A stretch of 33,763 nt of DNA from contig NZ_JAHEBC010000007.1 in assembly GCF_024642405.1 (NCBI RefSeq), positions 1-33,763 of the forward strand, given 5' to 3'. The translations under genes were made by a program, and so were the position numbers. Origin of the DNA: Algoriphagus sp. GTDB lineage: Bacteria > Bacteroidota > Bacteroidia > Cytophagales > Cyclobacteriaceae. The notes beneath the pieces are model-generated. The model saw nothing but the letters and a program-made list of their open reading frames with translations. It was not told where the DNA came from and made no database searches. The stretch's first letter is position 1. Each line of letters begins with the position of its first letter. Below are positions 1 to 33,763 of this stretch, in pieces.

Positions 1-2
1 AC

Positions 3-422
3 AAGGGAGAAGGCTTAAAAACTTTTGGGAAATATCAAGCGGATATGTATAAGATGAGAGCCGAAAAGAATGGAACCCCATTTATTGAAGCTACTTATGA
101 CAAATTCCTGAACAACCCTCAGAAAGCATCGCATGTGATTGCAATCTTGATGAAGCGATCAGAAGGAATTCCATTGATGGAAGAAATTTCTTCCGTAGCA
201 ATGGCTGTTCAAAATATGTATCTGACTGTTTCAGCACATGGATTGGCTGGATACTGGGGAACAGGTGGACCTACTTTTTGGCAGGAAGCTAGAGAAGATT
301 TTGGATTAGAAGGAGAAGATATGTTGATGGGTTTCTTTTACGTTGCTAAACCTGCAACAGAAAATTGGCCAATGGGCAAGAGGGATTCTCTGGAAGAAAA
401 AGTAGCTTGGATTACAGAATAA
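3..422 (+). CDS. nitroreductase family protein, C-terminal part (5' truncated by window edge)
   Basis: The open frame runs in from the left edge, so the ORF-track ATG at 45 is internal and the true start lies outside the window. About 139 C-terminal residues are visible. The run around EEISSVAMAVQNMYL followed by AHGLAGYWGTG is the usual FMN-binding helix and glycine turn of the NfsA/NfsB-like nitroreductase fold, and the end resembles the family's closing FYVA.P segment. Such enzymes are cytoplasmic flavoproteins that reduce nitro compounds or quinones with NAD(P)H; the substrate here cannot be told. A strong hairpin terminator starts 5 nt after the stop. The family call is fairly secure, the function is not. 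Confidence 0.8.
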   Translation, partial: KGEGLKTFGKYQADMYKMRAEKNGTPFIEATYDKFLNNPQKASHVIAILMKRSEGIPLMEEISSVAMAVQNMYLTVSAHGLAGYWGTGGPTFWQEAREDFGLEGEDMLMGFFYVAKPATENWPMGKRDSLEEKVAWITE

Positions 423-426
423 AAAT

Positions 427-452
427 AAAGGCCGATCAAATGATCGGCCTTT
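427..452. terminator. palindromic terminator, copy 1
   Basis: A perfect 12-bp inverted repeat (AAAGGCCGATCA, 2-nt spacer, complement) follows the nitroreductase stop and runs into T-rich sequence. The same 26-nt sequence recurs exactly at 1670-1695. Confidence 0.85.
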
Positions 453-613
453 ATTGTTTCAGAAATATGAATTCAGGTTCCCATTAATAAAAACTGCAAT
501 CACTAAGTATTGATTTTCAATTATTTAAACCAAAATTTTTTGAAATAAAAATTATTTTCTTGAACTTCATTTGTTTTTATAAAGTACAACTTTCACTCTT
601 AAATTTTTCAATT

Positions 614-1498
614 ATGTGCTGTTCTGAAAATTACTTCGAGAGATTCATAACTATTTTAAAAATTCTACTGATTGCAACCTTATTTTCTTCATGCGTTGAA
701 GATGAAAAAGACAATATAATAGAAGAAAAATCAATATTTGAATTAATTTCCAATGACTCACAATTTTCTACTTTAGTCACTTTCCTTGAAAAAATTGAAA
801 TGACAGAAATGTTGGATGAAAATGGGGATTTCACTTTATTGGCCCCAACAAATCAAGCATTTGAGTCCTTTTTCATTTCCAACAAGATCACTTTTGAAGA
901 GTTCCTAAAGACTCCCGAATTATCTGATACCATTTTGTATCATTTGTTGCCTACTAAAGTAGAAGCATACGATTTTTTTGAAAAAGATATTATCACTCAG
1001 ACAGGTGAATCCATTTTCGTGCGTTTCTATAATTACGAATCTACCTATATCAATGGGAATGCAAAATTAATTGGAAGAAATACCCTTGCAAATAATGGCT
1101 ATATCCACACGATAGACTATGTATTAATCCCCCCTTCCTTAACTTTAAAACAATTATTAGAGCGGCATTCTTCTGCTGAAACGCCTGAATTTACTTATTT
1201 ACTCGAAGCCTTGGAAAGAACTGACCTTTTTAAAGAGATAGAGAAAAGTGGTTTTTATTCACTTCATGCGCCAACAGATAAAGCATTTGAGAAAATGTTC
1301 AAAGAATTAAATATTAACAATTTGGATGAATTCGAAAGTTATTTGGGATACCCACTTAAAGAATTGTTACTGGTCCAAATTTCTTTTTATAGAAGAAATT
1401 TTTTTATAAATTTTGATAAAAATATCTACAAAAACATGCTCACCAAAAATGGAGTTGTTAATGGAGGGAATGAATTTTACATTCCTTATGATTTTTAG
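614..1498 (+). CDS. fasciclin (FAS1) domain lipoprotein, second domain apparently truncated
   Basis: From the ATG at 614 the protein begins with a lipoprotein signal ending in the lipobox LFSSC (Cys27), so it is probably anchored in the envelope. The ORF-track start at 560 would put about 18 extra residues before the signal, so I prefer 614. One full FAS1 domain follows (SIFELIS... to NGYIHTIDYVLIPP). A second begins at TLKQLLE, shows the HAPTDKAFEKMF motif, but stops early at NGGNEFYIPYDF without the usual final NG.IH.ID.VL segment. FAS1 domains mediate adhesion or carbohydrate-related contacts; the ligand is unknown. The gene looks more AT-rich than its neighbours. A degenerate copy of its 3' end lies 159 bp downstream, so the C-terminus may be a recombination product. 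Confidence 0.72.
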   Translation: MCCSENYFERFITILKILLIATLFSSCVEDEKDNIIEEKSIFELISNDSQFSTLVTFLEKIEMTEMLDENGDFTLLAPTNQAFESFFISNKITFEEFLKTPELSDTILYHLLPTKVEAYDFFEKDIITQTGESIFVRFYNYESTYINGNAKLIGRNTLANNGYIHTIDYVLIPPSLTLKQLLERHSSAETPEFTYLLEALERTDLFKEIEKSGFYSLHAPTDKAFEKMFKELNINNLDEFESYLGYPLKELLLVQISFYRRNFFINFDKNIYKNMLTKNGVVNGGNEFYIPYDF

Positions 1499-1540
1499 AA
1501 AATTAACTCAAATGTCCGATCAAATCGTTGGTCTTAATTA
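1434..1540 (+). repeat. tandem duplication unit A: fasciclin 3' end plus decayed hairpin
   Basis: This unit starts with ACATGCTCACCAAAAA inside the fasciclin gene and ends with a degraded terminator-like sequence (TCCGATCAAAT, imperfect right arm) about 15 nt after the stop codon. Both landmarks recur 159 bp downstream in unit B. Confidence 0.6.
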
Positions 1541-1592
1541 GGTAAAGTAGTTTGGCTCTGTTCTAATTTTTATTATTCAAGTTTAAATCTTG

Positions 1593-1699
1593 ACATGCTC
1601 ACCAAAAAATTGTGTTGTTCACGGAATTAATGAATTCAACTATTCATGGTAGATATCATAATTCATAGAAAAGGCCGATCAAATGATCGGCCTTTTTAA
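1593..1699 (+). repeat. tandem duplication unit B: decayed gene end plus intact terminator
   Basis: ACATGCTCACCAAAAA at 1593 and CCGATCAAAT at 1675 each lie exactly 159 bp after their counterparts in unit A. GTTGTT and AATGAATT between them also match with a 1-nt shift. The reading frame is lost here, so this is non-coding remnant sequence, probably the end of a former second gene copy. Confidence 0.6.
1670..1695. terminator. palindromic bidirectional terminator, copy 2
   Basis: The 26-nt palindrome is identical to copy 1 and lies 8 nt beyond the stop of the DinB-like gene on the minus strand. Flanking A and T runs allow it to work in both directions. Confidence 0.85.
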
Positions 1700-1703
1700 T
1701 GGA

Positions 1704-2234
1704 TTAGAAACCAACATAAGCTGGAGGTTCAGCTCCTTGAACTCTTATGTAAGCAACAGCAGATCCGTTGTGATGGGAAGTATGATCCATTAATAAAGCG
1801 GCAACCTGTCTTCTTGATACAGTGTTTCCAAAAACCTCTATTTTTTCACCTGCATCAGCTGAAGATAAAGCAGCGATAGTTTTCTTTCCATAATCAAAGC
1901 ATTTACCAACATATTCAGCTAATTGGGCTCTACTGGCTGATTCAAGGTTGATTTCAAATCCTGGATCTGTTCCTTTAAGAAATCCCTGTGAAATACCTAC
2001 AATTGCATTTCCAACGTGGTGGATTTGCTCTTTAAAAGACATCGCTGCTGGATCTGTTTTGTAATCCATACCTGAATCCGGCATTTTAGCTAAGATATCA
2101 AGTGTATACTTTTTAGTGTTATCCCACTTGGCCATATACTCATCCATGTTGGTTTGAGCCTGAACCACCGAGAAATTCGTCATCAATAATAAGGCGAAAA
2201 ATGCCATATAAAGTACTCTTAATTTATTTTTCAT
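1704..2234 (-). CDS. DinB-like secreted four-helix protein
   Basis: Residues 1-27 form a signal peptide (hydrophobic FFALLLM..., AQA before the mature part), so the protein is exported to the periplasm. The mature part looks like a DinB/YfiT four-helix bundle: FKEQIHHVGN near residue 70 carries the first histidines and MDHTSHHNG (His151, His154, His155) the second pair, the usual divalent-metal triad region. Family members include metal-dependent thiol transferases and many uncharacterised proteins; no activity can be assigned. It ends beside a bidirectional terminator and is divergent from gldD across about 77 bp. Confidence 0.8.
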   Translation of the reverse strand: MKNKLRVLYMAFFALLLMTNFSVVQAQTNMDEYMAKWDNTKKYTLDILAKMPDSGMDYKTDPAAMSFKEQIHHVGNAIVGISQGFLKGTDPGFEINLESASRAQLAEYVGKCFDYGKKTIAALSSADAGEKIEVFGNTVSRRQVAALLMDHTSHHNGSAVAYIRVQGAEPPAYVGF

Positions 2235-2311
2235 AGATTTTTGGATTTGGTTCTTTTGTTAAATTTCATCTATTCTCCTATCATTTCAAACCTATTGCCT
2301 AATTTTAAACT

Positions 2312-2887
2312 ATGCGAAAATTAATTTGGTGTATACCTGTAGTATTAGGTTTTATGGCTTGTGGAGAAAACTATCTGCCAAAACCCCCTGGATATAACCG
2401 GATCGATCTTCCTTCACATCAGTTCAATCAATTGACAGAGGGGTATCCGTATCAATTGGAATATTCAAAATTTAGTCAAGTGGAAGCGGATTCTTTTAAT
2501 GTACAAGAAGAGGACTGGATCAACCTCCATTATGTTGACTTTGGCGCAAAGGTGCATTTGACCTATAAGGAAATTGGGAATGGGGTTAGCTTCCAAAAGC
2601 TTTCAAGCGATGCATTTCAACTGACCGCAAAACATCAGATCAAGGCATATGGAATTCAGGAATCTGTCGCATTGACGCCAGAGGGCTACACTGGTGTTAT
2701 AGCGGAATTGACAGGTGAGGTACCAACTCAATTCCAGTTTTTTGTGACTGATTCTACAAAAAATTTTCTTAGAGGAGCTTTATACTTTAATACGGCAATG
2801 AAAAATGACTCACTTGCTCCCGTGATAGAATACATCAAGGTGGACATGGCCCACCTGATGAATTCCGTCAAATTTCAAGATAATTAA
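2312..2887 (+). CDS. gldD: gliding motility lipoprotein GldD
   Basis: An N-terminal lipoprotein signal ends at Cys17 (LGFMAC). The motif PKPPGYNRIDLP right after it, PYQLEY, LRGALYF, and the closing DSLAPVIEYIKVDMAHLM stretch match the GldD family over its usual length of about 190 residues. GldD is required for gliding motility and type IX secretion in Flavobacterium johnsoniae; its exact role is unknown. No other gld or spr genes are in the window, so here it stands alone. A near-consensus -7 box (TAATTTTA) sits 4 nt before the ATG. The stop overlaps the convergent symporter stop in a shared TTAA. Confidence 0.88.
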   Translation: MRKLIWCIPVVLGFMACGENYLPKPPGYNRIDLPSHQFNQLTEGYPYQLEYSKFSQVEADSFNVQEEDWINLHYVDFGAKVHLTYKEIGNGVSFQKLSSDAFQLTAKHQIKAYGIQESVALTPEGYTGVIAELTGEVPTQFQFFVTDSTKNFLRGALYFNTAMKNDSLAPVIEYIKVDMAHLMNSVKFQDN

Positions 2888-4659
2888 TTCATGTTCTTCC
2901 AGGTTCGAATGATAACGATTCCTCCGGCAATTGCGATCACACCTGCAACAATTCCATTCAATATTTCCCCATAAATAAAGAATCCGGTAGAGAACAAAGC
3001 TGCATAAATCATCACCGCCCCGATGACCATCATCAAAATTTCTTTTGGCAATTGACCCATCACTTGTTTTTCAGCAGGGTATCTATCTAAAACTTTTTTC
3101 CAACCATATGCAGCTGGAGTGACTTTTCTGTAGAATGAAAGTAAAACTTCATCCCTTTCTGGCTGAGTAATGAAGGTCACTACCAACCAACCGATGGTGG
3201 TAATGCTGACACTATAAACTAGTTTCAAATAAGCCTGATTTTCTGGAATCAAGATCCAATTTACTTTTGGGTTAATTACCTCAAAGAAAATAGCAACTAC
3301 AAAGGAAATAGCCATTGCAGAGATCTCGGTATAAGCATTAATTCTCCACCAAAACCATCTCAAGATAAAGATCAAGCCCGTTCCTGCTCCAATTTGCAGC
3401 AAGATATTAAAGGCATCTAAAGCAGAAGATAATGCCAAAGCCAAGACAGCTGAAAGTGCCATTAAAGTTACAGTAGAGATTCTACCTACTGCTACCAATT
3501 CTTTATCTGTAGCCTCAGGCTTCAAGAATCTCAAATAAAAGTCATTTACAATATAGGAGGAACCCCAGTTTAGATGAGTCGAGAGAGTTGACATAACTGC
3601 TGCTATCAATGACGCTAAAACTATCCCTATCAAACCAGTTGGTAAGTAGGTAAGCATGGCAGAATATGCCAAATCATCCCCTAATTTATCAACAGGGATA
3701 TTGGGGAAAGCAGCTTGCAAATCAGAGATATTAGGGAAAATGACTAAAGAAGACAAAGCAATCAAAATCCAAGGCCAAGGTCTCATGGCATAATGGGCAA
3801 TATTGAAAAACAAAGTAGCCCCCATTGCATTTTTCTCATCCTTGGCAGAAAGCATTCTCTGGGCGATATAACCACCACCTCCTGGCTCAGCACCTGGATA
3901 CCAAGTTGCCCACCATTGGATGGCGATAGGCATGATAAACAAAGGGATGTAAACATTTGGGTCCGTGAAATCTGGAAGGAAATCAAGCTTATCAGCCACA
4001 TTTTCGTGAGCCAATAAGTTATTGAGAGAGCCTATTTCCGGTAAATCCAAAATGAAATAAGCTGCCCCAAAGGAACCGATCATCGCAATAAAGAACTGGA
4101 AGAAGTCTGTCAATAAAACCCCTTTCAATCCACCTAGAGAACTATACACTACTGTTACAATCGATGCAATCAAAAGAGTTTGAATTGGACTTAGTCCAAG
4201 CATGACCCCACCTATTTTAATTGCAGCGAGAGAAACCGTGGCCATAATCACCACATTAAAAAACACGCCTAAATACAATGCTCTAAAAGCTCTTAAGAAA
4301 GCTGCACCTTTACCAGAGTATCTTAATTCATAGAATTCAAGGTCAGTCGTTACTTCAGATCTTCTCCAGAGCTTTGCATAAACAAAAACTGTCAGCATCC
4401 CAGTGAGCAAGAAGGCCCACCAGGCCCAGTTTCCTGCTACCCCGTTTTTCCTAACAATATCCGTCACCAAATTTGGCGTATCCGCAGAAAAGGTCGTGGC
4501 CACCATAGAAACTCCTAAAAGCCACCAAGGCATATTCCTACCTGAAAGGAAGAATTCTTTTGCAGAGCTTCCTGCTTTTTTTGCTGTAAAAAGACCAATC
4601 AAAAGAGAAATAACAAAGAAGGCGGCAATGATGCCCCAATCTAAGGAGGTTACATTCAT
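2884..4659 (-). CDS. sodium:solute symporter family transporter (SSS)
   Basis: This is a 591-residue polytopic inner-membrane protein with roughly 14 hydrophobic segments. The early FFLSGRNMPWWLLGVSMVAT motif, GGLKGVLLTDFFQFF and GGYIAQRMLSAKDEKNA are typical of the SGLT/PutP-like SSS family, which couples Na+ entry to uptake of sugars, amino acids or organic anions. The substrate cannot be read from the sequence. The gene is transcribed divergently from the choice-of-anchor I lipoprotein across a 345-bp spacer and converges on gldD with a 4-bp overlap and no terminator hairpin between them. Confidence 0.88.
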   Translation of the reverse strand: MNVTSLDWGIIAAFFVISLLIGLFTAKKAGSSAKEFFLSGRNMPWWLLGVSMVATTFSADTPNLVTDIVRKNGVAGNWAWWAFLLTGMLTVFVYAKLWRRSEVTTDLEFYELRYSGKGAAFLRAFRALYLGVFFNVVIMATVSLAAIKIGGVMLGLSPIQTLLIASIVTVVYSSLGGLKGVLLTDFFQFFIAMIGSFGAAYFILDLPEIGSLNNLLAHENVADKLDFLPDFTDPNVYIPLFIMPIAIQWWATWYPGAEPGGGGYIAQRMLSAKDEKNAMGATLFFNIAHYAMRPWPWILIALSSLVIFPNISDLQAAFPNIPVDKLGDDLAYSAMLTYLPTGLIGIVLASLIAAVMSTLSTHLNWGSSYIVNDFYLRFLKPEATDKELVAVGRISTVTLMALSAVLALALSSALDAFNILLQIGAGTGLIFILRWFWWRINAYTEISAMAISFVVAIFFEVINPKVNWILIPENQAYLKLVYSVSITTIGWLVVTFITQPERDEVLLSFYRKVTPAAYGWKKVLDRYPAEKQVMGQLPKEILMMVIGAVMIYAALFSTGFFIYGEILNGIVAGVIAIAGGIVIIRTWKNMN

Positions 4660-5004
4660 AACAATGGGTTTTTAGACGTAGTTTTTCTCATTTTTTTTAT
4701 AAATGAAAAGAACTTAATTAATATTTTTCACTAATGTATTTAATTTTTTTAATCTGAATATAATATTGGCATGATTTAGCGGTAAAAAGAAAAAATTCAG
4801 TAGATCAAATGGGAAAATAAAAGATTATCAGTTTGAATTATGTACATATTTAATTTTTTAAGATTAATTCAAAACTAATTTTCCATGACCTAATCGCAGG
4901 TTTATTCACATTTTAATAAAAAAATCATAACCCAATTTAACCAGTTCAACTCGATTCAAGGAGGTAATTTGACTTAATAAATTTCACATAAACCTTGAAA
5001 AGAA
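4660..5004. other. 345-bp AT-rich divergent intergenic region
   Basis: This spacer separates the divergent symporter and choice-of-anchor I genes and must hold both promoters. It is very AT-rich. I found no exact TAnnTTTG box with a suitably spaced TTTG on either strand, no clear palindromic operator and no small ORF. The AAGGAGGTAATT string near 4960 resembles a Shine-Dalgarno sequence but is about 40 nt from the ATG, too far to serve it. Confidence 0.5.
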
Positions 5005-6525
5005 ATGAAAAAGATTTACCTCGTATTTTTAATGGGAGTTTTGGCTTTCAGTTGTCAGGAAAGGATCTCATCACCTGGACCAGTAAATTTTACTTTTGAT
5101 GAAATCAGCAGTATCAAGATCGGTGGGGAAGCTGCTGCTGAAATCACTGCTTTTGACCCCATGACAAAAACTTTATTTGTAGTGAACAACAGTGATGGGC
5201 TTTCTCAAGTAGATGTCGTAGATTTTTCTGAGCCTAGTACCCCTCTAATTTTAACCCCTATAGATATCGCTATTTTTGGAGGTGGAGTAAATTCTGTGGC
5301 TGTTAAAAACGGAAAATTAGCGATAGCAATTCAGGCAAATACTAAAACTGACCCAGGAGCAATTGTGGTTTTTGAAACTAGTAATTTAGGCTCTCCAATA
5401 GAAAATATCACCGTTGGAGCACTTCCCGACATGGTTACCTTCAGTCCAGATGGCCGCTATATCGTGTCTGCAAATGAAGGTGAACCAAATGATGATTATG
5501 ACATTGATCCAGAAGGAACCATTTCTATTATTGATACTCAGATGGATTATCAAGTGACTACTTTGAATTTCGCTTCCTTTGAAAATCAAAGAAACAAGTT
5601 GGAGGCTAATGGATTTAGAATCTTTGGCCCAAATGCTAGCTTTTCACAAGATATTGAACCCGAATATGTGACAATCGATGCCTCTTCAGATTTTGCGTGG
5701 GTAACCTTGCAGGAAAATAACGGAATAGCTAAAGTAGATTTGAATAATAAAGTCATCACTGACATTTTCCCGATGGGATTAAAGAACCATATGATATCCG
5801 GAAACGAAATTGATGTCAGTGATCGGGATGGTGTAGCAGGAAATTTTCAAAACTGGCCACTTTTAGCTTATTACATGCCAGATGCGATTGAATCATTCCA
5901 GGTGGGAAATAACAATTTCTTAATCACAGCTAACGAAGGAGACACAAGAGATTATGACGGATACGGAGAAGAAGGGCGTGTGAAAGACATAGCCCTTGAC
6001 CCAACGGCATTTCCGGACGGAGCTTTGCTTCAGGAAGATGAAAATCTAGGTAGATATACAATCACTACTTCAAAAGGTGATATAGACAATGATGGTGACT
6101 TTGATATTCTTTATGGAATTGGAGGAAGATCATTTTCTATTTGGAATGGAAGCAATGGTAAATTGGTAAGAGACTACAATAAATTGGAAAGTGATTTGAT
6201 CTCAGCAAACCCAAGTCTATATGATGATGGAAGAAGTGATAACAAAGGAGTAGAGCCCGAAGGAGTGGAAGTTGGTGAGGTAAGAGGAAAAACAATTGTA
6301 TTTATTGGTTTAGAAAGATCTGATGCTATTATGGTTTATGAGTTGAATGGTGCAGCTGGTCTTAAATTTCTTCAGGTTTTAGATGGAAAGTCTGGAATAG
6401 GAAATGAGGGTCATGATGCACCAGAAGGCCTTTTATTTATTTCAGCCGAAGAAAGCCCAAATGGAAAACCGCTATTTATTGTAAGTTCTGAAGGAGATGG
6501 AAGAATAACTGTCTATCAAAACTAA
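5005..6525 (+). CDS. choice-of-anchor I family beta-propeller lipoprotein
   Basis: The lipoprotein signal ends at Cys17 (VLAFSC), implying envelope anchoring. The rest reads as beta-propeller blades (PDMVTFSPDGRYIVSANEGEPNDDY, TISIIDTQ, FLITANEGDTRDYDGYGEEGRV) and closes with GHDAPEGLLFISAEESPNGKPLFIVSSEGDG. This matches the choice-of-anchor I domain, whose members are secreted or surface proteins of unknown function, sometimes annotated as alkaline-phosphatase-associated. The acidic loop GDIDNDGDFDILYG looks like a calcium site. Length (506 aa) fits a stand-alone domain. It is monocistronic, ending in a hairpin terminator. Confidence 0.85.
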   Translation: MKKIYLVFLMGVLAFSCQERISSPGPVNFTFDEISSIKIGGEAAAEITAFDPMTKTLFVVNNSDGLSQVDVVDFSEPSTPLILTPIDIAIFGGGVNSVAVKNGKLAIAIQANTKTDPGAIVVFETSNLGSPIENITVGALPDMVTFSPDGRYIVSANEGEPNDDYDIDPEGTISIIDTQMDYQVTTLNFASFENQRNKLEANGFRIFGPNASFSQDIEPEYVTIDASSDFAWVTLQENNGIAKVDLNNKVITDIFPMGLKNHMISGNEIDVSDRDGVAGNFQNWPLLAYYMPDAIESFQVGNNNFLITANEGDTRDYDGYGEEGRVKDIALDPTAFPDGALLQEDENLGRYTITTSKGDIDNDGDFDILYGIGGRSFSIWNGSNGKLVRDYNKLESDLISANPSLYDDGRSDNKGVEPEGVEVGEVRGKTIVFIGLERSDAIMVYELNGAAGLKFLQVLDGKSGIGNEGHDAPEGLLFISAEESPNGKPLFIVSSEGDGRITVYQN

Positions 6526-6543
6526 AAAAAGGAAAATTTAAAG

Positions 6544-6570
6544 AAGCTGGCCAAATGGTCGGCTTTTTTT
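6544..6570 (+). terminator. rho-independent terminator of the choice-of-anchor I gene
   Basis: The stem AAGCTGGCCA/TGGTCGGCTT, with two G-T wobbles, is followed by a run of seven T. Its core resembles the GGCCGATCAAAT hairpins at 427 and 1670. Confidence 0.85.
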
Positions 6571-6601
6571 GTTTCCACCTTTTTAATTTTTGAAGATGAA
6601 T

Positions 6602-6609
6602 TAGCTTTG
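6602..6609 (+). promoter_or_regulatory. -7 promoter box (TAGCTTTG) next to a start codon
   Basis: TAGCTTTG matches the Bacteroidota -7 consensus TAnnTTTG exactly and ends only 4 nt before the kinase ATG, which would give a leaderless or near-leaderless transcript. No TTG lies at normal -33 spacing, so this is tentative. Confidence 0.45.
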
Positions 6610-6613
6610 CAGG

Positions 6614-7684
6614 ATGAAAGAAGAGCAGATCTCATCTATAATAGGTCAGTATGATTTTTTAAAGGAAAAAAAATTTGAATTTCAGACTTTTGGATCGGGG
6701 CTGATTCATGGAACTTACCTAATCCAGACTTCTGATTCGAAATACATTTTACAGGAATTCAACAATTCTGTTTTTAAATATCCAGAGAGAATTGCCCATA
6801 ATCAACAGGTACTGGGAGAGAAAGGTGATGTTTCTGAGTTACCCTTTGCTTTGCCTTTGCCAATACTAAATACACTAAATGATTCATTGACCAAGTTTGA
6901 TGGCAAGCTTTTTAGATTATTTGATTTTGTAAAGGGAGAAACTCTTCAGCAAATCCAAAATTCAGAACAAGCCTATCTAGCAGCAAAAGCATATGGAGGT
7001 TTTGCGAGTTGGAGTAAAGAGATTGATGCATCATTAATGCAGGAATCCATCCCGAATTTCCATCGATTGGATTGGAGATTTGAGAATTTGGAAAAAGCTG
7101 CCCAAACTTCTAAAAATCTAAAACACGAGGAGTTAGAGATCTTGAATTTTTACCTTTCCCAAAAGCCTTTGGTGGAGAAATATTTAGATTTCTTATCTAA
7201 ATGCCCGCAAAGAATCACGCACAACGACACCAAAATCAATAACCTGATATTTACTGAGGATTTAGAAAAAGTAGCCGCTGTAATTGATTTGGATACATTG
7301 ATGGGAGGATTATTGCTATACGATTTTGGGGATTTGGTGAGAACGGTAGCTTGTACTGAGTTGGAAACAAGCCGAAATTGGGAAAACCTTGAACTGAAGC
7401 CTGAAATTTTTCAAAAATTACTAGAAGGGTATTGGGAAGGAATTTCAGAAATAGCCACGGAAGATGAAGCAAAATCCTTATTGATTGCAGGGGAAGTTAT
7501 GACTTGCATCATGGGACTCCGCTTTTTCACAGATCATCTTCAGGGAAATATTTATTACAAAGTTCAATACCCTGAGCAAAACTTCCATAGAGCAAAAAAC
7601 CAGATGATCTTTTTAAGAAGTCAGCAAAGATTGGCACCTCAGCTAAAAGAATTGTGGTATAAAATTACTGGATTGACGGATTGA
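6614..7684 (+). CDS. phosphotransferase (APH fold), N-acetylhexosamine kinase (NahK)-like
   Basis: This 356-residue cytoplasmic kinase has the aminoglycoside-phosphotransferase fold. The catalytic loop is RITHNDTKINNLIF (Asp205, Asn210) and the metal-binding segment VIDLDTLMGG (Asp225/Asp227) is followed by LYDFGDLVRT. The THNDTKINN/VIDLDT/DFGD combination is that of NahK-type anomeric sugar kinases, which phosphorylate GlcNAc/GalNAc at C1, rather than of antibiotic-resistance enzymes. Substrate is inferred, not shown. A sugar-1-phosphate nucleotidyltransferase that could take its product is encoded at 15390-16295. recG follows after 77 bp on the same strand. Confidence 0.78.
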   Translation: MKEEQISSIIGQYDFLKEKKFEFQTFGSGLIHGTYLIQTSDSKYILQEFNNSVFKYPERIAHNQQVLGEKGDVSELPFALPLPILNTLNDSLTKFDGKLFRLFDFVKGETLQQIQNSEQAYLAAKAYGGFASWSKEIDASLMQESIPNFHRLDWRFENLEKAAQTSKNLKHEELEILNFYLSQKPLVEKYLDFLSKCPQRITHNDTKINNLIFTEDLEKVAAVIDLDTLMGGLLLYDFGDLVRTVACTELETSRNWENLELKPEIFQKLLEGYWEGISEIATEDEAKSLLIAGEVMTCIMGLRFFTDHLQGNIYYKVQYPEQNFHRAKNQMIFLRSQQRLAPQLKELWYKITGLTD

Positions 7685-7761
7685 TCAAGACATTTCCTGT
7701 CATTTCAGTTGGCAATTGATTTGTCTGGCTTTAATTTGCTTGCCATCTAACCTAGTTTCCT

Positions 7762-9855
7762 TTGTCTGGCATTTTTGATACGAAAATAGAATTCCTGAAA
7801 GGAGTTGGCCCTCAACGAGCGGCACTCCTTAATAAGGAATTAAATATTTTCACCTATGGAGAACTGATCCAGCATTATCCCTTTAGATACGAAGACCGAA
7901 CCCGATTTTTTAAAATTCGAGAACTGAGCCCTGAGCTTGAAAATGTTCAGATTGTTGCCAAAATCCGAAAAGTCGAACTCATTGGAGTTGGAAATAAACG
8001 AAGGCTGGTAGCCCATGTTGCGGATGAGACGGGGGAAATGGAAATGACCTGGTTTAAGGGGATTCAGTGGGTTCAGAAAAAACTTCCAGCTGGTGCAGTT
8101 TATATTTTCTTCGGAAAACCTGCCCGCTACGGAAGCAAATGGAGTATCGCTCATCCGGAAATGGAGCCCCTAAGTGCAGCCAATGAACAAAGGAATAATT
8201 TCCAGCCGGTTTATTCTACCACAGAAAAATTACGCGGCAGATTTCTAGATTCAAGGGGTGTCTCCAAGATTATGGAAGTGCTGGTTCAGGTATGTTTTCC
8301 ACATATTTACGAAACCATGCCAGCTGAAATCCTTCATCAATATCAGCTTATTGACAAAAAAGAGGCAATCAAACAGATTCACTTTCCATCAAATCCTGAC
8401 TTGCTTCATAGAGCCCGTAAACGACTTAAGTTTGAGGAATTTTTTTTCCTTCAGCTGAGGCTTTTAATGTTAAAATTAACTCGTACTGAAAAATTCAAAG
8501 GACAGGCTTTAGGAAATACAGAATTGCTCACGGAGTTTTATAATGATCACATTCCCTTCGAACTTACAAATGCCCAAAAACGAGTGATTCGGGAAGCTTT
8601 TGCCGATATGAAATCAGGGAAGCAGATGAATCGCCTGATCCAAGGGGATGTGGGGAGCGGAAAAACCATGGTTGCTTTTATTTGCATGCTGATTGCGATC
8701 AGTTCTGGAGCACAAGCTTGCCTGATGGCACCAACTGAGATTTTGGCCAATCAGCATTACGAAGGGCTAAAGGAATATGCAGACATGATGGATTTGGAAA
8801 TTGAAATTCTCACAGGATCGGTCAAAAAATCCAAACGGAAAGTCATCCATGAAAAGCTACTTTCCGGGGAACTGAAAATTCTGATTGGAACACATGCCCT
8901 TTTGGAAGATGTGGTTCAGTTCCAAAACCTAGGTTTGGCAATTGTAGACGAGCAGCACCGATTTGGTGTAGCGCAGCGGGCAAAGTTGTGGGCTAAAAAT
9001 GAAGAATTCATCCCGCATGTTTTGGTGATGACAGCTACTCCAATTCCCAGAACTTTGGCCATGACGCTTTATGGTGATCTGGATGTCTCGGTAATCGATG
9101 AATTACCAGCGGGCAGAAAGCCTATTCAAACAGTCCATAGATATGATAAAGACCGCTTGAAAGTCTTTGGTTTTATTAATGAAGAAATCAAAAAAGGAAG
9201 ACAGGTATACATTGTTTATCCTTTGATCGAAGAGTCAGAAACATTGGATTTAAAAAATGTCATGGATGGATTTGAAAGCATTTCCAGAGCATTTCCCAAT
9301 TACCCGATCAGTATAGTGAATGGCTCCATGAAAGCAGATGCCAAAGACTATGAAATGCAACGCTTTGTAAAAGGAGAGACCAAAATCATGGTAGCCACTA
9401 CAGTTATTGAAGTAGGTGTGAACGTCCCAAATGCTTCCGTAATGGTCATCGAAAATGCAGAACGATTTGGTTTATCACAATTGCACCAGCTTCGAGGAAG
9501 AGTTGGAAGGGGAGCAGAACAAAGCTACTGCATTCTGATGAGCAAATACGAGCTATCCAAAGAAGGGAGAGTAAGATTGGAAACCATGGTCCGAACAAAT
9601 GATGGCTTTGAAATCGCCGATGTGGATTTGAAGCTACGCGGACCAGGTGATTTGATGGGAACCCAACAAAGTGGTGTCACGGATTTGCTGATAGCAGATT
9701 TAAGTAAAGACGCTCCGATTTTGACTTTGGCAAGAGATGCCGCACAGCAACTATTGGCTCAGGACCCTACACTAAGTTTATCTGAAAATGCACCTGTTCT
9801 TCGACAAGTGAAGCAGCAGAAGAAAACTGCTGTGAATTGGAGCAGAATCAGTTAA
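7762..9855 (+). CDS. recG: ATP-dependent DNA helicase RecG
   Basis: RecG remodels stalled replication forks and branches Holliday junctions. The 697-residue protein shows the N-terminal wedge/OB part (LKGVGPQRAALL at 12-23, HYPFRYEDRT), Walker A GDVGSGKT at 295-302, DEQH at 396-399, MTATPIPRTLAMT from about 423, and QLRGRVGRG at 576-584. The start must be TTG: an in-frame TAG lies at 7753 and the next ATG would remove the conserved KGVGP motif. Full family length, no visible damage. It may be cotranscribed with the upstream kinase gene. No terminator is obvious in the 167 bp after it. Confidence 0.96.
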   Translation: MSGIFDTKIEFLKGVGPQRAALLNKELNIFTYGELIQHYPFRYEDRTRFFKIRELSPELENVQIVAKIRKVELIGVGNKRRLVAHVADETGEMEMTWFKGIQWVQKKLPAGAVYIFFGKPARYGSKWSIAHPEMEPLSAANEQRNNFQPVYSTTEKLRGRFLDSRGVSKIMEVLVQVCFPHIYETMPAEILHQYQLIDKKEAIKQIHFPSNPDLLHRARKRLKFEEFFFLQLRLLMLKLTRTEKFKGQALGNTELLTEFYNDHIPFELTNAQKRVIREAFADMKSGKQMNRLIQGDVGSGKTMVAFICMLIAISSGAQACLMAPTEILANQHYEGLKEYADMMDLEIEILTGSVKKSKRKVIHEKLLSGELKILIGTHALLEDVVQFQNLGLAIVDEQHRFGVAQRAKLWAKNEEFIPHVLVMTATPIPRTLAMTLYGDLDVSVIDELPAGRKPIQTVHRYDKDRLKVFGFINEEIKKGRQVYIVYPLIEESETLDLKNVMDGFESISRAFPNYPISIVNGSMKADAKDYEMQRFVKGETKIMVATTVIEVGVNVPNASVMVIENAERFGLSQLHQLRGRVGRGAEQSYCILMSKYELSKEGRVRLETMVRTNDGFEIADVDLKLRGPGDLMGTQQSGVTDLLIADLSKDAPILTLARDAAQQLLAQDPTLSLSENAPVLRQVKQQKKTAVNWSRIS

Positions 9856-10022
9856 TTGACGAAGTACGATTTTGGATTTACGTAGCTTTACTGCACCTCA
9901 ACCCTTATTATCAAGAATTTGCCGAATTGAAAAGTTAAGTGCGTGAATAGGTGTTTTAAATAGTAAATCTAAATTCAAAAAAATTGATTGGCGATTCACT
10001 CAACAAACTTCTTTCAGTTCCT

Positions 10023-10349
10023 TTATTTTTTCTTGGAAAACATTCCTCCAATTCTTCTGAAAATCTGCTTCTCTTTTTCCCAGAAGAAATTAAACTGTCC
10101 GAACAAAAAACCATAAACCAAAAGGAAAATCTGATAAAGTGGCAGAACTAATAAAAGATAGAGCAAGGTATTCCAAAACCCTCCTTTTTCCACACCAAAA
10201 AAGTCCAGTATCGGTGCTTTGATGAAAAGGATGGTAAAGCCTGTACAGGCAAAAACCAACAAAACCATAATCACTTGAAAAATACTCTTCAATTGCCATT
10301 TGGTTTGGAGTCTATGAAGGAAATCAGGTCTGTCTTTTGGTTTTGACAT
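10023..10349 (-). CDS. small two-TM membrane protein, DUF6787-like
   Basis: This 108-residue protein has a basic N-terminus (FLHRLQTKWQLKS), two hydrophobic segments (about residues 25-45 and 60-83) and the FGQFNFFWEKEKQIFRRI tail. That order matches the small DUF6787 membrane proteins common in Bacteroidota, which have no assigned function. Both ends should face the cytoplasm. An exact -7 box (TACTTTTG) sits 3 nt before its ATG. The same-strand lysC upstream ends at a terminator in between, so it is probably transcribed alone. Confidence 0.72.
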   Translation of the reverse strand: MSKPKDRPDFLHRLQTKWQLKSIFQVIMVLLVFACTGFTILFIKAPILDFFGVEKGGFWNTLLYLLLVLPLYQIFLLVYGFLFGQFNFFWEKEKQIFRRIGGMFSKKK

Positions 10350-10352
10350 TCA

Positions 10353-10360
10353 CAAAAGTA
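10353..10360 (-). promoter_or_regulatory. -7 promoter box (TACTTTTG) next to a start codon
   Basis: On the minus strand TACTTTTG fits TAnnTTTG exactly and ends 3 nt before the ATG of the DUF6787-like gene. The -33 box is not recognisable because the lysC terminator occupies that position. Confidence 0.45.
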
Positions 10361-10380
10361 GTTACAATGATTCTAAATAA

Positions 10381-10405
10381 AAGAGCCGGTAATGTACCGG
10401 CTCTT
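10381..10405 (-). terminator. lysC terminator
   Basis: A perfect 11-bp stem (AAGAGCCGGTA/TACCGGCTCTT) with a 3-nt loop lies just beyond the lysC stop. On the minus strand the stem ends in a T-rich tail. Confidence 0.85.
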
Positions 10406-10409
10406 AATT

Positions 10410-11729
10410 TTACCAGGAAAAAACTCCTGTATTTAATTTTTGCAATGCTTCATTCTTATAAGTGGCATCCACGAGTAGGGAAACATTATGTCTGCTGCCT
10501 CCATAAGAAACCATTCGCACAGGAATATCTTCCAAAGAATCCATCACAGCTTTAATCACTCCTTTAGTTTCCGAAATCTGATTTCCAACGATACAAACAA
10601 TTGCTTGATTATTATCTACTTCTACAGAACCTAGCGTTTCTAATTCAGCTACAATTTGATCCAAATGGCTCAAATCATCTATTGTCACGGAGACAGCCAC
10701 CTCCGAAGTGGTGATCATGTCAATCGGAGTTTTGTATTTTTCGAAAATTTCGAAAACTCTGCGTAAGAAACCATAGGCCAAGAGCATCCGGCTAGACTTG
10801 ATTTTAATCGCCGTAATTCCATCTTTTGCAGCAATCGCTTTCACTCCAATCGCATCCACTTCAGCTTTGATCAATGTTCCGTGAGCTTCAGGCTGCATGG
10901 TATTCAGCAATTTCACAGGCACATTATACAATTGGGCTGGCCAGATAGAGGCTGGATGAAGGATTTTTGCTCCGAAATAAGCCAATTCAGCCGCTTCATC
11001 AAATGACATAACTGCAATTGGTCTGGTTTTTTCAACGATTCTTGGATCATTGTTATGCATTCCATCGATATCTGTCCAGATTTCGCAGGCAGAAGCCTGG
11101 ATGGCTGCTGCAACCAAAGATGCGGTGTAATCGCTTCCTCCACGCTTTAGGTTATCGACTTCATTTCGGTGATTTTTACAGATATATCCCTGCGTCACAA
11201 AAATCCTTTCTCCTGGATATTCTGCTAAAATTGCTTTGAGTTTTTCAGAAATTTTTCCCAATTCCGGTTCTGAGTTTTCATCAATACTCATAAAATCTAG
11301 AGCCGGTAGAAATACTGCCGGAATATTCAATTCTTCCAAAAGCGTATAAAATAGCTTGGTAGAAAGTAATTCTCCCTGAGCCAAGATATCTCTGTTGATC
11401 GCTTCATTGAAAGAAATCTTCAATAGGATATTCAAAAACTCAAAATGCTCTTTGATAATCTCTTCGGCTTTGACCCGCGCTTCTTCTGTCTTCAGCAATT
11501 CTTTGTAGAAAACTAAATAATGTGCATGTAGCGTATCAATTCTTTCCTTGGCAAGGATTTTATCAGCGGCTGCCAACGCTTCCCCGATACCTACCAGGGC
11601 ATTAGTGGTGCCTGAGAGAGCAGAAAGAACAACAATCGTAGGTTCATCACCTCTGGTGATCAAGTCTTTCACCTGATGCATTCGCTCGGGTCGACCTACG
11701 GAGGTCCCTCCGAATTTCATGATTTTCAT
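10410..11729 (-). CDS. lysC: aspartate kinase (lysine-sensitive type)
   Basis: Aspartate kinase phosphorylates L-aspartate, the first step towards lysine, threonine, methionine and diaminopimelate. The 439-residue protein starts with MKIMKFGGTSVG (kinase phosphate loop), carries GGSDYTASLVAAAIQA and EIWTDIDGMHNNDPR in the catalytic domain, and LAYFGAKILHPAS. The last roughly 140 residues form two ACT domains (MITTSEVAVSVTIDD; AIVCIVGNQI), the site of feedback control. It is monofunctional, with no homoserine dehydrogenase part. It lies 32 bp downstream of ribH with no terminator between, so the two are likely cotranscribed despite unrelated pathways. Confidence 0.95.
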   Translation of the reverse strand: MKIMKFGGTSVGRPERMHQVKDLITRGDEPTIVVLSALSGTTNALVGIGEALAAADKILAKERIDTLHAHYLVFYKELLKTEEARVKAEEIIKEHFEFLNILLKISFNEAINRDILAQGELLSTKLFYTLLEELNIPAVFLPALDFMSIDENSEPELGKISEKLKAILAEYPGERIFVTQGYICKNHRNEVDNLKRGGSDYTASLVAAAIQASACEIWTDIDGMHNNDPRIVEKTRPIAVMSFDEAAELAYFGAKILHPASIWPAQLYNVPVKLLNTMQPEAHGTLIKAEVDAIGVKAIAAKDGITAIKIKSSRMLLAYGFLRRVFEIFEKYKTPIDMITTSEVAVSVTIDDLSHLDQIVAELETLGSVEVDNNQAIVCIVGNQISETKGVIKAVMDSLEDIPVRMVSYGGSRHNVSLLVDATYKNEALQKLNTGVFSW

Positions 11730-11761
11730 GTAGGGTAAATTGTATAGGTTTGTTAGCGTAT

Positions 11762-12238
11762 TTAGAATCCCAGCATTTTTACTGCTGTAATTGCAGCTTC
11801 ATCGCCTTTATTGCCATGTTTTCCACCTGCACGGTCCAAAGCCTGCTGCTGCGTATTGGGAGTCAAAACTCCAAAAATCACCGGTTTGTTATATTTCAGG
11901 CTGACATTGGTAATGCCATGTGCCACTGCGTCGCAGATAAAATCGAAATGCTTTGTTTCGCCCTGGATCACGCATCCCAGACAGATCACTGCATCGATGC
12001 TTTCCTCTTGTGCGAGCCACTGAGCCGCAAGCGAGAGTTCAAAAGATCCAGGAACATTCTTTCGGATGATATTTTCTTTTTTTGCTCCATGCTGTAGCAA
12101 GGTTTGCAAAGCACCTGAATATAGTGCTTCTGTCACTTCTTCATTCCATTCCGAAACTATGATTCCAAAAGTTTTGGAACTGATATCTGTTAAATTTTTA
12201 GACGAATGATCACTTAGGCTTTTTAAGGAAGTTGCCAT
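11762..12238 (-). CDS. ribH: 6,7-dimethyl-8-ribityllumazine synthase
   Basis: RibH condenses 5-amino-6-ribitylaminouracil with dihydroxybutanone phosphate in riboflavin synthesis and assembles into an icosahedral or pentameric shell. The 158-residue protein has the expected landmarks: WNEEVTEALYSGA, the VPGSFELSLAA substrate loop near 62-72, CVIQGETKHFDFI with catalytic His97, and GVLTPNTQQQALDRAGGKHGNKG at the C-terminus. Other rib genes are absent nearby, which is usual in Bacteroidota. It is the first gene after a terminator and presumably heads the ribH-lysC unit. Confidence 0.96.
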   Translation of the reverse strand: MATSLKSLSDHSSKNLTDISSKTFGIIVSEWNEEVTEALYSGALQTLLQHGAKKENIIRKNVPGSFELSLAAQWLAQEESIDAVICLGCVIQGETKHFDFICDAVAHGITNVSLKYNKPVIFGVLTPNTQQQALDRAGGKHGNKGDEAAITAVKMLGF

Positions 12239-12270
12239 AATCTCAAATTTTTAAAAGGTATAGACAAAAA

Positions 12271-12297
12271 AAGAGTAAGACTTTTGGCCTTACTCTT
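12271..12297 (-). terminator. terminator of the TPR gene
   Basis: A 9-bp stem (AAGAGTAAG/CTTACTCTT) with a 9-nt loop is followed on the minus strand by seven T. Confidence 0.85.
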
Positions 12298-12324
12298 CTC
12301 TTTAGTATGCTTTTTAGAGCAGCA

Positions 12325-13038
12325 TTATTGAGCGGCAAGACCTTCTAGGCGCGCCTTGTGTTTTCGTGCTGCAGAAAACTCATAAGATTCAAAGTATTTT
12401 TCTTCGATCTCTCCATAAGCCTCTATTGCATTCTGAATCTGACCAGCTTCTTCATATGCAATCGCCAATTTTGCCAAATACTTAGGAGTAAAGAATTTAT
12501 TAGGCTCATAAGAAGTCGCCTTACTGAAGTAAGAAATTGCTTGATCATTATTACCTAATTCCAAATAAGCATCACCTATCAAAGAATATGCTTGCCCTTG
12601 GATCAAATAATCATCGGAAGAAAATTGCTCTAATTCTGTAATTGCTTCTTCAAACTTTCTCTCGGAAAGATAAATGGATCCAATGTAGAAATGTGCCAAA
12701 TTTGCAGCATCCGTTCTTGGATACTCTTCCACAATGGATAAGAATCCTGAATTAATACCGTCTCCATTAAGCGCAAATTCTGCTGAATCTTGCTCATAAT
12801 AATAAACTGCCTGAAACATTTCTGCTTGGGCAGCCTTGTTTTGGTTTTGGGTATTGATTTGGAAAAACAGGATACCTCCTATCAATATGATTGCAGCCCC
12901 TAATACCCCTGCTAATATTTTACTGTTCTTCTTTAAAAAAGCTTCACCTCTGGATAATCTGTCTGCTATTTCTTCAGGATTCTCCAGAATATCAGTCTGA
13001 TGGTGAGGATTTACTTTTTTAGATTGTTTCGTTGCCAT
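12325..13038 (-). CDS. membrane-anchored tetratricopeptide-repeat protein (YfgM/TPR_21-like)
   Basis: I place the start at the ATG at 13038 (MATKQSKKVN); the ORF-track start is a TTG three codons upstream. The protein has a charged cytoplasmic N-terminus, one transmembrane helix (ILAGVLGAAIILIGGILFF) and a periplasmic stretch of TPR repeats: ANLAHFYIGSIYLSERKFEEAI, GQAYSLIGDAYLELGNNDQAI and YLAKLAIAYEEAGQIQNAI. The architecture resembles YfgM, an ancillary SecYEG partner, but this is topology-level similarity only. A well-formed promoter lies just upstream and a terminator follows, so it is monocistronic. Confidence 0.82.
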   Translation of the reverse strand: MATKQSKKVNPHHQTDILENPEEIADRLSRGEAFLKKNSKILAGVLGAAIILIGGILFFQINTQNQNKAAQAEMFQAVYYYEQDSAEFALNGDGINSGFLSIVEEYPRTDAANLAHFYIGSIYLSERKFEEAITELEQFSSDDYLIQGQAYSLIGDAYLELGNNDQAISYFSKATSYEPNKFFTPKYLAKLAIAYEEAGQIQNAIEAYGEIEEKYFESYEFSAARKHKARLEGLAAQ

Positions 13039-13057
13039 GATACTCAAATTTCGACCG

Positions 13058-13087
13058 CAAATATACGCTTTTTATGAATTACACAAA
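13058..13087 (-). promoter_or_regulatory. Bacteroidota-type promoter for the TPR gene
   Basis: On the minus strand TTTG (13084-13087) and TATATTTG (13058-13065) are separated by 18 nt, both exact matches to the -33/-7 consensus. The -7 box ends 19 nt before the ATG at 13038. Confidence 0.7.
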
Positions 13088-13099
13088 GCCAAATAAAAA

Positions 13100-13128
13100 A
13101 GCCATGAAGCATTTATAACTTCATGGCT
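13100..13128 (-). terminator. pdhA terminator
   Basis: A 10-bp perfect stem (AGCCATGAAG/CTTCATGGCT) with a 9-nt loop is followed on the minus strand by a run of six T. Confidence 0.85.
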
Positions 13129-13152
13129 CTATGATCAATGCTTTTTTTCTAT

Positions 13153-14172
13153 TTATTCCATCACAAATGGATAGTCTTCTTGAACATAAACATCCTTGAA
13201 AGCGTCCATTCCATCAGGCCAAGGCGATTCTTCAGCAAATTTCACTGCATCAGCCACTTTTTTCTTTACCCTATCCACGATTTCAGAAATTTCTTCTTCA
13301 GTCAAGATTTTATTCTCTTTGATGGTAGACAAAACTTGTTCTACTGGATCTCGCTGTTTATACTCTTCAACTTCCTCCTTGGTCCTGTATTTCTGTGGAT
13401 CAGACATAGAGTGACCTTTATATCGGTAAGTCCTCATCTCAAGTAAGGTAGGACCATCACCTCTTCTCGCTCTTTCTGCTGCTTCAGAAACCGCTTCGTG
13501 AACTGCTTCCACATTCATTCCGTCTACTGCGAATGATGGCATGTCGTAAGATTCTCCAAGAGTTGATAGATCATCAACGTTTGAAGATCTTTTCACTGCA
13601 GTACCCATTGCATAACCGTTGTTTTCGATCACGAAAATTACTGGTGTTTTGTAGAGCATCGCCAAATTTAATGCCTCGTGAAAGGCTCCTTGACGTACTG
13701 CACCGTCTCCCATGTAGGTGATACAAAGGTTTTTAGTTCCCTGATATTTTTCTGCGAAGCCAATACCTAAGCCCATTGGTACTTGAGCACCTACGATTCC
13801 ATGACCTCCCATGAAATTTCTTTCTTTGTCAAAAATGTGCATGGAGCCACCTTTTCCTTTAGTAGTTCCAGTAGCTTTTCCGAAAAGTTCTGCCATTACT
13901 GCTCCAGGATCTGTTCCCAGTCCAAGTGGATGGGCATGACATCTATAAGCGGTGATCCACTTATCATCTTTAGTCAAAGCTGAAATCGCTCCGGATGCAC
14001 AAGCTTCCTGTCCAATATATAAATGACAGAATCCTCTGATTTTTTGTTGACCGTAAAGTTGTCCCGCTTTTTCCTCAAACCTTCTCATTAAGAGCATGCT
14101 CTCATACCAATAAGAATAGGTTTCTTTCGAATATTTTACTTTGGACTTGGTCGCTGCAGTTTTCTTTGCCAT
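13153..14172 (-). CDS. pdhA: pyruvate dehydrogenase E1 component, alpha subunit
   Basis: E1-alpha binds thiamine diphosphate and decarboxylates pyruvate in the pyruvate dehydrogenase complex. The start chosen is the ATG at 14172 (MAKKTAATKS), giving 339 residues; the ORF-track start is a TTG 12 codons upstream. The TPP motif GDGAVRQG...IENN (GDG at 155-157, NN at 184-185), the RCHAHPLGLG segment, and YRYKGHSMSDPQKYR, equivalent to the phosphorylation loop, are all present. E1-beta and E2 genes are not adjacent, so the subunit genes are split in this genome. A branched-chain E1-alpha is less likely given length and motifs. A near-consensus promoter lies 33 nt upstream. Confidence 0.92.
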   Translation of the reverse strand: MAKKTAATKSKVKYSKETYSYWYESMLLMRRFEEKAGQLYGQQKIRGFCHLYIGQEACASGAISALTKDDKWITAYRCHAHPLGLGTDPGAVMAELFGKATGTTKGKGGSMHIFDKERNFMGGHGIVGAQVPMGLGIGFAEKYQGTKNLCITYMGDGAVRQGAFHEALNLAMLYKTPVIFVIENNGYAMGTAVKRSSNVDDLSTLGESYDMPSFAVDGMNVEAVHEAVSEAAERARRGDGPTLLEMRTYRYKGHSMSDPQKYRTKEEVEEYKQRDPVEQVLSTIKENKILTEEEISEIVDRVKKKVADAVKFAEESPWPDGMDAFKDVYVQEDYPFVME

Positions 14173-14205
14173 ATCGTAATGATCAAAATATGCTATTTTA
14201 GGCCT

Positions 14206-14235
14206 CAAATATAATCATCCCGACCTAAAAATCAG
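14206..14235 (-). promoter_or_regulatory. probable pdhA promoter
   Basis: On the minus strand TATATTTG (14206-14213) matches TAnnTTTG exactly, with CTG (14233-14235) 19 nt upstream in place of the usual TTG. Confidence 0.5.
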
Positions 14236-14263
14236 GCTGCCGCCGAAATAATTCCCCAAACTC

Positions 14264-15361
14264 ATGTACCTCAAGTCTCTGGAGCTCTTACAATTTAAAA
14301 ATCATGAGAAGAACAAGCTGGATTTTTCTCCACAAATTAATTGTATTGTAGGACTCAATGGAAGTGGAAAGACTAATATCCTGGACGGTATCCATTACCT
14401 CTCTTTGACAAAAAGTGCCGTACAATCCAGCGACAGTTTAAACGTCCAGCATGAAAAAGACTTTTTTGCGATCAAAGGTCAATTTGAACTTGCCCAAAAG
14501 CCTTTGGAAATCCGATGCACCGTGGAACTTGGTAAAAAAAAGCTGATCTATCAAAATGGAAAAGCGCTGGATAAAACTTCTGAACATGTAGGACTACTTC
14601 CAGTTGTTTTGATTGCTCCGGATGATACCGATCTGATCAAAGGAGGTAGCGAAGGAAGGCGAAAGTTTTTTGATGGGCTTTTGTCCCAGTTGGATAAAAA
14701 TTACCTACATCAACTCATCCGATATCATCATTTTTTAAAACAAAGAAATGCGCTTTTAAAGAAATTTGCAGAAACAGGAAGAAGAGACTTTACATTATTG
14801 GACAGCTATGATGAGGAATTAATTGCCTTAAGTGCCAGTCTCTCGTTAAGGAGAAATGAGTTACTCCAAGAAGTTGCCCCACTATTACAAAGTCATTATG
14901 CAGATATTTCCCAAGGACAGGAGCAAGTAAGTATTGTTTATAACACAGAAACTTTAAGAGAAGATTTTCATGATTATTTCAAAAGCCTTCGAAAGAAAGA
15001 CCTGATCACAAAAAACAGCAATGCAGGAATTCATAAAGATGATTTCAGCTTTATGATTGGAGATCATCCTATTCGAAAAATCGGGAGTCAGGGACAGCAA
15101 AAGTCTTTTATCATCTCATTGAAATTAGCTCAGTTTAAAATTTTCGAAAAAAAGAAAGGCGAAAAACCAATTTTATTATTGGATGATATTTTTGATAAAT
15201 TAGATGATCTCAGAATCGCCAAAATGATGGAATTAATCTCTCAACATACCTTTGGGCAGATATTTTTGACGGATGCGAGACCGGAGCGGTCGAAAAAGAT
15301 ACTAGGAGAACTAGATTCCGATGTGTCGTTTTTTCACCTTGAAAAAGGGAAAGTGATTTAA
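14264..15361 (+). CDS. recF: DNA replication and repair protein RecF
   Basis: RecF is an SMC-like ATPase that helps load RecA at single-strand gaps. The 365-residue protein has the N-terminal MYLKSLELLQFKNHE start, Walker A GLNGSGKT at 30-37, the ABC-type signature GSQGQQKS near 274, and Walker B ILLLDDIFDKLDD near 303. Length is normal for the family. It is divergent from pdhA and, unlike in many bacteria, not linked to dnaA-dnaN-gyrB, which is common in Bacteroidota. It ends at a bidirectional terminator. Confidence 0.95.
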   Translation: MYLKSLELLQFKNHEKNKLDFSPQINCIVGLNGSGKTNILDGIHYLSLTKSAVQSSDSLNVQHEKDFFAIKGQFELAQKPLEIRCTVELGKKKLIYQNGKALDKTSEHVGLLPVVLIAPDDTDLIKGGSEGRRKFFDGLLSQLDKNYLHQLIRYHHFLKQRNALLKKFAETGRRDFTLLDSYDEELIALSASLSLRRNELLQEVAPLLQSHYADISQGQEQVSIVYNTETLREDFHDYFKSLRKKDLITKNSNAGIHKDDFSFMIGDHPIRKIGSQGQQKSFIISLKLAQFKIFEKKKGEKPILLLDDIFDKLDDLRIAKMMELISQHTFGQIFLTDARPERSKKILGELDSDVSFFHLEKGKVI

Positions 15362-15366
15362 TAAAA

Positions 15367-15386
15367 AAAGAGGCCGAAGCCTCTTT
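15367..15386. terminator. bidirectional terminator between recF and the nucleotidyltransferase
   Basis: An 8-bp stem (AAAGAGGC/GCCTCTTT) with a CGAA tetraloop has an A run on the left and T-rich sequence on the right, and separates two convergent genes. Confidence 0.85.
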
Positions 15387-15389
15387 ATC

Positions 15390-16295
15390 CTATTTCCACA
15401 AATTCACCGGGTATTCTCCGGCATCATGTAATTGTTTTAGCGCTTGGATCACCACAGGCTTATCTTCTGTGTAAGTGACTCCAAACCAAACTTTCCCTCC
15501 TTTTAAAATTTCAAAGGCAGATTTCCCAGACTGAATCAGGTTATTGGCTACGGTTGGGATATAAAATTCAGATTTAAGATTTTCAAGGTTAGCTGGAAGA
15601 AATTCATTCCACATCTTTTCAATCTCAACGAAAACGTCTTGATGAAAACCCCAGAAGTTCATACTGACTGGTGTATCCTCTGCAATTTCCAGAACTTCAT
15701 TTTCCCCTCTGCTTAGAATCTTGTTTCCTTCCCGGGCGATAGAAGTTCTTTCAATCATCCCGATCAAATGTCCTTTCGTATTGGTAGCACAGACACCACG
15801 ACTGACTGTTCCGTTTTCAGAAAGCACATTTTGGATGGCATAACCTACCATGGCATTCAAATCAGGCTTCACCTCTGTAGTCAGAAATTTCCCTACTTCC
15901 ATAAATGCCTCTCTTCCATAAAAATCATCGGCATTGATCACAGCAAAAGGTTCTTTGATAGCATCTTTCGCACAAAGTACTGCATGGGCCGTACCAAATG
16001 GTTTTTTACGATCTGCTTGCTTTAATTCAGCAGGAACAAAGCTATCCAAAGATTGAACTACAAAGTCAACTTCAATTTTACCCTCCATTTTTGGCAGGAA
16101 CATTTCTTTGGCTTCCTCAAGTATTTCCTTTCTAACGATAAATACCACTTTGCCGAAACCTGCTTGAATCGCATCGTAAATAGAATATTCTAAAATCGTT
16201 TCTCCGCTGGGTCCAAAACCGTCTATTTGTTTATTCCCACCATATCTACTCCCCATTCCGGCAGCTAATACTAAAAGTGTTGGTTTCTTATTCAT
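15390..16295 (-). CDS. sugar-nucleotide type nucleotidyltransferase
   Basis: The N-terminus LLVLAAGMGSRYGG...KQIDGFGPSGETILEYSI is the nucleotide-binding signature of the NTP_transferase family (GlmU/RmlA/GalU relatives), and INADDFYG near residue 140 gives the metal-binding aspartates. It should join a sugar 1-phosphate to an NTP in the cytoplasm. It lacks the GlmU acetyltransferase domain, and its 301 residues fit a stand-alone pyrophosphorylase. An NahK-like kinase at 6614-7684 could supply a hexosamine 1-phosphate, suggesting a salvage route, but this is inference. It has one of the best promoters in the window. Confidence 0.82.
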   Translation of the reverse strand: MNKKPTLLVLAAGMGSRYGGNKQIDGFGPSGETILEYSIYDAIQAGFGKVVFIVRKEILEEAKEMFLPKMEGKIEVDFVVQSLDSFVPAELKQADRKKPFGTAHAVLCAKDAIKEPFAVINADDFYGREAFMEVGKFLTTEVKPDLNAMVGYAIQNVLSENGTVSRGVCATNTKGHLIGMIERTSIAREGNKILSRGENEVLEIAEDTPVSMNFWGFHQDVFVEIEKMWNEFLPANLENLKSEFYIPTVANNLIQSGKSAFEILKGGKVWFGVTYTEDKPVVIQALKQLHDAGEYPVNLWK

Positions 16296-16316
16296 AGTTT
16301 AATCATAATCTGATCG

Positions 16317-16347
16317 CAAAAATAATTTTTTATTGATAGGGGACAAA
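16317..16347 (-). promoter_or_regulatory. Bacteroidota-type promoter for the nucleotidyltransferase gene
   Basis: On the minus strand TTTG (16344-16347) and TATTTTTG (16317-16324) are spaced by 19 nt; both are exact consensus matches. The -7 box ends 21 nt before the ATG. Confidence 0.7.
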
Positions 16348-16573
16348 CCAAAAAAAGAATCTAATTCCATTATTGGAGTTTCTAATCAAACCCAATTTTT
16401 AAACTATAATATATTTATTTTCACCTTAAAGGTATATTTAGACCCTCAATTCCATAAAATTCTGATTTTTTTGATTTTAGTGGTTATAATTTTAATCAGC
16501 AATAGAATTTGATTTAATTTTTCTATTAACTTCATGCCATTATTTCAATAAACCACTAAATCTATTGTAAAAA

Positions 16574-16912
16574 ATGAAAAAAATAGAGGCTATTATTCGA
16601 ACTTCTCGATTTGACCAAATACATGCTTGTATAGCTGCATTGGGAGTTAAGTTCCTCACTTTTTATGAAGTGAAAGGAATGGGTTTAGAGCATGCTCGTC
16701 AACAGACATATCGTGGAGTTGCCTATGAACCTGCCTACATCCCAAGAACGAAGCTGGAAATTGTTACAGTAGAGGAGCTTGTAGAGCCTGTGATCAATTG
16801 TATCCTTGCCGAAGGCAAAACAGGTGAAATAGGCGATGGGAAAATCTTTGTTTACGATGTGCTAGAAGCATATCGAATTCGAAACACAGACATGGGCGAG
16901 AACGCTCTATAA
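16574..16912 (+). CDS. glnB: PII nitrogen regulatory protein (GlnB/GlnK type)
   Basis: PII proteins sense 2-oxoglutarate, ATP and ADP and control ammonium uptake and assimilation. The 112-residue length, the T-loop tyrosines Tyr46 and Tyr51, Arg47 (the residue that plugs AmtB), and the TGEIGDGKIFVYDV segment align in register with E. coli GlnB/GlnK. The position equivalent to Gln39 is Glu39 (KGMGLEHARQQTYRG), an unusual change in the T-loop. Lying 32 bp upstream of amtB, it works most likely as the GlnK-like gate of that transporter. I saw no NtrC site or sigma-54 box in the 277 bp upstream. Confidence 0.93.
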   Translation: MKKIEAIIRTSRFDQIHACIAALGVKFLTFYEVKGMGLEHARQQTYRGVAYEPAYIPRTKLEIVTVEELVEPVINCILAEGKTGEIGDGKIFVYDVLEAYRIRNTDMGENAL

Positions 16913-16944
16913 TTTTCATTTTCACTCAAAGAACACTCAAACCT

Positions 16945-18174
16945 ATGCAAGAATTATTTACTGTCAATAACCTATGGATGATGGTGGCCACAACAATGGT
17001 TTTCATCATGCATCTTGGGTTTGCAAGCTTAGAAGCTGGCTTGACTCGTGCAAAAAACACCGTGAATATCTTATTTAAAAACACCATCATCCCTGCGATA
17101 GGCCTACTGACTTACGCCTTTGTCGGTTTTAACCTGATGTACCCAGGTGCAGATTTTGCAGGATCCTTCTTTGGATTTGCTGGATTTGGCTTACCCCTCC
17201 CAGAAGGTTGGGATTCCAGCAATTACAATGAAGGATATACTTTCTTTACAGATTTTATTTTTCAGGCAATGTTTGCCGCCACTGCTGCAACTATCGTTTC
17301 AGGTGCAGTAGCAGAGCGGGTGAAACTTGGACCTTTTATCTTCTTCTCCATCCTCTATGTTGCAATATGCTACCCAATTGTAGGAATGTGGAAATGGGGA
17401 GGTGGATTTCTAAATACACTTGAAACTCCCTTTTATGACTTTGCAGGCTCTACGATTGTACATTCCGTAGGTGGCTGGGGAGCTCTAATAGGAGCTTTCT
17501 TACTAGGCCCAAGAATTGGAAAATATACGGAAAGTGGAATGAAAGCGATCCCAGGGCATAACATCCCCATGGCAACAGTAGGGGTATTCCTTCTTTGGTT
17601 TGGATGGTTTGGGTTTAACGGCGGATCAGTATTGAGTGCCGATCCAGGATTAGTTTCTAAAGTTTTCGTCACTACATGTATAGCAGCCTCTGCCGGTGCA
17701 TTTGGAGCTTTGATTGTCTCTTATTTAAAGTTCAAGACTTACGATATCACCATGGTCCTCAATGGAATTTTGGCTGGACTTGTTGGAATTACTGCAGGAG
17801 CTGATCAAATGGGGGTTGGAGAATCTGCTATCATTGGATTTATTGGGGGAGGACTAATTGTTTTTGCAGTAGTTTTCTTTGACAAAATCAAAGTGGATGA
17901 TCCTGTTGGAGCAATTTCTGTCCATCTTGTAGGAGGTATCTGGGGAACTTTAGCTGTTGGTATCTTTGGTGATTTGGCAGGAATAGGGCAATTTGTATCA
18001 CAATTAATTGGAGTTGTATCAGTTGGGGCTTTCTGCGTGGCATTCAGCTGGATTGTTTTCTATACTTTAAAGAAAACTATTGGGATCAGAGTAGATGAAA
18101 AAGAAGAAACTGAAGGGCTGGATATCAACGAACACTCGATGAGTGCTTATCCGGATTTCAACATAAAAGATTAA
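16945..18174 (+). CDS. amtB: ammonium transporter
   Basis: This 409-residue polytopic membrane protein conducts ammonium/ammonia. The first segment (WMMVATTMVFIMHLGFASLEAGLTRAKN) and the AVAERVKLGPF loop are family hallmarks. Asp165 (YDFAGSTIVH), and the twin pore histidines His173 (STIVHSVGG) and His327 (GAISVHLVGG), are intact. There is no cleavable signal peptide, unlike the E. coli protein. The C-terminal tail (IGIRVDEKEETEGLDINEHS) is the cytoplasmic region contacted by PII. It forms an operon with the preceding PII gene and ends in a terminator. Confidence 0.96.
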   Translation: MQELFTVNNLWMMVATTMVFIMHLGFASLEAGLTRAKNTVNILFKNTIIPAIGLLTYAFVGFNLMYPGADFAGSFFGFAGFGLPLPEGWDSSNYNEGYTFFTDFIFQAMFAATAATIVSGAVAERVKLGPFIFFSILYVAICYPIVGMWKWGGGFLNTLETPFYDFAGSTIVHSVGGWGALIGAFLLGPRIGKYTESGMKAIPGHNIPMATVGVFLLWFGWFGFNGGSVLSADPGLVSKVFVTTCIAASAGAFGALIVSYLKFKTYDITMVLNGILAGLVGITAGADQMGVGESAIIGFIGGGLIVFAVVFFDKIKVDDPVGAISVHLVGGIWGTLAVGIFGDLAGIGQFVSQLIGVVSVGAFCVAFSWIVFYTLKKTIGIRVDEKEETEGLDINEHSMSAYPDFNIKD

Positions 18175-18199
18175 TAATTGTAAATTACCACCAACCAAA

Positions 18200-18233
18200 A
18201 AAAGCCCCGAACCTTAATTGGAACGGGGTTTTT
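18200..18233 (+). terminator. glnB-amtB operon terminator
   Basis: An AAAGCCCCG/CGGGGTTTT stem, extended past a small internal mismatch by CC/GG, is followed by T residues. The sequence can also serve the convergent 61-aa gene. Confidence 0.75.
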
Positions 18234-18239
18234 ATAGTT

Positions 18240-18425
18240 TTAAACGGGTTGGAAATAACGATTGAGGGTACTTTGATGAATTTTACCAAACATTTCATAG
18301 CACCATTCTCTAAATCCCTCAAATTCTGATGGTAAAATAAGTTTTAAACCTTTCTTCAGTTCTCGTTCAAATAAATAGGCACTGAAGCTAACTTTTTGCA
18401 GAATGGTCTTCACATATTCTATCAT
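18240..18425 (-). CDS. small uncharacterised protein (61 aa)
   Basis: I do not recognise a named family. The protein (MIEYVKTILQKVSFSAYLFERELKKGL...) is predicted mainly helical, basic in its first half, with no signal peptide or membrane segment. It contains EWCYEMFGK and ends in LNRYFQPV. It has a clean ATG start, is bounded by the amtB terminator, and its residue composition is protein-like, so I regard it as a real gene. It resembles short hypothetical proteins I recall from other Cytophagales, but that needs a search. Cytoplasmic location is inferred. Confidence 0.58.
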   Translation of the reverse strand: MIEYVKTILQKVSFSAYLFERELKKGLKLILPSEFEGFREWCYEMFGKIHQSTLNRYFQPV

Positions 18426-18506
18426 AGTTTAAAGAGTTTAGGGTTTATTAACTGAAATTAATTTAAGGTACGAAAGTATTTATTCAGATGTTACGTTAAT
18501 TAAGGG

Positions 18507-18536
18507 TTACTAAAAATAGAATATTCCCTAATTTCG
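18507..18536 (+). promoter_or_regulatory. possible promoter of the batD operon
   Basis: TAATTTCG (one mismatch to TAnnTTTG) at 18529-18536 ends 5 nt before the ATG, with GTTA at -33 spacing (19 nt). The match is weak. Confidence 0.3.
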
Positions 18537-18541
18537 CAACC

Positions 18542-19984
18542 ATGATTAAAACGATCCTTCAAACAACTTTGGTATTCATAGCACTACTATTTATTGGTAA
18601 TGTTTATGGCCAGGCTGTACAGATAGAACTGGGTCCTGATGAAATTGGATTGAATGAAACATTTACGATTAAAGTAACATTATCTAACGACAAAATAAAG
18701 TCCTACGATCAGTTCCCTGAAATTCCTAGTTTTCAAAAACAAGGAATTTCGCAGTCTTCTTCCATGAATTTAATAAATGGGCAGATGAGTAGTTCAAATA
18801 GTATTATCCAATACTACAAACCTACCAGAAAAGGAGAATATACTCTACCTTCATTCGATGTACTCATTAATGGAAATGCATATTCTTCCGCTGGAAAAAC
18901 CATTAAAGTGGGAGATGAAACCAGCTCATCCTCCTCAAGGGTCCAAGATCCTTTTGCAGATTTTTTTGGGAGATCTCCTGTAGAAGAGCCAGAATATGTT
19001 GAATTGGAAGATGACGCATTTTTCTCATTATCTGTTGACAAAGAAGATGTTTATGTGGGAGAAGGATTCAACCTTAGTCTGGCTTTTTATATGTCAGAAG
19101 CCAACCAAGCTCCTTTTCGGTTTTATGAACCTGGAAGACAGTTAGATGAAATTCTAAAAAAGGTAAAACCTAACAATGTTTGGGAAGAAAACTACAATAT
19201 TACAAACATAGAACCCGAGCAAGTTACTATTAACGGAAAACGATGGACAAGATATAAAGTATTCGAAGCTACATTTTATCCGTTTTCTGATGGAGAAATT
19301 GAAATACCTAGGATCTCATGGGAAATGATTAAATACCGGGTTGCCAAAAATCCAACCTTCTTTGGAGCAAACAGGCAAGAAGATTTCAAGACTTTCTACT
19401 CCAGTGCCAAAACTATCAAAGTCAACCCGCTTCCTCCACACCCATTAAAAAATGAAGTGAGTGTAGGAGAGTACCAGTTACGTGAAAACATCAAAGACAT
19501 AGAGGTAGAGACAGGCCAAGGATTTGATTATAATCTTGGCATTAGCGGAGTTGGAAATATTAATGCCATACAGCCTCCAAGAAGAATCTCTCAGGCAAAC
19601 ATAAATACCTATGACCCTAATGTCAGGCAGCAAATAAACCGAGGTTATGGGCGGGTATCCGGAATAAAGGAATTCAACTATTACATTACGATCAATGAAG
19701 CAGGAGAGATCGATTTGGCTGATTACTTTGAATGGATTTATTTTGATCCTTCAAGAGAAGTTTACGACACACTTCGCCCTCAAGCTAAAATAAATGTAGT
19801 CGGCGAGAGCAAAGTCAATCAAGCTTTATCAAACCAAAGACTGGGAGGACTTTATGATCGAATTGATATTGAGGATAACCGGTTTTTAAACGAGCAATAT
19901 AAATACTATTTTACCACGGCAATCAATCTGCTTTTATTGGCAGCAGTCATTTTGTTGGCGGTTTTGATCATAAGAAAGAAGTAA
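18542..19984 (+). CDS. BatD family protein
   Basis: The 480-residue protein has a signal peptide (residues 1-24, ending VYGQA), a long periplasmic beta-rich region, and one C-terminal transmembrane helix ([17 protein letters not shown]) with a short basic tail. The opening [25 protein letters not shown] and the later [27 protein letters not shown] are repeats of the Ig-like BatD oxygen-tolerance family. BatD normally sits in batABCDE clusters with MoxR ATPase and VWA proteins; none of those is here. A Ser-rich, acidic linker ([16 protein letters not shown]) joins two domains. Its stop overlaps the aroC start (TAATG), implying translational coupling. Confidence 0.82.
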
Positions 19985-21069
19985 TGGGTAATTCATTTGG
20001 AAAGCTATTCAAGATCTCAACATTTGGGGAATCACATGGGATAGCTTTAGGTGTAGTATTAGAAGGATGTCCAGCGGGATTAACGATTGATGAAGAAAAA
20101 ATCCGATTGGAAATGCAGCGCAGAAAGCCAGGGCAGTCCAAAATCACTACACAGCGTAAAGAAGAAGATGTTATTGAAATTCTTTCGGGAGTTTTTGAGG
20201 GAAAGAGCACTGGAACTCCCATTGGAATAGTCATCCGCAATGCAGATCAAAAAAGTAAAGATTATTCTCATATATCAGATAAATTTCGACCTTCTCATGC
20301 TGATTTCACATACTTCGAAAAATATGGTATTAGAGATTATCGTGGAGGAGGCAGAAGTAGTGCGAGAGAAACAGCTGCTCGGGTAGCAGCGGGAGCAATC
20401 GCAAAACAACTTTTGGATCATTACGGGGTTTCCCTTCAGGCTTTCGTTACCCAGGTGGGAGATTTGAAATTAGTTAAACCCTATCAGGAAATGGATCTAA
20501 GCTTGGCTGAAAAAAATATTATAAGATGCCCTGATCCTGAAATGGCTGAACAAATGATCCAGTTGATTGACTCAGTTAGACTCGACCGAGATACCATTGG
20601 TGGAGTAGTGACTTGTGTCATCAAAAACACTCCTGCTGGTATAGGCGAACCTGTTTTTGACAGATTACATGCTGAACTGGGAAAAGCAATGCTTAGTATT
20701 AATGCAGTAAAAGGATTTGAATACGGAAGTGGTTTCGAAGGTATTAAAATGAGAGGCTCTCAGCATAATGATACCTTTGTAAATGAAGGCGGTCGTGTTA
20801 AAACCAAAACGAATTATTCTGGGGGGATCCAAGGAGGAATTTCAAATGGCGAAGACATTTATTTTAATGTAGCTTTTAAGCCTGTAGCCACTATCATGCA
20901 AGATCAGGAATCCTTGAATGAAGCAGGAGAAACCATCACAGTATCAGGAAAAGGACGTCATGACCCTTGCGTAGTACCTAGAGCCGTACCGATTGTGGAA
21001 GCAATGGCGGCCTTGGTCATAGCCGATTATCTTTTATTATCAAAAACCAATAAACTTCAGGATCTATAA
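19984..21069 (+). CDS. aroC: chorismate synthase
   Basis: AroC converts 5-enolpyruvylshikimate 3-phosphate to chorismate using reduced FMN, the last common step of aromatic amino-acid synthesis. The N-terminus [18 protein letters not shown], the [18 protein letters not shown] segment, [23 protein letters not shown], and [19 protein letters not shown] are all signature regions; 361 residues is the normal length. The ATG overlaps the batD stop by one base and the symporter starts 10 bp after its stop, so the three form one operon. Confidence 0.97.
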
Positions 21070-21079
21070 AACTTTTCAA

Positions 21080-22423
21080 ATGCGAAAGAAAATACCATTA
21101 CATACACAAATCATTATTGGCCTTGTTCTTGGACTAATCTTCGGTCTGGTTGTTATCCGTACTGATATTCCAAGTTCTTTAACCATCGATTTCATCAAGC
21201 CAATAGGCACTATATTTATTAATGGCTTGAAAATGATTGCCATGCCATTGGTATTAGCCTCATTGATCATTGGAGTATCTAATCTTGGGGATATTTCTAA
21301 ACTAAGCCGAATTGGGGGAAAGACAATTATTACCTTTATCATTACCACGGTAATTGCTATTTCGGTTGGACTCACCTTAGTGAATGTATTCAAGCCTGGA
21401 AAAAGTTTACCTGTTGAGACTAGAGAAAATTTGATGGCACTTTACGAAGGTGATGTCAGTAAAAAATCTGATGCAGCGGCAAAATTTCAAGAGCAAAGTC
21501 CACTTCAACCAATAGTGGATATGGTTCCTGAAAACTTTTTCTTAGCTACAACGGACAATGCGGCAATGCTTCAAGTAGTTTTCTTCGCTATAATTGCTGG
21601 TATCGCCCTGTTACAAATACCTAAACATAAGGCAGGACCAGTGATTGCTTTTTTTGATGGATTTAACGATCTAATTATTCAGATTGTGAATTACATCATG
21701 TTGATAGCTCCTTATGGGGTATTCGCTCTTATGGCTTCTTTAATTGTAGAGATAGCTGGTGACAACCCAGATTCTGCTTTTGATTTGTTATTTGCTTTAT
21801 TAAAATACAGCATGATTGTACTTGGAGGCTTGTTCTTCATGATGCTGGTTATTTACCCTTTGCTCTTAAAAAGCTTTACCAAAGTCCCATATCTGGAATT
21901 TTTCAAGAAAATTAGACCTGCCCAGCTATTAGCTTTCTCTACTAGTTCTAGTTCAGCTACTCTCCCAGTGACTATGAAAATAGCTGAAGAAGAGATTGGT
22001 GTGTCCGAAGAGATTTCCTCTTTCGTACTTCCTTTAGGCGCAACTATCAATATGAATGGTACGAGTCTTTACCAAAGTGTCGCTGCGGTTTTTATTGCTC
22101 AAGCACTTGGAATGGAACTTTCTTTTTCTCAGCAACTGATGATTGTTCTGACATCCACTTTGGCGGCTATAGGCTCTGCAGGCGTCCCTGGAGCCGGATT
22201 AATTATGTTAATTGTTGTTCTGGAATCCATAGGAGTTCCTGCAGCAGGAATTGCTCTAATTATGGCCCCAGATAGGATTTTGGATATGTTTAGAACTGTG
22301 ATTAACGTAACAGGTGATGTAGTTGTGACAACGGTAGTTGCAAGTACAGAAGGTGAACTTCCTGAAGGTTTACTCAGAAAATCTAACCCTTTCACTGCTA
22401 ATGAAAGTGTTCAAGATTCTTAA
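21080..22423 (+). CDS. dicarboxylate/amino acid:cation symporter (DAACS family)
   Basis: This 447-residue inner-membrane transporter belongs to the GltP/DctA family. The serine-rich reentrant loop STSSSSATLPVTM, the NMNGTSLYQSV motif, the second loop AAIGSAGVPGAGLIM and the substrate segment DRILDMFRTVINVTGD are all present. The arginine in MFRTVINV is at the position that binds the side-chain carboxylate in glutamate/aspartate transporters, so an acidic amino acid or C4-dicarboxylate is the likely substrate, driven by Na+ or H+. It is the last gene of the batD-aroC operon and ends in a very strong terminator. Confidence 0.93.
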   Translation: MRKKIPLHTQIIIGLVLGLIFGLVVIRTDIPSSLTIDFIKPIGTIFINGLKMIAMPLVLASLIIGVSNLGDISKLSRIGGKTIITFIITTVIAISVGLTLVNVFKPGKSLPVETRENLMALYEGDVSKKSDAAAKFQEQSPLQPIVDMVPENFFLATTDNAAMLQVVFFAIIAGIALLQIPKHKAGPVIAFFDGFNDLIIQIVNYIMLIAPYGVFALMASLIVEIAGDNPDSAFDLLFALLKYSMIVLGGLFFMMLVIYPLLLKSFTKVPYLEFFKKIRPAQLLAFSTSSSSATLPVTMKIAEEEIGVSEEISSFVLPLGATINMNGTSLYQSVAAVFIAQALGMELSFSQQLMIVLTSTLAAIGSAGVPGAGLIMLIVVLESIGVPAAGIALIMAPDRILDMFRTVINVTGDVVVTTVVASTEGELPEGLLRKSNPFTANESVQDS

Positions 22424-22440
22424 TTATTATAGATAGATCA

Positions 22441-22479
22441 AAAAAAGGATGTATTTCAAATAGAAATACATCCTTTTTT
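22441..22479. terminator. bidirectional terminator between the DAACS symporter and fumC
   Basis: A perfect 17-bp stem (AAAAAAGGATGTATTTC and its complement) with a 5-nt loop separates two convergent genes. Confidence 0.93.
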
Positions 22480-22496
22480 TATTTATTCGGTGGGTA

Positions 22497-23897
22497 TTAT
22501 TTCAAACTTCCAATCATATCTTCTGGCTTTACCCATTCATCAAATTGTTCGCTAGTCAATAAGCCTAAAGCAATGGCAGCTTCTCTTAAGCTGGTTCCTT
22601 CTTTATGAGCTTTTTTGGCAATAGCCGCCGCATTTTCATAACCGATGTGAGGATTTAGCGCTGTTACAAGCATTAAAGAATTCTCTAAATGTCTTTTTAT
22701 TACTGCATCATTTGGCTTGATCCCTACTGCACAATTATCATTGAATGAAACACATGCATCGCCTAGTAATCTAGCAGATTGTAAAAAGTTTGTAGCAATC
22801 AATGGCTTGAATACATTCAATTCAAAATGGCCGGTTGCCCCTCCGATAGAGATAGCTACGTCATTTCCCATGATCTGGGCAGCAACCATAGTAATAGCCT
22901 CTACTTGAGTTGGATTTACTTTACCCGGCATAATCGAAGATCCTGGCTCATTCTCAGGAATTAAGATTTCACCAATTCCTGATCTTGGGCCTGAAGAAAG
23001 CATCCGAATATCATTTGCAATTTTCATCAAACTAACAGCAACTTGTTTTAAAGCGCCATGTGTTTCTACCATTGCATCATGAGCAGCTAGTGCCTCAAAT
23101 TTATTTGGAGCTGTAACAAATGGCTGCTCAGATATATCTGCAATTTTTTGTGCCACAAGCTCTGAATATCCTTTTGGAGTATTTAGTCCAGTTCCCACTG
23201 CAGTACCTCCCAATGCTAGTTCAGATAAGTGGCTAAGAGTATTTTTTATAGCTTTAATTCCATGATCCAATTGAGCTACATAGCCACTAAATTCCTGACC
23301 TAGTGTCAAAGGTGTAGCATCCATAAAATGGGTTCGGCCAATTTTCACTACCATTTTGAATGATTCCGACTTGTCATGAAGAGTATCTCTTAATTTCTGG
23401 ATCCCTGGCAAAGTCGTTTCCATCACCATTTTATAGGCAGCAATGTGCATTGCCGTAGGATAGGTATCATTCGATGATTGTGATTTATTTACATCATCAT
23501 TTGGGTGAATTTTCTTTTTTGAATCTTCCAAAGAACCACCCATTAAAACATGAGCCCGATAAGCAATTACCTCGTTTGTGTTCATATTGGACTGGGTGCC
23601 TGAACCTGTTTGCCAAACTACCAACGGAAATTGGTCATCAAGTTTCCCTTCTAGGATCTCGTCACAGACTTTGCCGATAATAATTGCCTTATCCTTTTCT
23701 AAAACCCCAAGTTCGGCATTTGTAAATGCCGCAGCTTTCTTAAGAATAGCAAATGCCTTTATTATCTCAATTGGCATTCTATTTTTTTCACCTCCAATTT
23801 TAAAGTTGTTGATGGAACGCTGAGTTTGGGCTCCCCAATATTTATCAGCTGGCACCTCTACAGGCCCCATGGTGTCATGTTCGATACGTATGCTCAT
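22497..23897 (-). CDS. fumC: class II fumarate hydratase
   Basis: FumC interconverts fumarate and L-malate in the TCA cycle and needs no iron-sulfur cluster. The 466-residue protein begins [24 protein letters not shown], has [16 protein letters not shown] near 97-112, catalytic [16 protein letters not shown] (His190), and the superfamily signature [11 protein letters not shown] at 319-329. Motifs distinguish it from aspartase and argininosuccinate lyase, though aspartase is the closest alternative. An exact -7 box (TAATTTTG at 23926-23933, minus strand) lies 28 nt upstream. Confidence 0.95.
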
Positions 23898-23925
23898 ATT
23901 TTCGGATTATTGAAATTGATTTTGC

Positions 23926-23933
23926 CAAAATTA
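23926..23933 (-). promoter_or_regulatory. -7 box of fumC (TAATTTTG)
   Basis: An exact TAnnTTTG on the minus strand ends 28 nt before the fumC ATG. No TTG lies at the expected -33 spacing, so only half a promoter is visible. Confidence 0.45.
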
Positions 23934-23966
23934 AGGCTTCTACTCTTTTTTCCCTAACAGGGTAAA

Positions 23967-24452
23967 TTAATCCTTCAATTGAAAATTAATCAGCTGATGA
24001 AATACTTTTCTTGAAGCCTTAACTTGCCTATTAAAAAAAAAGACTGCCCCTCCATAATTGAGAATAGCTAAAGCTAGACAAATAGCTCCAAAATTGAAGT
24101 TTTGTGAAATGGCAAAAAAATAGGCAACAAACCCTACTAGTATGACACTCCAAAATGCCAGAAAGAAAATAGCTCCAGGAAATAGTTTGTATTTCAAAAA
24201 AATAATACTTCCTCTTGCCGTTTCTTCAACCTGCCCAACGACAAGTGGAATAAATGTATTCCCTTTATCTATTACTCTTGAAATTTGAAAACCTTTTTGC
24301 CCAACCATTCCATTGAATAAAATCTTTTTATTCCCTACCGTCCTTTTATCCAAATAATTTACTTCAGCAGTCACTCGGATCAAGTGTCCTAGTACTTCTT
24401 GTTTTGAAAGAGCACTTACTAAAGTTTCACTATGATAAGGTAATAGGTTCAA
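23967..24452 (-). CDS. uncharacterised two-TM membrane protein
   Basis: I do not recognise the family. The 161-residue protein has a soluble N-terminal half (residues 1-80, beta-rich, with KKILFNGMVGQKGFQISRVI), then two hydrophobic helices (LFPGAIFFLAFWSVILVGFVAYFF and FNFGAICLALAILNYGGAVFFF), and a basic tail. No signal peptide is seen, so both ends should be cytoplasmic. Its start lies only 5 bp after the ridA stop, so it is cotranscribed and probably translationally coupled with ridA. No terminator separates it from fumC downstream. Confidence 0.68.
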   Translation of the reverse strand: MNLLPYHSETLVSALSKQEVLGHLIRVTAEVNYLDKRTVGNKKILFNGMVGQKGFQISRVIDKGNTFIPLVVGQVEETARGSIIFLKYKLFPGAIFFLAFWSVILVGFVAYFFAISQNFNFGAICLALAILNYGGAVFFFNRQVKASRKVFHQLINFQLKD

Positions 24453-24457
24453 TTCTT

Positions 24458-24838
24458 CTATTTTACAGCTATACAGGATATTTCTACATTTACATTTTTC
24501 GGAAGCTTACTTACTTCAACTGTTTCCCGGGCTGGAGGGTTTATTTTAAAATATTTCGAATATGCTTCATTTATTGTACCAAATTCATCCATACTTTTTA
24601 TAAAAATGGTACATTTTACAACATCTGAAAAGGTAAAATCAGCAGCTCTTAATACCGCTTCTATATTTTTCATCACCGCATGCGTTTCTTCTGTAATGTT
24701 TTCGTTGATTAGTTCACCTGACTCTGAATCTAGCGCTATCTGACCGGAAACATATAAGGTGTTTCCTGCTAAAACTGCCTGAGAATAAGGGCCTATTGGC
24801 GCTGGGGCCTCTTTCGTAAAAATGATTTTATTTGACAT
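24458..24838 (-). CDS. ridA: RidA family enamine/imine deaminase
   Basis: RidA hydrolyses reactive 2-aminoacrylate and related enamines released by PLP enzymes. I place the start at the ATG at 24838 (MSNKIIFTKEAPAPIGPYSQA), 126 residues; the ORF-track start is a TTG two codons upstream. Family motifs IGPYSQAV, LYVSGQI, Arg104 in NPPARETVEV (equivalent to E. coli Arg105) and Glu119 in VNVEISCIAV are present, so the active site looks complete. Trimeric and cytoplasmic by family. Heads a two-gene unit with the two-TM protein. Confidence 0.92.
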   Translation of the reverse strand: MSNKIIFTKEAPAPIGPYSQAVLAGNTLYVSGQIALDSESGELINENITEETHAVMKNIEAVLRAADFTFSDVVKCTIFIKSMDEFGTINEAYSKYFKINPPARETVEVSKLPKNVNVEISCIAVK

Positions 24839-24947
24839 CTCCAAAATTTAATATGTGGTGTTTCTTTTTAGTTATTGCATGTACTGACTTATAGTAAACT
24901 AGAATAATTATTTTTTGCTTACTTCTACTTTTGATTTAAGAAATTGA

Positions 24948-25748
24948 TTAAAGCATCTTAGCTTCATTCCAATAAATATCCATTTCTGCAAGAGTCATGT
25001 TTGCAAGGCTCTTCCCGGATTCCTTTGCTGCATTTTCCAAATATTGAAATCTCTTAATAAATTTAAGATTTGTCCTTTCCAACGCTTCTTCAGGGTTGAT
25101 ATCTATAAATCTAGCATAATTTATAAGCGAGAACAGTAAATCACCAAACTCACTAGTAGCCTTATCCTTGTTTATTTCTGAGTCTGAGGACGCATTAAAC
25201 TCCTCTTTAAACTCTTGCATCTCCTCCTCGACCTTCTCCCAAACCTGTTGTTTCTCTTCCCAATCAAAACCAACTCCTCTTGCTTTTTCTTGAATTCTCA
25301 TTGACTTAATTAAGGCTGGCAATGATTTAGGGACACCACCTAATACAGAGGTATTCCCCTTTTCTTTAAGCTTAATTTTCTCCCAATTTTGTTTTACTTC
25401 TTCCTCATCATCTACTTTAGTGTCACCATAAATATGCGGGTGTCTTCTAATCAATTTTTCGCACAAGGACTCAATCAAGGTACTGATATCAAAATCGTTT
25501 TTCTCGGATCCTATTTTGGCATAAAAGACAATATGAAGTAGGATATCTCCCAATTCTTTTTTTATTTCCTCTGGATTTCCTTCTAATATGGCATCAGAAA
25601 GCTCAAATGTTTCTTCAATTGTCAAATGCCTTAGACTTTCAGTAGTTTGTTTTTTATCCCAAGGACATTGAGCTCTTAGCTCATCCATGATGGTCAATAA
25701 TCTATCAAATGATGCCAATTGCTGGGCTCTGGTACTCAAATTAGACAT
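24948..25748 (-). CDS. mazG: nucleoside triphosphate pyrophosphohydrolase MazG
   Basis: MazG removes pyrophosphate from (often abnormal) nucleoside triphosphates. The N-terminal domain carries CPWDKKQTTESLRHLTIEETFE and the paired metal motifs EExxE (45-49) and ExxD (65-68, KKELGDILLH). The second MazG domain has EEMQEFKEEF and SEFGDLLFSLINYARF. The 266-residue length is that of the two-domain E. coli-type enzyme. It is divergent from the small four-cysteine membrane protein across a 72-bp spacer that contains a perfect 16-bp palindrome. Confidence 0.94.
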   Translation of the reverse strand: MSNLSTRAQQLASFDRLLTIMDELRAQCPWDKKQTTESLRHLTIEETFELSDAILEGNPEEIKKELGDILLHIVFYAKIGSEKNDFDISTLIESLCEKLIRRHPHIYGDTKVDDEEEVKQNWEKIKLKEKGNTSVLGGVPKSLPALIKSMRIQEKARGVGFDWEEKQQVWEKVEEEMQEFKEEFNASSDSEINKDKATSEFGDLLFSLINYARFIDINPEEALERTNLKFIKRFQYLENAAKESGKSLANMTLAEMDIYWNEAKML

Positions 25749-25770
25749 AGTGAAGGAAACTAAGCTAGAA

Positions 25771-25804
25771 TTGTGGACGTTTTCGAAGTAAAGCTTTAAA
25801 TTTG
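25771..25804 (+). promoter_or_regulatory. possible promoter of the four-cysteine protein gene
   Basis: TTG at 25771 and TAAATTTG at 25797-25804 (exact TAnnTTTG) are 23 nt apart, at the long end of accepted spacing. The ATG is 16 nt after the -7 box. Confidence 0.5.
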
Positions 25805-25813
25805 CGCAAATTT
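25798..25813. promoter_or_regulatory. perfect 16-bp palindrome over the -7 box
   Basis: AAATTTGCGCAAATTT is its own reverse complement and covers the -7 box of the downstream gene in the mazG spacer. It could be an operator, but it is AT-rich and unique in what I scanned. Confidence 0.35.
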
Positions 25814-25820
25814 ATTCGTT

Positions 25821-26051
25821 ATGGCAACAGTATATCTAACCCTTGGTTTTGTAGCCCTTTTCTTTATTTTGATGTCAGTTAGGCTGATTTTCTTGAAGAA
25901 TGGGGAGTTTAAAGGCACTTGCGCCTCCCAAAACCCTTATTTAAACAAAGATGGTGAAACCTGCAGTTATTGTGGCAAAACCGTTGACTCAACAAGCAGC
26001 TGCGGTAATCCAGACAATGAGGTGGATAAAGTATTGGCCAAATTCAAGTAA
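25821..26051 (+). CDS. small single-TM protein with four cysteines (putative metal-binding)
   Basis: The 76-residue protein has an N-terminal membrane helix (VYLTLGFVALFFILMSVRLIFL) and a soluble tail FKGTCASQNPYLNKDGETCSYCGKTVDSTSSCGNPD. Cys34, Cys48, Cys51 and Cys61 give C-x13-C-x2-C-x9-C, which looks like a small zinc-ribbon or iron-sulfur knuckle. By the positive-inside rule (RLIFLK after the helix) the cysteine tail should be cytoplasmic, with the short N-terminus outside. I know no function; similar short proteins are annotated only as membrane or secreted proteins in related bacteria, from memory. Confidence 0.72.
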   Translation: MATVYLTLGFVALFFILMSVRLIFLKNGEFKGTCASQNPYLNKDGETCSYCGKTVDSTSSCGNPDNEVDKVLAKFK

Positions 26052-26108
26052 AATTATATTCAAATAACCTTTAGAGAATCACATTTTTCACAAAATTAAT
26101 TACCATAC

Positions 26109-27503
26109 GTGTCGTTAATAAAATCTATCTCTGGCATAAGAGGGACAATTGGAGGTAAAGCAGGCGAAGGGCTCACTCCAGTCGATGTTGTAAAATTCAC
26201 TTCTGCATACGGGGCATGGGTATTAGAAAATACCGGAAATCCTAAAATAATTATAGGGAGGGATGCTAGACTCTCAGGAGAGATGGTCTCAAAATTAGTT
26301 TCTGCCACGCTCCAAGGAATGGGAATCCATGTGATCGATCTCGGCTTGAGCACCACCCCAACAGTAGAATTCGCAGTTCCTTTAGAAAAAGCTGGGGGAG
26401 GTATTATCTTAACAGCGAGTCATAATCCTATTCAGTGGAATGCTTTAAAACTTTTGAATTCAAAGGGAGAGTTTATTTCAGATTCCGAAGGAAAAGACAT
26501 TCTTGAAAAAGCTGAGAAAGAAGACTTCACGTTTGCTGAAGTAAAAAAGATTGGTGCCTACACTCAAATTGATGACTACATAGATCGCCATATTCAGCAC
26601 GTGCTGGATTTAGAATTAGTAGATAAAGAAGCTATCGCTGCAAGGAATTTTAAAATCGTAGTAGACGCTGTAAATTCTACAGGGGGCATTGCAGTACCAA
26701 AGCTTTTAAAAGCACTGGGTGTAAATGAAATAGAGGAAATGTACTGTACACCAGATGGTCATTTCCCACATAATCCTGAGCCTCTTCCAGAAAACTTAAG
26801 GGATATATCCCAAAAACTTGAGAAAGGAAGTTTTGACCTTGGAATTGTAGTTGACCCTGATGTAGATAGACTTGCATTTATAAATGAGGATGGTTCTGCA
26901 TTTGGAGAAGAATATACTTTAGTTGCAGTCGCAGATTATGTACTTTCCAAAACTAAGGGCAACACAGTCTCAAACTTAAGTTCTACCAGAGCATTAAGAG
27001 ACGTCACCGAAAAACATGGAGGAACCTATACTGCTGCTGCAGTAGGTGAGGTAAATGTTGTCAACCAAATGAAAGCAGTGGATGCCGTGATAGGTGGAGA
27101 AGGTAATGGGGGTATTATTTATCCTGCATCCCATTATGGACGAGATGCATTAGTGGGAATTGGATTATTCCTTACCCATTTGGCAAATTTTGGAAAAACT
27201 ATTTCCAGATTGAGAGCCAGCTATCCAAACTATTATATTTCAAAAAACAAGATCGAACTCACTCCTGAAATTGATGTAGATATAATTCTTGTCGAAATAA
27301 AAGAGAAATATAAAAAGCAACCTATCAATGACATCGATGGGGTAAAAATTGAATTTGAAAAAGAATGGGTACATTTGCGAAAGTCTAATACAGAGCCAAT
27401 TATCCGTATTTATTCAGAATCTGAATCTGAAGCCACTGCTGAGCATCTTGCAAAAAAAATCATGCAGGATATTAAGGAAATTGTTAGTAAATCTCTTCTA
27501 TAA
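26109..27503 (+). CDS. glmM: phosphoglucosamine mutase (phosphohexomutase family)
   Basis: GlmM converts glucosamine 6-phosphate to glucosamine 1-phosphate for UDP-GlcNAc synthesis. The 464-residue protein has the start KSISGIRGTIGG, catalytic TASHNP (Ser104), metal loop DPDVDR (Asp249, Asp251, Asp253), sugar loop GEGNGG at 330-335, and phosphate-binding RKSNTEP at 424-430, in canonical order. The start is GTG: a TAA lies 12 nt upstream in frame and no ATG fits. A phosphomannomutase is the main alternative, but GEGNGG and the opening favour GlmM. The desulfurase gene follows after 37 bp. Confidence 0.88.
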   Translation: MSLIKSISGIRGTIGGKAGEGLTPVDVVKFTSAYGAWVLENTGNPKIIIGRDARLSGEMVSKLVSATLQGMGIHVIDLGLSTTPTVEFAVPLEKAGGGIILTASHNPIQWNALKLLNSKGEFISDSEGKDILEKAEKEDFTFAEVKKIGAYTQIDDYIDRHIQHVLDLELVDKEAIAARNFKIVVDAVNSTGGIAVPKLLKALGVNEIEEMYCTPDGHFPHNPEPLPENLRDISQKLEKGSFDLGIVVDPDVDRLAFINEDGSAFGEEYTLVAVADYVLSKTKGNTVSNLSSTRALRDVTEKHGGTYTAAAVGEVNVVNQMKAVDAVIGGEGNGGIIYPASHYGRDALVGIGLFLTHLANFGKTISRLRASYPNYYISKNKIELTPEIDVDIILVEIKEKYKKQPINDIDGVKIEFEKEWVHLRKSNTEPIIRIYSESESEATAEHLAKKIMQDIKEIVSKSLL

Positions 27504-27540
27504 ATATCCTTATTAAGTTATTGACCCAAGTAAAGAAAAG

Positions 27541-28683
27541 ATGAAAGTATATTTAGATAATGCAGCTACCACTGCGATGGACGATAGAGTGATCGAAGCC
27601 ATGTTGCCGTTCATGAAATCCCATTATGGAAACCCTTCTTCTGTACACAGCCAAGGTAGAGAAGTGCGTACAGCCATAGAAAGAGCCAGGAAAAAAGTAG
27701 CTGAATTATTAAACACTTCACCATCTGAAATTTTTTTTACTTCTGGAGGAACAGAAGCAGATAACACCGCAATAGTTTGTGGGATTGAAAGTCATGGTAT
27801 CAAACATGCTATTACCTCTCCATTAGAGCATCATGCGGTTCTTCACACCTTAGAAATTTGTGAGAAAAAAGGCCTTATAAAGCTTAGTATTTTAGATGTA
27901 AACGAAAACGGAGAAATTGATTTTAATCAATTAGAAGAATTGCTAAAAGAAAATCCTAATTCGTTGGTTTCTTTAATGCATGCTAATAATGAAATTGGGA
28001 ATCTGAACGATCTTTCAAAAATCGGTGATCTTTGTAAGGAGTATTCAGCTTTCTTTCATTCCGACACTGTTCAGACAATGGGGCATTATGTACATGATCT
28101 AAAATCTCTACCTGTAGACTCAATAGTTGCTGGTGGGCATAAATTTCATGGTCCTAAAGGATCTGGATTTTTATATGTTCGAAAGGATAAGAAAATCCAT
28201 CCCTTCATTCATGGGGGTGCTCAAGAAAGAAATATGCGAGGAGGCACCGAAAATGTGATTGGTATCATTGGAATTACCAAAGCTCTTGAACTTGCCTATT
28301 CAGAAATGGAAAGTCATCAAAGACATGTTACCTCTTTAAAAAAGTACTTTATTAAAAGCCTGCCGGAAGCAATTCCTGATGTATTATTCAATGGCCTATC
28401 TAAAGATTTGGACAAAAGCTTATATACGGTATTAAATGTGAGCCTTCCCCCCTCTGAAGCGAATAGAGGAATGCTTCTTTTTAATCTGGATTTAGAGGGC
28501 ATTTCAGCTTCTGGAGGATCTGCATGTAGCTCTGGAGCTACAGTTGGTTCACATGTTCTTAGAGCATTGAATCACAAGCCAGAAAGAGATGCCGTTCGAT
28601 TCTCCTTTAGTAGATATAATACAATCGAAGAAATAGATTATACTATTTCGAAATTAAAAGACCTCTATGCGGTAGAGGCATAA
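27541..28683 (+). CDS. cysteine desulfurase (NifS/IscS-like)
   Basis: This PLP enzyme takes sulfur from cysteine for iron-sulfur clusters or tRNA thiolation. In the 380 residues are the opening VYLDNAATTAMDDRV, HYGNPSSVHSQGR, FTSGGTEADN, PLEHHAVLHTLE (PLP-stacking His), HANNEIGN, the PLP lysine in AGGHKFHGPKG (Lys201), and the persulfide cysteine in SGGSACSSGA (Cys329). The group I loop is typical of IscS/NifS rather than SufS. No iscU-like scaffold gene is adjacent, so partner choice is open. Likely cotranscribed with glmM and ended by a strong terminator. Confidence 0.92.
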   Translation: MKVYLDNAATTAMDDRVIEAMLPFMKSHYGNPSSVHSQGREVRTAIERARKKVAELLNTSPSEIFFTSGGTEADNTAIVCGIESHGIKHAITSPLEHHAVLHTLEICEKKGLIKLSILDVNENGEIDFNQLEELLKENPNSLVSLMHANNEIGNLNDLSKIGDLCKEYSAFFHSDTVQTMGHYVHDLKSLPVDSIVAGGHKFHGPKGSGFLYVRKDKKIHPFIHGGAQERNMRGGTENVIGIIGITKALELAYSEMESHQRHVTSLKKYFIKSLPEAIPDVLFNGLSKDLDKSLYTVLNVSLPPSEANRGMLLFNLDLEGISASGGSACSSGATVGSHVLRALNHKPERDAVRFSFSRYNTIEEIDYTISKLKDLYAVEA

Positions 28684-28696
28684 AAAAGTAAATGAA

Positions 28697-28730
28697 ATAC
28701 CCCTAAAAATCAAACTCTTTTTAGGGGTAT
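28697..28730. terminator. bidirectional terminator after the cysteine desulfurase gene
   Basis: A perfect 13-bp stem (ATACCCCTAAAAA and its complement) with an 8-nt loop is followed by T-rich sequence and lies between convergent genes. Confidence 0.9.
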
Positions 28731-28734
28731 ATTT

Positions 28735-29493
28735 TTATTCTTGCGGCTTAGATCCAGCAGGTTTATACCCTAGTGAATAGGGCGTCCAAATTTCATAAAT
28801 AGGGTTTCCCGTGGAGCTTTGGCCAGAGTGGTGCCATTCCCCATCAATAACTTCAAAATCAAATCCTAAGCTTGCTCCAACTCGGCTATCATCTCTTGAG
28901 AAAAAAGTAATGTTTTCTACATATTTCCCATTTTCAGCTGTATAGGTTCCTCCCCCGGAACCTGAAAACTCTTTCGTTTCGGAATTAAATGCAACCCACT
29001 GAAATCTTCCCCCACCAAGGATTTTGATAGTTCTACGGGCACCTGGTGTAGACCTTGAGATCTCTCCATCCCTTTTTCTTCCCGTAATTACCCAGTTTCC
29101 AGACAAGGCGTCTTTTCTTTCTGGGAGTTTTTCCCATATTTCTACTAGCATCCTTCCATTTATTTCTGATGAAATCACCATTTTCCCATTGGTGAGATCC
29201 AATTTATATTTATTTGTGGTTCCTACCTGGGGAGGATCAAGGGTGAAAAAATCCAAAGTTTCATAATAATAGCCATCTTTGAATTCAATAGGACCACCCC
29301 CAGCACCTATAAAGTGATTATCAGCTAACTTTTTAGCTCCAAAAGAAAAATAATTATCCTGGTAAATTTTAACATATTCTTCTTCCGTAATTTCATTTCC
29401 ATTTTGATGCGTTAATTTCCAGGCACCGTCTAAGTCTTGGGCCTGTGTCCAGGCAAAAATTAAAAGTAGAGGAATCAATACAAATCTTTTCAT
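28735..29493 (-). CDS. secreted protein with two tandem lipocalin-like (DUF4488-like) domains
   Basis: A signal peptide (residues 1-18, ending TQAQ) is followed by two related units of about 105 residues. Unit 1: DGAWKLTHQNG... AGGGPIEFKDGYYYETLDFFTLDPPQVGT... VEIWEKL. Unit 2: SGNWVITGRKRDG... GSGGGTYTAENGKYVENITFFSRDDSRVGA... YEIWTPY. Shared features are the G.W start, a GGG turn, the aromatic Y.E...FF.....VG strand pair and the EIW end. This resembles DUF4488/lipocalin-like periplasmic beta-barrels of Bacteroidota; function unknown. It is monocistronic. Confidence 0.75.
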   Translation of the reverse strand: MKRFVLIPLLLIFAWTQAQDLDGAWKLTHQNGNEITEEEYVKIYQDNYFSFGAKKLADNHFIGAGGGPIEFKDGYYYETLDFFTLDPPQVGTTNKYKLDLTNGKMVISSEINGRMLVEIWEKLPERKDALSGNWVITGRKRDGEISRSTPGARRTIKILGGGRFQWVAFNSETKEFSGSGGGTYTAENGKYVENITFFSRDDSRVGASLGFDFEVIDGEWHHSGQSSTGNPIYEIWTPYSLGYKPAGSKPQE

Positions 29494-29605
29494 TTTTGTT
29501 TGGGTTTAAGTCTTCCTTATTCTGAAAATTCCGTAAGAAATATCAGAAAACCAATCATTCTAATGCTATTTCTAGCCTAATATCAAATAAAATTTTTGAA
29601 GAATT

Positions 29606-29929
29606 ATGAAAAAGTATACCCTCGGTAATTCCAAAGAAGAAATCTTGTTGATGTTTCCGCAAAAAAGCATCAAGAAAGTATTGGTCGGAGAAAAAAAGAT
29701 TGCAGTGGTAAGAATAGGATTAGAAATTTACTCATTTCAGTCAAATTGCCCACATCGAGGTGCTTCTTTGATAAATGGAATCATAAATGTCTCTCAAGAA
29801 ATAATTTGCCCGCTACATGAATATAGATTTGATATGAAATCCGGCAATGTAATAGTGGGTTCATGTCAAGACCTAGAAATTTATCCTAATAATTTAACTG
29901 ATACTGGATTAGAAATAATTATGCCTTAA
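29606..29929 (+). CDS. small Rieske [2Fe-2S] protein
   Basis: This stand-alone Rieske domain of 107 residues has both cluster-binding boxes: SNCPHRGASL (Cys48, His50) and ICPLHEYRFDMKSG (Cys68, His71). No signal peptide or oxygenase catalytic domain is present, so it is a soluble cytoplasmic ferredoxin-like electron carrier, like the small NirD- or BphF-type proteins. No reductase or oxygenase gene is nearby to identify its partner. Its stop overlaps the convergent csaA stop in a shared TTAA. Confidence 0.88.
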   Translation: MKKYTLGNSKEEILLMFPQKSIKKVLVGEKKIAVVRIGLEIYSFQSNCPHRGASLINGIINVSQEIICPLHEYRFDMKSGNVIVGSCQDLEIYPNNLTDTGLEIIMP

Positions 29930-30264
29930 TGTAGCTTTGATCCATTAGGAACCTGTTTATCTACACCCGCTAAAACAATCCCTCCTTCTTCTGCTAAAAA
30001 ACCCGTAACCAAAACCTCTGACATGAAATTTGCAATTTGTCTAGGTGCCAAATTGCAAACGCAGATAACTTGTCTCCCGATTAAGTTTTCAATTGAGTAA
30101 TGTGCAGTAATCTGAGCAGAGGATTTTTTGATCCCGATTTCATCTCCAAGATCAATCCAAATTTTATATGCCGGTTTCCGGGCTTTTTCAAAAATTTCTG
30201 AACGTACAATTGTACCGACCCTTAATTCAATTTTATCGAAATCTTTGTAGTCAATCGTTTGCAT
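29926..30264 (-). CDS. csaA: tRNA-binding domain protein (CsaA-like)
   Basis: A single tRNA-binding OB fold (EMAP-II/CsaA class) makes up the whole protein. The start FDKIELRVGTIVRSE, IDLGDEIGIKKSSAQI, VICVCNLAPRQIANFMSEVLVTGF and the late VPNGSKLH follow the family pattern closely. I start it at the ATG at 30264 (MQTIDYKDFD, 112 residues) rather than the TTG two codons earlier. CsaA is described as a chaperone-like, secretion-associated tRNA binder in Bacillus; the role here is unproven. It overlaps the Rieske gene tail-to-tail by 4 bp. Confidence 0.9.
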   Translation of the reverse strand: MQTIDYKDFDKIELRVGTIVRSEIFEKARKPAYKIWIDLGDEIGIKKSSAQITAHYSIENLIGRQVICVCNLAPRQIANFMSEVLVTGFLAEEGGIVLAGVDKQVPNGSKLH

Positions 30265-30338
30265 AGACAATTTTTTTTATAATTTTATGAACCTTTTGCA
30301 AATTCTGTAGTTAACTTAGTAAGTATACAATTTTACAA

Positions 30339-30695
30339 ATGTTCATGAAACCTTCATATCCTTTTAAGAAAATCGGCATTTCAGCATTATCCTTGATGGT
30401 ATTTTGCTTTTTAGCAGGTGAATCTTTTGCACAAGGTGAGCAAGAAAAAGTGGATTTAGAAAATGTAAAACAGACTGAAAAGCTCATCATCGAAGATCAA
30501 AGTCAAAATTCTGAGATTAATTCTCCAAAAGTTCTCCCTTCTAAAGTATTGTCTAATCCATTAAACAAAAATTTAGTGAAAAGAGATTTACCAGCTGGGG
30601 GTGTTGATAAAGAAATCAAAAAAGAAGAATCTTCTCCCTCAACTTTATCTTTCAACATTTTTCTTTATATAGTTGATAAATTCAAAGCTGATTAA
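30339..30695 (+). CDS. small secreted protein of unknown function
   Basis: I do not recognise a family. The 118-residue protein has a signal peptide (KKIGISALSLMVFCFLAGESFAQG) with likely cleavage after FAQ or FA, then a low-complexity, charged and probably disordered region (EQEKVDLENVKQTEKLIIEDQ...), and a compact C-terminal hydrophobic patch TLSFNIFLYIVDKFKAD that looks like an amphipathic helix. A second ATG two codons in could be the true start. It is divergent from csaA and ends in a 16-bp-stem terminator, which supports its being a real transcription unit. Confidence 0.65.
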   Translation: MFMKPSYPFKKIGISALSLMVFCFLAGESFAQGEQEKVDLENVKQTEKLIIEDQSQNSEINSPKVLPSKVLSNPLNKNLVKRDLPAGGVDKEIKKEESSPSTLSFNIFLYIVDKFKAD

Positions 30696-30710
30696 ATTCG
30701 GTTTAAAATA

Positions 30711-30746
30711 AATAAAAAATGAGGCTTTAGAGCCTCATTTTTTATT
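30711..30746. terminator. bidirectional terminator between the small secreted protein and the hisA-like gene
   Basis: A perfect 16-bp stem (AATAAAAAATGAGGCT and its complement) with a TTAG loop separates convergent genes. Confidence 0.92.
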
Positions 30747-30767
30747 TTCACTTATTTTTAACTAATT

Positions 30768-31502
30768 CTAACTTTTTGAAATGAACTGTTCAAGCTCGCT
30801 TAGTTTTAACATTCCTTCATAATAAGCTCTTCCAAATACTGCTGCACCCAAACCTATGTCTTTTAATTTTTTGAAATCCTCTATATTCCTTACACCACCA
30901 CTAGCAGCAATATTCAGGTTGGGGAATTTCTTTACAAGGTCTGCATAAAGTTCAAAATTAGGCCCTTGCATAACTCCATCTCTAGTCACATCAGAGCACT
31001 TAAGAAACTTTAATCCTCTTTCATAAAAAAACTCGATATGATCATATAAATCTATTTCTGTTTTCTTTAGCCAACCTTTGATTTTTATTTTATGATCTTC
31101 GGGATTCGTATCAGCCGCAAGGTTAATTTTTTCACGTCCATATGACAATATAAACTGGCTGAATCTTTCGGGATAGTTTGCAGCGGCTGAAGCAATAGTC
31201 ACAGTCTTTGCTCCAAACTCAAAACATTTAATAACATCCCCATCTGTGGATATTCCTCCTGTAAAGTCTATTTTAAGATTTGTATATCCTGCTATCGCTT
31301 CAAGAATATGATAATTTTTAGGCTCTCCCCTTCTAGCTCCATCTAAGTCAACTAGGTGAAGCCTTTTAATTCCAATAGATTCAAATTCTTGGGCAATCTC
31401 TAAAGGATTATTAGAAATTGCCTCTTCAGTAGCGAAATCACCTCTTTTCAGACGGACACATTTGCCATTTATCAACCAAATCGAAGGAATTATTTCAAAC
31501 AT
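30768..31502 (-). CDS. HisA-like TIM-barrel protein lacking the first catalytic aspartate
   Basis: The start is the ATG at 31502 (MFEIIPSIWL, 244 residues); the ORF-track TTG is three codons earlier. It follows HisA (ProFAR isomerase of histidine synthesis) along its whole length: NGKCVRLKRGDF, RLHLVDLDGAR, FTGGISTDGD, LAADTN (Asp131, matching the second catalytic Asp), CSDVTRDGVMQGPN, and AASGGVRNIEDF...VFGRAYYEG. The general acid/base aspartate of the first strand (PAIDL in HisA) is tryptophan here (PSIWL, Trp9). It stands alone, away from any his operon. It may be a paralogue with another role rather than the histidine enzyme. Confidence 0.82.
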   Translation of the reverse strand: MFEIIPSIWLINGKCVRLKRGDFATEEAISNNPLEIAQEFESIGIKRLHLVDLDGARRGEPKNYHILEAIAGYTNLKIDFTGGISTDGDVIKCFEFGAKTVTIASAAANYPERFSQFILSYGREKINLAADTNPEDHKIKIKGWLKKTEIDLYDHIEFFYERGLKFLKCSDVTRDGVMQGPNFELYADLVKKFPNLNIAASGGVRNIEDFKKLKDIGLGAAVFGRAYYEGMLKLSELEQFISKS

Positions 31503-31643
31503 GTGATACAATTATAGGTTTTTAGAGCTGCTATTTATTAAAATTTCCCTTAAAGATAATACAGAAGCGGTAATCATATCCCGCTATAAATGAAAACTAG
31601 TGAAAATTCAGCCTCAATTCATTAAAAATTAAATGATATCCGT

Positions 31644-32675
31644 TTATTGAATTTTCAACTTGGCAATTTTCCCATTGGAGCCAGAGGCCCATATTGCTTC
31701 TTCAGTATGTCCAAGTTTCACTGAATGAAATCCTTCAGCGGAAAAACTCTCCCAAGTTAACCCTCCATCTTTGGAAAAATCTGATCCAGTAGGCCCGACC
31801 GCTAACAACCAATGAAATCTTGGAAAATAAACAACCCCAGACCTATACCCTTTTGGTGCAGTAGATGGGATTCCCCATTCTTCATTTTCGGAATTGAAGG
31901 AAGCTGCATTAGAAATAGTATCCTGCATTTCAATATAATCACCTCCCACTAAAAAAACCTGTTTATTACCCATGGTAGCAACGGAAAATATTCCTTTAGA
32001 TGGTTCACCTTGGACAATAGGGGACTTCCACTTCTTCCAAGTTTCTCCTTGATCAGGAGAATAATGCAAATTTGCTTCAGCTCCCCCACTGCCTAACCAG
32101 AGATTATTATCATTTGCCACAAGGGATGTTGCGCTAGCAGCAAACCCTGCCTCACCATCTGATGCGTCCGGCAGATTGCTTACCGGATACCAAGAATCAC
32201 CTTGATTTGAAGTTTGCAAAATCATCCACCTCCCTTCAATAGGATCTCCAACAATAAACCCTTGATCCGGGTTGGAAAATGAAATTCCATCTAAAAATGC
32301 ATCTTTTACCTCTTGATGTTTTAAATCCCAAGATTTCCCGCCATCCATAGTTTTATAAATGACTGCTGGTTGACCTGCAGAAACAGCTATAGCTTTAACT
32401 GCATCAAAAGCGTGTATGGATCTAAAATCTACTGTATCAAGTCCTGCAATGACACCATGATCCCATGTTAAACCACCATCAATAGTTTTCAACCAAGTAC
32501 CTCCACTGCCAGTTGCCCAAGCAATTTCATCTGTAACTGGAGAAAGCCCCCTAAGGGAGGCTTTAACAGGGACTTCAAATATTTCCCAGCCTTTTGGACC
32601 ATCAGGGATATTTATTTCACTTGTCTGACAGGAAATTAAAAACCCTAAAGACAAAATGGATAAGAATTTTCGCAT
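31644..32675 (-). CDS. lipoprotein with Asp-box/YCF48-like beta-propeller
   Basis: The lipoprotein signal ends at Cys16 (LGFLISC). Five Asp-box or BNR-type repeats mark propeller blades: KTIDGGLTWD, KTMDGGKSWD, QTSNQGDSWY, YSPDQGETWK and FSKDGGLTWE. The overall pattern resembles YCF48/HCF136-like and sialidase-like propellers, often loosely named oxidoreductase or glycosyl hydrolase in annotations; catalytic residues of sialidases are not evident. It starts 8 bp after the isomerase gene stop, so it is the third gene of an operon with the Gfo/Idh/MocA and TIM-barrel genes, and probably acts in the envelope in the same sugar-related process. Confidence 0.82.
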   Translation of the reverse strand: MRKFLSILSLGFLISCQTSEINIPDGPKGWEIFEVPVKASLRGLSPVTDEIAWATGSGGTWLKTIDGGLTWDHGVIAGLDTVDFRSIHAFDAVKAIAVSAGQPAVIYKTMDGGKSWDLKHQEVKDAFLDGISFSNPDQGFIVGDPIEGRWMILQTSNQGDSWYPVSNLPDASDGEAGFAASATSLVANDNNLWLGSGGAEANLHYSPDQGETWKKWKSPIVQGEPSKGIFSVATMGNKQVFLVGGDYIEMQDTISNAASFNSENEEWGIPSTAPKGYRSGVVYFPRFHWLLAVGPTGSDFSKDGGLTWESFSAEGFHSVKLGHTEEAIWASGSNGKIAKLKIQ

Positions 32676-32683
32676 TGGCGAAA

Positions 32684-33601
32684 TTAAGAGATATCTACTT
32701 TTCTATAAGCTTCAATTAACGCTTTTTCTCCTTCTACTCCAGGATTGGCATTTCCGTGTTCCATTCCGCAAATACCTTTAAATCCTTTTTCGCTTATGAA
32801 TTTAAAAACATTACCATAATTAATTTCTCCGGTACCCGGTTCTTTTCTTCCTGGATTATCTCCTATTTGGATATATGCAATCTCATCCCATGTCTTTTGC
32901 ATGGTAGCTATTAGATTCCCCTCGTTTCGCTGCATATGGTAGATGTCATAGAGGATTTTACATGCTGGGCTGTCCACTGCTTTACAAATCATATAAGATT
33001 GATCAGCATGTCTTAAAAACAGATCTGGGTTATCACTAAGTGGTTCCATCACCATTACTAATCCATGAGGCTCAAAAATTTCAGCAGCTCTCTTATAAGC
33101 TTCAATTATATTGCCTGTCTGAACTCCCATAGGAAGATTTCTTTCAAAATACCCTGGTACCACGGTCATCCATTTTGCATTGACCCGCTTGGCCACCTCA
33201 ACTGAATTCCTACATGTCTCAAGAAACGTATCCAAAAACTCTTGTTTGCCAGTGGTAAGAGATACTTTCCAGTTATCTCCACCTTCAATGACAAAAACAC
33301 CCATTCTCATTCCCAAAGACTCCATCGTCTTGGCAATTAAAGTTTGATCCTCTAAAGATCGTCTTAGCATCCCATTATCTTCCAAAGAACGGAATCCCTG
33401 GTCGGCCATAAATTTCAACTCGTCTACAAGTCCTCCAGGCGCTGAGTTTTTAAACATTCCGAAATGAGGAGCAAAATCCATATTGAAGGTTGGTTCTGCT
33501 TTTTCAGGATTTGAGGCAAAAGAAGGAATAACAGCTCCCGAAGCAAATGTCAAGGCCGAGCCACTAAGTCCAAGGTTTCTTAAAAATTTTCTTCTTTCCA
33601 T
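32684..33601 (-). CDS. Tat-exported hydroxypyruvate isomerase-like TIM-barrel protein
   Basis: A twin-arginine signal MERRKFLRNLGLSG (RRKFLR at 3-8) followed by a hydrophobic run and ASNPEKAEP directs export of a folded, probably metal-bound enzyme. The body is a xylose-isomerase-like TIM barrel: VMVMEPLSDNP, ACKILYDIYHMQRNEGNLI, AYIQIGDNPGRKEPGTGEINY and GICGMEHGN match the hydroxypyruvate isomerase (Hyi) group and carry the metal-binding Glu, Asp, His and Glu positions. The true substrate is unknown and is likely a sugar or sugar acid, since the upstream gene (3-bp gap) encodes a Gfo/Idh/MocA oxidoreductase. Confidence 0.88.
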   Translation of the reverse strand: MERRKFLRNLGLSGSALTFASGAVIPSFASNPEKAEPTFNMDFAPHFGMFKNSAPGGLVDELKFMADQGFRSLEDNGMLRRSLEDQTLIAKTMESLGMRMGVFVIEGGDNWKVSLTTGKQEFLDTFLETCRNSVEVAKRVNAKWMTVVPGYFERNLPMGVQTGNIIEAYKRAAEIFEPHGLVMVMEPLSDNPDLFLRHADQSYMICKAVDSPACKILYDIYHMQRNEGNLIATMQKTWDEIAYIQIGDNPGRKEPGTGEINYGNVFKFISEKGFKGICGMEHGNANPGVEGEKALIEAYRKVDIS

Positions 33602-33604
33602 GAT

Positions 33605-33763
33605 TTATACCGTTACAGTTTTTCCAGGAATCGCATGTGGATAGAACCCATCAGAATCAGGGACCAACTTAGGAGTTGCATCCCAAGCTAAGGTATCTGG
33701 GAAAAGATTGATTTCGGAGTTAATAGCTTCATCCATGGTTATTACTTTCCCAGAATATGTAGC
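33605..33763 (-). CDS. Gfo/Idh/MocA-type oxidoreductase, C-terminal end (5' part outside window)
   Basis: The frame is open to the right edge and encodes 52 residues ATYSGKVITMDEAINSEINL...PDSDGFYPHAIPGKTVTV before the stop. This closing pattern ((Y)(S/T)GK.IT.DEA.NS, a Trp-Asp segment and a final P.A.PGK) is seen at the C-terminus of many Bacteroidota Gfo/Idh/MocA oxidoreductases of secreted, Tat-dependent type. The catalytic domain is not visible, so the call rests on a short stretch. It is not in the ORF track. It leads the operon that continues with the TIM-barrel and propeller genes. Confidence 0.6.
   Translation of the reverse strand, partial: ATYSGKVITMDEAINSEINLFPDTLAWDATPKLVPDSDGFYPHAIPGKTVTV

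Follow-up and report, generated by a model that had tools for sequence, protein, structure and literature searches.

A putatively neofunctionalised HisA paralogue of Cytophagales with an invariant strand-6 lysine

Results

We analysed a 33,763-nucleotide stretch of an Algoriphagus sp. contig (hereafter the window), which carries a HisA-derived gene (Table 1). The ORF opens with an ATG at 31502; an alternative TTG start three codons upstream would give a protein of 247 aa, and the start reading MFE is the conserved one. The protein matched the Pfam family His_biosynth (PF00977) over residues 3-232 (2.2e-59; 201.1 bits, above the gathering cut-off of 23.6), which makes it a member of the HisA/HisF superfamily, and PDB HisA chains matched it along the full length (down to 4e-42), bearing out the end-to-end HisA alignment reported in an earlier note on this DNA. 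Against the NCBIfam HisA profile (TIGR00007, curated equivalog cut-off 228.95 bits), the paralogue scored 200.4 bits and three distant members of its family 184-194 bits, all below the cut-off, while the canonical HisA of the same genome scored 257.1 bits, above it. Scores against the PriA profile TIGR01919 (126.6 bits, cut-off 306.45) and the HisF2 profile (67 bits, cut-off 299.7) were also low. The AF2 model (pLDDT 92, pTM 0.90) found its closest folds among Salmonella HisA structures (TM 0.93), and its strands 166-171 and 126-132 hold K168 and D131, respectively. The proteins of the family are plain barrels of ~240 aa with no fused regulatory domain. Relatives at 71-93% identity occupied 80 loci in Algoriphagus, Cecembia, Belliella, Aquiflexum, Litoribacter and other Cyclobacteriaceae. 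Comparison of the window gene with its nearest relatives gave a dN of 0.05-0.15; synonymous sites were saturated and dS was not estimable. The gene is real and under purifying selection; this selection, the intact ORFs and the TGG or Tyr codons in the 80 related loci rule out a sequencing error or a pseudogene.

No his genes were found adjacent to the paralogue in the window, as the earlier note had observed. The YCF48-like lipoprotein gene adjoined the paralogue in 72 of the 80 related loci at a spacing of 102-344 bp; it is a conserved neighbour. Together with a gene for a xylose-isomerase-like TIM barrel it lies within positions 31644-33601 of the window, and in ~60 of the 80 Cyclobacteriaceae loci this pair is preceded by a Gfo/Idh/MocA-type oxidoreductase gene and a sulfatase-modifying-factor-like gene, yielding a conserved gene block upstream of the paralogue. 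Convergent to the paralogue and directly downstream of it in 59 of 80 loci is a gene whose product is small, secreted and without a Pfam match. The paralogue had been credited with its own terminator; a hairpin was indeed found, shared with the convergent ORF, and with one such hairpin against 0.8 expected in shuffles it is weak alone. The box TATTATCTTTA / TATTATCTTTAA upstream resembles the Bacteroidota -7 element TAnnTTTG and may belong to a promoter, and no riboswitch or other known RNA element was found in the window.

Table 1. Positions of features in the window and, where a locus handle (L) is given, in related loci

Feature	Position	Strand	Remarks
HisA-derived paralogue, working name HisA-K	30768..31502	-	244 aa; Trp9, Asp131 (strand 5), Lys168 (strand 6)
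Trp9 codon TGG	31476..31478	-	Position of T. maritima D8 / S. enterica D7
Asp131 codon	31110..31112	-	LAADTN; position of T. maritima D127 / S. enterica D129
Lys168 codon	30999..31001	-	Position of S. enterica HisA L169
Conserved box TATTATCTTTAA (TATTATCTTTA)	31550..31561	-	Upstream of paralogue; conserved columns in an alignment of 12 upstream regions
Terminator-like bidirectional hairpin	30710..30747	.	Downstream; common to paralogue and convergent ORF
Small secreted protein ORF	30339..30695		Convergent with paralogue
YCF48-like lipoprotein gene	31644..32675	-	Directly upstream, same strand as paralogue
lysA-paralogue loci	L145:6486-8754; L146:7472-9733; L152:2872-4924; L153:7309-9500; L155:7531-9676
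trpA-paralogue loci in f16	L150:6620-8153; L151:6655-8191
HisH/HisF-like pair	L243:5475-6831		WbuY/WbuZ type

Across the order, the neighbours of the paralogue differed between families, and no order-wide conserved neighbour that would name a pathway was found. A conserved operon was discarded as a functional clue, since no single partner persists across families. In three family-level groups (f5, f9 and f15), a lysA gene (diaminopimelate decarboxylase-like) adjoins the paralogue divergently. In two genomes of group f16 (G120 and G132), the paralogue comes last in a trp operon that includes trpF, 26-28 bp behind trpA.

At the strand-1 site, the paralogue reads IIPSIWLING and the canonical HisA of its own genome IIPAIDLIGG. 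The tryptophan that the earlier note had read in place of the first catalytic aspartate (PSIWL) was confirmed in the DNA, and the related loci carried either TGG (72/80) or a Tyr codon (8/80). The aspartate occurred in all 43 diverse HisA proteins compared with none of 45 members of the paralogue family, and was invariant in all 100 HisA/HisF proteins compared. Its replacements in the family comprised W, S, Y, A, T, G and P, with Ser, Thr, Ala, Tyr, Gly or Pro in the families outside Cyclobacteriaceae, and mapping on the tree gave 16 changes of this site inside the paralogue clade. The earlier note had asked whether Trp is fixed in a clade; a single clade was found, but fixation of Trp is confined to Cyclobacteriaceae, and Tyr occurs there too. 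The site drifts freely and Trp is neither a diagnostic feature of the family nor the key change; the family is instead defined by an invariant lysine, K168, which had gone unnoticed.

Position 168 held Lys in all 125 distinct proteins lacking the strand-1 Asp and Leu, Ile, Phe or Val in all 100 Asp-containing HisA/HisF proteins, while Asp131 was kept in all 225. When 45 family members and 43 HisA proteins were compared column by column, K168 was the sole site fixed in the family yet absent from HisA. Tree mapping placed a single loss of the strand-1 Asp and a single gain of Lys168, with no change of K168 within the clade, so that the gained lysine is, as far as the compared sequences tell, the family-defining change. 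K168, D131 (45/45 diverse members) and two glycines in the C-half phosphate loop, G202 and G203, did not vary among proteins sharing 37-50% identity with the window protein. The LAADTN aspartate, earlier taken as the second catalytic Asp, is present as D131; however, it is an Asp in loop 6, D176/D175, that serves as catalytic acid in SeHisA/PriA (PMC9088769), and this residue the window protein also has, as D175 (D176 in S. enterica). This loop-6 Asp was kept in 39/45 family members and lost in 6/45, as was W144 (39/45 and 6/45). At the site of the distal-phosphate gripper, R83 in Salmonella, the family often had Ser or Thr (for the roles of the gripper and loop 6 in HisA, see PMC9088769), and the Gly at Salmonella position 102 was Ala in 26/45 members.

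Alignment to PDB chain 5g2h, the Salmonella HisA variant L169R, set K168 on residue 169. With this substitution HisA activity is abolished and TrpF activity gained (PMC7591586), and in molecular dynamics simulations of the variant R169 contacts D129 and the substrate carboxylate (PMC9088769). Because D129 is the equivalent of D131, K168 should reach into the active site beside D131, a geometry deduced from these contacts.

Trees built without the two diagnostic columns recovered the paralogue family as one clade (bootstrap/SH-aLRT 100/100; SH-aLRT 99 in another tree) nested in Bacteroidota HisA. Of the 22 family-level groups sampled in the order Cytophagales, 10 had the paralogue among the sequences read. 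Outside the order, surveys of the class (149 genomes) and phylum (118 genomes) gave no paralogue among the strong matches read, of which there was one per genome, every one read being a canonical HisA or HisF; these surveys rest on the sequences read, with some weaker matches left unread. On these trees and surveys, the family appears to be Cytophagales-specific, and it arose by one hisA duplication. A literature search for a Bacteroidota HisA paralogue or this family found no paper describing it; a survey from 2021 that covers the his genes of this superphylum notes additional copies of hisH and hisF (PMC8305728).

The genome that contains the window carries hisD and, on another contig, a canonical hisA with the Asp, located between hisH and hisF-hisIE (hisHAFIE cluster). 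The genome search proposed in the earlier note thus found its target, and the canonical gene rules out the paralogue as the only HisA of the genome. In ten Cytophagales genomes (G033, G029, G121, G066, G052, G079, G051, G104, G138 and G031), the paralogue was the only HisA-type protein, and both a histidine hisF and hisD were missing; hisB was also missing in nine, the tenth (G029) having an isolated hisB. The HisF-like gene of G029 sits in a glycan amidation cluster and the genome has no hisD, which excludes the paralogue as the HisA of a histidine pathway there. Another genome, G102, was removed from the set as a histidine auxotroph because it has hisD. Seven of the ten (G033, G121, G066, G079, G051, G138 and G031) lacked trpF and trpC as well, G033 being a single-contig assembly of 3.3 Mb; these absences rest on assemblies of 93-100% completeness. 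Since the paralogue persists in genomes without hisF and hisD, seven of them also without trpF and trpC, its role is independent of histidine and tryptophan synthesis.

An ordinary trpF was present in the window's own genome and in most other holders of the paralogue, and holders without trpF were mostly without trpC too, so the paralogue is not replacing trpF beside an intact trp pathway; this distribution rules out TrpF replacement as a general role. One genome, G107 (L171; contigs C78 and C151), has trpC and the paralogue with no trpF detected, and is the sole holder where the distribution leaves room for a TrpF role (or for an assembly gap). A stand-in for a missing DeoC or DHDPS was also rejected, given that the distributions were not complementary and neither enzyme was absent where the paralogue was present.

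Discussion

These results suggest that HisA-K is probably a neofunctionalised barrel derived from HisA, most likely an enzyme, with its chemistry centred on K168-D131 and no longer acting as a ProFAR isomerase. The earlier note had left two options, a HisA with a different way of working and a recruited barrel acting on a new substrate; the latter gains support from the canonical hisA and from survival of the paralogue without a histidine pathway, although Trp is not the key to it. By this account, hisA was duplicated once in the Cytophagales lineage, and the copy, having lost the catalytic strand-1 Asp and gained Lys168 on strand 6 beside the retained Asp131 on the stem branch, would have changed function. 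The substrate would be small and phosphorylated, with one phosphate held by the C-half loop (G202, G203) and the distal gripper of HisA degraded, and Lys168 and Asp131 would form the new catalytic or binding centre. Within this reading, K168 would more probably act in acid/base chemistry and carboxylate binding with no imine formed, as in L169R, and less probably form a Schiff base of the class I aldolase kind. The want of an order-wide neighbour that names a pathway counts against this reading, as does the frequent retention of D175 and W144, which may point to HisA-like or residual isomerase chemistry.

Among the alternatives, a ligand-binding pseudoenzyme seems rather unlikely. Here catalysis would be lost, the protein would sense or buffer a phosphorylated metabolite or bind a partner protein, and K168-D131 would be a structural salt bridge or a ligand contact. 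The loss of the strand-1 Asp in all members and of the loop-6 Asp in 6/45, the partial loss of the distal phosphate gripper and W144, and the want of stable pathway neighbours are consistent with such a protein, but the invariance of D131, the new K168 and G202/G203 at 37-50% identity is a pattern more usual for catalysis, and a fused regulatory domain is missing from these plain barrels. Far less probable is a spare or divergent yet working HisA. The paralogue shares with HisA (TIGR00007, EC 5.3.1.16) its fold, length, Pfam match, strand-5 Asp, C-half phosphate loop and usually the loop-6 Asp and Trp; unlike HisA, the family always lacks the strand-1 Asp that is invariant in 100 HisA/HisF proteins, has Lys at the L169 position, lies outside his clusters, and scored below the curated cut-off in 4/4 members scanned. 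A canonical hisA in the same genome and persistence without hisF and hisD argue further against this role, which we regard as the most improbable of those considered.

A TrpF-like (phosphoribosylanthranilate) isomerase or PriA-like dual enzyme, in which the charge at position 168 would read the anthranilate carboxylate as in Salmonella L169R, is very unlikely, if slightly less so than a working HisA. In its favour are the gain of TrpF activity and loss of HisA activity in L169R (PMC7591586), the Ala in 26/45 members at the site of G102A, a substitution present in crystallised TrpF-evolved Salmonella HisA variants, and the position behind trpA in the two f16 genomes; yet a normal trpF occurs in those same f16 operons, in the genome of the window and in most other holders, seven holders lack both trpF and trpC, and the strand-1 catalytic residue is replaced by W, S or A. 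The laboratory-evolved variant (PDB 5g2h) and the natural family share a positive charge at the same strand-6 position, but the former combines Arg with the wild-type strand-1 Asp, whereas the latter combines Lys with loss of that Asp and occurs without tryptophan synthesis. The bifunctional HisA-TrpF isomerases (PriA, TIGR01919) are likewise HisA descendants with a widened function. PriA keeps the strand-1 Asp (D11), as is also implied by D11N variants among the structure matches, and it replaces trpF; in contrast, most holders of the paralogue have trpF and the Asp is lost.

The reading preferred here, a new enzyme built on K168-D131, has a bolder form, in which a natural Schiff-base enzyme of the class I aldolase type would have arisen from HisA by a one-step catalytic transplant (strand-1 Asp lost, strand-6 Lys gained beside Asp131) and would serve an undescribed Cytophagales pathway; we consider this form improbable. 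In class I aldolases, which have the same fold, the lysine that forms the Schiff base is often found on strand 6, and DeoC and its relatives share with the paralogue a (beta/alpha)8 barrel with a strand-6 Lys. Profile alignment (hhalign) placed K168 on the FVKTST lysine of the DeoC of the same genome, where DeoC is encoded separately, at a probability of only 5.7 percent, which indicates no significant relationship and makes the match a lead at most.

HisA is a textbook system for barrels gaining new functions, mostly through laboratory evolution and ancestral reconstruction. In the paralogue family, an old and widespread duplicate of HisA that arose in nature, the catalytic constellation appears to have been rebuilt with a single clean signature, and the signature site corresponds to L169, the residue that laboratory selection picks to change HisA function. 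Retention of the paralogue in genomes lacking histidine and tryptophan synthesis points to an undescribed metabolic step. The paralogue is also open to mis-annotation as HisA, and histidine-incapable species may be scored as hisA-positive.

WbuZ and AglZ (HisF2, glycan amidation) are likewise paralogues of the HisA/HisF superfamily outside histidine synthesis; they are HisF-like, and their genes accompany glycan genes and one for a HisH-type partner, whereas HisA-K is HisA-derived and stands alone. At L243, a glycan cluster that also encodes a NeuB-like synthase and a protein resembling N-acetyl sugar amidotransferases holds a HisH/HisF-like pair of this type, and a simple hisF search counts the HisF-like gene of the pair as a histidine HisF.
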